From positions 1-44,797 of the forward strand of contig WRPG01000042.1 of the NCBI GenBank assembly GCA_009773355.1: a DNA stretch of 44,797 bases. Reading direction: 5' to 3'. The notes under the pieces are model-generated. The model did not search any database and was not told where the DNA came from. It was given only the letters and a program-made list of their open reading frames with translations. How positions within the stretch are numbered: position 1 is the first letter of the stretch; every line of letters begins with the position of its first letter. Below, in pieces: positions 1-44,797 of the stretch. The translations under genes were made by a program, and so were the position numbers. Source of the DNA: Limisphaerales bacterium. Its GTDB lineage: Bacteria; Verrucomicrobiota; Verrucomicrobiia; Limisphaerales; SXTU01.

Positions 1-99
1 CGGCCTCCTCCAGGCCCGCTGGGGCGGGAGTGTTCGCCTTTGCTCGCACGCTTGTCCGGGTTTGCTCGCACACTGTTCACCTTTGCTCGCAACGCGACA
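1..99 (+). repeat. Terminal inverted repeat, left copy (99 bp)
   Basis: Bases 1-99 are identical to the reverse complement of 44699-44797, checked base by base, and the match stops at base 100 (T here, G in the other copy). Inside it the decamer TTTGCTCGCA occurs three times at about 21-22 bp spacing (from 39, 61 and 82). The inner boundary looks like the true edge of a dispersed repeat. The outer edge is the window end. The match length of exactly 99, a common assembly k-mer size, suggests the contig was cut inside a longer repeat. The first start codon lies 63 bp further in. Confidence 0.95.
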
Positions 100-162
100 T
101 GGCTAAGTCCGCATCCTGACTTTGCACTTTGGACTTTGCGCTCTGGCCTCTAACTTCCGCGC

Positions 163-1911
163 ATGGACAAAGAGCAAGTCGCCGCCGTGCTCACCGAGAT
201 TGGCACGCTCCTCGAACTCAAGGGCGAGAATCCGTTCAAGACCCGCGCCTATCACAACGCCGCCCGCACCCTCGAAGGTCTCGCCGAACCGCTGGAGAAG
301 GTCGTCGCTGAACAACGCCTTGGCGAAATCAAGGGTTTCGGCGACGCGCTCGTGGACAAGATCACCAAGCTCGTCACCACCGGGCAACTGCCTTACTACG
401 ACGACCTGAAAGCCTCCGTCGCGCCCGGCCTCGTCGAGATGCTCGGCATCCCGAGCCTCGGGCCGAAGAAGGTCAAGAAGCTCCACGACGAACTCGGCGT
501 GGACACCATCGAGGCCCTCGAAGCCGCGTGCAAAGCCGGCAAGGTCGCGGTCATCGAAGGCTTCGGCGAGAAGACGCAGGCGAAGATTTTCGAAGGCATC
601 GCCTTCAAGCGCCAGTTCGCCAGCAAGCACCACCTGCACAAGGCCCTCGCCGTCGCGCAGCCCATTCTCGAAAGCCTCCGTCAGCATCCCGATGTCACGC
701 GTTGCAGCACCGCCGGCAGCCTGCGCCGCTGGAAGGAGACCATCGGCGACATTGACTTCCTCGTCTCCTCACGCCAGCCCGCCGACGTCATCGAGTATTT
801 CGTCACGCAGCCCGGCGTCCTCAGCGTCAGCGCGAAGGGCGACACCAAGGCCAGTGTGATTGTCGAGGGCGGCATCCAGGCCGACCTCCGCGTGGTGAGC
901 GATGCCGAGTATCCCTTCGCACTCGCCTACTTCACCGGCAGCAAGGAGCACAACATCGTCATGCGGCAGCGGGCCATCGCGCGCGGCCTGCGCCTCAACG
1001 AATACGGCCTCTTCCGCTCCACCGAGGAAACCCGCGACCCCGCGCTCCGTCTGCCGTGCAACACCGAGGAGGACATCTTCCGCGAACTCGACCTCGCCTA
1101 CGTGGAGCCAGAGATGCGCGAGGACCACGGCGAGTTCGCCGCTGCCGAGGCCGGCAAGCTCCCGCGCCTGCTCGAATGGACCGACCTCCGCGGCTCGCTG
1201 CACAACCACTCCAACTGGAGCGACGGCCACGAGACGCTCGAACAAATCGCCGCGCACGCGGAGGAACTCGGCCTCAGTTACTGGGCCATCACCGACCACT
1301 CGCGCGCCAGCTACCAGGCGAACGGCCTTGCTCCCGAACGCCTTCGCGAGCAGCTCAAAGCCGTCGCGGAAGTGAACAAGAAACTTGCCGACGACGGCAC
1401 GGACTTCCGCCTGCTCACCGGCACCGAGGTGGACATCCTCAAGGAGAAGCTCGACTTCCCCGACGACGTGCTCGCCGAGCTGGACGTGGTGGTGGCCAGC
1501 CTGCACGTCGCGGGCAGCGACGAGGCGGACAACACCAAGCGCCTCCTCCGCGCGGCGGAGAACCCGCACGTCCACATGCTCGGCCACCTCACGGGCCGCC
1601 TGCTGCTGGAGCGCAACCCGTATCCCGTGAACCAGCAGGCCGTGATTGACGCGTGCGCGGCGACGGGCACCTGGATTGAGCTGAACGCCAGCCCGTGGCG
1701 CTTCGACCTCGACTGGCGGCTCTGGCACTACGCGCGGAGCAAGGGCGTGAAGTGCGTCATCAACTGCGACGCCCACCGCCTCGACCACTTCGGCTACCTC
1801 CGTCTCGGCGCGGGCGTCGCGCGCAAGGGCTGGCTCACGAAGGCCGACGTGGTGAACACGCTCTCGTTGGTGGAGCTGAGGAAGGCGCTAGCCCAGAAGA
1901 CACAACGATGA
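163..1911 (+). CDS. polX: DNA polymerase X family protein with C-terminal PHP domain (PolX)
   Basis: This 582-residue protein is a bacterial family X DNA polymerase, which fills short gaps during base-excision repair; the PHP domain gives 3'-5' exonuclease or AP-processing activity in characterised members. The N-terminal 8-kDa/HhH region covers about residues 1-150 (IKGFGDAL and IEGFGEKT look like helix-hairpin-helix segments). The nucleotidyltransferase core has GSLRRWKETIGDIDFL near residues 185-200 with two metal-binding Asp, and the third in QADLRVVS near 240. The PHP domain starts near 345 (LHNHSNWSDGH) and continues with TDHS near 377 and a late NCDAHR motif. The length matches family members (about 570 residues). 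The ATG at 163 fits the start of the 8-kDa domain. A small membrane-protein gene follows after 6 bp. Confidence 0.93.
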   Translation: MDKEQVAAVLTEIGTLLELKGENPFKTRAYHNAARTLEGLAEPLEKVVAEQRLGEIKGFGDALVDKITKLVTTGQLPYYDDLKASVAPGLVEMLGIPSLGPKKVKKLHDELGVDTIEALEAACKAGKVAVIEGFGEKTQAKIFEGIAFKRQFASKHHLHKALAVAQPILESLRQHPDVTRCSTAGSLRRWKETIGDIDFLVSSRQPADVIEYFVTQPGVLSVSAKGDTKASVIVEGGIQADLRVVSDAEYPFALAYFTGSKEHNIVMRQRAIARGLRLNEYGLFRSTEETRDPALRLPCNTEEDIFRELDLAYVEPEMREDHGEFAAAEAGKLPRLLEWTDLRGSLHNHSNWSDGHETLEQIAAHAEELGLSYWAITDHSRASYQANGLAPERLREQLKAVAEVNKKLADDGTDFRLLTGTEVDILKEKLDFPDDVLAELDVVVASLHVAGSDEADNTKRLLRAAENPHVHMLGHLTGRLLLERNPYPVNQQAVIDACAATGTWIELNASPWRFDLDWRLWHYARSKGVKCVINCDAHRLDHFGYLRLGAGVARKGWLTKADVVNTLSLVELRKALAQKTQR

Positions 1912-1917
1912 TTTGGG

Positions 1918-2313
1918 TTGAAGCATGAGCCTATGGTTGCGCGAATCCTTAACCTCTTGTTCGCTCTCGCGGTAGCTTGGCCTGTTCCCATGATTGCTGC
2001 GACTGGTTGGTCGTTAGGCGATGCCGCGCTCATCCCCTACCTTCTATTTGTTGTATGCTGGTTGAGCAGTGCCATCGGCCTGTTCTTCGGCAAACGCCTC
2101 GCTTGGTGGGGAAGCCTGCTTTGCGCCGGTGTGGTGCTCGTAAACTCATTGGAACTTGCGTGGCTGGCTTGGAAACTGGACCAAAGCAAAGAGGAACTTT
2201 CCGCTGGCGCAGGTTTCACCCATTTGAGCGCCTTCCTAGGACTTTCGGTGTCGTTGGCAGCGATTCTCACCCTGATGCACTTGCGGAAGGAAATGGCTGG
2301 GAAGTGGAAGTGA
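1918..2313 (+). CDS. Small hypothetical membrane protein (about 4 TM)
   Basis: I do not recognise a family for this protein of up to 131 residues. Hydrophobic stretches near residues 9-28, 37-57, 63-85 and 105-125 suggest four membrane helices. Charged residues near 88-95 (KLDQSKEE) form a loop, and the C-terminus is short and basic (HLRKEMAGKWK). The longest reading starts at a TTG (1918); the in-frame ATG at 1933 (MVARILN) is an equally good start and leaves the first helix complete. It follows polX by 6 bp in the same direction, so the two may be cotranscribed, but nothing links the functions. Codon use looks less GC-rich than in its neighbours, which could indicate later acquisition. Confidence 0.6.
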   Translation: MKHEPMVARILNLLFALAVAWPVPMIAATGWSLGDAALIPYLLFVVCWLSSAIGLFFGKRLAWWGSLLCAGVVLVNSLELAWLAWKLDQSKEELSAGAGFTHLSAFLGLSVSLAAILTLMHLRKEMAGKWK

Positions 2314-2700
2314 GCCGAAGGCCATTTGGAGTGCGGTGACTCGTCACCGCTTTCCGCAGGCGACTCGTCGCCGTCGAGGTCGGACGCGCGTCCAGCATGA
2401 CCAAACGCCTCCGCTCCCGCACTGGAGCGCGGGTGTGTGCGCAGCACCACCCGCAGCCAGCCCCGGCGTCCGCACCCGCTGCGGCTGGTCTGCGACACAG
2501 CCGCGCTCCACTCCCGTAGTCGCAGCCTTCAGGTTGCGAATCGAGCTTGGCCTCACGCGAAGGACGCAGAGGCCGCCAAGGGGATGCCCTCCGTAGGAGA
2601 CGAGGTGACGAGTCTCTGACTGGCGCTTGGGAACGGCAAGAGGGTGAGACTTCTCACGTCGTCTCCTACGCGATGCGCAGGCTGAAGCCTGCGACTACGG
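2314..2700. repeat. Gene-free 387 bp mosaic of nested palindromic repeats
   Basis: No convincing gene lies here. At 2333-2350 there is a hairpin GCGGTGA-ctcg-TCACCGC, followed at 2359-2372 by a variant GGCGA-ctcg-TCGCC with the same loop but a different stem. An outer inverted pair joins 2516-2540 (starting GTAGTCGCAG) to about 2675-2698 (ending CTGCGACTAC). Inside it, 2593-2616 (starting GTAGGAGACGA) pairs with 2646-2669 (ending CGTCTCCTAC) with three mismatches over 24 bases. The inner family resembles the element inside the DUF1592 gene at 28736-28805. The region separates genes pointing towards each other, so the hairpins could also end transcription. Confidence 0.75.
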
Positions 2701-4353
2701 TCACTTCGCCGCCGGCACCGCCTCGCCCTTCTTCCGATACGTCGCGCCGGGCTTGTAGTTCGCGCTCGGCAACTGCTCCCACGGCACGACGCCCACCTTG
2801 TCCGCCCACGCCTGCCATGCGGCGGTGAGTTCCTTTACCTTGGCCGGCTGCTGCGCGGCGAGGTTCTTCAATTCGGCGCGGTCGCGGCTGAGGTCGTAGA
2901 GTTCCCACGGGCCACGGAAGGACGCGACGAGCTTCCAGTCGCCGACGCGCACGGCGCGGTTGCCCTCGTGTTCCCAAGCGAGCGAGCGTTCGCCGAGGGG
3001 CTGGCCTTGCAGCGCGGGAACCAGGCTCTTGCCGGGGAGCGGTGTGAGGGCACGGTCCTTCAGCTTCTCAGGATACTTCGCGCCAGCGAGTTCAAGAAAG
3101 GTGGGCTGCAAATCAATGATGTGGCCAGGCGCGTGAGCAAACTGTCCGCGCGCGGTGATGCCCACGGGCCAGCTCACAATCAGCGGCGTGCTAATGCCGC
3201 CCTCGTGGTCCCACATCTTGTGCTCGCGGAAGGGCGTGTTCGCCGCGTTGGCCCAGCCGACTTCGAGGCACTTGTGCGACTCGCGCGTGCCGGCCTCGCT
3301 GTTGGGCTTGTGCCCGCGCGCGGGGTTCGGCCAGGAGTCGAGGAACTCCGCGCTCGCGCCGTTGTCGGAGAGGAAGAGGACCAGCGTGTTCGACTCCGCG
3401 CCGATCTTCCTCACCGCTTCGAGCACGCGGCCGACGCCCTGGTCCAGGCAGTCGATCATCCCGGCATACACGGCCATGCGGAGGTCCCATTCCTTGCGCT
3501 CTGCCTCGGGCAAATCCTTCCACGCCTTCGCCTCGGGCGCGCGCGGCGAGAGCCGGGCGTCGCGCGGGAAGAGGCCAAGTTCCTTCTGCCTGCCGAAGCG
3601 CCGCTCGCGTTCGGCGTCCCACCCGTGCAGGAACTTGCCGCGATACTTCGCGATGTCCGCCGGCTTGGCGTGCAGCGGGAAGTGCGGCGCGGTGTAGCAA
3701 AGGTGGAGGAAGAAGGGCTTGTCCTTGGACTCCGCGCCGTGCGTTTCGAGAAACTTCACCGCGTTGTCCGTGAAGGCGTCAGTGGCGTAGAAGTTTTCGC
3801 CGGCCTTGATGTTCTGGCGGTCCTCGTAAAGCGGCGTGAGGGCGAAGTAATTGCCGCCGCCGCCGGAGCCGTAGGCGCGGTCGAAGCCGCGGTTCATCGG
3901 GTGATTGCGCGCCGCCGGGGCGTTCGCCGCGAAGTTTCCCCCCACGCCGCCGACATGCCACTTGCCGACGTGGTAGGTGCGGTAGCCGGCGTCGCGCAGC
4001 AACTCGGCGATGGTGGCGGTGTTCTCACCCAGGCCGCTGCTGTAGCTGGGCGGACGCCATGGCTGAAGCATGTGCCCGACGCCCGCCTGATGCGGATAAA
4101 GCCCCGTGAGCAGTGCCGCGCGCGTGGGACAGCAGCGGGCGGCGTTGTAGAACTGCGTGAAGCGCAGCCCGCCCGCCGCCAGCCGGTCGAGGTTCGGCGT
4201 GGCGATGCTGGAGCCGTAACAGCCGAGGTCGGAGAAGCCGAGATCGTCCGCAAGAATGAGCAGGATGTTCGGTCGCGGCGCGGTCGCGGCGGAGAGCGAC
4301 AACGCGGCGAGGCAAAGGAGCTTAACCAGCACCAACGAGGCGATGCGTTTCAT
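2701..4353 (-). CDS. Secreted type I sulfatase (arylsulfatase family)
   Basis: This is a 550-residue formylglycine-dependent sulfatase that hydrolyses sulfate esters, probably on sulfated saccharides in the periplasm. From the ATG at 4353 there is a clear signal peptide (MKRIASLVLVKLLCLAAL). The metal-binding start RPNILLILADDLGFSDLGCYG carries the Asp pair near residues 36-37. The signature CCPTRAALLTG holds the cysteine (about residue 75) that is converted to formylglycine. Further on, LFLSDNGA gives the second metal-binding Asp-Asn. The cysteine-type motif requires a sulfatase-modifying enzyme, which is not in this window. An earlier in-frame ATG (4389) would put twelve residues before the signal peptide and is unlikely. 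The substrate cannot be told from sequence. The CehA-like gene upstream on the same strand is separated by a palindromic repeat. Confidence 0.93.
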   Translation of the reverse strand: MKRIASLVLVKLLCLAALSLSAATAPRPNILLILADDLGFSDLGCYGSSIATPNLDRLAAGGLRFTQFYNAARCCPTRAALLTGLYPHQAGVGHMLQPWRPPSYSSGLGENTATIAELLRDAGYRTYHVGKWHVGGVGGNFAANAPAARNHPMNRGFDRAYGSGGGGNYFALTPLYEDRQNIKAGENFYATDAFTDNAVKFLETHGAESKDKPFFLHLCYTAPHFPLHAKPADIAKYRGKFLHGWDAERERRFGRQKELGLFPRDARLSPRAPEAKAWKDLPEAERKEWDLRMAVYAGMIDCLDQGVGRVLEAVRKIGAESNTLVLFLSDNGASAEFLDSWPNPARGHKPNSEAGTRESHKCLEVGWANAANTPFREHKMWDHEGGISTPLIVSWPVGITARGQFAHAPGHIIDLQPTFLELAGAKYPEKLKDRALTPLPGKSLVPALQGQPLGERSLAWEHEGNRAVRVGDWKLVASFRGPWELYDLSRDRAELKNLAAQQPAKVKELTAAWQAWADKVGVVPWEQLPSANYKPGATYRKKGEAVPAAK

Positions 4354-4413
4354 GTCGCGAGCATCAGGTCGAAGCTTCTGGCAAGGCAAGCCGTCATGCG
4401 TGTCGCAAGGAAA

Positions 4414-4511
4414 AGCGGCGCTAAAAGCCGCCGCAGTCCAGACGCTTCGCGCCGCAGCGGACCGCTGGAGTTTCGCGCGAGCGTCTGGACTGCGGTCGCT
4501 TCAGCGCCGCT
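4414..4511. repeat. Palindromic intergenic element (arms about 33 bp)
   Basis: Arm 4414-4446 (starting AGCGGCGCTAAAAG, ending AGTCCAGACGCT) pairs with 4480-4511 (starting AGCGTCTGGACT, ending CAGCGCCGCT). The arms differ by a few bases and one indel near the middle, and the outer 9 and inner 16 bases match exactly. It lies between the CehA-like gene and the sulfatase, both on the minus strand. It could attenuate read-through, but it looks like one member of a dispersed repeat family. Confidence 0.8.
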
Positions 4512-4523
4512 CTTGCCCGCGCT

Positions 4524-6881
4524 TCAATCCACCAACGACTCAGCCAGCAGCTTCCGATACACCTGCCGGGCGTGCTCGTAATCCTGCCGGGCCTGCGGCT
4601 TCTCCTCGGCGGCATAGGTGCGCTCCTTCTGCGTCCAGCACAGTTCGAGCGACTTCGCGCACCACTCGGCGCTGCGCTTGGAGGCACGCACGGGCTGGTC
4701 GCCGACCATCACCCAGATGGGGTTCGTGTGGCTGCTGGGCAGGATGCGCAGCGCGACCCAACTGCTGCGCTCAATCTTGGTCTCGAAGACGAGGTTGACC
4801 TGCGTGCCGTCGGCGACGATGCGTTTGGTCTCGACGGACTGGCCGTTGACGATGAGTTCCACCGGGACTTCGCGGGACTCGCCGAGGCGGGCGCGCTCGA
4901 TGTCCCAGAAGGGCTTCTGCGCATACGGACGGTTCTTCAGCGCGGCGTCAGGCTGCTCGTTGAGGCGGGCGGCGACGCGGGCGGTGACTTTCACGGGGCC
5001 GGGCTGGGCGAGTTTGAGTTCGCTGCCCTGCTCGCCCATCGCACGAACACGGAGTGGACGACCCAGGAAGGGCACGTCGTCGCGAATCACCGGCCACTCC
5101 TGGAGCTTGAAGTCAATCAAGTGGCTCTTGCCGTCGCTGACGTAGTTGCGCCCGACGCGGATGGCCTCGCACCAGTCGTCGTAGTCGAGCTTGCCGTCGA
5201 GCTTCACGTAGCTGCGGCCCAGGCCGACGCGCTCGCCGTAGATGCAGGGGAAATCCGTCTCGCCGCTGACGCGCGTGCGGAAGCCGACGTTGAGCGTGTG
5301 ATACCAGATGTTCAGCTCCCACGCGTAAGGCGTGTCCACCATGCTGAGGAAGTCCACGGCCGGCACCGGCTTGCCGCCCGGGCCGGGCACGAGGTGCGTG
5401 ACGGCCATGATGTATTCGTTCGCGCCGATGCCGTTGAAGGGCGGGAGATCGTAGCTGGGCAGGTCGGCGGTCGGGAGGTTCAAGCCCCAGCCGCTGTGCG
5501 CGGGGCCGACGAGCGCGCCCTGCGCCTTCGCCCAGCGCAGCGTGTTCAGGCCGAGCGTGGGCCAGTGATTCTTCGAATCGCCACCGGGATACATCTGGTC
5601 CTTGAGCCGCAGCAGGCACAGGTGCCCGCTCTGGTGCGAGCCGAAGCCGGAGACCTCCACGTCGTAGCGCAGCAGGTAGGGATACTTCGAGACCTTGTCC
5701 ACCGCGCCGCTGAAGAACTGCTTCTGGTAGTCGAAACACGGCCCCCACGTCAGGTTCGCGCCGACCTTCAAGTCCTCGCCGAGGATGTGCCGCATCATGT
5801 CCGGCGCGTGGACGCCCTCGGTCGGGTTCGTGTAGTGCGCGCAGCCGGCGGCGTGGATGTGGTGGTCGCCGGACCAGTAGCCGAACTTCGACGGGTCAAT
5901 CCAACGCTGGACCTTGAAGTCGAGGCGCTTCGTCGCCTTCGTCACGCTGACCTTGCGCGTCTGCTTCACCGACTCCGGGCCGCGGTCGAACTCGATGGTG
6001 TAATCGCCCTCGGGCAGCCGCAGCTTCTCGCCGTCCATGCGATAGACCTGCGGATGAAACGCGAAGTCCGGTGCGAGGCGCTTGGCCTGCGAGGGATACA
6101 CGCGGCCCTGCGCGTCGCGGATGACGAAGCCGGCGGTCGTGGGCTGGTTGTTCTCGTCCTTCACGCCGAGCGTGATTTCCGGCGCGGGCAGGCAGGTGAA
6201 AAGCAAGTCCACCTCGTTGCGGAAGCCGATGTCCTGCGTGCCCTGGCCGACGTTGAAGCCGATCTTGGCCTCGCGCTTGCCGGCGTCGCGGCTGTAAAGC
6301 TGCACGATGCGATACTCGACCGTGAGGCCGGAGAGCGCGGGCCGCAGCGGCTGGGCGTCGTAAGTGCGGAGGTCGAGCCAGAGGTCGGCGACCTTGAGCG
6401 TGGGCGGTTCGCCCTGCTTGCGGCGGAGCTTGTCGGAAGGCGTCGTGGCGGCGCGGACGTTGTGGACGGACTGGGCGTTCGGGCTGACGGCGGCGAGCGG
6501 CGCGGTGGTGCCGGACTCGTTGGCGACCTTCACGAGGAACTGCCGCCAGCCGTCCTGCATGAGTTCGGCCTTGGCGTCGCCCTGCGCCACCTTCACGCGC
6601 ATCTCCGGGTTGATGTGGACGCCGAAGAGCGCGTAGCGGTCGAGGATTTCCTGGAACTTCACCACGGCGGCCTTGTGGTCGGGCGACGCCATCGCGGCAT
6701 TCAGCTCCGCCTTGTCCGCCGCGCTGAACGGCGTGCCGAGATAATCGGTGGCTTCGATGAGCCGCCTGACTTGGGCGACCAACGGCTGCCACTCGACTTC
6801 GCCGACGATGGGCAGCGCGGCGGCGAGGACATTGAACGCGAGGGCGGAGAGCAACGAGAGGGCGAGAGTGGACGCACGCAT
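4524..6881 (-). CDS. CehA/McbA-family metallohydrolase (PHP-like), secreted
   Basis: The protein has 785 residues from the ATG at 6881, which opens a signal peptide (MRASTLALSLLSALAFNVLAA); the longer reading up to 6992 adds an unconvincing leader and is rejected. Residues 339-343 read DHHIH, the start of a PHP-like metal centre, followed by GVHAPDMMRHILGEDLKVGANLTWG and later PAHSGWGLN and GETDFPC, matching the CehA/McbA family, named after carbaryl-hydrolysing enzymes. In Verrucomicrobiota and Planctomycetota these are common exported proteins with unknown natural substrates. The N-terminal third has no assigned domain; the region before the PHP part resembles a beta-sandwich. The gene is divergent from the DUF554 gene across 137 bp. 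Family assignment is good; substrate is unknown. Confidence 0.82.
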   Translation of the reverse strand: MRASTLALSLLSALAFNVLAAALPIVGEVEWQPLVAQVRRLIEATDYLGTPFSAADKAELNAAMASPDHKAAVVKFQEILDRYALFGVHINPEMRVKVAQGDAKAELMQDGWRQFLVKVANESGTTAPLAAVSPNAQSVHNVRAATTPSDKLRRKQGEPPTLKVADLWLDLRTYDAQPLRPALSGLTVEYRIVQLYSRDAGKREAKIGFNVGQGTQDIGFRNEVDLLFTCLPAPEITLGVKDENNQPTTAGFVIRDAQGRVYPSQAKRLAPDFAFHPQVYRMDGEKLRLPEGDYTIEFDRGPESVKQTRKVSVTKATKRLDFKVQRWIDPSKFGYWSGDHHIHAAGCAHYTNPTEGVHAPDMMRHILGEDLKVGANLTWGPCFDYQKQFFSGAVDKVSKYPYLLRYDVEVSGFGSHQSGHLCLLRLKDQMYPGGDSKNHWPTLGLNTLRWAKAQGALVGPAHSGWGLNLPTADLPSYDLPPFNGIGANEYIMAVTHLVPGPGGKPVPAVDFLSMVDTPYAWELNIWYHTLNVGFRTRVSGETDFPCIYGERVGLGRSYVKLDGKLDYDDWCEAIRVGRNYVSDGKSHLIDFKLQEWPVIRDDVPFLGRPLRVRAMGEQGSELKLAQPGPVKVTARVAARLNEQPDAALKNRPYAQKPFWDIERARLGESREVPVELIVNGQSVETKRIVADGTQVNLVFETKIERSSWVALRILPSSHTNPIWVMVGDQPVRASKRSAEWCAKSLELCWTQKERTYAAEEKPQARQDYEHARQVYRKLLAESLVD

Positions 6882-7018
6882 AAGCAACACGGGGCTGAGA
6901 TTGATGCTCGGAGCGTAACAGCCCGTCGCCCGTTGCGAAGCGGAAAGTTGAGCGTCGCAGCCCGGTGGCGGCGGCTTTCGCCTTCCCGCCACTAAGGCGG
7001 CGTGGTTCAGTTCGCCGC

Positions 7019-7738
7019 GTGACCGGCACGCTCATCAACACGGCGGCAATCCTCGTCGGCGGCTTCCTCGGGCTGAAGGCGTCCCGGCAGATTTCCCCGC
7101 CGACCCAGCAGCGCATCAAGCTGGTGCTTGCCGCGTTCACCATCTACGCGGGGATGAGCATGATTTGGAAAGGCATCGGCGGGAGCTTCGGCAACGTGCT
7201 CAAGCAGCTCGGCATCGCGATGCTCGCGCTGGTGCTGGGCAACGCGCTGGGCATGATGCTGCGGCTGCAGAACGGCTTGAACCAGCTCGGCCACTACGCG
7301 AAGGAGCGCCTCGCCAAGGCCAGCCCGGAGGATGACCACCGCTTCAGCGAGGGTTTCGTCACCTGCACGCTGCTCTTCTGTGTTGGGCCGATGGCGATTC
7401 TCGGCGCGCTGGAGGACGGCACGCACGGCGACTTCAAGATTCTTGCCATCAAGTCCGCGATGGACGGCCTCGCGGCGATGGGCTTTGCGGCGATGTTCGG
7501 TCCCGGCGTGCTGCTGGCCGCGCTGCCGGTGCTGGCGTATCAGGGCACCATCACCCTGCTGGCGAACGCGCTCGCACAGCACTTGAACGACCCGCTGCTG
7601 CTCGACTCCATCCGTGTCGTGGGCGGCATGGTGGTGCTGTGCATCACGGTGGTCATCCTCGACCTGCGGAAAGTCCCGCTGGCAAACTACCTGCCCAGCC
7701 TCGTCGTCGCGCCGCTGCTGACGCACTGGTGGAGGTGA
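7019..7738 (+). CDS. DUF554 family integral membrane protein
   Basis: A 239-residue membrane protein of the DUF554 (YdfK/YqgA-like) family, function unknown. I chose the GTG at 7019 because family members begin with the pattern GTLINTAAILVGGFLGL; the ATG at 6965 adds 18 arginine-rich residues that do not belong. About six or seven hydrophobic segments are visible. Conserved family features include the N-terminal glycine-rich helix, FVTCTLLFCVGPMAILGALEDG in the middle, and SAMDGLAAMGFAAMFGPGVL. The gene ends 40 bp before the stop of the convergent rhodanese gene, and that gap carries a short repeat. Confidence 0.88.
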   Translation: MTGTLINTAAILVGGFLGLKASRQISPPTQQRIKLVLAAFTIYAGMSMIWKGIGGSFGNVLKQLGIAMLALVLGNALGMMLRLQNGLNQLGHYAKERLAKASPEDDHRFSEGFVTCTLLFCVGPMAILGALEDGTHGDFKILAIKSAMDGLAAMGFAAMFGPGVLLAALPVLAYQGTITLLANALAQHLNDPLLLDSIRVVGGMVVLCITVVILDLRKVPLANYLPSLVVAPLLTHWWR

Positions 7739-7743
7739 ACACC

Positions 7744-7770
7744 GTTTCGGGTTTGGAGTTTTGGGTTTCG
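7744..7770 (-). repeat. 27 bp dispersed repeat (CCGAAAC/AAACTCC type)
   Basis: Read on the minus strand, this 27 bp block matches 37044-37070 inside the kinase gene at 26 of 27 positions (cgaaaccc[a/c]aaactccaaacccgaaac in the two copies). Here it is non-coding, between the convergent DUF554 and rhodanese genes. In the kinase it is translated as part of an insertion rich in P, E, T, N, S and K. Confidence 0.85.
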
Positions 7771-7778
7771 CGTTGGCG

Positions 7779-8252
7779 TCAATGGCGCAGCGAAGCAACG
7801 GAGGCGCGAACCTTGCGCGGCAGGAGGAGGCGGCCGAGCCAGTTGAAGGGATGCACTTCGTGCGCCGGCTGGCCGTCGTGTTCGAGCGGGCGGCCCTCGC
7901 TGGCCCAGTCGAAGATCGAACCTTCGAGGTTGAAGACTTCCCAGTGGCCAGCGCGAGTTAGCCGCCGTGCCATGAGCGAGGAACGCCAGCCTGCCGCGCA
8001 GTAGCAGACGATGGATTGTTCCGGCGGCACGCCGGCCAGCACGTCCTTCGCCCGGCTGCTGAAATCCACGCGCCGCGCGCCGGCCAGATGGCTCACGGCA
8101 AACTCCTCCGGCTGGCGCACGTCGAGCAGCAGCGGCTGCGGGCGCGAGTGGTCCGCGAGCCACGCGGCGAGCTGCGCGGCCGGGAGTTGCCGCACTTGCG
8201 GAAAGCAGACGCGCATGAACCCGCGCGCCAAGGCTCGCAGCGCGGCGTTCAT
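7779..8252 (-). CDS. Rhodanese-domain protein
   Basis: A 157-residue single-domain rhodanese-like protein, a family that transfers sulfane sulfur through a cysteine persulfide. The fold motif LLLDVRQPEEFAVSHLAGAR lies near residues 41-60. The active-site loop CAAGWRS (Cys 85) fits the CxxGxR pattern. A downstream tail of about 45 residues (EHDGQPAHEVHPFNWLG and a basic end) lies outside the domain. The start at 8252 shares one base with the stop of the upstream lipoprotein gene (TGATG), so translation of the two is probably coupled. No signal peptide is obvious. The physiological sulfur acceptor is not indicated by the neighbours. Confidence 0.88.
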   Translation of the reverse strand: MNAALRALARGFMRVCFPQVRQLPAAQLAAWLADHSRPQPLLLDVRQPEEFAVSHLAGARRVDFSSRAKDVLAGVPPEQSIVCYCAAGWRSSLMARRLTRAGHWEVFNLEGSIFDWASEGRPLEHDGQPAHEVHPFNWLGRLLLPRKVRASVASLRH

Positions 8253-8848
8253 CACCGTCCTCCCAGCGGCACCGGCCCGCCGGCATACACGTAGATCGCC
8301 ACCACCCCGCACCACAGCGCCACCACGGTGACATCCGCCGCCACGGCCACCGGCGTCATCGCCACGCGGAAGGCCGTGCTGCGCTGGTCCACGTAGGTGG
8401 GCAGCCGGTGCGGCCCGTCGGCCACGCCGTCGCGCACGATGGTGAAGCACTTGTGGTCCGCCGCGAGCGCGAGATACAGCGGCGCGGCGGGCGCCGGCTC
8501 GCCGTGGATGATGACCGGAACCTCGATCCAGTCCGCGCCCGGAGCGGGGTTGGTGAAGCCGGGTTTGCGCTGCCGCGCCAGCGACTTCGCGCTGTCCGGC
8601 AGGAAGAACGCGCGCCGCCGGACGGAGCTGTCCTTCTCGCATCGCTCATCATACGAGACCAGGAGGCGCGGCGAGGGCGGGCGCTGGAAGGATTTCACCG
8701 CCCTGGTCCCCGCCGGCTCGTAATGGTCCGTGAGGCTCGGGTCCGACCACAACTTGTGCGTGAGGCTGTGTTCCTCGTAGGTCTGGCAGCCGGTGAACGG
8801 CAGCGCGCCGGCCAGCAGCAGGGCGGTGGGGACGCGCGGCGATCTCAT
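8252..8848 (-). CDS. Hypothetical lipoprotein
   Basis: A 198-residue protein of no family I recognise. The start (MRSPRVPTALLLAGAL) leads to PFTGC, a lipobox with the acylated cysteine at residue 21, so it is probably an envelope lipoprotein. A hydrophobic stretch near the C-terminus (VAVAADVTVVALWCGVVAIYVYAGG) could be a membrane segment, giving anchors at both ends. The middle contains a dense run of charged residues and ends of short beta-like segments without known motifs. It is translationally coupled to the downstream rhodanese gene. It is divergent from the RbsD-like gene, with 58 bp between the starts. Confidence 0.7.
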   Translation of the reverse strand: MRSPRVPTALLLAGALPFTGCQTYEEHSLTHKLWSDPSLTDHYEPAGTRAVKSFQRPPSPRLLVSYDERCEKDSSVRRRAFFLPDSAKSLARQRKPGFTNPAPGADWIEVPVIIHGEPAPAAPLYLALAADHKCFTIVRDGVADGPHRLPTYVDQRSTAFRVAMTPVAVAADVTVVALWCGVVAIYVYAGGPVPLGGR

Positions 8849-8906
8849 GCGGTGTGCGGCATGGAAACATCCTTCCCCCGCCGCCGCAAGCGGACCATTC
8901 TGCGCC

Positions 8907-9305
8907 ATGCTCATCACCGGCATCCTCAACCCCGCCCTCGTCTCGCTCCTGGCGCGTGTGCGGCACACGAACACGCTCGTCATCGCCGACCGCGGCTTCC
9001 CGCTCTGGCCGGGCCTCGAGACGGTGGACATCTCGCTCGTGGACAACATCCCGACCGTGCTGCAAGTGCTCGCCGCCGTGCGCCAGAACTTCGTGGTCGG
9101 GCAGGCCCACATGGCGCAGGAGTTCCTCAAGGAAAACTCGCGCGGGACGAAGAACGCCTTCCTCCGCGCGCTGCGCGGTTGCGAGGTGGCCTTCGAGCCG
9201 CACGAGCAGTTGCGTCAGCGCGTGCCCAAGGCCATCGGCATCATCCGCACCGGCGACACGATTCAGTATGCAAACATGGTGCTGGTGTCGGGGAGGGTGG
9301 AATGA
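8907..9305 (+). CDS. RbsD/FucU family sugar mutarotase-like protein
   Basis: A 132-residue protein of the RbsD/FucU family, which interconverts anomeric or pyranose/furanose forms of sugars such as ribose and fucose. From the ATG at 8907 the catalytic residues fall at the family numbering: His 20 (RVRHTN) and Asp 28 (IADRG). The motif ISLVDNIPTVLQVL and the C-terminal IRTGDTIQYANMVLVSG, with its YAN segment, are typical. An ATG further upstream (8793) would run into the divergent lipoprotein gene and is rejected. No sugar transporter or kinase lies next to it, so it is unclear which sugar it serves. Confidence 0.9.
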   Translation: MLITGILNPALVSLLARVRHTNTLVIADRGFPLWPGLETVDISLVDNIPTVLQVLAAVRQNFVVGQAHMAQEFLKENSRGTKNAFLRALRGCEVAFEPHEQLRQRVPKAIGIIRTGDTIQYANMVLVSGRVE

Positions 9306-9398
9306 GGCGTAATACGTAATGCGTAAAACGTAAGGACCAAAGAACCTCGGAACGCGCCCGGCGCTCCGCTTTACGCCTTACGTTTTACGCATTACGCC
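9305..9398. repeat. Palindromic element of the CGTAATGCGTAAAACGTAAGG family, copy 1
   Basis: The left arm (about 9305-9335, containing GCGTAATGCGTAAAACG) pairs with the right arm (9376-9398, CCTTACGTTTTACGCATT and on). The centre contains GGCGCTCCGC. A second copy with the same arms and the same central GGCGCTCCGC lies at 36379-36468. It sits between the stops of the RbsD-like gene and the convergent sigma gene, so it may also act as a two-way terminator. Confidence 0.88.
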
Positions 9399-9405
9399 CC
9401 GCGCC

Positions 9406-10662
9406 TCATCCGCCGCACTCGCGGATGCGCCGGGCGAGAAACTCCCGCTCCGCCGGCAGCGCGGCAAGAGACTCGGCTTTGCGGAAGTGCGCCAATGCCT
9501 CGCTCTGGTTGCCCAACTCGGCGTTGAGCGTGCCGCGCACGGCGTGGAGAAAGTGATACGACTCCAGCGTCGCGCGCCCGGGGATGGCTTCAATCGCGTC
9601 GAGACCGGCCTGCGCGCCGTGGACACGGGCGACGGCGACCGCGCGGTTCAACGCGACCACCGGCGACGGGTTCAACCGCACCAACTGGTCGTAGAGCGCG
9701 AGGATGCGCGGCCAGTCGGTCGCGGCGTCATCGGCGGCGGTGCTGTGGCAGGCGGCGATGCCGGCTTCGAGGTGATACTCGCTCACCGCATCGCCCGTCG
9801 CGGCCAGTGCGAGATAATGGATGCCGCGTTGAATCATCGCCGGGTTCCACGTGCGCCGGTCCTGCTCGTGAAGCCGGAGAAGATTGCCCGCGTCGTCGGT
9901 GCGCGCGGGGAGGCGCGCGGCGTTGAGCAGCATGAGCGCGAGCAGCGCGTGCGTGCGCGGTGCGCGGGTGGCGGGATGCGCGGCGAGCAGCAGCCCGAGG
10001 CGGATGGCCTCGTGGCACAGCTCCTCGCGCACGAGGCGTTCGCCGGCGGAGGCCTTGTAGCCCTCGTTGAACAGCAGGTAGAGCGTGCCCAGCACGCCGT
10101 CGAGCCGCGCGGGCAGCTCCTCCGGGCCGGGCACGGCGAAGGGCAGCGCCAGCTCGCGGATGCGTTGCCGAGCCCGGACGAGGCGCTTGGCGATGGCGGC
10201 CTCGCTCGTGAGGAAGGCGGCGGCAATCTCCGCCGGGCTGAGGCCGCAGAGCGTGCGCAGCGCGAGCGCAGTCTGCGCTTCGGCGGAAAGCTGCGGATGA
10301 CAACAGACGAAGAGCATCCGCAGCGTGTCGTCGGTGAACGCGCCCGTGTCCTCGACGCGCGCCTCGGGCGACGCACTCCACCGCTCGCGTTCGTGGGCGA
10401 TGCCTTCCTCCTTCTCCAGCCAGCGCTGCTCACGGCGCAGATGGTCGAGCGCGAGATTGCGCGCGGTGAGCGTCAGCCACGCGGCGGGATTCTCCGGCAC
10501 GCCGCGATACGGCCACGTCTGCAACGCGCGCACGAGCGCCTCCTGCACCACGTCCTCGGCGAGTTCGAGACGATGAACGCCGAGCTGGCCCGTGAGCATC
10601 GCCACGAGCCGCGCGCTCTCGCGACGGAACAAGTCCTCCGCAATGCTGGCGCTGCTGCTCAT
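9406..10662 (-). CDS. ECF42-type RNA polymerase sigma factor
   Basis: A 418-residue sigma-70 family protein with the layout of group ECF42: sigma domains 2 and 4 in the first half, then a long C-terminal extension (DUF6596 plus TPR-like helices). Region 2 includes AEDVVQEALVRALQTWP and ARNLALDHLRRE. Region 4 is LRTLCGLSPAEIAAAFLTSE with AIAKRLVRARQRI as the recognition helix. The extension has LYLLFNEGYKAS, typical of the group, and ends in a TPR-like segment (LNAELGNQSEALAHFRKAE). No anti-sigma gene is seen, as is usual for ECF42. The ATG overlaps the TfoX stop by four bases (ATGA). Members are typically linked to DGPF/YCII genes, as here. Confidence 0.92.
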   Translation of the reverse strand: MSSSASIAEDLFRRESARLVAMLTGQLGVHRLELAEDVVQEALVRALQTWPYRGVPENPAAWLTLTARNLALDHLRREQRWLEKEEGIAHERERWSASPEARVEDTGAFTDDTLRMLFVCCHPQLSAEAQTALALRTLCGLSPAEIAAAFLTSEAAIAKRLVRARQRIRELALPFAVPGPEELPARLDGVLGTLYLLFNEGYKASAGERLVREELCHEAIRLGLLLAAHPATRAPRTHALLALMLLNAARLPARTDDAGNLLRLHEQDRRTWNPAMIQRGIHYLALAATGDAVSEYHLEAGIAACHSTAADDAATDWPRILALYDQLVRLNPSPVVALNRAVAVARVHGAQAGLDAIEAIPGRATLESYHFLHAVRGTLNAELGNQSEALAHFRKAESLAALPAEREFLARRIRECGG

Positions 10663-11024
10663 CGGGAGCGGCGGGCTGAAGCGCTCCGCCGCTTGGACGC
10701 CTTGGCCTTGGGATTGAAGGCCAGCGCCAGTTCCAGCCAGGCCGCAAGCTGCGCGGCGGTTCCCGTGCCTTCCGGCTCGACGAACACAAAACCCCGCATC
10801 GGTCGCCCGGTGAAATCCATGGGTCGGCAGCCGGGCCGGCCCAGCGCCTCGGGCTCGGACGCCGGATCAATGCGCGCCATCAGCCTTCCGTCGGTGACGC
10901 CGGCGCACATCTTGCCGTTCACCATGAAGCACAGGCCGCCCATCATCCGCTTCGCCTCGAACGCGACGCCCCGGTCCCGGAACGCCTCGGTGATGCGGTC
11001 GGCAAGCTGCTGATTGTAGGCCAT
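10659..11024 (-). CDS. TfoX N-terminal domain protein
   Basis: A 121-residue protein with the TfoX/Sxy N-terminal domain (FEAKRMMGGLCFMVNGKMCAGV, then RPMRGFVFVEPEG). TfoX itself regulates competence, but short solitary members such as this have no proven role and often sit in ECF42/DGPF clusters. The C-terminus is basic (KAKASKRRSASARRSR). The ATG at 11024 is chosen because the domain starts directly after it; the longer reading to 11126 adds a low-complexity arginine-rich stretch. The stop overlaps the sigma factor start by four bases. The next gene upstream ends 5 bp away, so these belong to one transcription unit. Confidence 0.85.
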   Translation of the reverse strand: MAYNQQLADRITEAFRDRGVAFEAKRMMGGLCFMVNGKMCAGVTDGRLMARIDPASEPEALGRPGCRPMDFTGRPMRGFVFVEPEGTGTAAQLAAWLELALAFNPKAKASKRRSASARRSR

Positions 11025-11029
11025 GCGAG

Positions 11030-11428
11030 TCAGGCCGCGCTCATCGCCTTCACCTCGGCCATCGGGCGGCAGAGGTCGGCGACGGGGCGCACCTCGATTT
11101 GCACGCCGTGGGCGAGGATGGGGCACGCCTGTGCGAGGCGCACCGCCTCGTCCAAGCTGGACACGGCGAGCAGGAAGTAGCCGGCGATGGCCTCCTTCGA
11201 CTCGGCGAACGCGCCGTCGGTGACGGCCGCGCCCTTTGCGCCGGAGACGACCTTGCCCTCCTCGACGAGCGGTTGCGCGCCGCGGTGGACACCGGCCTTC
11301 ACCAAACCGTCCACCCAGGCGTAGAAGTCGGTCATCGCGCGCTGCAACTCGGCGGGCGACATGCCGGCGCTCCAGTGGGTGCCGCGAATGAGCAGCAGGT
11401 ATTCGTCGGTGGGTTTCTGTGGGTTCAT
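11030..11428 (-). CDS. YCII-related (DGPF) protein, paralogue 1
   Basis: A 132-residue YCII-like protein with a ferredoxin-like alpha/beta fold and unknown biochemical role. It begins MNPQKPTDEYLLLIRG; the usual DGPF signature appears as DGAF in TDGAFAESKEAIAGY. The C-terminal part (CPILAHGVQIEVRP) is shared with the other two paralogues in this cluster. Its first codons share 24 identical bases with the start of the paralogue at 12101-12532 and are close to those of the remnant at 11967-12074, which points to duplication or gene conversion. It lies 5 bp upstream of the TfoX gene and is probably cotranscribed with the sigma factor. Confidence 0.9.
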   Translation of the reverse strand: MNPQKPTDEYLLLIRGTHWSAGMSPAELQRAMTDFYAWVDGLVKAGVHRGAQPLVEEGKVVSGAKGAAVTDGAFAESKEAIAGYFLLAVSSLDEAVRLAQACPILAHGVQIEVRPVADLCRPMAEVKAMSAA

Positions 11429-11489
11429 GGTTGGGTCGGGCAGGGGAGTTTCAAACGCGCTTGGATGATGCGACAAGAAGCAACCGGGT

Positions 11490-11939
11490 TCACTTCGGAT
11501 TGGCGGGCCGCACGGTAATCATCCAACCCACGCCGAAGCGGTCTTCAAGCATCCCGAAGCGCGACGCCCAGAAGGTCTTGGCCAGCGGCATCCGCACCTG
11601 ACCGCCATCGGCCAGGGCGGCGAACACGCGTTCTGCCTCGGCCTCGGTCGCGACCGAGAGCGAGAGCGAAAAGCCTTGGAAGCTCGTCTTGTCCGGACCG
11701 CAGCCGTCCGAGGCCATCAGCGTGGTCGCGCCGACGCGGAAGCTGGCGTGCATGATTTTGCTCTCAAAGCCGGGTGCCAACATGCCGGGCTGGCACGGTT
11801 CCGGGCTGTCTTTGAACCGCATCATCATCTCCACCTCCGCGCCGATGGCCTGGCGGTAGAATTCGATGGCCTCCTCACAGCGGCCATTGAAGAAGAGATA
11901 GGGTTGGACGAAGCGGTTGTCTTTCGGGGTGTTGCTCAT
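11490..11939 (-). CDS. VOC family protein (PhnB-like)
   Basis: A 149-residue member of the vicinal oxygen chelate superfamily, PhnB/3-demethylubiquinone methyltransferase-like branch. Visible features are VQPYLFFNGRCEEAIEFYRQ at the N-terminus, KIMHASFRVGATTLMASDG in the middle and the closing GMLEDRFGVGWMITV. Despite the branch name, such proteins have no shown methyltransferase activity. They are common in ECF42/DGPF clusters. The neighbours on both sides are YCII genes or remnants on the same strand, with a 61 bp gap downstream. Confidence 0.9.
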   Translation of the reverse strand: MSNTPKDNRFVQPYLFFNGRCEEAIEFYRQAIGAEVEMMMRFKDSPEPCQPGMLAPGFESKIMHASFRVGATTLMASDGCGPDKTSFQGFSLSLSVATEAEAERVFAALADGGQVRMPLAKTFWASRFGMLEDRFGVGWMITVRPANPK

Positions 11940-11966
11940 GTGATGATGGGTGGTTGCTGCACTGGT

Positions 11967-12074
11967 TCAACGAACAGCCGGGCAGGGCGAGGGCGGGGTT
12001 TGAATAGTTGCTTCAGCGGAGTGCGTGCCGCGCATGAGCAGGGGGTATTCGTCGGTGCGGTTTTGTGGGTTCAT
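11967..12074 (-). pseudogene. Truncated YCII/DGPF gene remnant (5' end only)
   Basis: The reading from the ATG at 12074 gives MNPQNRTDEYPLLMRGTH, closely matching the first 18 residues of the intact paralogue at 11030-11428 (MNPQKPTDEYLLLIRGTH). It then diverges into 17 unrelated residues and stops. The DNA match covers about 53 bases with some seven differences. The remaining hundred or so codons of the gene are missing. This is a degraded tandem duplicate, or what is left after recombination between paralogues. It might still be translated as a 35-residue peptide. Confidence 0.8.
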
Positions 12075-12100
12075 GGTGGCGAGGGTTGAGGGTTGATGAG

Positions 12101-12532
12101 TCAAGCCGCCGCAAGGGTCGGCTGTTCGCGAAGGCGCTGGACGATGGGGCACTCCGCAAGCACGGGCCGCACTTCGATGGTGATGCCGTGGCCCAGGGTC
12201 GGGCACTTGCGGGCAATGGCCACGGCGGCAGCAAGGTCAGCCACCTCCACCGCGAGATAGCCGCCGATGATTTCCTTGGCTTCGACGAACGGGCCGTCCG
12301 CCACGGCCCGCACCTGGTGCTCCGAGACGACGCTCCCCGCCCGGGCGAGCGGGCTTCCTCCGCGCATGACGCCCGCCTGTTGCAAGCCCTCGATCCACGC
12401 CGTCAACCGGTCCAGGACGCGCTGAGTTTCCTCGCGGGACAGGCCTTCGTCCCAGTCGTGGCCGCGGAAGAAGAGCATGAATGGTGAGCCGGGGTTCGGA
12501 GTGTGATGGTCGGTGGGTTTCTGTGGGTTCAT
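12101..12532 (-). CDS. YCII-related (DGPF) protein, paralogue 2
   Basis: A 143-residue YCII-like protein with a perfect DGPF signature (ADGPFVEAKEIIGGYLAVE). The body (FMLFFRGHDWDEGLSREE) aligns with the family, but the first 18 residues (MNPQKPTDHHTPNPGSPF) look like the start of paralogue 1 joined to a different body. The DNA shows 24 identical bases at this start and at 11406-11429. The likely native start may therefore have been replaced by gene conversion. Its start codon overlaps the stop of the next YCII gene upstream by four bases (ATGA), so translation is coupled. Confidence 0.9.
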   Translation of the reverse strand: MNPQKPTDHHTPNPGSPFMLFFRGHDWDEGLSREETQRVLDRLTAWIEGLQQAGVMRGGSPLARAGSVVSEHQVRAVADGPFVEAKEIIGGYLAVEVADLAAAVAIARKCPTLGHGITIEVRPVLAECPIVQRLREQPTLAAA

Positions 12533-12921
12533 GCGTTCGGCGTTTCGTTGGTGACGTTGTAGGCGGAGGCGCGCTCGGCTTCGAGCGGGCGGATTTCAAA
12601 GCGCAGGCCGTGTGGAATGCACGGGTTCTGCGCGGCGAGTTCGGCGGCTGCGCGCAGGCTGCGCGCCACGATAATCCAGTAGCCGCCGATGATTTCCTTG
12701 GCCTCGCCGAACGGGCCGTCGGTGGCGATGCCCGATTTGGAAACGAGGGCCGCCTCAGTGCCCAGCCGTGAACCGGGCTTGAACTCGCCAGCTTTCACGT
12801 TGCGCTCATACCACTCGTAAAACTTCGCGATGGCGGCCTCGATGTCCGCTTTCGCGGCATCCTTGTCCCACTGACCTCGGGACAGGACGAGGTAGTCGTG
12901 GCGGGATTCCTTTGTATTCAT
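12529..12921 (-). CDS. YCII-related (DGPF) protein, paralogue 3
   Basis: A 130-residue YCII-like protein with an intact DGPF signature (TDGPFGEAKEIIGGYWIIV) and the family's later CIPHGLRFEIRP segment. It is clearly more distant from paralogues 1 and 2 at the N-terminus (MNTKESRHDYLVLSRGQWDK). The gene lies 22 bp downstream of the DUF1579 gene and overlaps the next YCII gene by four bases. The biochemical function of the family is unknown; YciI-type proteins have a conserved His-Asp pair thought to be catalytic, but I cannot place that pair here with certainty. Confidence 0.9.
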   Translation of the reverse strand: MNTKESRHDYLVLSRGQWDKDAAKADIEAAIAKFYEWYERNVKAGEFKPGSRLGTEAALVSKSGIATDGPFGEAKEIIGGYWIIVARSLRAAAELAAQNPCIPHGLRFEIRPLEAERASAYNVTNETPNA

Positions 12922-12943
12922 GGTAACGAGGGGTTGATCTGGC

Positions 12944-13468
12944 TTAGTGCTTCACCCGCTTCATCGTGGTGGGATGCTCCGGCATTTCCTTGCCGTCCAT
13001 GAACGCCTTGCAGCTCGCCGTGATGGTGTCCGCATCCACGAATGTCAGCGTCAACGAGTGCATGTGCGACTCCTTGTTCACGTTGATGCCGCAGGTTTTG
13101 TCGAACGCGAACTTCATGGTCTTCGCCTGCGCGGATTCCAGCACCATGCCGGGCCGGTTGCCGAGCACGCAATAGTGCGTCAACGCCAGTTTCCCGTTCT
13201 TGTCGAAATACATGGTCGTCATCTCGTTGGGCGTGCCGGCAAAGACCTTTTCCTCCAGCACGCTGCCGCCGGCGATGAGCCGGTATTGGGAAACCATTTC
13301 CACCGGCCCCTGTCCCATGTCGGCTGTCCCCTTCCAGGTGCCGACGAGTGATTTCATGCGCTCAAATTCTGCCGAGGCGGGGGCGGCTTTGGGAGGCTCG
13401 GCCGCGTGGGTGAACGCGCTGGTCGCCAGCAGGAGGGTTGCACCGAGGGTGATGAGTTTTGTTTTCAT
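12944..13468 (-). CDS. DUF1579-like secreted protein
   Basis: A 174-residue exported protein. The signal peptide is MKTKLITLGATLLLATSAFTHAAE. The core has MKSLVGTWKGTADMGQGPVEM, YRLIAGGSVLEEKVFAGTP and TMYFDKNGKLALTHYC, a pattern of DUF1579-type lipocalin-like beta-barrel domains. The C-terminus is short (TTMKRVKH). Members of this family turn up repeatedly in DGPF clusters, but their ligand is unknown. It is the first gene of the tightly spaced YCII stretch; the 124 bp between it and the MoaD-like gene contains nothing I can assign. Confidence 0.85.
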   Translation of the reverse strand: MKTKLITLGATLLLATSAFTHAAEPPKAAPASAEFERMKSLVGTWKGTADMGQGPVEMVSQYRLIAGGSVLEEKVFAGTPNEMTTMYFDKNGKLALTHYCVLGNRPGMVLESAQAKTMKFAFDKTCGINVNKESHMHSLTLTFVDADTITASCKAFMDGKEMPEHPTTMKRVKH

Positions 13469-13592
13469 GAGTTTCCAGTTTTGTTGTTTTGCTTTTTTGC
13501 CGGTTGCTCAACCAGCTTCATGAACCCGACGAACGGGCCTGGCTCACGAGGACATTGCTCGAAAAGTATTTCAGCGGAACGCGCCGGCCCGC

Positions 13593-13889
13593 TCACCCAC
13601 CCGCCATCGCGCCGACGACCAGGAACGGCTCGGTGCCATTGACCACCGCCTCGGGCAGCGGCGAGTCCGGCGGGTCGAGGGACAAGTCTTCCTTGCAGGC
13701 GAAGAAGCGGATGAACGGGCGGCGCTTGAGCGTGCCGTGGTCGCGAATCGTCCCGCGCAGCACGGGGAAGCGGGCTTCCAGCGCGTCGAGCACGGCGGCG
13801 GGCGTGACGGGCGCGGGAACTTCGAGCTGCACCTCGCCGTCCACGCGCGCGAGGTTGCGAAGATGAAAGGGCAGCACGACGCGAATCAT
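13593..13889 (-). CDS. MoaD/ThiS family ubiquitin-like protein
   Basis: A 98-residue protein of the MoaD/ThiS fold. It has the N-terminal beta strand [15 protein letters not shown], the helix segment [12 protein letters not shown], and ends in the Gly-Gly tail (VVGAMAGG) that is adenylated and thiocarboxylated in sulfur-carrier proteins. No partner E1-like enzyme (MoeB/ThiF) or MoaE is nearby, so the carrier role is inferred from the tail alone. The neighbouring upstream gene encodes a BNR-repeat protein; I recall this pairing from other bacteria, but the functional link is unknown. A REP-like pair lies between the two genes. Confidence 0.85.
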
Positions 13890-13895
13890 GGCATA

Positions 13896-13999
13896 GGAGC
13901 GCGGCGTTCACGCCGCTTCAAGGTGGAGCGAAAAGGTAGGTTCCGAGCTTTCCACATCGCGCTCGTCCGGACGCTGAAGCGGGCTGAAGCCCGCGCGCC
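13896..13999. repeat. Inverted pair of GCGG(CG/GC)TTCA hairpins
   Basis: Two hairpins face each other: 13901-13916 GCGGCG-ttca-CGCCGC and 13979-13994 GCGGGC-tgaa-GCCCGC. Read from opposite strands they share the loop TTCA and the flanking CTTCA, but the inner stem bases differ and still pair. That is a compensatory change. The pair lies between the BNR-repeat gene and the MoaD-like gene. Confidence 0.82.
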
Positions 14000-14013
14000 T
14001 GTGCCGTTTGCGC

Positions 14014-15180
14014 TCACTTCAACGTCTGCACCTCGACCGACAGCACGCCCGGCAGATGGTCCGCGATGCTGGTCCAGTTGTCGCCGCCATCCGGCGAGCA
14101 ATAGACCTGGCCGCCCGTCGTGCCGAAATACACACCGCACGGGTCGAGCGAGTCGGTGGCCATCGCGTCGCGCAGGACGTTCACGTAGCAGTCCTTCTGC
14201 GGCAGGCCCTTCGTGAGCGGCTCCCATTCGTTGCCGCCGGTCTTGCTGCGATAGACGCGGAGCTTGCCGTCCGGCGGGTAGTGCAGCGAGTCGCTCGTGA
14301 TGGGCACCACGTAAATCGTCTCCGGCTCGTGCGCGTGGACATCAATCGGGAAGCCAAAGTCGCTCGGCAGATTGCCGCTGACCTGCGTCCACTGGTCGCC
14401 GGCGTTGTCGGTGCGCAGGACGTTCCAGTGCTTCTGCATGAAGAGCACGTCCGGCCGCGACGGATGGTGCGCGATGCGATGCACGCAATGGCCGACTTCC
14501 GCGTCCGGGTCGGGCAGCTCGTATTGCGATTTGAGGCCGCGATTGATGGGCTTCCAAGTTTTCCCGCCGTCGTCGGTGCGGAACGCGCCCGCCGCCGAGA
14601 TGGCGATGTAAATGCGGTTCGGGTTCGTTGGGTCGAGCAGGATGGTGTGCAGGCCCATGCCGCCCGCGCCGGGCTGCCAGAGATGGCCCTTCGCCTGACG
14701 CAGACCGGGGAGTTCCTTCCAAGTCTTGCCGCCGTCGGTGGTCTTGAAAATCGCCGCGTCCTCCGCGCCCGCGTAGGCGGTGTCCGGGTCGGTGTGCGAC
14801 GGCTCGATGTGCCAGATGCGCTTGAACTCCCACGGATGCTGCGAGCCGTCGTAGAACTTGTGCGTGCCTACCTCACCTTCGTAGGCGAACTCGTTGCTCT
14901 TTCCCTTCGGCATCCCGTCCGGCCCCATCAAGTCCTCGGGCTTGGTGCCGGGCGGGTTCCACGTCTTCCCGCCGTCGTCAGAGCGCTGGATGATTTGGCC
15001 GAACCATGCGCTGGTCTGCGACGCGTAAATGCGGTTCGGGTCCAGCGGCGAGGCTTTGAGATGATACATCTCCCAGCCGCCGAACAGCGGGCCGTTGACT
15101 TCCCAGTTTTTTCGCGTGCCATCCGCCGTGAGGATGAACGCGCCCTTCTTCGTGCCGACAAGGACTCGGATGGTGCTCAT
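14014..15180 (-). CDS. BNR/YVTN-type beta-propeller protein
   Basis: A 388-residue protein built of BNR-type repeats, the short Asp-box hairpins found in sialidases and photosystem II stability factors. Boxes are visible as [24 protein letters not shown] and SPDGGDNW, spaced by about 60-90 residues. There is no signal peptide (it begins [17 protein letters not shown]), so the protein is probably cytoplasmic, unlike true sialidases. No catalytic residues for sialidase can be assigned, so I do not call it an enzyme. It lies upstream of the MoaD-like gene on the same strand, with an inverted repeat just before its start codon. Confidence 0.85.
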
Positions 15181-15205
15181 GTTTGTTTATGGGTTGAACC
15201 GATTG

Positions 15206-15268
15206 TGACAAGCGAATGGGGACAAACGAATGAGGAACCAGAATTCGCTTGTCCCCATTCGTTTGTCA
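15206..15268. repeat. Inverted repeat, CGAATGGGGACAA type
   Basis: Arm 15206-15232 pairs with 15242-15268 at 24 of 27 positions, with a 9-base loop. Each arm contains CGAATGGGGACAA. It lies just upstream of the BNR-repeat gene (start 15180) and downstream of the SRPBCC gene. The sequence GAAAATCATT that follows it (15273-15282) recurs in part at 16042-16056 as its reverse complement, which suggests the same repeat family there. Confidence 0.8.
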
Positions 15269-15277
15269 TTCTGAAAA

Positions 15278-15841
15278 TCATTGACCCGCCTGCGTCACCT
15301 TCGCCGGCGCGGGCGGCGCGGCGACGACCGCCTTCAAGTTCTTGAACCCCTGCTCGAACTGGTCGCCGCACATTTTCTCGCAGTCCACGAAGAGGCTGAA
15401 CGCCTTGGCCATGAAACCGTTCTTGCTGTCCATCGCCCACGTCACCTGCGTGCCGCCGGCCTCGGGCTTGAGGGTGAACACCACGTCGCTGACGCCCTCC
15501 ATCGGCTTGAGAAACGCCAGCTTGATGCGCACCAACTCGGGCGACTTGCTCTCTGTGATGGTCATGCTGCCCACGCCCACGTCATTATTCCCGTCCCAGG
15601 AGAACTTCGCGCCCACACCTGCGACCGGCCCCTCGAACGCCACCTTGCAGTTCGGATCAATCTTGGCCCACGGCGACCATTCCTGCCATTTCTTCAGGTC
15701 GTTGACGTAGGGGAAGACCGCGTCCGGCGCGGCTGGAATGCTGGCCGAACGCACCACGCGGAAGTCCGTCGGCCGCGTGGCGACGACGATGACAAACACG
15801 ACGATGACGACGGCGAGGCCGAGGAGGATTTTCTTGAGCAT
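15278..15841 (-). CDS. SRPBCC family protein, membrane-anchored
   Basis: A 187-residue protein with one N-terminal membrane helix (LLGLAVVIVVFVIVVATRP) followed by an SRPBCC/polyketide-cyclase-like domain: ASIPAAPDAVFPYVNDLKKWQEWSPWAK, then KFSWDGNNDVGVGSMTI and GGTQVTWAMDSKNGF. This fold binds hydrophobic ligands; its function is unknown here. The last 15 residues are rich in alanine and proline and end just where a repeat element starts, so the repeat may provide the natural stop. It belongs by position to the DGPF-type cluster, in which SRPBCC proteins are common. Confidence 0.85.
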   Translation of the reverse strand: MLKKILLGLAVVIVVFVIVVATRPTDFRVVRSASIPAAPDAVFPYVNDLKKWQEWSPWAKIDPNCKVAFEGPVAGVGAKFSWDGNNDVGVGSMTITESKSPELVRIKLAFLKPMEGVSDVVFTLKPEAGGTQVTWAMDSKNGFMAKAFSLFVDCEKMCGDQFEQGFKNLKAVVAAPPAPAKVTQAGQ

Positions 15842-15861
15842 GGCGGGAGGTGGGTTGTGGG

Positions 15862-15930
15862 TCAGGGTTTTTCCACGAGCACGGTGACTTGGTCAAGGCA
15901 TTGGTTCCAGCCGGAGCCGACGGCCAAGGG
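15862..15930 (-). pseudogene. Remnant of an AHSA1/SRPBCC gene (3' end only)
   Basis: The last 22 codons read PLAVGSGWNQCLDQVTVLVE and on to a stop at 15862. A C-terminal W-x-x-x-L-D helix of this kind is typical of AHSA1-type SRPBCC proteins (for example GWNQSLD). Upstream of 15930 the match ends abruptly, and bases 15931-16458 are a patchwork of repeats. The 5' part of the gene has therefore been deleted or displaced. It lies 20 bp from the start of the next SRPBCC gene, in the expected position for an operon partner. Confidence 0.65.
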
Positions 15931-16458
15931 AAGCGGTGCTCATATGCGGTTCAGAGTTCGTGGCCGTCGCGGCTGCCAAAAGGCGGCCGGCGGGCGACCG
16001 ATTTCCAATACAACGAACGAGTCCGGGCAGAAAGGACAGGGAGGATGATTTTCGGTCACGTTTTGGTGAAGCCGCCGAACGCGAAACCCGTGCCGGCGGC
16101 TTGCAACCGCCGCCCGTGGGAAACAACTGTTCGAGGCCGTGACACCGCTCTTTCCGGTCAAGGCGGAGAGGGAGAACGCAGCGCCGCAGCAAGCACGGGA
16201 ATTTTGTGTCGCCCACGCGAAGGTTTCGACTCCTCACCCCGGCCCGCTCCTCGTTCGAGGAGGAGGGGAGAATCTTGTGGGGAACGTCAACCCGGGACGG
16301 TGCCCTGGGCTATCATCTTGCCGCGCTTGCAGCGCTCAGGTTGGTGTTTGTGGCTGGCTTGAGCGGATGCCAGCGGCGGCGCGCCATCACAAAAGCACCG
16401 GAAGGAGGGATTTTTGGCGTAGCCCGGCGGGGAGGCGGGCCGCATCGTCACCCGCACT
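15931..16458. repeat. Gene-free 528 bp mosaic of dispersed repeats
   Basis: No gene is supported here. It holds, in order: a piece related to the 15206-15268 family (16020-16060, with GATGATTTTCGG); a copy of the seven-copy 7-3-7 hairpin (16095-16111, GGCGGCT-tgc-AACCGCC, one unpaired position); a CACCCCGGCCCGCTCCTCG segment with a CTCGTTCGAG palindrome near 16235-16275; and, from about 16280, a sequence of the type GGTGCCCTGGGCTATCATC. The pieces lie end to end without spacers. The window side facing the AHSA1 remnant suggests a recombination scar. Confidence 0.7.
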
Positions 16459-17835
16459 ATGGGCAAAGAATTCAGCATCACGCCGCGCACGGTTCCGCAC
16501 GTCGAGACCAAGTATCGCCGCATCGTCACGCCGGTGCCACATCCGGACTCGGTGCCGACGCTGGAGAAGCTCCGCCAGTTCGAGCCGCAGTCCATGCGCG
16601 GGCAGCCGCCCATCGTGTGGGACCACGCGCAGGATATTTTCGTTTACGACAAATACGGCAACCGCTGGCTCGACTGGTCGAGCGGCGTGCTGGTGACGAA
16701 CGCCGGCCACTGCGCGCCGGAGGTGAAGCGGGCCATCCTCGACCAGGTCAACAGCAACCTGCTGCACAATTACTGCTTCCCCAGCGAGGAGCGCGCGGAG
16801 CTGGCGGGCGAACTCGCGGCGCTCGCGCCGGACGGCTTGAAGAAGGTGTTCCTGCTCACCACCGGCTCGGAGGCGACGGAGTGCGCGATCAAGTTGAGCC
16901 GCGCACACGGCATCAAGGTCGGCGGGCAGAAGAAAATTGGCATCATCGGATGGGAACGTGGCTTCCACGGGCGCACGCTCGGCTCGCAGCAGGCCGGCGG
17001 CATGGCGGGGCAGAAGTCGTGGATTGTGAACGAAGACCCCGCGATCATCACCGCGCCGTTCCCGGACGGTTACTGGCAGCAGGACACGAGCTTTGAGTCG
17101 TTCCTCAAGTCGGTCGCCGCGCGCGGCCTCGAGCCGGAGAACGTCGCGGGCGTCATCATGGAGACGTATCAGGGCGTGGGGCCGGACTTCGCGCCAGTGG
17201 AGTTCGTGCAGCAGCTCCGCGCGTGGTGCGACGCGCACCAGATCGTGCTGACCTTCGACGAGGTGCAGGCGGGCTTCGGGCGCACGGGGAAGTTCTGGGC
17301 GTTCGAGCATTACGGCGTGACGCCAGACCTCATCTGCTGCGGCAAGGGCATCAGCAGCTCGCTGCCGCTCTCGGCGGTTATCGGGCGCGAGAGTGTCATG
17401 GACCAGTTTGGCCCCGGCTCGATGACCAGCACGCACACGGGCAACCCGGTGTGCGTCGCCGCCGCGCTGGCGAGCGTGCGGAAGATTGTCCGCGACAAGC
17501 TGACGGAAAACGCCGCCGCGCTGGAGCCGGTGCTGCTGGCGGGCTTGAAGGCGATTCAAGCGAAGCATCCGAGCGTCATTGGCCACGTGACCGCGCGCGG
17601 ACTGGTCGCGGGAATGCAGACCGTGAAGCCCGGCACGAAGCAGCCCGACCATGACCTCGCGCACGCCATCATCGAGCGTTGCATGTGGAAGGGCCTGCTG
17701 CTCTTCGCGCCCGTCGGCGCGTGGGGCCAGACGGTGAAGATTGCACCGCCGTTGACCATTCCGCGCGAGGCGCTGGAGGAGTCGCTCGCCGTGCTCGCAG
17801 AAGCGACTGATGAAGCCGTCGCCGCGTGCGTCTAA
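16459..17835 (+). CDS. Class III (aspartate/GABA-type) aminotransferase
   Basis: A 458-residue PLP-dependent aminotransferase of class III, cytoplasmic. Key features are LTTGSEATECAIKLSRA (phosphate-binding region), TFDEVQAGFGRTGKFWA with the PLP-pairing Asp 267, and CGKGISSSLPLSAV with the Schiff-base Lys 296. TGNPVCVAAALASV completes the signature. It resembles 4-aminobutyrate/omega-amino acid transaminases; the exact substrate pair cannot be set from sequence. An N-terminal extension of about 45 residues precedes the domain. The gene follows a repeat mosaic and is separated from the PmoA-family gene by 41 bp; no shared pathway is obvious. Confidence 0.92.
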   Translation: MGKEFSITPRTVPHVETKYRRIVTPVPHPDSVPTLEKLRQFEPQSMRGQPPIVWDHAQDIFVYDKYGNRWLDWSSGVLVTNAGHCAPEVKRAILDQVNSNLLHNYCFPSEERAELAGELAALAPDGLKKVFLLTTGSEATECAIKLSRAHGIKVGGQKKIGIIGWERGFHGRTLGSQQAGGMAGQKSWIVNEDPAIITAPFPDGYWQQDTSFESFLKSVAARGLEPENVAGVIMETYQGVGPDFAPVEFVQQLRAWCDAHQIVLTFDEVQAGFGRTGKFWAFEHYGVTPDLICCGKGISSSLPLSAVIGRESVMDQFGPGSMTSTHTGNPVCVAAALASVRKIVRDKLTENAAALEPVLLAGLKAIQAKHPSVIGHVTARGLVAGMQTVKPGTKQPDHDLAHAIIERCMWKGLLLFAPVGAWGQTVKIAPPLTIPREALEESLAVLAEATDEAVAACV

Positions 17836-17876
17836 CGCCGCGTGTTCACCCGCGATTTCGCACCGCCACCCGCCTT

Positions 17877-18872
17877 ATGAAGACCCTGTCCCTCGTTTCC
17901 GCCCTGTTGTTCAGCGCCCTCACCTCGTGGGCGGCTGATGGAGTCAAGCTCACCGACGCCGACGGCCGCGTGCGCGTGGAAATCGGCGGCAAGCTCTTCA
18001 CCGAGTATCATTACCGCGACACGCCGCGCCCGGTGCTCTACCCGGTCATCGGTGCCACGGGCGCGGGCATGACGCGCAATTACCCGATGAAGGAAGTCGA
18101 GGGCGAGACGAAGGACCATCCGCATCACCGGGGCATCCAATGGTCGCACACGCGCATCAACGAGGTGACGACCTGGGGCGAGTCCAAGGCCCGCGATGGC
18201 ACGCCGCCGGGCCGGACGGTGCACCAGAAATTCCTCGAACTCAGCAGCGGCCCGAAGCTCGGCGTGATCCGCAGCGAAAACCAGATTGTCGCCGGCGACG
18301 GCAAGCCGGTCTGCGCCGAGCTGCTGACAATCCGCTTCCACAGCCGCGGCCCCGTGCGCGTCATGGACTACGATGTGGAGCTGCGCGCCACGCACGGCGA
18401 CGTCGTGCTGGGCGACCAGAAGGACGGCGGCATGGCCATCCGCGTGGCCGAGTCCATGCGCGTGGACAAGCCGCTGGCCAAGGGCGAGAAGAAGCCGGCG
18501 GTCGGCGACGGCCACATCGTCCTCAGCAGCGGCGCGCGGGATGGCGAAGCGTGGGGCAAGCGGGCGGCGTGGTGTGATTATTACGGCCCGGTGGAAGGGA
18601 AGATTGCCGGCGTCGCCATCTTCGACCATCCCTCGAACCCGCGTCACCCGACTTGGTGGCACGCGCGGACCTACGGGCTTTGCTCGGCGAACCCCTTCGG
18701 CATCGCGAGCTTTGAGAAGAACCCGGACAAAAACTTTGGCAACATGACCGTGCCCGCCGGGAAGAGCGTGACCTTCCGCTACCGCTTCTACTTCCACGCG
18801 GGCGACGAGAAGCAGGGCAAGGTGGAACAGGAATACGCCGCCTACGTGAAGGAAACCGGCGGCGCGAAGTAG
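17877..18872 (+). CDS. PmoA-family (DUF6807) secreted protein
   Basis: A 331-residue exported protein. The ATG at 17877 starts a signal peptide (MKTLSLVSALLFSALTSWA); the longer reading from 17826 would overlap the aminotransferase. The core holds DHPHHRGIQWSHTRIN, the family's HHRG motif, and later WCDYYGPVEGKIAGVAIFDHP. The family is annotated as PmoA after a misleading similarity; members here are predicted periplasmic proteins with a beta-rich fold and are very frequent in Verrucomicrobiota and Planctomycetota near sugar-degradation genes. No function is established. It ends beside a hairpin shared with the convergent TIGR03067-like gene. Confidence 0.86.
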   Translation: MKTLSLVSALLFSALTSWAADGVKLTDADGRVRVEIGGKLFTEYHYRDTPRPVLYPVIGATGAGMTRNYPMKEVEGETKDHPHHRGIQWSHTRINEVTTWGESKARDGTPPGRTVHQKFLELSSGPKLGVIRSENQIVAGDGKPVCAELLTIRFHSRGPVRVMDYDVELRATHGDVVLGDQKDGGMAIRVAESMRVDKPLAKGEKKPAVGDGHIVLSSGARDGEAWGKRAAWCDYYGPVEGKIAGVAIFDHPSNPRHPTWWHARTYGLCSANPFGIASFEKNPDKNFGNMTVPAGKSVTFRYRFYFHAGDEKQGKVEQEYAAYVKETGGAK

Positions 18873-18884
18873 CCGGGATTACGC

Positions 18885-18950
18885 GGAGCGCCGAGCATTG
18901 CTCGGCTGTTTGTGATTCGCGCGCTGCGGCCGAGCATTGCTCGGCGCTCC
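18885..18950. repeat. Inverted pair of CCGAGCATTGCTCGG hairpins
   Basis: Arms 18885-18905 (GGAGCGCCGAGCATTGCTCGG) and 18930-18950 form an inverted pair, and each arm is also a hairpin by itself (CCGAGC-att-GCTCGG). The element fills the gap between two convergent genes (stops at 18872 and 18952) and could terminate both, though no poly-T tract follows. Confidence 0.85.
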
Positions 18951-18951
18951 A

Positions 18952-19392
18952 CTACTTCTTCTTGTCGAAGACCATGTGGAACTGCACCTGGCGGACGGTG
19001 TAGTAGTCGTCGGGCCGCTTCTGGCCGGGGTTGGCGGCGCACCATTCGAGCTTGCCGTCCTTGAGGCGGTAGATGCCTTGGAAGACGCCAGTGTGGTTCT
19101 TCGTGTTGCCCTTGGCGTCCATCGTCTTCTTCGCGGGGTCGAGGGACAGCGTCTCGCAGTTGCCGAGGCTGACGCCGCCCTTGTCCTTGCATGAAACCAC
19201 CTTGCCGTCCTTGATGGTCAGCTCGGAGATCTGGACCATCGTGGCGGTGCCGCTCTTGCCCTTCCCACCGGGGTTGAGGACGCCGCCGACCCAGGTGCCC
19301 TCGAGTTCCTTGGCCGACTGCGCGAACAGCGGCGTGGCGAGCGTGAGCGTGAGGGCGGAGAGGAGGAGTGATTTGGCGAGGCGGGCTTTCAT
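18952..19392 (-). CDS. TIGR03067-like secreted protein, copy 1
   Basis: A 146-residue exported protein. The signal peptide is MKARLAKSLLLSALTLTLATPLFAQ. The core reads LEGTWVGGVLNP, MVQISELTIKDGKVVSC and VFQGIYRLKDGKLEWC, which is the pattern of the TIGR03067 domain typical of Planctomycetota and Verrucomicrobiota (an L-x-G-T-W start and a G-I-Y-x-L-x-G-x-x-L-x-W-C end). Function unknown. The neighbouring gene upstream is a paralogue with the same order of motifs, so the two arose by tandem duplication. Confidence 0.75.
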   Translation of the reverse strand: MKARLAKSLLLSALTLTLATPLFAQSAKELEGTWVGGVLNPGGKGKSGTATMVQISELTIKDGKVVSCKDKGGVSLGNCETLSLDPAKKTMDAKGNTKNHTGVFQGIYRLKDGKLEWCAANPGQKRPDDYYTVRQVQFHMVFDKKK

Positions 19393-19428
19393 GGCCGGAC
19401 AATGGGAAAGCCGCGTCGTGCTGGCAAC

Positions 19429-19875
19429 TCACTTTTTCGCATCCGTCTTGCGGGTCAAGAGCATGAGAAAATGCCCGTTGCCGATGTTGGTCTTGAACTC
19501 CGTCGGGCGCGTGCGGGCGCGGTCATTGCCCGAGCACCACTTGAGGGTGTTGCCGCTGACCTGGTAGATGCCCTGAAAGGTCTTGCCGCTCGGCTGGCCG
19601 GCAGTGCCGGTGGCGTCAATCGTCCGCACCGCGCCCGCGCCGCCGACGCGATAAGTGCCCGCGCCCATGCTGCGGTTGCCGCCGTCCTTGCAGGTAATCT
19701 GCGCGGCGGTGATGACCATCTCGCTGATGCGCGATTGGCGCTGCGAAGTCTGGCTGCCGTCCCCGTTGACGAGCCAGCCCTCCCAAGTGCCGATGAGCGC
19801 CTTGTCCTGCGCGGAGGCGGACAGGGTGAGGAGGGAGACTGTGGCGGCGGTGAGGAGATGTTTAGCGAGGCTCAT
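19429..19875 (-). CDS. TIGR03067-like secreted protein, copy 2
   Basis: A 148-residue paralogue of the next gene downstream. The signal peptide is MSLAKHLLTAATVSLLTLSASA. It shares LIGTWEGWLVN, SRISEMVITAAQITCKDGG and TFQGIYQVSGNTLKWCSG with the other copy, but identity in between is low. The longest reading goes up to 20109 and overlaps the divergent restriction-modification gene; I chose the ATG at 19875 because a signal peptide starts there. Between 19876 and 20005 lies a short divergent promoter-sized gap. Function unknown. Confidence 0.75.
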   Translation of the reverse strand: MSLAKHLLTAATVSLLTLSASAQDKALIGTWEGWLVNGDGSQTSQRQSRISEMVITAAQITCKDGGNRSMGAGTYRVGGAGAVRTIDATGTAGQPSGKTFQGIYQVSGNTLKWCSGNDRARTRPTEFKTNIGNGHFLMLLTRKTDAKK

Positions 19876-20005
19876 GGCGTTGCAGCGTTGAGGGTTCAGT
19901 GACACCCAAGGCATACGCCTCCCACCGCCGGAGGCAAGTCCGGCGAAGACCTTATCCGGCATGATGTCGCGCATGGCTGCGGGCCGGAGCTTTACGCCCT
20001 GAACA

Positions 20006-23000
20006 ATGTTTGCCAGTCTTTTGCCGATGGCCGCGCACTCCCCGTCACTCGATGACATCGCCCACGACTTGCTCGCGGGAGTCACCGCAGCCGCCGCAGG
20101 CGCACCCAATGAGGCCAGCCTTCGTCACGAGTTGGAGAAAGCCTTGGAACAGGCTTGCCGGAAACTCGGCACGCCGTGGACTCCCTTCCGGCTCGACCTC
20201 ACCCTGCCCACGGCCGACCCGCGCCGGAAGCGATTCGTGGATGTGGCCCACGGCGCGGTCATTATTGAATACGAGCCGCCACGCAGCCTGGCGCGAAGTG
20301 AGCGGGCGGTGGCGCACGCCATCGCGCAGGCGGAGGAATACGCCCGGCTGCTGGCCGGCCACGAGGGTCGGTCGGTGGGCGACTATCAACTGGTAATCTG
20401 GGATGGCTCGCACATCGCGTTCGGTGGCGTTCGCAATGGCGGCCCGGCGTGGTCGGCCCTGGCCGGTTTCTCCATGGCGGGCGCGAAGCGGCTGCTGGGT
20501 GCCCTGAGCCGCCATGGCGTGCCCTTGGTCCATCCCCTGTTGCTGGCGGACATGGCTGGGCCTGAGTCACGGCTGGGAACGGAGTTGATTCCCAAGTTGT
20601 ATCGCGCTGTGCTGGCGGCAGAACGCGCGGACCGAACCAGCAAGACCAAGTTGCTGTATTTCGAGTGGCGGCGGCTTTTTGGACAAGTGGTTGGCATCCA
20701 AACAGACTCGTTGAAGCAGTTGCTCGTCCGCCAAAGCCAGGCGCACAACGAGGACTACGGCGCGAATGTCGCGGCCTATCTGTTTGCCCTGAACACGTTC
20801 ATCGCGCTCGTGGCGAAACTGGTCGCGGCGCTGGCCTTGAAAGGCGCGGCGGAAGACCTGCGGGATGCCGCGTCGCCGGTGCAGGAACGGCTGCGTGTCC
20901 TGGAGAAAGGAGATTTGTTCGCCCAGGCCGGCGTTGCCAACATGCTCAACGGCGATTTCTTCTCGTGGTATCTGGACGACCCGGCCTGGCGCGGGCTGTC
21001 GTCCGGCACCGAGTCGCTCATTGCCGCGCTGGGAAACATCAATTTCGATGTCTCCCAGAAAAGCCCCGACTCGACCCGCGACCTCTTCAAGGGGCTGTAT
21101 CAGTCGTTCGTGCCCCGGGCGCTGCGCCACGCGCTCGGCGAGTTTTACACGCCGGACTGGCTGGCGGCCCATGTGATGAATGAAGCGGGCTGGCAGCGGC
21201 GCGACAGCCTCACCGACCCGACGTGTGGCACGGGAACCTTCCTGCTGGAGGGGCTGCGCCGCCGGCTGACCCACGCGCCCGCCTCCGCCACGGCGGAAGA
21301 ACTGCTCGACGGCCTGCAAGGGATGGACTTGAACCCGCTGGCGGTGCTGGCGGCGCGCGCGTCCATGGTGGTGTTTCTCTCGCAGCGGCTCCGCCCGGGA
21401 GGCGGTTTGCGCCTGCCCATTTATCTCGCGGACGCAATCAATCCGGTGGATTTGGAGGGTGCGGCGTTCAAGCACAGCCTGCACACGGAGAAGGGGCTGT
21501 TCGAGTTCACCGTCCCCAAGGCGCTCGTGACTCATGCCAACTTTTTCGCCTTCTTCACCCGGCTGCGGGAATTGGTTGAAACAGGCCGGACCAGCGCGCA
21601 AATCTTTTCCGTGCTCATGCGGGAGGAAACGGCGGCGGCCCTCTCGGAGGGCGAGCGCGTGCAGTTTCAGGAGACGATTGATTCCCTAGTGCAACTGCAT
21701 GAGCAGGGCTGGAACGGGATTTGGTGCTCCATCCTGGCCGACCGTTTCGCCGCCGGCGCGCTGCCGCCGGCCGACTTTGTCTGCGGCAACCCGCCGTGGG
21801 TCAAGTGGAGCCACCTTCCGCCTGACTATGCCGCGTTCATCAAGAAGAGGTGCCTGCAACTGGGCGTGTTCAGCGAGGACAAATGGGTGGGCGGCATCGA
21901 GTCGGACATTTCCACCGTCGTGACCTACGTCGCCGCCGAACGCTGGCTCAAGCGTGGCGGCACGCTCGCGTTCCTCATCACCGGCACCGTCTTCGCCAAC
22001 GAGTCCAGCCAGGGCTTCCGCCGGTTTGAAATCGCGCGCCTGAAGCTGCCGATGGCGGTGACGCGTGTGGAAGATTTCAGCGAGGTCGCCCCGTTTGAAG
22101 GCGTGAGCAACCACGCCGCCCTCCTGATGTTCCGCACCGGGACCGCCACCCGCTTCCCCGTGACATATCGCTGGTGGAAGCCCGCCGGAGCACCTGGCCA
22201 GCCCAAGCGCAGCTATGCCAGTGCTGAGGAATTTGTCCTGCAAGCCAGCCAGTTCGACGACCTAGCCGCGCCGGTGCCGGGCACCGATGCCGGCCCCTGG
22301 CTCAAGGGCACCCGTGCGCAACACGAGACGTGGCAGCACCTGTTCGTGCCCGGCACGCATGAGTATGTCGCTCGCAAAGGTATCACCACGGATGCGAATG
22401 GCATCTTCTTCGTGCGCGTGCTGGACACCGACCGGACGCGCGGCCTTGCCCAGATTGAAAATGACCCTTCGCTTGGCAAACGGGAGGACATCGCCCGCGT
22501 CCGGGCCGGCGTCGAAACCGAGCATCTCTTCCCCTTGCTCCGCGGCCGGGGCGTGACCGCGTTCAAGGCCCAGCCCGACCCGGACCATGTCGTGCTCGTC
22601 CCGCAGCGTGGAATGCACGGAAACCCCAAGCTGGACACCGAGTATCCGGCGACGCATCGCTTTCTCCGGCGGTTTCAGCGCGTGCTCGAACAGCGCTCCA
22701 GCCTCCGCCGGTTTCAGAAGGGACAGGCTTGGTGGTCGCTCTGGAGCACGGGTGCCTATTCGTTTGCCCGCTACAAAGTGGCCTGGCGTGAAATGCCGGG
22801 TGGCCGGTTCGCTGCTGCCATCGTCGCGCCGGTGCGGCATCCGCAGGTGGGAACCAAGCTCGTGGTGCTCGACCACAAACTTTATTTTGTCCCCTGCGCG
22901 AGTCTGCGCGAGGCCGCGTATCTGACCGCTTTGCTGAACGCCCCAATCGTTTCAGAGGCCATCTCCGCCTATGCCGCCCAACTGAGCCTCGGCGTCAGCG

Positions 23001-23161
23001 TGGTCGAATATCTGGCCCTGCCGACTTTCAACGCGAAGGATGCGACGCATCGGGCCTTGGTCTCGCAAGGCTTGCGCTTGACCAAAAAGTTGGGCGAACC
23101 AACTCTGGCGGAATGGGCGGAACTTGATTCTTTGGCGCGCATCGCCTTCTCCCTGCCCTGA
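20006..23161 (+). CDS. Type IIG restriction-modification-like protein (Eco57I-like)
   Basis: A 1051-residue fusion-type protein that stands alone. The N-terminal domain (about residues 70-125) has a PD-(D/E)xK-like arrangement: Asp 79 (FVDVAHG) and IIEYEPP with Glu 88 and Glu 90, where most nucleases have Lys at the last place. A helical spacer follows. The N6-adenine methyltransferase domain has motif I as LTDPTCGTGTFLLEGL (Asp 404 onward) and motif IV as NPPW (595-598). The last 350 residues would hold the target-recognition region (SVVEYLALPT near the end). If active, it cuts and methylates the same site in one polypeptide. The start could also be the ATG at 20027. The gene has no separate S or R subunit beside it, typical of a mobile single-gene system. 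Confidence 0.85.
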   Translation: MFASLLPMAAHSPSLDDIAHDLLAGVTAAAAGAPNEASLRHELEKALEQACRKLGTPWTPFRLDLTLPTADPRRKRFVDVAHGAVIIEYEPPRSLARSERAVAHAIAQAEEYARLLAGHEGRSVGDYQLVIWDGSHIAFGGVRNGGPAWSALAGFSMAGAKRLLGALSRHGVPLVHPLLLADMAGPESRLGTELIPKLYRAVLAAERADRTSKTKLLYFEWRRLFGQVVGIQTDSLKQLLVRQSQAHNEDYGANVAAYLFALNTFIALVAKLVAALALKGAAEDLRDAASPVQERLRVLEKGDLFAQAGVANMLNGDFFSWYLDDPAWRGLSSGTESLIAALGNINFDVSQKSPDSTRDLFKGLYQSFVPRALRHALGEFYTPDWLAAHVMNEAGWQRRDSLTDPTCGTGTFLLEGLRRRLTHAPASATAEELLDGLQGMDLNPLAVLAARASMVVFLSQRLRPGGGLRLPIYLADAINPVDLEGAAFKHSLHTEKGLFEFTVPKALVTHANFFAFFTRLRELVETGRTSAQIFSVLMREETAAALSEGERVQFQETIDSLVQLHEQGWNGIWCSILADRFAAGALPPADFVCGNPPWVKWSHLPPDYAAFIKKRCLQLGVFSEDKWVGGIESDISTVVTYVAAERWLKRGGTLAFLITGTVFANESSQGFRRFEIARLKLPMAVTRVEDFSEVAPFEGVSNHAALLMFRTGTATRFPVTYRWWKPAGAPGQPKRSYASAEEFVLQASQFDDLAAPVPGTDAGPWLKGTRAQHETWQHLFVPGTHEYVARKGITTDANGIFFVRVLDTDRTRGLAQIENDPSLGKREDIARVRAGVETEHLFPLLRGRGVTAFKAQPDPDHVVLVPQRGMHGNPKLDTEYPATHRFLRRFQRVLEQRSSLRRFQKGQAWWSLWSTGAYSFARYKVAWREMPGGRFAAAIVAPVRHPQVGTKLVVLDHKLYFVPCASLREAAYLTALLNAPIVSEAISAYAAQLSLGVSVVEYLALPTFNAKDATHRALVSQGLRLTKKLGEPTLAEWAELDSLARIAFSLP

Positions 23162-23204
23162 GCCGAATCCGCCCAAGCCACCAGGTCTGCGGCGTGCCGG
23201 TGGT

Positions 23205-24089
23205 CTAACTTGCCTTCACTTCCGCAATCAGCTTCTCCAGCCGCCGGCCATACTCGATGAAGTTCGCGCAGACATCCGCGTCGTTCGTCACCTTCGAGCC
23301 GGCATCGTGGAAGACCACGACCATGTGCGGCTCGATGCTGATGCCGGCGTCGTAGCCGCGCGCGAAGGCGTCGGCGAGGATGCGGCGCACCTGGCCCTGG
23401 CCTTCGCCGGGCCAGTTGTAGTCGGCGTCGTTCTTGGCCGGGTTCCACGTCGCGTCCTTCACATGGATGTGCGCGACATGATCACGGACGGTGGTCCAGA
23501 ATTCCCACGCGTTCTGGCGCGGCCACGGCTGCGGGAGCTGACGGTCGGGATTGAAGATGGGATTGGCGGTGTCGAAGACCCACTTGAGGCCGGGGCACTT
23601 GTCCAGCATCTCCAGCGCGTGCGCGCTGCTCATGCCGCCGTAGTTCATGCAGTTCTCGTGGACGGGCGTGAGGCCGGCGTCGGTGAACATCTTCGTCACC
23701 TCCCGCACGCGTTCGAAGACCACGGGTGGCGTGATGGCGTCGGTGTCCTTGGGCTTGAAGGACATGATGCGGACGAACTTGGTGCCGAGCTTCTGCATCC
23801 GGGGAATCGCGCGGCGCACCTCGCCCAGCGTCACGTCGAAGGGCGTCTCGACGGTCTTGGCCCAGTTCATGATGGTGGAGCCGAAGCAATACACGCCGAG
23901 GCCCGCCTCCTGAATCTTCGCGGCGGCAAGGTCAAACGCGGCCTCGGGAATCTCGTGGAAGTTCGCCTTCGGGAAGCCCGGCACCTCCACGCCGCGCATC
24001 TCGATGTGCTTCCAGCCTAGTTCCTTCGCGGCCTTGATTTGAAAATCCAGTGCGCCGCCCGCTTCATCGCCAATTCCCATCAGGTGCAT
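23205..24089 (-). CDS. Sugar phosphate isomerase/epimerase-like TIM barrel
   Basis: A 294-residue protein of the AP-endonuclease-2 / xylose-isomerase-like TIM-barrel family (GWKHIEMRG, VHENCMNYGG, HVAHIHVKDA, GYDAGISIEPH). The conserved metal-binding pattern of Glu-Asp-His-Glu is recognisable through VHEN, FDTANP, HIHVKD and SIEPH. Such proteins isomerise or epimerise sugars, or act as 3-keto-sugar epimerases or lyases. No signal peptide: cytoplasmic. It is the last gene of the long minus-strand block and lies 95 bp downstream of the DUF1552 gene. In context it could handle the sugar product of the block; that is inference. Confidence 0.86.
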   Translation of the reverse strand: MHLMGIGDEAGGALDFQIKAAKELGWKHIEMRGVEVPGFPKANFHEIPEAAFDLAAAKIQEAGLGVYCFGSTIMNWAKTVETPFDVTLGEVRRAIPRMQKLGTKFVRIMSFKPKDTDAITPPVVFERVREVTKMFTDAGLTPVHENCMNYGGMSSAHALEMLDKCPGLKWVFDTANPIFNPDRQLPQPWPRQNAWEFWTTVRDHVAHIHVKDATWNPAKNDADYNWPGEGQGQVRRILADAFARGYDAGISIEPHMVVVFHDAGSKVTNDADVCANFIEYGRRLEKLIAEVKAS

Positions 24090-24184
24090 AGTGTGTCTTT
24101 CTGTTCACGGGATTAACTCACAGGTCGGCGCGGCAACTCAAGTGCGCCGTGGCGGCAGGCGGCCCGCCCGCCGTGCGCCGCTGT

Positions 24185-25519
24185 TCACACCCCCTCCAGC
24201 GGCGCTTTCGCGTCGCCGAAGGTCTTCGGGCGCACGTCCATCTTGTCCATCATGGACATGAACAGGCGGCAGAGCTGGCGGTCCGGCTTGTCCTTGTAGT
24301 CGAGGGCGCGACCGCCCTTGAGGCGACCGCCGGCACCACCGAGAAGAATGACCGGGAGCTGGTCGTTGTCGTGCCGCGCACCGGCCATCATGCTCGAACA
24401 GTGCATGAGCATGGTGTTGTCGAGCAGCGTGCGCGGGCCTTCCTGGATGGCGTCGAGCTTGCGCGCGAGGTAGGCGACCTGCTCCATGAAAAACTGGTTC
24501 ACCTTCAGCCAGTCCTCGCCGTCGCTGTGCGAGAGCAGGTGATGAATCATGTAGTCGATGCCGTTCCCCTTCTGCTGCACGCTCGGGAGGTTCGGGAAGC
24601 GCAGGGCGCTGTGGTCGTTGTTCAGCTTGAGCGTCGTGATGCGCGTGGTGTCGGTCTGGAAGCCGAGCACCAGCAGGTCGCACATGAGCCGCATGTGCTC
24701 GCCGATGTCCTGCGGGATGCCGTCGGCGGGGCGCGCCATGTTCGGCTTCTCGAGCGTGGGCCGCCAGCCCTGCACCTCGCCGCGCTTGCCGGCGTTCTCG
24801 ATGCGCTTCTCCACGTCGCGCACAGAGTCGAGATACTCGTCGAGCTTGCGCTGGTCGGCGGCGCTGATGTTGCGGCGCAAGCTGCTGGCATCGGCGAGGA
24901 CGGCGTCCAGCACGCTCTTGTCGCCCGGCGTGACGGCGTCCTTGAACAAGCGGTCGAAGGCCAGCGCCGGATACAACTCCAGCGGCGTCGGCGTCGTGGG
25001 CGAACTCCACGAGATGTGCGAGCTGTAGAGCATCGAATAGTTCTTGTGCACCGACGGGTTCGAGTGCTCGCAGCCCAGCACGAGGCTCGGCACCTTCGTC
25101 GAGCGGCCGTAAGTCTGCGCGAGCAACTGGTCGAAGCTCGTGCCGGAGCGAATCTCGCCGCCGCTCGCGATGGGCGCGCCCGACAGCATGTTGCCCGTCT
25201 GCGAGCTGTGGATGTTTCCCTTGCGCGCCTCCTCGTGATACAGGCCGCGCACAAACGTCAGCTTCTCGCGGAATTCGGCGAGCGGCGTGAGCACGCGGCC
25301 CAGTTCCATCGCCCGGCCCTCGCCCTTGGCCCACCATTCCTTCGAGTGAAAGCCGTTGCCGGAGAACAGCACCGCGAGCCGCACGGGCGCCTCGCTGGCC
25401 GGCTTGTTCCTCACCGGCTCGTCGCCCCACACGTTGAAGGACTCCAGCCACGGCAGGGCCATCGTGACGCCGACGCCGCGCAGGAAGGCGCGACGGTTGA
25501 AGCGGTGTGAGGTGTTCAT
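24185..25519 (-). CDS. DUF1552 protein with Tat signal
   Basis: A 444-residue protein of DUF1552, in Planctomycetota and Verrucomicrobiota the regular partner of DUF1592 proteins. The start at 25519 (MNTSHRFNRRAFLRGVG) gives a twin-arginine signal, so the protein is probably exported folded. Family features include SGNGFHSKEWWAKGEG, GTSFDQLLAQTYG, LPVILLGGAGGRLKGGRALD and CRLFMSMMDKM. The biochemical role is unknown. Its ATG overlaps the stop of the DUF1016 gene by four bases (ATGA), which ties translation to a nuclease-like gene that does not normally separate this pair. Confidence 0.9.
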   Translation of the reverse strand: MNTSHRFNRRAFLRGVGVTMALPWLESFNVWGDEPVRNKPASEAPVRLAVLFSGNGFHSKEWWAKGEGRAMELGRVLTPLAEFREKLTFVRGLYHEEARKGNIHSSQTGNMLSGAPIASGGEIRSGTSFDQLLAQTYGRSTKVPSLVLGCEHSNPSVHKNYSMLYSSHISWSSPTTPTPLELYPALAFDRLFKDAVTPGDKSVLDAVLADASSLRRNISAADQRKLDEYLDSVRDVEKRIENAGKRGEVQGWRPTLEKPNMARPADGIPQDIGEHMRLMCDLLVLGFQTDTTRITTLKLNNDHSALRFPNLPSVQQKGNGIDYMIHHLLSHSDGEDWLKVNQFFMEQVAYLARKLDAIQEGPRTLLDNTMLMHCSSMMAGARHDNDQLPVILLGGAGGRLKGGRALDYKDKPDRQLCRLFMSMMDKMDVRPKTFGDAKAPLEGV

Positions 25520-26724
25520 GAGCGCGAGGCTGGTCGTTTGTTTGATTTGCGATGACCGGTGAGCATTCGGTTTAGTTCCATCGCCCGGCGGGCCTGCCGC
25601 AGCTCCTTCACCAGCAGTTGCTCGGGTGGCAGCGCCAGCCGGTATTCGCGCGCGAGGACCTTGCTGGGCAGGCTGTCGAGCGAATAGCGGACCAGGCTCC
25701 GGCCGGCGCTGGAGCAAAGGATGAGGCCCACGGGCGGGTTCTCCCCGGCATGCGTCCAGTGTTCGCGGGCGTAGTTGAGGTAAAGATGCATCTGCCCCGC
25801 GTCGGCGTGCGTGAGCTTGCCCAGCTTCAGGTCAATGATGACCAGGCAGCGCAAACGCCGGTGGAAGAAAATCAAGTCCACGCGATACCACTCGTCATCC
25901 ACGCGCAACCGTCGCTGCCGGCCCACGAACGCAAAGTCACCGCCCAGCTCGATGAGAAACGTCTCGAGATGCCGGATGAGCGCGTCCTCCAAATCAGTCT
26001 CGGAGTATTCGTCGCGCAAGCCCAGGAACTCCAGCACCAGCGGATCGCGCACGGCCTCCTCGACGGTCAGGGCGTCGCCGGGCTGCGATTGCGCTCCCCT
26101 GCCCAACACGGCCGCCTTGTTGCGTGAGAGCGCGGCGCGCTCGTAGAAGAGCGAGCTGATTTGCCGGTCGAGCTGCCGGACGCTCCAGCCACCACGCAGG
26201 GCCTCGGCATGGTAAAAGTCAAACGCCTCGGCCGAGCGGGCGTGCCGGGTGAGCAGCACGTAATGCGACCACGGCAGCGGCAAGGTGGCGGCCAGTTGCT
26301 CCAGCGTGAAATTCCGAGACACTGTCTCGGAAATCACCGGCGCGCTGGGCGAGTCGGTGGCGTGGACTGGTGCCGCGAGCAATTTCCGAGACACTGTCTC
26401 GGAAATCTTGGTTTCGGGCAGGGCCAGGTAAAACCGCCGCATGTTCTCCAGATTGTCCACGCCAAACCCCCGGCCCAGCCGCCGAGTCAAATCCGTCGCG
26501 AGCCGCGCCAGCAACTCCTCGCCATAGCCCGCCCGCTGCCTGCCACCCTGCTCGAACTTCACAATGCGCCGCCCGATCTCCCAATAGGTCGCCGTCATCA
26601 GGGAATTCGTGACACGCACGGTGGCGTGGCGCGCGGATTTCAGCAGGCTGCTGATGCCGCCGAGCAGTGCGGCGTAATGGCTGCGTGCGGCCGGCTTCGG
26701 GACCTTGACGGAAACTCGCTTCAT
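25516..26724 (-). CDS. DUF1016 / YhcG-type PD-(D/E)xK nuclease-like protein
   Basis: A 402-residue protein. The N-terminal DUF1016_N part (TYWEIGRRIVKFEQGG) is joined to a C-terminal YhcG-type nuclease domain with RVDLIFFHRRLRCLVIIDLK: Asp 283, Asp 298 and Lys 300 fit the D...(D/E)xK core. Members are thought to bind or cut DNA, and some are linked to defence or transposon domestication, but no role is proven. The linker contains two copies of ISETVSR, encoded by identical 24 bp palindromes 72 bp apart. The gene starts 18 bp after the DUF1592 stop and ends inside the DUF1552 start. It is thus fully embedded in an operon of unrelated function. Confidence 0.88.
   Translation of the reverse strand: MKRVSVKVPKPAARSHYAALLGGISSLLKSARHATVRVTNSLMTATYWEIGRRIVKFEQGGRQRAGYGEELLARLATDLTRRLGRGFGVDNLENMRRFYLALPETKISETVSRKLLAAPVHATDSPSAPVISETVSRNFTLEQLAATLPLPWSHYVLLTRHARSAEAFDFYHAEALRGGWSVRQLDRQISSLFYERAALSRNKAAVLGRGAQSQPGDALTVEEAVRDPLVLEFLGLRDEYSETDLEDALIRHLETFLIELGGDFAFVGRQRRLRVDDEWYRVDLIFFHRRLRCLVIIDLKLGKLTHADAGQMHLYLNYAREHWTHAGENPPVGLILCSSAGRSLVRYSLDSLPSKVLAREYRLALPPEQLLVKELRQARRAMELNRMLTGHRKSNKRPASRS
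26312..26406. repeat. Two in-frame copies of TTCCGAGACACTGTCTCGGAA inside DUF1016 gene
   Basis: The perfect 21-base palindrome (10 + centre C + 10) occurs at 26312-26332 and again at 26384-26404. In the second copy it extends to 25 bases (26382-26406). A 24-base block is identical in both. The spacing is 72 bp, exactly 24 codons, so both copies are read in the same frame (ISETVSR). They lie in the linker between the two domains of the protein. Confidence 0.92.
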
Positions 26725-26742
26725 GGCTGACGGCTGGCAATC

Positions 26743-29700
26743 CTACTCGTTCGCGCTCATTTCGCGACCGCGAATTTCCCGAAACTGCCGGCTCCGCACG
26801 ATCATCTCCACAACCGTGCCGACGCGATGTTCGTTCGCCGCGAGCTGCTTCAGCATCTCGTCAAGCAACGGCTGGTCGCTCAACTGCACGCCGCGCCCGA
26901 GTGCGAAGCCCAGCAGCTTCCGGCAGAACTGACGCTCGAACGCCTCGCGCCGCGTCGTGAGCAGGTAAGTCCGCAGCCCGTCGAGGCCATCCAGCTCGGT
27001 GCCGTCCGCCGTTCGGGTGCGCGAGTCAATCGCCAGGCCGGCGGCGTCCTTCGCGCGCAGCCGACCGATGGCATCGTAGCGCTCCAGCGCGAAACCGAAC
27101 GGGTCAATGCGCGCGTGACAGCTCGCGCACTTCGGGTCACCGCTGTGCCGCTCGATGAGTGCGCGTTCGGTCAGGCCTGCGGGCGCTTCCTCGGGCAGCA
27201 CCGGCACGCCCTTGGGCGGACGCGGCAGGCGCTCGCCGAGCAGGGTTTCACTGAGCCAGTTGCCGCGCAGAATCGGACTGGTGCGCGAGGCGCCGCTTTG
27301 CTTCGCGAGCGTCGCACCAAAACCCAGCACGCCGCCGCGACCTTGCGCGCGCACGCCCTCGACGCGCCACCAGCCATCGTAGCTCGACATTCCGATGTCG
27401 AGTTTGGGTATGGTCGGATTGCGGTTTCCCGACTCGACATTGGAATGTCGAGCTACGATGCCGTAGTGCTTTGCCAGCGCGGCGTTGACGAAGGTGTAGT
27501 CCGCGTCCAGCAGCGCGAGCACCGAGCCGTCGCGTTGGAAGAGGTCGGTGAAGAAGCGGATCGGCTCCTCGTTCAACGCGCCGCGCACGGCGGTGAACGT
27601 CGGAAAGTGTCGCTCGCTTTTCTCGTCGAGCTTGTCGAGGTCGCGCGTGTGGAGCCACTGCGCGCCGAACTCCACCGCCAGCCGCCGCACGCGCGGGTCG
27701 CGCAACATCCGCCGTGTCTGCGCAGCAAGCACAGTGGGGTCGCGCAATTTGCCCGCCGCCGCGAGTGCGGCCAGCTCCGCGTCCGGTGCGGATGACCACA
27801 GGAAGTAACTCAGCCGCGTGGCCAGCTCGGTGTCGCTCACGGGCGACTGCTTCTTGCCGGGCGCGGGCTGCTCGAACTTGTAGAGGAAGGCCGGCGCGAC
27901 GAACACCCGCGCCAGCGTCATGCGAATGGCGGTTTCGTGCGGCAGCTCCTGCGTGCGGAGCTTGCGGTAGAGCGCGCGCAACTCGTCTTGTTCGCTGCGA
28001 CTCAGCGAGCGACGCCACGCCTTCGCCGCGAAACTCACCACGGCTTCAAGCTGCTTCGGCTCGGCGGCGAGCAGCTCTTTGCGGAAGACCTCGGCGCGTT
28101 GCTTGATTGGCTCGCGCATCGGCGTGAAGGCGCTCGGGTCGGCGTCCTGCGTGGCGTATTGCCAGAGCTGCTCGAAGGCGTCCACGAGCTTGAGCGGGCT
28201 GTGGCTGACGAAGTGCAGCCCGGCCCAGAGCCGCTCCAGCTCGGCGGTTTGCGCGTCGTCGAGCAGCAGGCGGCGGAGCTGGTCGTCCTCGCGGTAATAC
28301 AGCGTAAGCGTCACGACCTCGTCCACGGGGACAATCTTCGTGTAGCAGAGCGCGGCGGGGAAAAGCTGACGGAACTGGTCCAGCGCGGCCTCCGTGCGCT
28401 TGCGTGCCGTGCTGCCATCCGTGACGAGAATGGGTGTGTCCGAGCCGACGGGCCGCTCGCCATCGGACCATGTGCTCTTCCCGCCGAGCTCCTTCGCCGC
28501 GCCCGCCGCGAGGCCCGTGGCGCTGGCGGGCTTGGTCGTGAGCGCCTGCATTTGCACGCTGCCCTCCGCGCCGGTCTCGCGGTGCAGCGTGGCGGTGGCG
28601 ACAAACTCGCAGCCCTCGACGAGGTCGGCGGGCAGGCGCACTTCGAGGAGCGACGGCGCGCGCACGCAGAGGTTCGCAGCGGGCAGCGCGGAGCCGTTCG
28701 GGTGCTTGCCAAAAAGCGCGGAATCAATCCCCCACGTAGCAGCCGACGTGAGGAGGCTCTGACTGACTTGGGGTTTGGTTGGAGCCTCCTCACGTCGGCT
28801 GCTACCCAATTGGCTCTTGAATAGCGGGCCACCCAGCGCCGTGAGTTGGCGGTGGAGCACGGCGTCGGGCGCGTCCTTCGCGAGATTGGCCGGGCCGCTC
28901 GCCAACAACTTCTGCACGGACTCGGCGAGCCGACCCTTCTCCGCCGCGTCCGCAGCGGCGCGCCATTTGGCCAGCAACGAGCCAGCCGGGACGATGGAGT
29001 CCGCGCCGCCGCCGGAGTCCGGCTCGCTGTAGAAGTGCCAGACGCCCGGATTGCCCAAGCCGTCCGCGTGCGGGTTGCCCGCGAGGACGTTCGGCGAGAC
29101 ATCGCGCGCGAGGTTCCACCGCTTGCCGTCGGTGGCTTTGAGGTCGAGGTCCACCGCCGTCATGTCGCACGAGTGGTTGCCGTCGCGCGGGCCGATGACG
29201 AGCGAGAGCAAGTCGCCCGGTTGCACGGCCAGGTTTTCCACGGGCGGGACTTTCACCTCGCGCGCGCCCTGCGCCGTGCCGGCGGCGAGGCGCTGGCGCG
29301 TGCTGCCGCGCCGGAGCTCCAGCGACCACGTCACGCCATTGCCACACTCGGGATGTGCGTGCTGCACCACGGCCTCGACGCGCACGGTCGCGGCGGCCGG
29401 GCTGTTCCAGCCGATGCACACGCGCAGCTTCGGCGAGGGATGCACGCCGACGCTGTGCGGCTTCATGTGGCCGGGGATACGGACGGCGTTGTCGGAAGAA
29501 TTCGCGAGGACGCTCAACGCGTCCGCGCCGGTCCAGCCCTTGATGAAGTCGTAGTTGTTCGCGCTCTCCAGCTTCTTGGTCATGTGCGAGGTCACGCGCA
29601 CGGGGCCGCCGCCGATGCCGAGATAATCCAGCCACGCGTTGAGCAACGCCGGCTCGACGCCGTGCTTCTGAGCGAGGGCAGCCACGCCGCTGCGGTCGGG

Positions 29701-31071
29701 CAAGGCACTGGCTTCGTCTGCGGCGGTCAGGCACTTCGCCGCGCTGGCCGCGACACGCTCGCGCTGCGTTTGGAAGGCCAGCACCGCGTCGCGCACGTCG
29801 CGCAGGCGGAGGTCGGGGCGGCCCGGGGCGACGAGGCGCGGGTTTTCCCAGACGGCGAAGTCGTTCTCGTTGCCATCGCCCGCGTCGGAGGCGAGTAGGT
29901 AGAGGATGACTTCGTTGCCGTTCGCGGGCGCGGGGAGTTTCACACGGACTTCCTGCGAGGCGGCGAGCGGGACGACGGGCATTTGCCACGCGCTCGGCCC
30001 ATTACGCTTGCCGATGTGCCCGACGGTGGTGAAGCGCCACAAAGCCCGCTGCCACTGCGCGATGCTCACGGCGAGCGCGGGGGCGGCGGCGGGTTTGGCG
30101 TCGCGCCACTGAGCGCGGATGAGGTCGAGCACGAGCGAGGGTTGAGAGTCGTTCAGCGCGGTCCAGAGCGTGGTGAGATACTTGGCGTTGAGGCCGTGAT
30201 TCTTGGCGAGCGCAATTATGGCCGCGGTTGCCTCGTGCCGGCGGCTTGCAGCCGCCGCTCCGGAGCGTTCATTGCTGGGCGGCGACTGCAAGTCGCCGGC
30301 ACGGGTCGCGCGCAGTTCCAGCGTCGCGGCGAGATACTTCTCCAGCGGGAGGATGCCGCCGTCCTTGGTGTCGAACTTGATGCCCTGCAGGTTCACCGCC
30401 GTGCCGCCGCCCTTCTCGGAGAATCGCCCGTAGAAGGTGCGGATGGCGGCGAGGCGCTCCTCGGTCCAGTCGCGCTGCGACGTGCTCGGCGAGAAGGCGA
30501 GTCCGTCGGGCAACAGCGCGGCATGCGCGGCGAGGTCCTTCGCGGCGTCGAGATACTTCGTGAGCAGCGCGGGCGACATGACCAGCGCCGCACCGGCGTT
30601 TGAGAAGCCCTCGCCCGCCGCGCCGTCCACGGGGAACTCCCGCGCCGGGTCGAGCGCGGCAACGCCGGTGAGGTCGCGCACGGTGTAGGTGTATTCCGCG
30701 TTCGAGAGGCGGCGCAGCACGACGGGACCAGGGTCGCCCGCGTTGGCCTTCGCGATCTCGCCGAGCGTGCCGCGCACCCAGGCGACGAGCCTGGCCTTCT
30801 GCGCGGTGGAGAGCTGCGGCTTGTCCTTGGGCGGCATCTCGCCGAGTTCGAGCTGCTCCTCGACCTGCTGCCAGACCTTCGCATCGCGCTTCACGGCGTC
30901 GAGGGATTTGAAGCGCTCCAGGTCCAAGTCGCCTTTGTGATCCTTCGTCGAGTGGCACTTGTTGCAGAACTCGCTCAGGAGCGGGCGGATCTCCTTCTGA
31001 AAATCAGCGGCGACCAATCGCAACGAGCTGGCCAGCAGCAGCGCGGCCAGCGGAAACAGCGTTCGCTTCAT
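26743..31071 (-). CDS. DUF1592-type planctomycete cytochrome protein (DUF1587/1592/1588/1585)
   Basis: A very large (1442-residue) exported haem protein; most family members are 700-900. The start at 31071 gives a signal peptide (MKRTLFPLAALLLASSL), then the haem-c motif C36-NKCH40. DUF1587 (VLRRLSNAEYTYTVRDLTGV) follows. The C-terminal half has DUF1592 (ATRLSYFLWSSAPDAELAAL), DUF1588 (ADYTFVNAALAKHYGI ... CASCHARIDPFGFALE) with a second haem-like CxxCH, and DUF1585 (FCRKLLGFALGRGVQLSD). The middle 600 residues are not assigned. Three palindromic repeat elements sit in frame in the gene. The ATG overlaps the upstream sialidase-like stop by four bases. Role inferred: electron transfer or saccharide-linked oxidation in the periplasm. 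Confidence 0.9.
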   Translation of the reverse strand: MKRTLFPLAALLLASSLRLVAADFQKEIRPLLSEFCNKCHSTKDHKGDLDLERFKSLDAVKRDAKVWQQVEEQLELGEMPPKDKPQLSTAQKARLVAWVRGTLGEIAKANAGDPGPVVLRRLSNAEYTYTVRDLTGVAALDPAREFPVDGAAGEGFSNAGAALVMSPALLTKYLDAAKDLAAHAALLPDGLAFSPSTSQRDWTEERLAAIRTFYGRFSEKGGGTAVNLQGIKFDTKDGGILPLEKYLAATLELRATRAGDLQSPPSNERSGAAAASRRHEATAAIIALAKNHGLNAKYLTTLWTALNDSQPSLVLDLIRAQWRDAKPAAAPALAVSIAQWQRALWRFTTVGHIGKRNGPSAWQMPVVPLAASQEVRVKLPAPANGNEVILYLLASDAGDGNENDFAVWENPRLVAPGRPDLRLRDVRDAVLAFQTQRERVAASAAKCLTAADEASALPDRSGVAALAQKHGVEPALLNAWLDYLGIGGGPVRVTSHMTKKLESANNYDFIKGWTGADALSVLANSSDNAVRIPGHMKPHSVGVHPSPKLRVCIGWNSPAAATVRVEAVVQHAHPECGNGVTWSLELRRGSTRQRLAAGTAQGAREVKVPPVENLAVQPGDLLSLVIGPRDGNHSCDMTAVDLDLKATDGKRWNLARDVSPNVLAGNPHADGLGNPGVWHFYSEPDSGGGADSIVPAGSLLAKWRAAADAAEKGRLAESVQKLLASGPANLAKDAPDAVLHRQLTALGGPLFKSQLGSSRREEAPTKPQVSQSLLTSAATWGIDSALFGKHPNGSALPAANLCVRAPSLLEVRLPADLVEGCEFVATATLHRETGAEGSVQMQALTTKPASATGLAAGAAKELGGKSTWSDGERPVGSDTPILVTDGSTARKRTEAALDQFRQLFPAALCYTKIVPVDEVVTLTLYYREDDQLRRLLLDDAQTAELERLWAGLHFVSHSPLKLVDAFEQLWQYATQDADPSAFTPMREPIKQRAEVFRKELLAAEPKQLEAVVSFAAKAWRRSLSRSEQDELRALYRKLRTQELPHETAIRMTLARVFVAPAFLYKFEQPAPGKKQSPVSDTELATRLSYFLWSSAPDAELAALAAAGKLRDPTVLAAQTRRMLRDPRVRRLAVEFGAQWLHTRDLDKLDEKSERHFPTFTAVRGALNEEPIRFFTDLFQRDGSVLALLDADYTFVNAALAKHYGIVARHSNVESGNRNPTIPKLDIGMSSYDGWWRVEGVRAQGRGGVLGFGATLAKQSGASRTSPILRGNWLSETLLGERLPRPPKGVPVLPEEAPAGLTERALIERHSGDPKCASCHARIDPFGFALERYDAIGRLRAKDAAGLAIDSRTRTADGTELDGLDGLRTYLLTTRREAFERQFCRKLLGFALGRGVQLSDQPLLDEMLKQLAANEHRVGTVVEMIVRSRQFREIRGREMSANE
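27375..27460. repeat. In-frame palindromic element in DUF1592 gene (CATCGTAGCTCGACATTC family)
   Basis: Arms 27375-27402 and 27433-27460 pair at 27 of 28 positions (starting CATCGTAGCTCGACATTC), and each arm is itself a short hairpin (CTCGACAT/ATGTCGAG). The element codes for about 29 residues (VARHSNVES ... KLDIGMSSYD) near residue 1204-1232. They fall between AKHYGI and WWRVEGV, a place where other DUF1588 domains have only a short loop. Confidence 0.88.
28736..28805. repeat. In-frame palindromic element in DUF1592 gene (GTAGCAGCCGACGTGAGGAG family)
   Basis: Arms 28736-28759 and 28782-28805 are perfect 24-base inverted repeats with a 22-base loop. On the coding strand it gives GSSRREEAPTKPQVSQSLLT and on to SAATW (about residues 756-779). 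The sequence of the arms resembles, base by base, the inner pair of the intergenic mosaic at 2593-2669. The insertion lies in the unassigned middle of the protein. Confidence 0.9.
30235..30304. repeat. In-frame inverted pair of 7-3-7 hairpins in DUF1592 gene
   Basis: Two hairpins of the seven-copy family face each other: 30240-30256 GGCGGCT-tgc-AGCCGCC and 30281-30297 GGCGACT-gca-AGTCGCC, each flanked outward by the GTGCC/GGCAC tag. On the coding strand they give TRAGDLQSPPSNERSG and AAAASRRHEA (about residues 256-282). This is a BIME-like arrangement, but it is inside an open reading frame and keeps it open. Confidence 0.9.
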
Positions 31072-32183
31072 CGCACTTCCTCCCAATCGGACTCCAGCCG
31101 GATGATGTCCGGGGCGCGCTTGGCGAGGCCTTTGTATGTAATGAGGTTGAACCAAGTTTTGCCTTCGCGTTGCCGCCAGTAAGGCGCGGCGTAGTAACCG
31201 TCGGTGACGTTCGCGCCCTCGGCGTTGTCGAGCAGCACATGCTTCGTGATGGCAAAAGTCTCGGGATCAAACCGGAACAGGCTCAGGCGCATTGGGCCAG
31301 TGTCCGTCGAGTTGCGGCCCAGCAGATACCAGCCGCCGTCGCGCGTGAAGACGCGGGGCCGGCCAATGTGCGATTTGATGAAGGTGTTCGCAGCCGTGAG
31401 GTTCAGCTTGCGCTGGAGGTGAAACGCGCCGTCGGTCTTCACCAGCCACTGGCGGTTATCGTAGCCGCGTGCGGCAACGATGAACCCATCGCCATGCCGG
31501 ACGAAGGAGCTTTCGTTGATCGGGTGATCGCCAAATTCCTTCGTCAGGTTGTGCACGAAGCGCCAGAACTTCCCGTTGTCGTCGGAGCGGATGACATCCA
31601 CCGATCCCGAGACCGGACGTGGAGGATAAACGGTCTTGCCGCCGGCGAGGTTGGTGAAGGTCATCGCCAGCATCCACGTCGTCTGGCCTTCCGAGATGGC
31701 CTCGAAGGCGTAGCCGTATTCCACGCCGTCCACGACGCCCACACGCTCGACTGCGCCAAACGTCGCGCCGCCGTCGCGCGAACGAACGACGCGCAAGCCG
31801 GTGCGGGTGGGCGCGGCTTTCTGCTGGGCATCAATGTAGTTCGCGAGGTCGCCGTTGGGAAACCGCACCCACTCGCCCATCTGCATGATCTGGTCGCCGA
31901 GCGCGGCGAGCGGTTGCCGCGACTTGACCTTGCCCGTCGCCGCGTCGAGCCGCAGCACATCGAGCACGGCACCGCTGTCGCCGCCGTGCGAGCGGCCGCG
32001 CTTGAAGGAAACCAACACGTCAGCGCCAAGGTCCACCAGCGCGGGGAAGGCCAGATAGGGCGTCGCCGCCGGCACGTCCGCCGCTGTCACCAAGGGATGC
32101 GTGGCCTTGTGCGACGGGACCACTTGAGCTGCGTTTCCCAACGACGTGATCAGTGCGAAAGCAAAAAGAAGGAGTTGCCTCAT
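31068..32183 (-). CDS. Sialidase-like (BNR-type) secreted protein 1
   Basis: A 371-residue exported protein with signal peptide MRQLLLFAFALITSLGNA. BNR/Asp-box-like segments are SRDGGATFGAVE and SDDNGKFWRFV, which together with TRDGGWYLLG imply a beta-propeller of sialidase type. The classical sialidase arginine triad and the Asp/Glu-Tyr catalytic set cannot be confirmed, so substrate and catalysis are open. The start is 11 bp downstream of the next sialidase-like gene's stop; its own stop overlaps the DUF1592 start by four bases, so the two are translationally coupled. Confidence 0.82.
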   Translation of the reverse strand: MRQLLLFAFALITSLGNAAQVVPSHKATHPLVTAADVPAATPYLAFPALVDLGADVLVSFKRGRSHGGDSGAVLDVLRLDAATGKVKSRQPLAALGDQIMQMGEWVRFPNGDLANYIDAQQKAAPTRTGLRVVRSRDGGATFGAVERVGVVDGVEYGYAFEAISEGQTTWMLAMTFTNLAGGKTVYPPRPVSGSVDVIRSDDNGKFWRFVHNLTKEFGDHPINESSFVRHGDGFIVAARGYDNRQWLVKTDGAFHLQRKLNLTAANTFIKSHIGRPRVFTRDGGWYLLGRNSTDTGPMRLSLFRFDPETFAITKHVLLDNAEGANVTDGYYAAPYWRQREGKTWFNLITYKGLAKRAPDIIRLESDWEEVR

Positions 32184-32194
32184 GACTGAAAGTT

Positions 32195-33208
32195 TCAGGG
32201 CGCAGTCCGGCTGGTTGCTTCCCGGCCCAGCTTCGCGATGGGAATCCGCAGGAAGAAAAGCCCCGGGCCACCGGCCTGCTTCGGTTCCACATCGTAGAAG
32301 ATGACACCCATGTTGCTTGCGTCGAGCTGCACGGTGCGCGGGCAGGCGCGGCCACCAATGGCGCGGCCGGGATTGTAATACTCAAAGACCTCGCTCCAGG
32401 TGACGCCGTCGTCCCGCGAGAGCACGTAGCGGATGCGCTCACCGCCCACGCCCGGCCCGAGGATTTCCGACGCCAGCAGCCAGCCGTTCGCGAGGCAGAC
32501 CATCTCGTGCCGCCAGCCTTGCTCCTTCAGGTTCGGAAAATTCGCGATGGTCTGCCACGACTTGCCCGCGTTCGTGGAGCGCAGACCCGCGCCGCTGACG
32601 AAGGTGCCCTTGGGCGTGCGGACGATGGGCACGAGTCCGTGTGCGCGTCCGTCGCCGAAGGGCTGACTCGCTCCGGTCGCGGGGTCGAACACCAGCGTCC
32701 TGTCACTCAGCGGCAACAGCCACTGGTTTGCGGCGAGTTCCACGATGGGATGGCGGATGATGCTCGGCGTCTTCTCGTCACGCGGAAAGGGCTTCGGTTC
32801 GCTCCACGTGACCCCATCGTCCGCCGACAGTGAGTAGAGGACGGAACGCGGCTCCTTCTCGTTCGTCGGTTCGCTCCAGCGATTCCATGCGTGCAAGAGC
32901 CGGCCATCGCGCAGCGTCGTGAGCGAGCCGGGGTAGTAGGTCTTGCCCACCGTCGGCGCGAACGGCTTCGGTTCGCTCCACGTCGCGCCGCCGTCGGTCG
33001 AGCGGGTGAGGCGGAGGTCGCGGTGGTTCACATGGCCGTAGGTGACCACGAGCGTCCCCTTCGAGCTGATGCACGCCGCCGGGTGGATGTGCCCGCCGAT
33101 TGGATTGCCGATGCGGACGAGTTTCAACTCCTCTGCCGCCAGCGCTCCACAGACGGGCACGAACACCAAGACGGCGACCCGCAGCGCGAGGCAGGGAGCG
33201 AACTTCAT
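32195..33208 (-). CDS. Sialidase-like (BNR-type) secreted protein 2
   Basis: A 337-residue exported protein. The ATG at 33208 starts a signal peptide (MKFAPCLALRVAVLVFVPVCGALA). Asp-boxes are visible as STDGGATWSEP, SADDGVTWSEP, STNAGKSWQT and SRDDGVTWSEV, at about 50-80 residue spacing, which indicates a six-bladed sialidase-type propeller. In Verrucomicrobiota, exo-sialidase-like proteins of this size are usually near carbohydrate genes. Whether this one cleaves sialic acid is unproven. It is 10 bp downstream of the DUF1080 gene and 11 bp upstream of the second sialidase-like gene; the two differ enough to be old paralogues. Confidence 0.85.
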   Translation of the reverse strand: MKFAPCLALRVAVLVFVPVCGALAAEELKLVRIGNPIGGHIHPAACISSKGTLVVTYGHVNHRDLRLTRSTDGGATWSEPKPFAPTVGKTYYPGSLTTLRDGRLLHAWNRWSEPTNEKEPRSVLYSLSADDGVTWSEPKPFPRDEKTPSIIRHPIVELAANQWLLPLSDRTLVFDPATGASQPFGDGRAHGLVPIVRTPKGTFVSGAGLRSTNAGKSWQTIANFPNLKEQGWRHEMVCLANGWLLASEILGPGVGGERIRYVLSRDDGVTWSEVFEYYNPGRAIGGRACPRTVQLDASNMGVIFYDVEPKQAGGPGLFFLRIPIAKLGREATSRTAP

Positions 33209-33218
33209 GACGGACACC

Positions 33219-33959
33219 TCACTTCTTCGCCTGGGTCTCGGCAAGGAACTTCTTCCCCTCCGCCTCACCGATCTCGCGCACGAAGATGTTCCGCCAGCGA
33301 ATCTCGCCGCCGTGCGTCTGGAGCATGATCGGGCCTTTGGTGGGCAGCGGTTGCTTCTTGTCCCAGTAGTTCTCCATCACCGCGCCGTCCACCACGAGCT
33401 TGCCGTTGAGCCAGACCCAGGTGGTCGCGCCAATTTGCCGGATGCGAAAGCTGTTCCACTCGCCAAAGGGCTTGTCCGCCAGCACGAGCGGGTCGCGGCC
33501 CGGCGTGCCGGGCGTGTTGTTAAAGAGGCCGCCGGAGCCGAGGTGCGGACGGCGAGTGGGGTTCTTCTCGTTGAACACCTGGTTCTTGTCCCAAATCTGC
33601 ACCTGCGGGGTGCCGCGCAGGTAGATGCCGCTGTCGGCCTTCGCCACCGTCTTGTATTCGAGCAGGAACTCGATGTCGCCCAGCTCTGCGTCCGTCGTCG
33701 CGTAAGGCCCGGTGCCGACGTTGACCAGCTCGCCGTTCTCCACGCTCCAGTGCTTCGCGAAGTCCTCACGCTGTTGCTTGTGATTGGCGTCCTTCTTCTC
33801 GCCGGTGAGCTTGGCAGAACTGTGCGGGTTCAAGCCATACCAGCCCGTGAGATCCTTGCCGTTGAAGAGCGCGCGGAAGCCTTTGGGTGGAACCGGCTCG
33901 GCGGCGGGCAGGCTGGCGAACATCAAGGTGGTGAGGGCGAGGACGAGCGTGGTTTTCAT
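33219..33959 (-). CDS. DUF1080 (3-keto-disaccharide hydrolase domain) protein
   Basis: A 246-residue exported protein with signal peptide MKTTLVLALTTLMFASLPAAE. The DUF1080 core starts GFRALFNGKDLTGW and includes DIEFLLEYKTVAKADSGIYLRG and KGPIMLQTHGGEIRWRNIFVREI, a concanavalin-like beta-sandwich. Members have been assigned as 3-keto-disaccharide (3-keto-glycoside) hydrolases acting on sugars first oxidised at C3. In this block, with a Gfo/Idh/MocA oxidoreductase and a sugar isomerase, that role is plausible. The gene is 30 bp from the YHYH gene and 10 bp from the sialidase-like gene. Confidence 0.9.
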   Translation of the reverse strand: MKTTLVLALTTLMFASLPAAEPVPPKGFRALFNGKDLTGWYGLNPHSSAKLTGEKKDANHKQQREDFAKHWSVENGELVNVGTGPYATTDAELGDIEFLLEYKTVAKADSGIYLRGTPQVQIWDKNQVFNEKNPTRRPHLGSGGLFNNTPGTPGRDPLVLADKPFGEWNSFRIRQIGATTWVWLNGKLVVDGAVMENYWDKKQPLPTKGPIMLQTHGGEIRWRNIFVREIGEAEGKKFLAETQAKK

Positions 33960-33989
33960 GCGTGCGGTTTGGACTGTGCGATCGGCAGC

Positions 33990-35102
33990 TTAATTCTTGG
34001 GTTTTCCCGGGCGGGGCGGCGGGCCTTTCTTGTCGCCGCCGCGCGGACGCGGGGAATACGTCTCCGTCCGCGACTGCCCGCGACCGTCCAGAAACTCGAA
34101 GCGCACCGAGCCATCTCCTTTCAGCGCGTAGTGGATGCGCCGCGTCTCGGTGCCGAGCTGATAGGTGAGCGACCAACTGCCGGCCTGCGGCGAGGCGAAG
34201 CCGGTGATGCGCGCGCCGCGCAACGGCTGGCCCGCTTCACGCATCGGCTCCGCGCGTGGCTGCGGATCCACCTGTCCATCGCGCACAGTGACTTCACCGC
34301 GCAGGCCGCCGTTCACGTAGGGATATGTCTTTGTGCCGTGGTAATGGTAGCCGCCGTTCTTGTCGAAGTGGCCGTTGAACTCGTCGAGCTTCGCGACCGG
34401 CGTGCCATCCGGCTCCGTCAGTCCGTAGAGCGGAAAACCGTCGAGTGCGAACGCGATGGGCCGGCCCTTGCCCGCCGTCTCCTGCAAGTGCAGCGGGGCG
34501 GCGTGATAGTGGTAGTCATCTGCACGTCCGCAGTGGCCGCCCCACTCATCCAGCTCGCCAATCTTGAAGGCGTCCTCGCCGCGGTTGTTCAGCGCGTTGA
34601 AAATCGGCACGCCGTTGACGGCCAGCGCAATCGCGCCGCGAAAGAGGTTGTTCCGCGCGGAAATCGGCTGCGCAGCCACGCGCGGCTGGAGCGGGATGCG
34701 CCACGCGTTGTTGCCCGTGTAAGGCTGCGGCAACGGCACCTGCTGCTGCCATGCGGTGATGCCCACCATCATGTTGTGCGCCGGCAGCCCGTCCGACTCG
34801 ATGTAGAGGAAGCGCTCGTCCCAACGTGTCTTCACCTTCGGCCCGAAGGCTTGGAACGGCGTGGCGATGGCGGGCGCGGACTTCGCGCCAACCGACACGA
34901 CCGGACGCGGCGCTTGTGCGAACAACACCGCGTCAGCCCGAAGCTGCGAGCCACGCAGCAGGACGGCGGTTGGAGGGCGCACGGAGAAGTCGTAGCCGGC
35001 GGGACTATGCTCGTCCGGTTCGCTGCCGATGGGATGGGCTTGAACGTCCGCCGCGAAGAAGGCGGATGCGACAACAAGCGCGAGCAGGCAGGGCCGGTTC
35101 AT
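33990..35102 (-). CDS. YHYH domain protein, secreted
   Basis: A 370-residue exported protein with signal peptide MNRPCLLALVVASAFFAADVQA (ATG at 35102). It contains the YHYH domain, seen as DDYHYHAAPLHLQE and GGYHYHGTKTYPY, with GRPIAFALDGFPLYGLTEPDG between them. The His-rich motifs suggest metal binding, but no function is established. The C-terminal third (SLTYQLGTETRRIHYALKGD) is a separate small beta-rich part. The tail is rich in K, G and P. The gene lies 51 bp from the oxidoreductase upstream and 30 bp from the DUF1080 gene. Confidence 0.88.
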   Translation of the reverse strand: MNRPCLLALVVASAFFAADVQAHPIGSEPDEHSPAGYDFSVRPPTAVLLRGSQLRADAVLFAQAPRPVVSVGAKSAPAIATPFQAFGPKVKTRWDERFLYIESDGLPAHNMMVGITAWQQQVPLPQPYTGNNAWRIPLQPRVAAQPISARNNLFRGAIALAVNGVPIFNALNNRGEDAFKIGELDEWGGHCGRADDYHYHAAPLHLQETAGKGRPIAFALDGFPLYGLTEPDGTPVAKLDEFNGHFDKNGGYHYHGTKTYPYVNGGLRGEVTVRDGQVDPQPRAEPMREAGQPLRGARITGFASPQAGSWSLTYQLGTETRRIHYALKGDGSVRFEFLDGRGQSRTETYSPRPRGGDKKGPPPRPGKPKN

Positions 35103-35153
35103 TCGAAGTGATGCCTTGCCAGCCAAGCCCAGTTCAGTGCGAGCGGCGGCCCG

Positions 35154-36317
35154 CTACTTGTTGAACGACTTCGTGAAGTCTTCCGTGGTGGCCTGCACCA
35201 CCTTCTTCTCGTGCCGCGAGTTGGCGATAAGCTCGTTGAGCTTGTTCTCCCACGCCTTGCTGTCCATCGGCAGCTCGATGCTCTGCCCGATGAGCGAGGA
35301 GTAGAGGAGGACGTTCGCCAGCTCGACGCTGCCCATGCCCTCGGCTCCGGGCGCGATGAGCGGCGTGCCGTCGAGGATGGCGTCCACGAAGTTCTGGACC
35401 AGGATGCCGTGCGGGTTGGGGGCGTTCTCGAAGGGGATTTCGCAGTTCCACACCTCGGGCTTGGCGAAGCCGCTCTTCGAGGTCTTGCTGAACTCGATCA
35501 TGTCCGACTCGTTGCGGGTGAAGCGCAGCTTGTCGTTCTCGACGACGAGCTTGCCGCGCGTGCCGCAGAGCTCGAGGCGGTTGGTGCCGGGGGCCTCGCC
35601 GGTCGAGGAGATGAACACGCCGGTCGCGCCATTGGCCCACTCCATGTAGGTCGTGATGTTGTCCTCGACCTCGATGTTGTGGAAGCGGCCGAGCTGGCAG
35701 AAGCCGCGCACGGTCTTGGGCATGCCGCAAAGCCACTGGAGCATGTCGAGCTGGTGGAGGCACTGGTTGAGCAGCACGCCGCCGCCCTCGCCCTTCCACG
35801 TCGCGCGCCAGCCGCCGCTGGCATAGTAGGCCTCGGTGCGGAACCAGTCGGTGATGACCCAGTTCACGCGCACGAGCTGGCCGAAGTCCGCGCTGGCGAG
35901 GAGCTGCTTGATCTTCTGGTAGCGCGGCTCGACGCGCATCTGAAACATCCCGCCGAAGACCTGCTTCGGATGCGCCTGCGCCACGGCGATGAGCCGCTCG
36001 GCGTCGGCCTTGTGCGCGGAAATGGGCTTCTCGACCATGACGTGCAGGCCGTTCTTGAGCGCATCAATGCCGATGGTGGTGTGGAGAAAGTGCGGCGTCG
36101 CGACGATGAGCGCGTCAATCGCGCCGGAGCGGATCATCTCCTCGCAGCTCGCGAAGGTCTGGAGGCCGGGGCGGTTCTGGTAAGGCTCCAGGCTGGGCGC
36201 GAAGGCGTCGCTGACCGCCGTGAGTTCGCAGCGGGAAATCTTTTTGTCGAGGAGGTAGCCGCAGTGGAACTTGCCGATGTTGCCGAGGCCGACGATGCCG
36301 AGACGGACGTGTTTCAT
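35154..36317 (-). CDS. Gfo/Idh/MocA family oxidoreductase
   Basis: A 387-residue cytoplasmic NAD(P)-dependent dehydrogenase. The Rossmann start is RLGIVGLGNIGKFHCGYLL, followed by the family motif ADALIVATPHFLHTTIGIDA-like segment (AIDALIVATPHFLHTTIG) and MVEKPISAHKADAERLI, with the catalytic EKP. Later segments (GGVLLNQCLHQLDMLQWLCG) match the C-terminal dimerisation domain. The ATG at 36317 is preferred over the upstream 36353 since the Rossmann fold starts directly after it. It is the first gene of the minus-strand block. Gfo/Idh enzymes oxidise sugars, often at C3, which would suit the DUF1080 gene. Confidence 0.92.
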   Translation of the reverse strand: MKHVRLGIVGLGNIGKFHCGYLLDKKISRCELTAVSDAFAPSLEPYQNRPGLQTFASCEEMIRSGAIDALIVATPHFLHTTIGIDALKNGLHVMVEKPISAHKADAERLIAVAQAHPKQVFGGMFQMRVEPRYQKIKQLLASADFGQLVRVNWVITDWFRTEAYYASGGWRATWKGEGGGVLLNQCLHQLDMLQWLCGMPKTVRGFCQLGRFHNIEVEDNITTYMEWANGATGVFISSTGEAPGTNRLELCGTRGKLVVENDKLRFTRNESDMIEFSKTSKSGFAKPEVWNCEIPFENAPNPHGILVQNFVDAILDGTPLIAPGAEGMGSVELANVLLYSSLIGQSIELPMDSKAWENKLNELIANSRHEKKVVQATTEDFTKSFNK

Positions 36318-36378
36318 GGGCGGAGTATCGCGGGCGGGGAAAATGGGCGGCAAGAACCTTTTGCTCGGAGGCGGGGCA

Positions 36379-36468
36379 CGTAACGCGTAATGCGTAAAAC
36401 GTAAGGGCCACAGTATGTCCGGGTGCTCCGGGCGCTCCGCCTTACGTCTTACGCCTCACGTTTCACGT
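36379..36468. repeat. Palindromic element of the CGTAATGCGTAAAACGTAAGG family, copy 2
   Basis: Left arm 36379-36407 (containing CGTAATGCGTAAAACGTAAGG) pairs with right arm 36440-36468, imperfectly (CCTTACGTCTTACGCCTCAC). The centre shares GGCGCTCCGC with the copy at 9305-9398. It lies in the 214 bp between the divergent oxidoreductase and kinase genes, so promoters for both must lie around or within it. Confidence 0.85.
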
Positions 36469-36531
36469 CACTTTTCCCGTAACGCTTTCCGAAAAACGCT
36501 TCTGAGTCTGGCAGCGAACGACTAGAAGTTT

Positions 36532-39500
36532 ATGAGCACGACCTTGAGCCAGCCCGCCATCTGCCCCAACTGCGGCAAGCCGCTGCCCGCCTCCGCCCCG
36601 GCGGGCCTCTGCCCCGCCTGCCTGCTCGCACAGGGCATGGACACCGACCCCGGCGGCAAGCCCGGCCGCTTCCAGCAGCCGCCCGTCGAGGAAATCGCGC
36701 GGCTCTTCCCGAAGCTCGAAATCCTCGGCCTGCTCGGCGCGGGCGGGATGGGCGCGGTCTACAAGGCCCGGCAGCCGGCGCTGGACCGCTTCGTCGCGCT
36801 CAAGGTGCTGCCGCCGCAGGACAAGGCCGGCGCGGACTCCGCCGAGCGCTTCAACCGCGAGGCCCGCGCGCTGGCCCGCCTCAGCCACCCGAACATCGTC
36901 GCCGTGCATGAGTTCGGCTTCGCCCGTGCCGGCGGTTTGCAACCGCCGCCCACCGCGCGTGCCGGCGACTTCCAGTCGCCGCCCGCTGTGTCCCCTGCGA
37001 ACGCCCCCGACGGCGATTTCAAATCGCCGGCACGGTCCCAACCCGAAACCCCAAACTCCAAACCCGAAACTCCCGCTCCCGCCTTCCCCTACTTCATCAT
37101 GGAGTTCGTGGACGGCGCGAACCTCCGGCAGCTTGGCCGCGCCGCGCGCCTTTCGCCCCGCGAGGCCCTGCAAATCATCCCGCAAATCTGCGACGCCCTC
37201 CAATACGCCCACGACGAAGGTGTCGTCCACCGCGACATCAAGCCCGAGAACGTGCTCGTGGACCGCCGGGGCCGCGTGAAAATTGCCGACTTCGGCCTCG
37301 CCAAAATCTTCGGCCCCGACGGCGACGCGCTGCGACTCACGGCCGAAGGCCAGGTGATGGGCACTCCGCACTACATGGCCCCCGAGCAGGTCGAGCGCCC
37401 GCTCACAGTGGACCATCGCGCGGACATTTACTCGCTCGGCGTCGTCTTCTACGAGCTGCTCACGGGGGATTTGCCGCTGGGCAAATTTGCGCCGCCCTCG
37501 CGCAAGGTCTCCGTGGACGTGCGCCTCGACGACGTGGTTCTCCGCGCGCTGGAGAACGACCCCGCCCGCCGCTACCAGCAGGTGAGCGAGGTGAAGTCGC
37601 AGGTGGAAACGATCTCCAGCCAGCCCAATATCGCCCAACGCGGGGAAGTTCCAACTCCTCCGCCCATCCCGCCACCCGGCACCGGCCTATCCAAGGAAAC
37701 CGCCGGACGGCTTCCGATGCTCAGCCCCTTTCGACGCGCTACAGGCTGGGCGGTCTTCCTCACCGGACTTGCCGGGTTTGCGCTGCTCATCGGCCTGGCG
37801 ATGATGATTGGCGGCGCGGTTGTTTCGGAGGCCCTCCGCACGCGTCCGGTTATGACCGGGGCACAGCTTGCGGGCGTGCTCGGGCTTGTCCTGTGGTTCA
37901 GTTGGCGGCGCGCGCGGGCGTCGGTCGAGGAAACCAAAGGTGCCGACAACACCAAGTCCATCCTGCGGATCGCTTGGACCAACTTCTTGCTTGGGACAGT
38001 GATGGTCTGGCTGCATCTCGCCCCGCGTCTGCTCGGACGCACGCCGCAGGCATTGGAGGCGCAAATCACCGCGACGGGCCTGTCCCTTTTGGGCTGGATT
38101 GGGCTGGGGATGCTTTCGTTTGGCGTGCTGTGGTTGATGAGGAAACGCACGGGCACGCAGGGGTTCCTACGCTCGTTGGCGGCAATGAGCCTCGGGTTAT
38201 TCGTCACGGCGCACGGCATCTTCATTACGCAAGGCAACGCTTGGCATACCGACTCGCAGCCGCGTTTGATGGAGTGGCAGTTGGCATGGCTGGAGGCGCT
38301 CGGAGTGCTGGCGGGCTGGTGGGCTTTGGCAGCGATGCGAGGGCAGGTCGTCGGAATCGGCTGGCGGGTGCTGGCTGCGGTCGGCGCGCTGGCGGCGGTT
38401 GTCATGCCGATGCTGGCGGCGACCTGGGTTGGAGCCGGCCTGCTCATGCGCTGGTTTCCTGCGGTGCGGGATTGGGCGCAATGGGGCGAGAGCGCAGGCT
38501 TTCGGCTCACCTTGCTGAGTGCGGCCATTGTGGCGGTGGCAGGGGTCGGCCAGCGGGCTTGGAGTTGGTCCCAGGGGAAGCGGGAGTTGCCGGGCCACCG
38601 GCTGGGGCTGGCATTGGCCTGCCTAGTCGTGGCGTGGGTGGTGTCGCAGCATCATTCGCGGGTGCAGGCCTATGCCTCCGGCACGCGGCGCGCCGCCGAA
38701 CTACAGCCGGGCGACGTGCGGCTGTTCCAGACGCACACGACTCCCATCGGCTCGCAAGGGATGAGCTTCGCGGGCCGCGTGACGGGGTTGCGGCCGGGCT
38801 GGCGGCTCAACGCCGGGTGGGTGGTGCTGGACGGCAGCGGGGCTGGAACGGCCCAGGCAGGCACAAGGACAACCAACAACTTCCACTACATGTTCACCTT
38901 CCCCACGTCGTTTGCCTTGCGCCGACCACAACAGGTATCCAATCCACAACCTTGGACGGTGCCGTCACGCCAATGGGATCTATCGCCCGGGAAGCGCGAG
39001 ACCGTGATCGCCGTCACCAACTCAGCCGGCCAAAGCCTCGCGTGTTTCGTGGAGCTACTTCCCGATACCGCGCTGACGCCGCTCGGGAACTCGGCGGTGG
39101 CGGTCCAGCGCGGGGTTGAGCGCCAGCCAGATGGCCAGCCGATTCCCAGAAGCGCGGGCGTCTCGCTGACCGTTGCGCCACGTCACGTCGCTGCTGTTGG
39201 TGTGTTTCTGCGCGAACGTAACCGGCTGACGTCCTTGCCCGAACTGAGTGCGATGCTGGTCGCGCCAGCGGGCGAGCGGGTGAGCCGGGAAATTTCTTGG
39301 GAAGCGATGGTGACGGAAAACAGGGCAACCAATGTTCCTCCGCAAGTGCGGGTCCATGTGGGCGTGGCGGGCGAACTGAGTCGGCGCGCGAAGGCGGTGC
39401 TTCCCGACGCGTTGGCCGGATGCCGACTGGTGCCAGTCGGGTTCGGTCAGGGAGTGCTGCTGGCCGCTGGCGAGTTGCGCGAGTGGGTGCTCTTCGATTG

Positions 39501-40485
39501 CGTCCCCGTCGCGCGGGGCGGGCCTGCGACGAAAGGGGAGCTTGTCGTCCGCCTCGTCAGCCAGCCGCTCGCGGCGGATTGGCAGCCAGACTTGCTGCAA
39601 CCGCAATTCCAGCGCGGCACCAACTGGGCGCTGCTCATCCAACCGGACCCCAGCCGCCAAAATCAGTTCGCCAAAACTATTCCCGCCAACGTCCCCAGCC
39701 CGCGCGCGCCACGCGGGGAACTGACCTTGCAGTGGCATGACGTGTCGGTGCATCCGAACTCCGAGTTGATAGCGCAAGGGCCGGTTGCCGTGAGCGGCGG
39801 CGAGATGGTGCTCGGTCGGCTGCGCTGGCCAACCGGGCGAATCGAAGAATCCGAAGCCTCCGCGCGAAATCACAACACGGGTTTCCCGATCAGTTCTGCG
39901 CTGGGCGTCCACTTCGCCTTCCCCACGAACTTCCCGCTCGCCCTCAAGCAGCAAGCCGCCGCGCAGCTCAAGTCCATCAGCAACTCGAACCAGCCGCTCA
40001 CGTTGCTCGCGGGCCAGTGGCGGCCGGTCTTCAGCATCACCAACGCGGCCGGTGAGTCCGTCACGGGCGAGATGACGTTCAGCCCCGGCGTGCCCTCCAC
40101 CAAGATGGGCGAGGTGGAGCTGCATTTTCCGGCCAACCACCCGATGCAGGGACTCACGAGCGGCTCTCAACTAACGCTCGCCCTCCGCAGTGATGTTCCA
40201 CTCGGCTGCCGGTTGCTGGCCACGGCGGAGAGTCCAAGCAGCCTCAGAGTCTCGGCCACCGTCAATCGAATCTACCGTTCAGGAAAAATCACTGAACATG
40301 TCATCTGGTTTCTGAATCGGCCCCAGCCACGGGAGGTGATGGCAAACGCCGGTGCCCAAGTGCGCGCCTTTGCCACCCGCGATTCGCTGCGGCTGAAACT
40401 CGGCGAGCGCAAGGAAGTCTTCCGCTTCACCAATGACCGGGGCGAAACCTTCGCGGGCGCGCTGGAACTCATCGCTGTCCAGTGA
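36532..40485 (+). CDS. Very large membrane Ser/Thr protein kinase
   Basis: A 1317-residue Hanks-type kinase. The N-terminus has a zinc-ribbon-like CPNCGKPL...CPAC pair. The kinase domain (about 60-360) has GAGGMGAVY (69), the Lys of VALKVL (91), HRDIKPENVL (233), DFGLA (253) and MAPEQ (283-285). Between strands 4 and 5 it carries an insert (about residues 132-183) encoded by palindromic repeats. Eight or nine hydrophobic helices follow (about 403-715). The remaining 600 residues are probably extracytoplasmic, with at least three repeats ending in a T-N-x-x-G-E-x-x-x-G pattern. It might sense the envelope and act with the sigma factor, whose GTG start overlaps its stop (GTGA). Confidence 0.92.
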   Translation: MSTTLSQPAICPNCGKPLPASAPAGLCPACLLAQGMDTDPGGKPGRFQQPPVEEIARLFPKLEILGLLGAGGMGAVYKARQPALDRFVALKVLPPQDKAGADSAERFNREARALARLSHPNIVAVHEFGFARAGGLQPPPTARAGDFQSPPAVSPANAPDGDFKSPARSQPETPNSKPETPAPAFPYFIMEFVDGANLRQLGRAARLSPREALQIIPQICDALQYAHDEGVVHRDIKPENVLVDRRGRVKIADFGLAKIFGPDGDALRLTAEGQVMGTPHYMAPEQVERPLTVDHRADIYSLGVVFYELLTGDLPLGKFAPPSRKVSVDVRLDDVVLRALENDPARRYQQVSEVKSQVETISSQPNIAQRGEVPTPPPIPPPGTGLSKETAGRLPMLSPFRRATGWAVFLTGLAGFALLIGLAMMIGGAVVSEALRTRPVMTGAQLAGVLGLVLWFSWRRARASVEETKGADNTKSILRIAWTNFLLGTVMVWLHLAPRLLGRTPQALEAQITATGLSLLGWIGLGMLSFGVLWLMRKRTGTQGFLRSLAAMSLGLFVTAHGIFITQGNAWHTDSQPRLMEWQLAWLEALGVLAGWWALAAMRGQVVGIGWRVLAAVGALAAVVMPMLAATWVGAGLLMRWFPAVRDWAQWGESAGFRLTLLSAAIVAVAGVGQRAWSWSQGKRELPGHRLGLALACLVVAWVVSQHHSRVQAYASGTRRAAELQPGDVRLFQTHTTPIGSQGMSFAGRVTGLRPGWRLNAGWVVLDGSGAGTAQAGTRTTNNFHYMFTFPTSFALRRPQQVSNPQPWTVPSRQWDLSPGKRETVIAVTNSAGQSLACFVELLPDTALTPLGNSAVAVQRGVERQPDGQPIPRSAGVSLTVAPRHVAAVGVFLRERNRLTSLPELSAMLVAPAGERVSREISWEAMVTENRATNVPPQVRVHVGVAGELSRRAKAVLPDALAGCRLVPVGFGQGVLLAAGELREWVLFDCVPVARGGPATKGELVVRLVSQPLAADWQPDLLQPQFQRGTNWALLIQPDPSRQNQFAKTIPANVPSPRAPRGELTLQWHDVSVHPNSELIAQGPVAVSGGEMVLGRLRWPTGRIEESEASARNHNTGFPISSALGVHFAFPTNFPLALKQQAAAQLKSISNSNQPLTLLAGQWRPVFSITNAAGESVTGEMTFSPGVPSTKMGEVELHFPANHPMQGLTSGSQLTLALRSDVPLGCRLLATAESPSSLRVSATVNRIYRSGKITEHVIWFLNRPQPREVMANAGAQVRAFATRDSLRLKLGERKEVFRFTNDRGETFAGALELIAVQ
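36926..37070. repeat. In-frame cluster of three 7-3-7 hairpins plus a 27 bp repeat in the kinase gene
   Basis: The hairpins are 36931-36947 GGCGGTT-tgc-AACCGCC, 36964-36980 GGCGACT-tcc-AGTCGCC and 37012-37028 GGCGATT-tca-AATCGCC (the last in opposite orientation, with GGCAC following). They are joined by the 27 bp block at 37044-37070, which also occurs at 7744-7770. The translation is RAGGLQPP, RAGDFQSPP, DGDFKSPAR and PNSKPETP. In other kinases strand 4 (IVAVHEFG) and strand 5 (PYFIMEFVDG) are separated by only a few residues. Confidence 0.92.
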
Positions 40486-41237
40486 CCGCTACCGCATCCG
40501 ATTCGCCCGACTCCTCCGCTCCGCGCGGCGATGTCTTCGTCACCACGCGCTGGACGGTCGTGCTGGCGGCGGGGCGCAAATCCTCGCCGCACTCGGACCG
40601 CGCGCTGGGCGAGTTGTGCCAGACCTACTGGTATCCGCTCTACGCCTACGTCCGCCGCCGGGGCCACGCGAAGGAGGACGCGGAGGACTTGGTGCAGGCG
40701 TTCTTCGCGCGTTTCCTGGAGAAGAACTACCTCGACGGCCTCAGCGCCGAGCGCGGGCGGTTCCGCGCGTTCCTGCTCGCGTCGCTGAAGCACTTCCTCG
40801 CCAACGAGTGGGACAAGGCGCAGCGCCAGAAGCGCGGCGGCGGCAGCGAGCATCTCTCGCTCGACTGGCAATCCGCCGACGGCCGCTTCCACCTCGAACC
40901 CGCTGACGCCACCAGCCCCGACGTGGCCTTTGACCGCGAGTGGGCGCTGGCGTTGCTGGGCCGCGTCATCGCGCGGCTGCAAGCCGAGTGCGCGGCGGAG
41001 GGCAAGGCGGACTTGTTCACGCACACGAAGGGCTTCCTCACCGCGAGCGCGGCGGCGATTCCCTTTGCCGGGGCGGGCGCGCGGCTCGGGATGGAGGAAG
41101 GCGCGGTGCGCGTGGCCGTCCACCGCCTCCGCAAGCGCTACCGCACGCTGCTCCGCGACGAAATCGCCCAGACGCTCGCGGACCCGGCGCAGGTGGAGGA
41201 GGAGTTGCGCAGCCTGCAAGCGGCGCTGGCGGGGTGA
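40482..41237 (+). CDS. ECF-like RNA polymerase sigma factor
   Basis: A 251-residue sigma-70 family protein. Region 2 is ELCQTYWYPLYAYVRRRGHAKEDAEDLVQAFFARFLEK, and the region-4 helix-turn-helix is FAGAGARLGMEEGAVRVAVHRLRKRYR. It resembles the sigma factors coupled to Ser/Thr kinases in Planctomycetota and Verrucomicrobiota. The start is a GTG (40482) that overlaps the kinase stop by four bases (GTGA), so translation is coupled. In most relatives I know the sigma gene precedes the kinase; here it follows. There is no anti-sigma factor gene, so the kinase is the likely regulator. Confidence 0.88.
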   Translation: MTATASDSPDSSAPRGDVFVTTRWTVVLAAGRKSSPHSDRALGELCQTYWYPLYAYVRRRGHAKEDAEDLVQAFFARFLEKNYLDGLSAERGRFRAFLLASLKHFLANEWDKAQRQKRGGGSEHLSLDWQSADGRFHLEPADATSPDVAFDREWALALLGRVIARLQAECAAEGKADLFTHTKGFLTASAAAIPFAGAGARLGMEEGAVRVAVHRLRKRYRTLLRDEIAQTLADPAQVEEELRSLQAALAG

Positions 41238-41283
41238 TGTCGTGCCGCCGTTCGGCACGGCTCCGAGCTGTCCACGCGCAACA

Positions 41284-41306
41284 CGGCGGTTGCAAACCGC
41301 CGGCAC
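41284..41306. repeat. 7-3-7 hairpin, intergenic copy
   Basis: 41285-41301 reads GGCGGTT-gca-AACCGCC, followed by GGCAC (41302-41306), so it lies in the reverse orientation. It is one of seven copies in the window. It lies in the 113 bp between the sigma gene and the convergent GNAT gene and could also act as a terminator. Confidence 0.88.
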
Positions 41307-41350
41307 GGGTTCATGCGCAGGGGGCATCTTGAGGCCTGAGGTGTCAAAAC

Positions 41351-42016
41351 TCATTCCCCGCTGTTCAACGCGGACAAGGACGTGCGGCCCCCGTCGGCGA
41401 GCCAGCGCTCGAAGTTCGCCTTCCGCGTGGGCCAGTCGCCGTCGAGCATGGCGAACCAGGCGGTGTCGCGGTTGCGGCCCTTCACGATCATGTGCTGGCG
41501 AAAGAGGCCCTCGAACTGGAAGCCCAGGCGCAGCGCGGCGGCGCGGCTGCGGGCGTTCTCCGCGTTGCACTTCCACTCCACGCGCCGGTAGCCGAGGTCG
41601 TCGAAGAGATGCCGCAGCAGCAGGAAGACGGACTCGGTGTTGACGGGCGTGCGTTGCGCGGCGAGGCCATGCCAGATGTGCCCCAGCTCGGCGACGCCGT
41701 GCTTCGGCGTGATGCGCAGGATGGAAATCATCCCCACGCACCGCCCGCTCTGCCGTTGCATGACGGTGAAGAAGATCGGGTCCACGCCGTCCTGCACGCT
41801 GCGGAGCCAGTCGCGGAAGTCCGCCTCGCTCGCGAACGGCCCGTGCCAGAGGTAGCGCCAGATTTCCCGTGCCTCCGCCGACTCGTGGCTGGCCTGATAC
41901 AGCTCCGCCGCGTCCTCGTCCGCGCGCAGCGGCGTGAGCCGGACGTGGCGGCCTTCGTGAACCTGGCGCGGCGGCATCGGCCAGGTGGCGGGGAATGGCT
42001 GGGTGGCATTCATCAA
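41351..42016 (-). CDS. GNAT family N-acetyltransferase (RimJ/RimL-like)
   Basis: A 221-residue GNAT protein of the RimJ/RimL-like (acetyltransf_3) branch. Features are VRLTPLRADEDAAELYQA at the start, FFTVMQRQSGRCVGMISIL, and the segment RRVEWKCNAENARSRAAALRLGFQFEGLFRQHMIVKGRNRDT, which holds the acetyl-CoA-binding region. Such enzymes acetylate protein N-termini or small amines; the substrate is unknown. Start is one of two adjacent ATG codons (42016 or 42013). No partner gene is close. It is divergent from the dipeptidase gene across a repeat-filled gap. Confidence 0.88.
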   Translation of the reverse strand: MMNATQPFPATWPMPPRQVHEGRHVRLTPLRADEDAAELYQASHESAEAREIWRYLWHGPFASEADFRDWLRSVQDGVDPIFFTVMQRQSGRCVGMISILRITPKHGVAELGHIWHGLAAQRTPVNTESVFLLLRHLFDDLGYRRVEWKCNAENARSRAAALRLGFQFEGLFRQHMIVKGRNRDTAWFAMLDGDWPTRKANFERWLADGGRTSLSALNSGE

Positions 42017-42094
42017 CGACGGCAGTTCAACCCAAACGCGGTCCGCCGGCCACGCGAATTGTCCCGCCTTCCGGTGCTTTTGTGATTGAGCCAG

Positions 42095-42213
42095 TTCGGA
42101 GTCCCGGCTTCAGCCGGCGGAACCGTGGCAGCATCCCAGCTTCGCGCGCGCAGCGTCGCTGGCGTTCGGACGCCCTGCCGTCTGAAGGCGGGACTCCCAG
42201 CTTGGGACTCCGA
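42095..42213. repeat. Inverted pair of CGGAGTCCC-type hairpins
   Basis: The left half (42097-42120) has CGGAGTCCCGGCTTCAGCCG, with a hairpin CCGGC-ttca-GCCGG. The right half near 42178-42213 has CGTCTGAAGGCGGGACTCC in the other orientation, followed by a further GGGACTCCG. They fill most of the 241 bp between the divergent GNAT and dipeptidase genes. Confidence 0.7.
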
Positions 42214-42257
42214 GCCGCAGACTTGACCCGCCACGCGCTTCGCCGAACCCTCTGCGC

Positions 42258-43604
42258 ATGACCACTGCGCCGTCTCGCCGCCGCTTTCTTCGTTCCTCCG
42301 CCACGCTGTCATTGCTCGGCCTCGGCGGCGGAGTTTTCGTGCCGCGCACGCGGGCCGCGTCGCCGCTCTCGCCGCCGAACGAGCGCATCCAGAAGGCCCG
42401 CGAGGTCGCGCTGTCGGTGCTCAAGCCCAGCCAGCGCGACCTCGACCACGGCATGAGGCTGCACGCGGAATCGCTGGTGTTCGAGAGCTACGGCTTCGCT
42501 CCGCGAGCAGCGCTGGACGGAACGAAGTTCGCCGAGTTCGCCGCCGGCGGCGCGACGGAGCCGGAGCTGGCGGACTTGCGCGAGGAGATGAGCATGACGC
42601 GCTGGGCCACGGACGCGGGCGAGCGGAAGGAGTTCCTCGAAGCCTTCCGCGCCGCCGGGGTGACGTGCATTTTCCAGAACACCGGCGAGGAGGGCAGCGA
42701 CCCGTTGCGGCTCATCAAGCGGCTGGCGCGTTTCACTTACGCGACCGACCTCGCGCGTGAAGACTGCTTCAAGGCCGCGAAGCCCGACGACATCGTCGCT
42801 GCGAAGAAAGCGGGCAGGCAGTGCCTTTACTTCACGACGAACGGCGTGCCGTTGCGCCAGCAGTGGGAAAGCGTGCGCGACGAAGTGCGGCTCATCCGCA
42901 TCTTTCAGGAGCTGGGCGTGCGCATGATGCACCTCACCTATAACCGCCGGAACCAAATCGGCGACGGCGCGGGCGAACCGAACGACGGCGGCCTCTCGGA
43001 CTTCGGCCACGCGGTCGTCGCGGAGATGAACCGCCTCGGCGTCATCGTGGATGTGGCGCATTCCGGCTGGCGCACGAGCCTCGAAGCGGCAAAGGCGTCG
43101 CGGAAGCCGATGGTCGCGAGCCACACGACGTGCGGAGGGCTTTACAAACACTTTCGCGGCAAGCCCGACGAGACGGTGAAGGCCATCTGCGACACCGGCG
43201 GGCTGATTGGCATCTGCTGCATCCCGCGCTTCCTCGGCGCGAACGGCGACCTCGGCGCGTTCCTCGACCACATTGATTACGCCGTGAAAAAGTTCGGTTC
43301 AGACCATGTGGCCATCGGCCCGGACATTTCCTACACCTCGCGCAACGAGGAGGCCGAGCGCGCGAAGGTGCCCAAGCGCAAGGACGGCTCCTCGCCTGTG
43401 TCCGCCGCCGGCGCGCGCTGGGAACACCTCTGGCCGGCGGACGACTACCGTCCCAAGCCGCACGCCGACGCGAGCCTCGCGTGGACGAACTGGCCGCTCT
43501 ACACCGTCGGCCTCGTGCAGCGCGGCCACAGCGACGCGGTCATCAGAAAGATTCTCGGCGAGAACGTCCTCCGCGTCGCGCGCGCGAACTTCACCGGCGC
43601 GTGA
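42258..43604 (+). CDS. M19-like (membrane) dipeptidase with Tat-like signal
   Basis: A 448-residue protein related to renal-type dipeptidases (M19). The N-terminus (TTAPSRRRFLRSSATLSLLGLGG) is a probable twin-arginine signal. Family segments are VRMMHLTYNRRNQIGDG, VIVDVAHSGWRTSLEA, MVASHTTCGGLYKHF and HVAIGPDISY. The first metal-binding motif, normally H-x-D (DGHND), reads here as LHAESLVFES, with Glu instead of Asp. The distal part has a WPLYTVGLVQRGHSD segment before the usual ILGENVLRV ending. It may hydrolyse dipeptides or D-amino-acid-containing compounds in the periplasm; the change at the motif leaves the activity open. Confidence 0.85.
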   Translation: MTTAPSRRRFLRSSATLSLLGLGGGVFVPRTRAASPLSPPNERIQKAREVALSVLKPSQRDLDHGMRLHAESLVFESYGFAPRAALDGTKFAEFAAGGATEPELADLREEMSMTRWATDAGERKEFLEAFRAAGVTCIFQNTGEEGSDPLRLIKRLARFTYATDLAREDCFKAAKPDDIVAAKKAGRQCLYFTTNGVPLRQQWESVRDEVRLIRIFQELGVRMMHLTYNRRNQIGDGAGEPNDGGLSDFGHAVVAEMNRLGVIVDVAHSGWRTSLEAAKASRKPMVASHTTCGGLYKHFRGKPDETVKAICDTGGLIGICCIPRFLGANGDLGAFLDHIDYAVKKFGSDHVAIGPDISYTSRNEEAERAKVPKRKDGSSPVSAAGARWEHLWPADDYRPKPHADASLAWTNWPLYTVGLVQRGHSDAVIRKILGENVLRVARANFTGA

Positions 43605-43628
43605 GTTGGCTGACGAACTCCGCGCGCC

Positions 43629-44636
43629 TCAGCGCACCTTCGGCAGCGACAAGAGCAACGCGGTCGTGGACCAACTCGCGGTGCTGATCGAGATGAACTG
43701 GTTCGTGCCGTGTGGGTAGCCGGACTCGAAGTAGCTTTGAATCGGCTTGCTGCGCGAGGTCACGAGCCACGAGCCGTCGGCGAGCTGCTGGTCGAGGAGG
43801 TAACGCAGCCCCTTTTGATACGCCGCGTCCGTCGTGGCGACACCGCCGGCCTGATGCAGCGCGACCAGCGCCGTCGCGGTCGCGTAGGCATCGGTCGCCA
43901 TGCCGGACAGTTGCTCCCAGCCGCCGTCCGGTCGCTGGGTGTCGAGCAATTCCATCGCGGCCTTGCGCAGTTCCGCCTCGGGCGTTCCCGCGACGTGCAA
44001 TGACCGCAACCGAAACACGCGGTCCTCGGTGTCCTGCGCCGGGGTCTTGAGCAGCCACGCGCGGACCTGCTCGAGGCGCCGGTCAATGCGCTCGCGCTGC
44101 TCCGGCGAGCCGAAGGTCTTCAGCCCGCGCAGCGCGACGTGCGTGGAGGTGAAGAAGCTTTGCTCGGTGGGCGGGCGGCGCGACTGGGGCCGCCAGTGTT
44201 CCAGCTCCTTCTGCCAGCGCAGCAGGTATTCGGTCACGGCGGCGGTCGTGGCGTCGGGCTTCCAGCCGCCGTTCTCCAAGGCCCAGAGCGCGTAGCCGGC
44301 GGTGTCGGCCTGGCCGCCCTGGCCTTTGCCGGCGAGGTAGTTGGTCCGGTTCTTTTCCAGGAAGTCGGCGGTGAATTTTACCTGCTTGGCGAGTTCCTCC
44401 GCATCAATCTTGAACCCGCGCGACTGCGCCGTGGTGAGCGCCATGATGGGCAGGCCCTGGTTGTGGCAGGTGAAGCACCGCTCACGCTTCTCCATCGAGC
44501 CGCGCGCGCCGGCGGTCAGCAGCGGGAGGGATTTCTGGACTGCGACGCGGATGGCGTCAGGCTTGGAGGCCTCAGCGGCGGAGGCGACGGAGAACCCCAC
44601 GGCGAGGCCGAGAGCGGCGAAAAAGCGCTTGAGCAT
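43629..44636 (-). CDS. Prenyltransferase/squalene-cyclase-like protein with a haem-c motif
   Basis: A 335-residue exported protein. The start at 44636 begins a signal peptide (MLKRFFAALGLAVGFSVASAA); the longer reading to 44768 enters the terminal repeat and is rejected. Near the N-terminus it has RCFTCHNQ (Cys 54, Cys 57, His 58), a c-type haem attachment motif. The rest consists of alpha-toroid repeats: ADTAGYALWALENGGWKPD, and QRPDGGWEQLSGMATDAYATATALVAL, with QW-like motifs as in squalene-hopene cyclases. The catalytic DxDD motif of cyclases is not visible, so it is probably not a terpene cyclase. The stop is 24 bp from the convergent dipeptidase stop. Confidence 0.82.
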   Translation of the reverse strand: MLKRFFAALGLAVGFSVASAAEASKPDAIRVAVQKSLPLLTAGARGSMEKRERCFTCHNQGLPIMALTTAQSRGFKIDAEELAKQVKFTADFLEKNRTNYLAGKGQGGQADTAGYALWALENGGWKPDATTAAVTEYLLRWQKELEHWRPQSRRPPTEQSFFTSTHVALRGLKTFGSPEQRERIDRRLEQVRAWLLKTPAQDTEDRVFRLRSLHVAGTPEAELRKAAMELLDTQRPDGGWEQLSGMATDAYATATALVALHQAGGVATTDAAYQKGLRYLLDQQLADGSWLVTSRSKPIQSYFESGYPHGTNQFISISTASWSTTALLLSLPKVR

Positions 44637-44698
44637 GGCGGCAATGTGGCTGGTCTGGCACCGGGGCGGAAGGGGATTTTGCACGGGCGGCTTCGGGC

Positions 44699-44797
44699 TG
44701 TCGCGTTGCGAGCAAAGGTGAACAGTGTGCGAGCAAACCCGGACAAGCGTGCGAGCAAAGGCGAACACTCCCGCCCCAGCGGGCCTGGAGGAGGCCG
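44699..44797 (-). repeat. Terminal inverted repeat, right copy (99 bp)
   Basis: Exact reverse complement of bases 1-99. Its inner edge lies 62 bp upstream of the cyclase-like gene, almost the same distance as that of the left copy from the polX start (63 bp). Both genes point into the window. The two copies differ at the very next base, which defines the inner boundary. Confidence 0.95.

Follow-up and report, generated by a model that had tools for sequence, protein, structure and literature searches.

The 44,797-nt stretch of DNA analysed here (the window) contains, on its reverse strand, a gene for a protein with DUF1587, DUF1592, DUF1588, DUF1585 and DUF1595 domains (Pfam PSD4, PSCyt3, PSD3, PSD2, PSD5, PSCyt1). 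Inside this DUF1592/PSD4-type gene lies a 68-nt head-to-head pair of perfect hairpins, GTGCC...GGCAC, which we assign to a repeat family termed F1 (Table 1). The open frame of the gene runs through the insert, TRAGDLQSPPSNERSGAAAASRRHEA, and on the basis of that open frame the insert would be translated. Folded alone, each hairpin forms an 8-bp stem capped by a 3-nt loop, with its GTGC tag unpaired; the complete element, folded as DNA, gives z = -7.7 relative to shuffles. An earlier, sequence-only reading of the window had described two hairpins facing each other within coding sequence and seven such hairpins overall. Both of the former were found, and all seven were recovered, compared to 0.27 expected by chance. 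The pair had been labelled BIME-like, BIME being an E. coli term for a mosaic of REPs with linker motifs. This label is inappropriate for a different organism and sequence, and REPIN-like head-to-head dimer suits better.

Table 1. Coordinates of the host gene and palindromic elements in the window
Feature	Position	Strand	Sequence	Remarks
Host gene	26743-31071	-		ATG at 31071; PSD/PSCyt cytochrome-c-type protein
F3 element, GTAG-tagged head-to-head dimer	27379-27456	.	GTAGCTCGACATTCCAATGTCGAG	In frame (ARHSNVES...LDIGMSSY)
F2 element, GTAG-tagged head-to-head dimer	28736-28805	.	GTAGCAGCCGACGTGAGGAGGCTC	In frame (SSRREEAPTKPQVSQSLLTSAAT)
F1 (GTGC) head-to-head hairpin dimer	30235-30302	.		In frame; encodes (T)RAGDLQSPPSNERSGAAAASRRH
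Left hairpin of the F1 dimer	30235-30257	+	GTGCCGGCGGCTTGCAGCCGCCG	GTGC tag + CGGCGGCT/TGC/AGCCGCCG
Right hairpin of the F1 dimer	30280-30302	-	GTGCCGGCGACTTGCAGTCGCCG	GTGC tag + CGGCGACT/TGC/AGTCGCCG
Second in-frame F1 element, triple (+,+,-)	36926-37033	.		Ser/Thr protein kinase gene 36532-40485 (+)
Single F1 hairpin	16090-16111	+		Flanks not coding by codon score
Single F1 hairpin	41285-41306	-		Flanks not clearly coding

Three palindromic families (F1, F2 and F3) are represented in this one gene. Orthologues lack the F3 insert. The F2 insert is shared with G004. Three other families of the order also have orthologues with F2-like inserts at the matching position (L042, L044 and L053), and these inserts are either old or arose repeatedly.

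No F1 was found at the DUF1592 site in the aligned orthologues, either within the genus (mostly 75–88% identity) or in other families. This is the comparison that the sequence-only reading had proposed, with residues conserved across families as the outcome that would speak against an insertion, and no such conservation was seen. Between its conserved YL and KYL motifs, the protein has a linker of 59 residues, compared to 38 in most orthologues; relative to the latter, the net gain is exactly 21 residues (470 versus 449 for the larger fragment), fewer than the ~27 estimated earlier. As judged from these alignments, the insertion of F1 at 30235-30302 is recent and lineage-specific. In two congeners the same loop carries other additions, and the one in G007 is an in-frame inverted repeat of a different family. 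Because of these additions, one of them a different palindromic repeat, the loop can be regarded as a permissive landing site; it is variable and probably lies at the surface. In an AlphaFold model of the N-terminal part of the protein, a low-confidence stretch (237–245) falls within the insert, between two helices. This weakly supports the disordered loop that had been predicted, in a model that is poor overall (mean pLDDT 57) and too poor for placing the loop. We also sought a constant insertion length or target-site duplication by comparison with empty sites. No exact duplication or fixed length emerged, because the linkers flanking the site differ as well, and net insert lengths taken from the alignments are 63, 78 or 126 nt at different sites.

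F1 is abundant in the genome from which the window comes (G000, a 6.16-Mb draft in 162 contigs), with 253 hairpins at up to one mismatch, compared to none for a reversed control pattern. The family is present in 10 of the 11 genomes of the genus; among 47 other genomes of the order, 4 contain it, with one to three copies each, and the named GTDB records that carry it are mostly Verrucomicrobiota MAGs. F1 is therefore nearly confined to one Verrucomicrobiota genus. In ~414 kb of this genome sampled around F1 elements, all 107 pairs are head-to-head (+-) and none is tail-to-tail. There are two main length classes, 66–75 nt and 93–97 nt (96 being the commonest). The unpaired tag, GTGC, is neither the GTAG of the GTAG REP superfamily nor the CGTC of the CGTC REP superfamily and RPEs.

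To classify F1 positions, we applied a home-made codon-usage score to both flanks, which falls short of full annotation and placed 129 of the 130 sampled elements. Thirty-five are in frame in one gene. Four have coding flanks on one strand but not in one frame, three have flanks in the same frame but with a stop, and the remainder are mostly beside or between genes by this score. The hosts include UvrB, a UvrD-type helicase, KsgA, Lnt, CheA, glycogen debranching enzyme, GH31, an M20 peptidase, three MFS transporters, ApbE and two kinases. As with Rickettsia palindromic elements (RPEs), then, F1 is found in frame in unrelated genes and is absent from orthologues in congeners. Short dimers (66–75 nt) are in frame far more often than long ones (93–97 nt) (24/52 versus 4/48, Fisher P = 4e-5), and the long class is rarely in frame even though its commonest length, 96 nt, is divisible by three. 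Stop codons explain this avoidance only in part (4.75 versus 5.27 open frames of 6).

The codon phase of the 35 in-frame copies is strongly biased. Twenty-eight are read as RAGDLQSP, six as VPATCSRR and one in the third phase (P = 2e-8). Stop codons were ruled out as the cause, the three phases being open at 0.89, 0.88 and 0.86. The favoured phase has the fewest cysteines, and the bias stems either from tolerance or from a preference for targets that depends on codon phase. The claim that F1 is read in the same phase in unrelated genes thus holds genome-wide, while its companion, that the orientation is also the same, is little informative, as an inverted dimer is alike on both strands. The peptide had further been said to match that of the kinase insert in the window, which congeners lack. 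Left arm and phase do agree (RAGGLQPP / RAGDFQSPP); the right arms do not, with GDFKSPAR in the kinase and AAAASRRH in the DUF1592 protein. The kinase gene of the window and a different kinase gene (L127:1494-1565) carry F1 at an equivalent place, after HPNIV.VH.FGFA and ahead of PETPNS-type linkers, where congeners have no F1.

Searches with chimeric protein queries, combined with that for DUF1592, yielded 23 comparable in-frame sites, and at all 23 F1 is missing from at least one genome searched. (Loci L293 and L294, from one comparison with no assigned genome, were excluded from the evidence.) F1 is probably mobile; from species to species its presence at a site differs. Some sites are held in common, namely M20 with G001, UvrB with G004, ApbE with G003 and GH31 with G001 and G010. 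At one MFS site, G001 has a 27-nt perfect monomer versus 72 nt in this genome, probably a decay product that keeps the frame. G010 has a probable decayed copy in KsgA; copies in relatives were found by pattern, such that decayed ones are under-counted and conserved arms favoured. In a KsgA-like gene of this genome (L078:1539-1560), a single F1 hairpin stands in place of part of a linker, and the NLPY-type motif reads FDVPY here and NLPYS in G004. Other palindromic families occupy some F1-used loops in other species. Examples in frame are GGAGCGCCGAGCATCGCTCGGC and GGACGCCCACGTCCG, at the L088 2088 site in G004 (L321) and the L088 3872 site in G010 (L185), respectively.

These data very probably mean that a REPIN-like, non-autonomous repeat, F1, was inserted into a variable loop of the DUF1592 protein after the split from the sequenced congeners, and that it survives there because the frame is kept and the peptide tolerated. 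The element would move as single-stranded DNA by means of an enzyme of RAYT type (TnpA_REP) that works in trans or has since disappeared. Purifying selection would clear out-of-frame insertions and those in a harmful phase, and hairpin-templated polymerase switching may later keep the arms palindromic.

The last of these steps bears on what is retained once F1 sits in a gene. In six comparisons between species, covering the four full-length sites that are shared, we counted eight compensatory stem-pair changes and no uncompensated double change, although the GH31 trio enters three times and hence the eight are not all independent. Differences are rare at invariant arm positions (3/192) and frequent in the interior (49/172), and one loop is inverted. 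Every compensatory change affects one of the two family-variable stem pairs, and the changes alter residues (D/G, S/P). The peptide is altered while the arms stay palindromic; therefore, it is the DNA palindrome, not the peptide, that persists. Arm homogenization and inversion of the spacer or loop are products of template switching described in parts of two published studies (PMC8604942; PMC8794818). A serious alternative is exchange between copies, because all the compensatory changes lie on family-variable pairs.

A more specific version of events can be put forward tentatively. F1 may exist in two forms, a long one restricted to the space between genes and a short one that is a mobile element compatible with coding, its arms giving a tolerated, low-cysteine peptide in one phase. 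Within genes, processes at the DNA level (arm exchange, template switching or a transposase acting in trans) would then keep the palindrome at the peptide's expense.

It is also conceivable, but unlikely, that palindromes in genes are kept for a hairpin function in RNA or DNA, such as the mRNA stability, pausing or gyrase and nucleoid binding proposed for REPs, with selection producing the compensatory changes. Stem covariation is indeed near-perfect (genome-wide, the two variable pairs are 97–99% Watson-Crick versus 51–56% expected), and at shared sites the arms are conserved more than the interior. Nonetheless, changes confined to family-variable pairs are fitted by template switching or arm exchange too, the loop inversion at one site is a template-switch signature, and the presence of F1 among congeners is patchy.

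Even less can be said for adaptive addition to proteins, in which selection favours the RAGDLQSP peptide and the short class represents a mobile peptide adapted to coding sequence. We regard this as very improbable despite the strong phase bias and the enrichment of the short class in genes. The favoured phase has the fewest cysteines, so the bias could arise from simple tolerance; at shared inserts the peptide changes and the palindrome is kept, with interiors diverging fast; and the loops have taken in several repeat families that are not related. That the insert is an old functional part of DUF1592 proteins, palindromic by chance, is scarcely credible and has been refuted by comparing orthologues. 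The gene does look intact, with its frame open across the insert, but aligned orthologues are all without the insert, most with a shorter linker, and the F1 sequence also occurs in many unrelated genes and between genes. An assembly or binning artefact can be set aside with similar assurance, for although the source is a draft in 162 contigs, F1 and several identical insertion sites are present in separately assembled congeners and the coding flanks remain in frame.

With its GTGC tag and the absence of a neighbouring RAYT, the F1 family raises the question of which enzyme moves it. We searched the 11 genomes of the genus for RAYT/Y1 transposases (Pfam PF01797, NCBIfam NF047646) and found no F1 within ~1.5 kb of one. 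F3 copies, by contrast, lie on both sides of the RAYT gene at C27:210111 (L003/L207), the RAYT at C27:165347 is flanked by F4, and a RAYT-like gene in G002 is flanked by F2. This genome has a further RAYT at C63:33496. In this genome, F2–F4 follow the REPIN-RAYT pattern and F1 is the exception. One caveat here is that the stretches were chosen for F1, and hence counts of F2–F4 are not unbiased. At C27:165347 (L002/L195), where F4 repeats lie on both sides, the RAYT domain sits in a 599-aa open frame with a proline-racemase-like start, possibly a fusion or a chance open frame.

Palindromic repeats in frame within genes have been reported since 2000, the Rickettsia elements being the classic case (Ogata et al. 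2000). F1 resembles those elements in being palindromic and in frame in unrelated genes, and differs from them in tag, sequence, size and phylum. RPEs about 150 bp long code for a conserved peptide (PMC10969869), and RPE-4 and RPE-6 are assigned to the CGTC REPs in part of the survey of Di Nocera et al. 2013 (PMC3733652). Passages of the same survey describe intragenic REP dimers that typically add 20–30 residues and are most abundant in Opitutus terrae. The GTAG REP dimers of O. terrae described there are like F1 in belonging to Verrucomicrobiota, lying in frame in genes and having DNA repair hosts, but their tag is GTAG (GTGG in most GTAG-20 elements) rather than GTGC and their stem is different; no GTGC family is named in those passages. 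With the REPINs and RAYTs of Bertels and Rainey 2011 (PMC3116915), F1 shares head-to-head hairpins, preferred spacings, conserved arms, a variable interior and compensatory changes. The REPs of P. fluorescens SBW25, however, are nearly all extragenic, with 14 of 1067 16-mers overlapping genes (PMC3116915); of the classified F1 elements, 35 of 129 are in frame in genes. REPINs have a linked RAYT flanked by its own REP, whereas F1 has no adjacent RAYT in the genus. F1 is thus REPIN-like, yet it departs from such families on two membership tests, since it has neither a GTAG or CGTC tag nor an adjacent RAYT. Template switching in coding inverted repeats, as presented in part of PMC8604942, is like F1 in showing arm homogenization and spacer inversion inside coding sequence, and unlike it in concerning yeast genes, not mobile repeats. 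F1 is best called a new, GTGC-tagged, REPIN-like family; in-frame palindromic insertion itself is already known. Few systems permit a comparative test of peptide versus palindrome retention. This one genus has in-frame copies by the dozen, sister species whose sites are empty, diverged shared copies and several repeat families that use the same loops, so that phase choice, arm maintenance and the decay of a dimer into a 27-nt monomer can be measured.

The window also holds a further repeat pair, CGTAATACGTAATGCGTAAAACGTAAGG..., at 9308-9396 and 36379-36467, of 89 nt and 76% identity.
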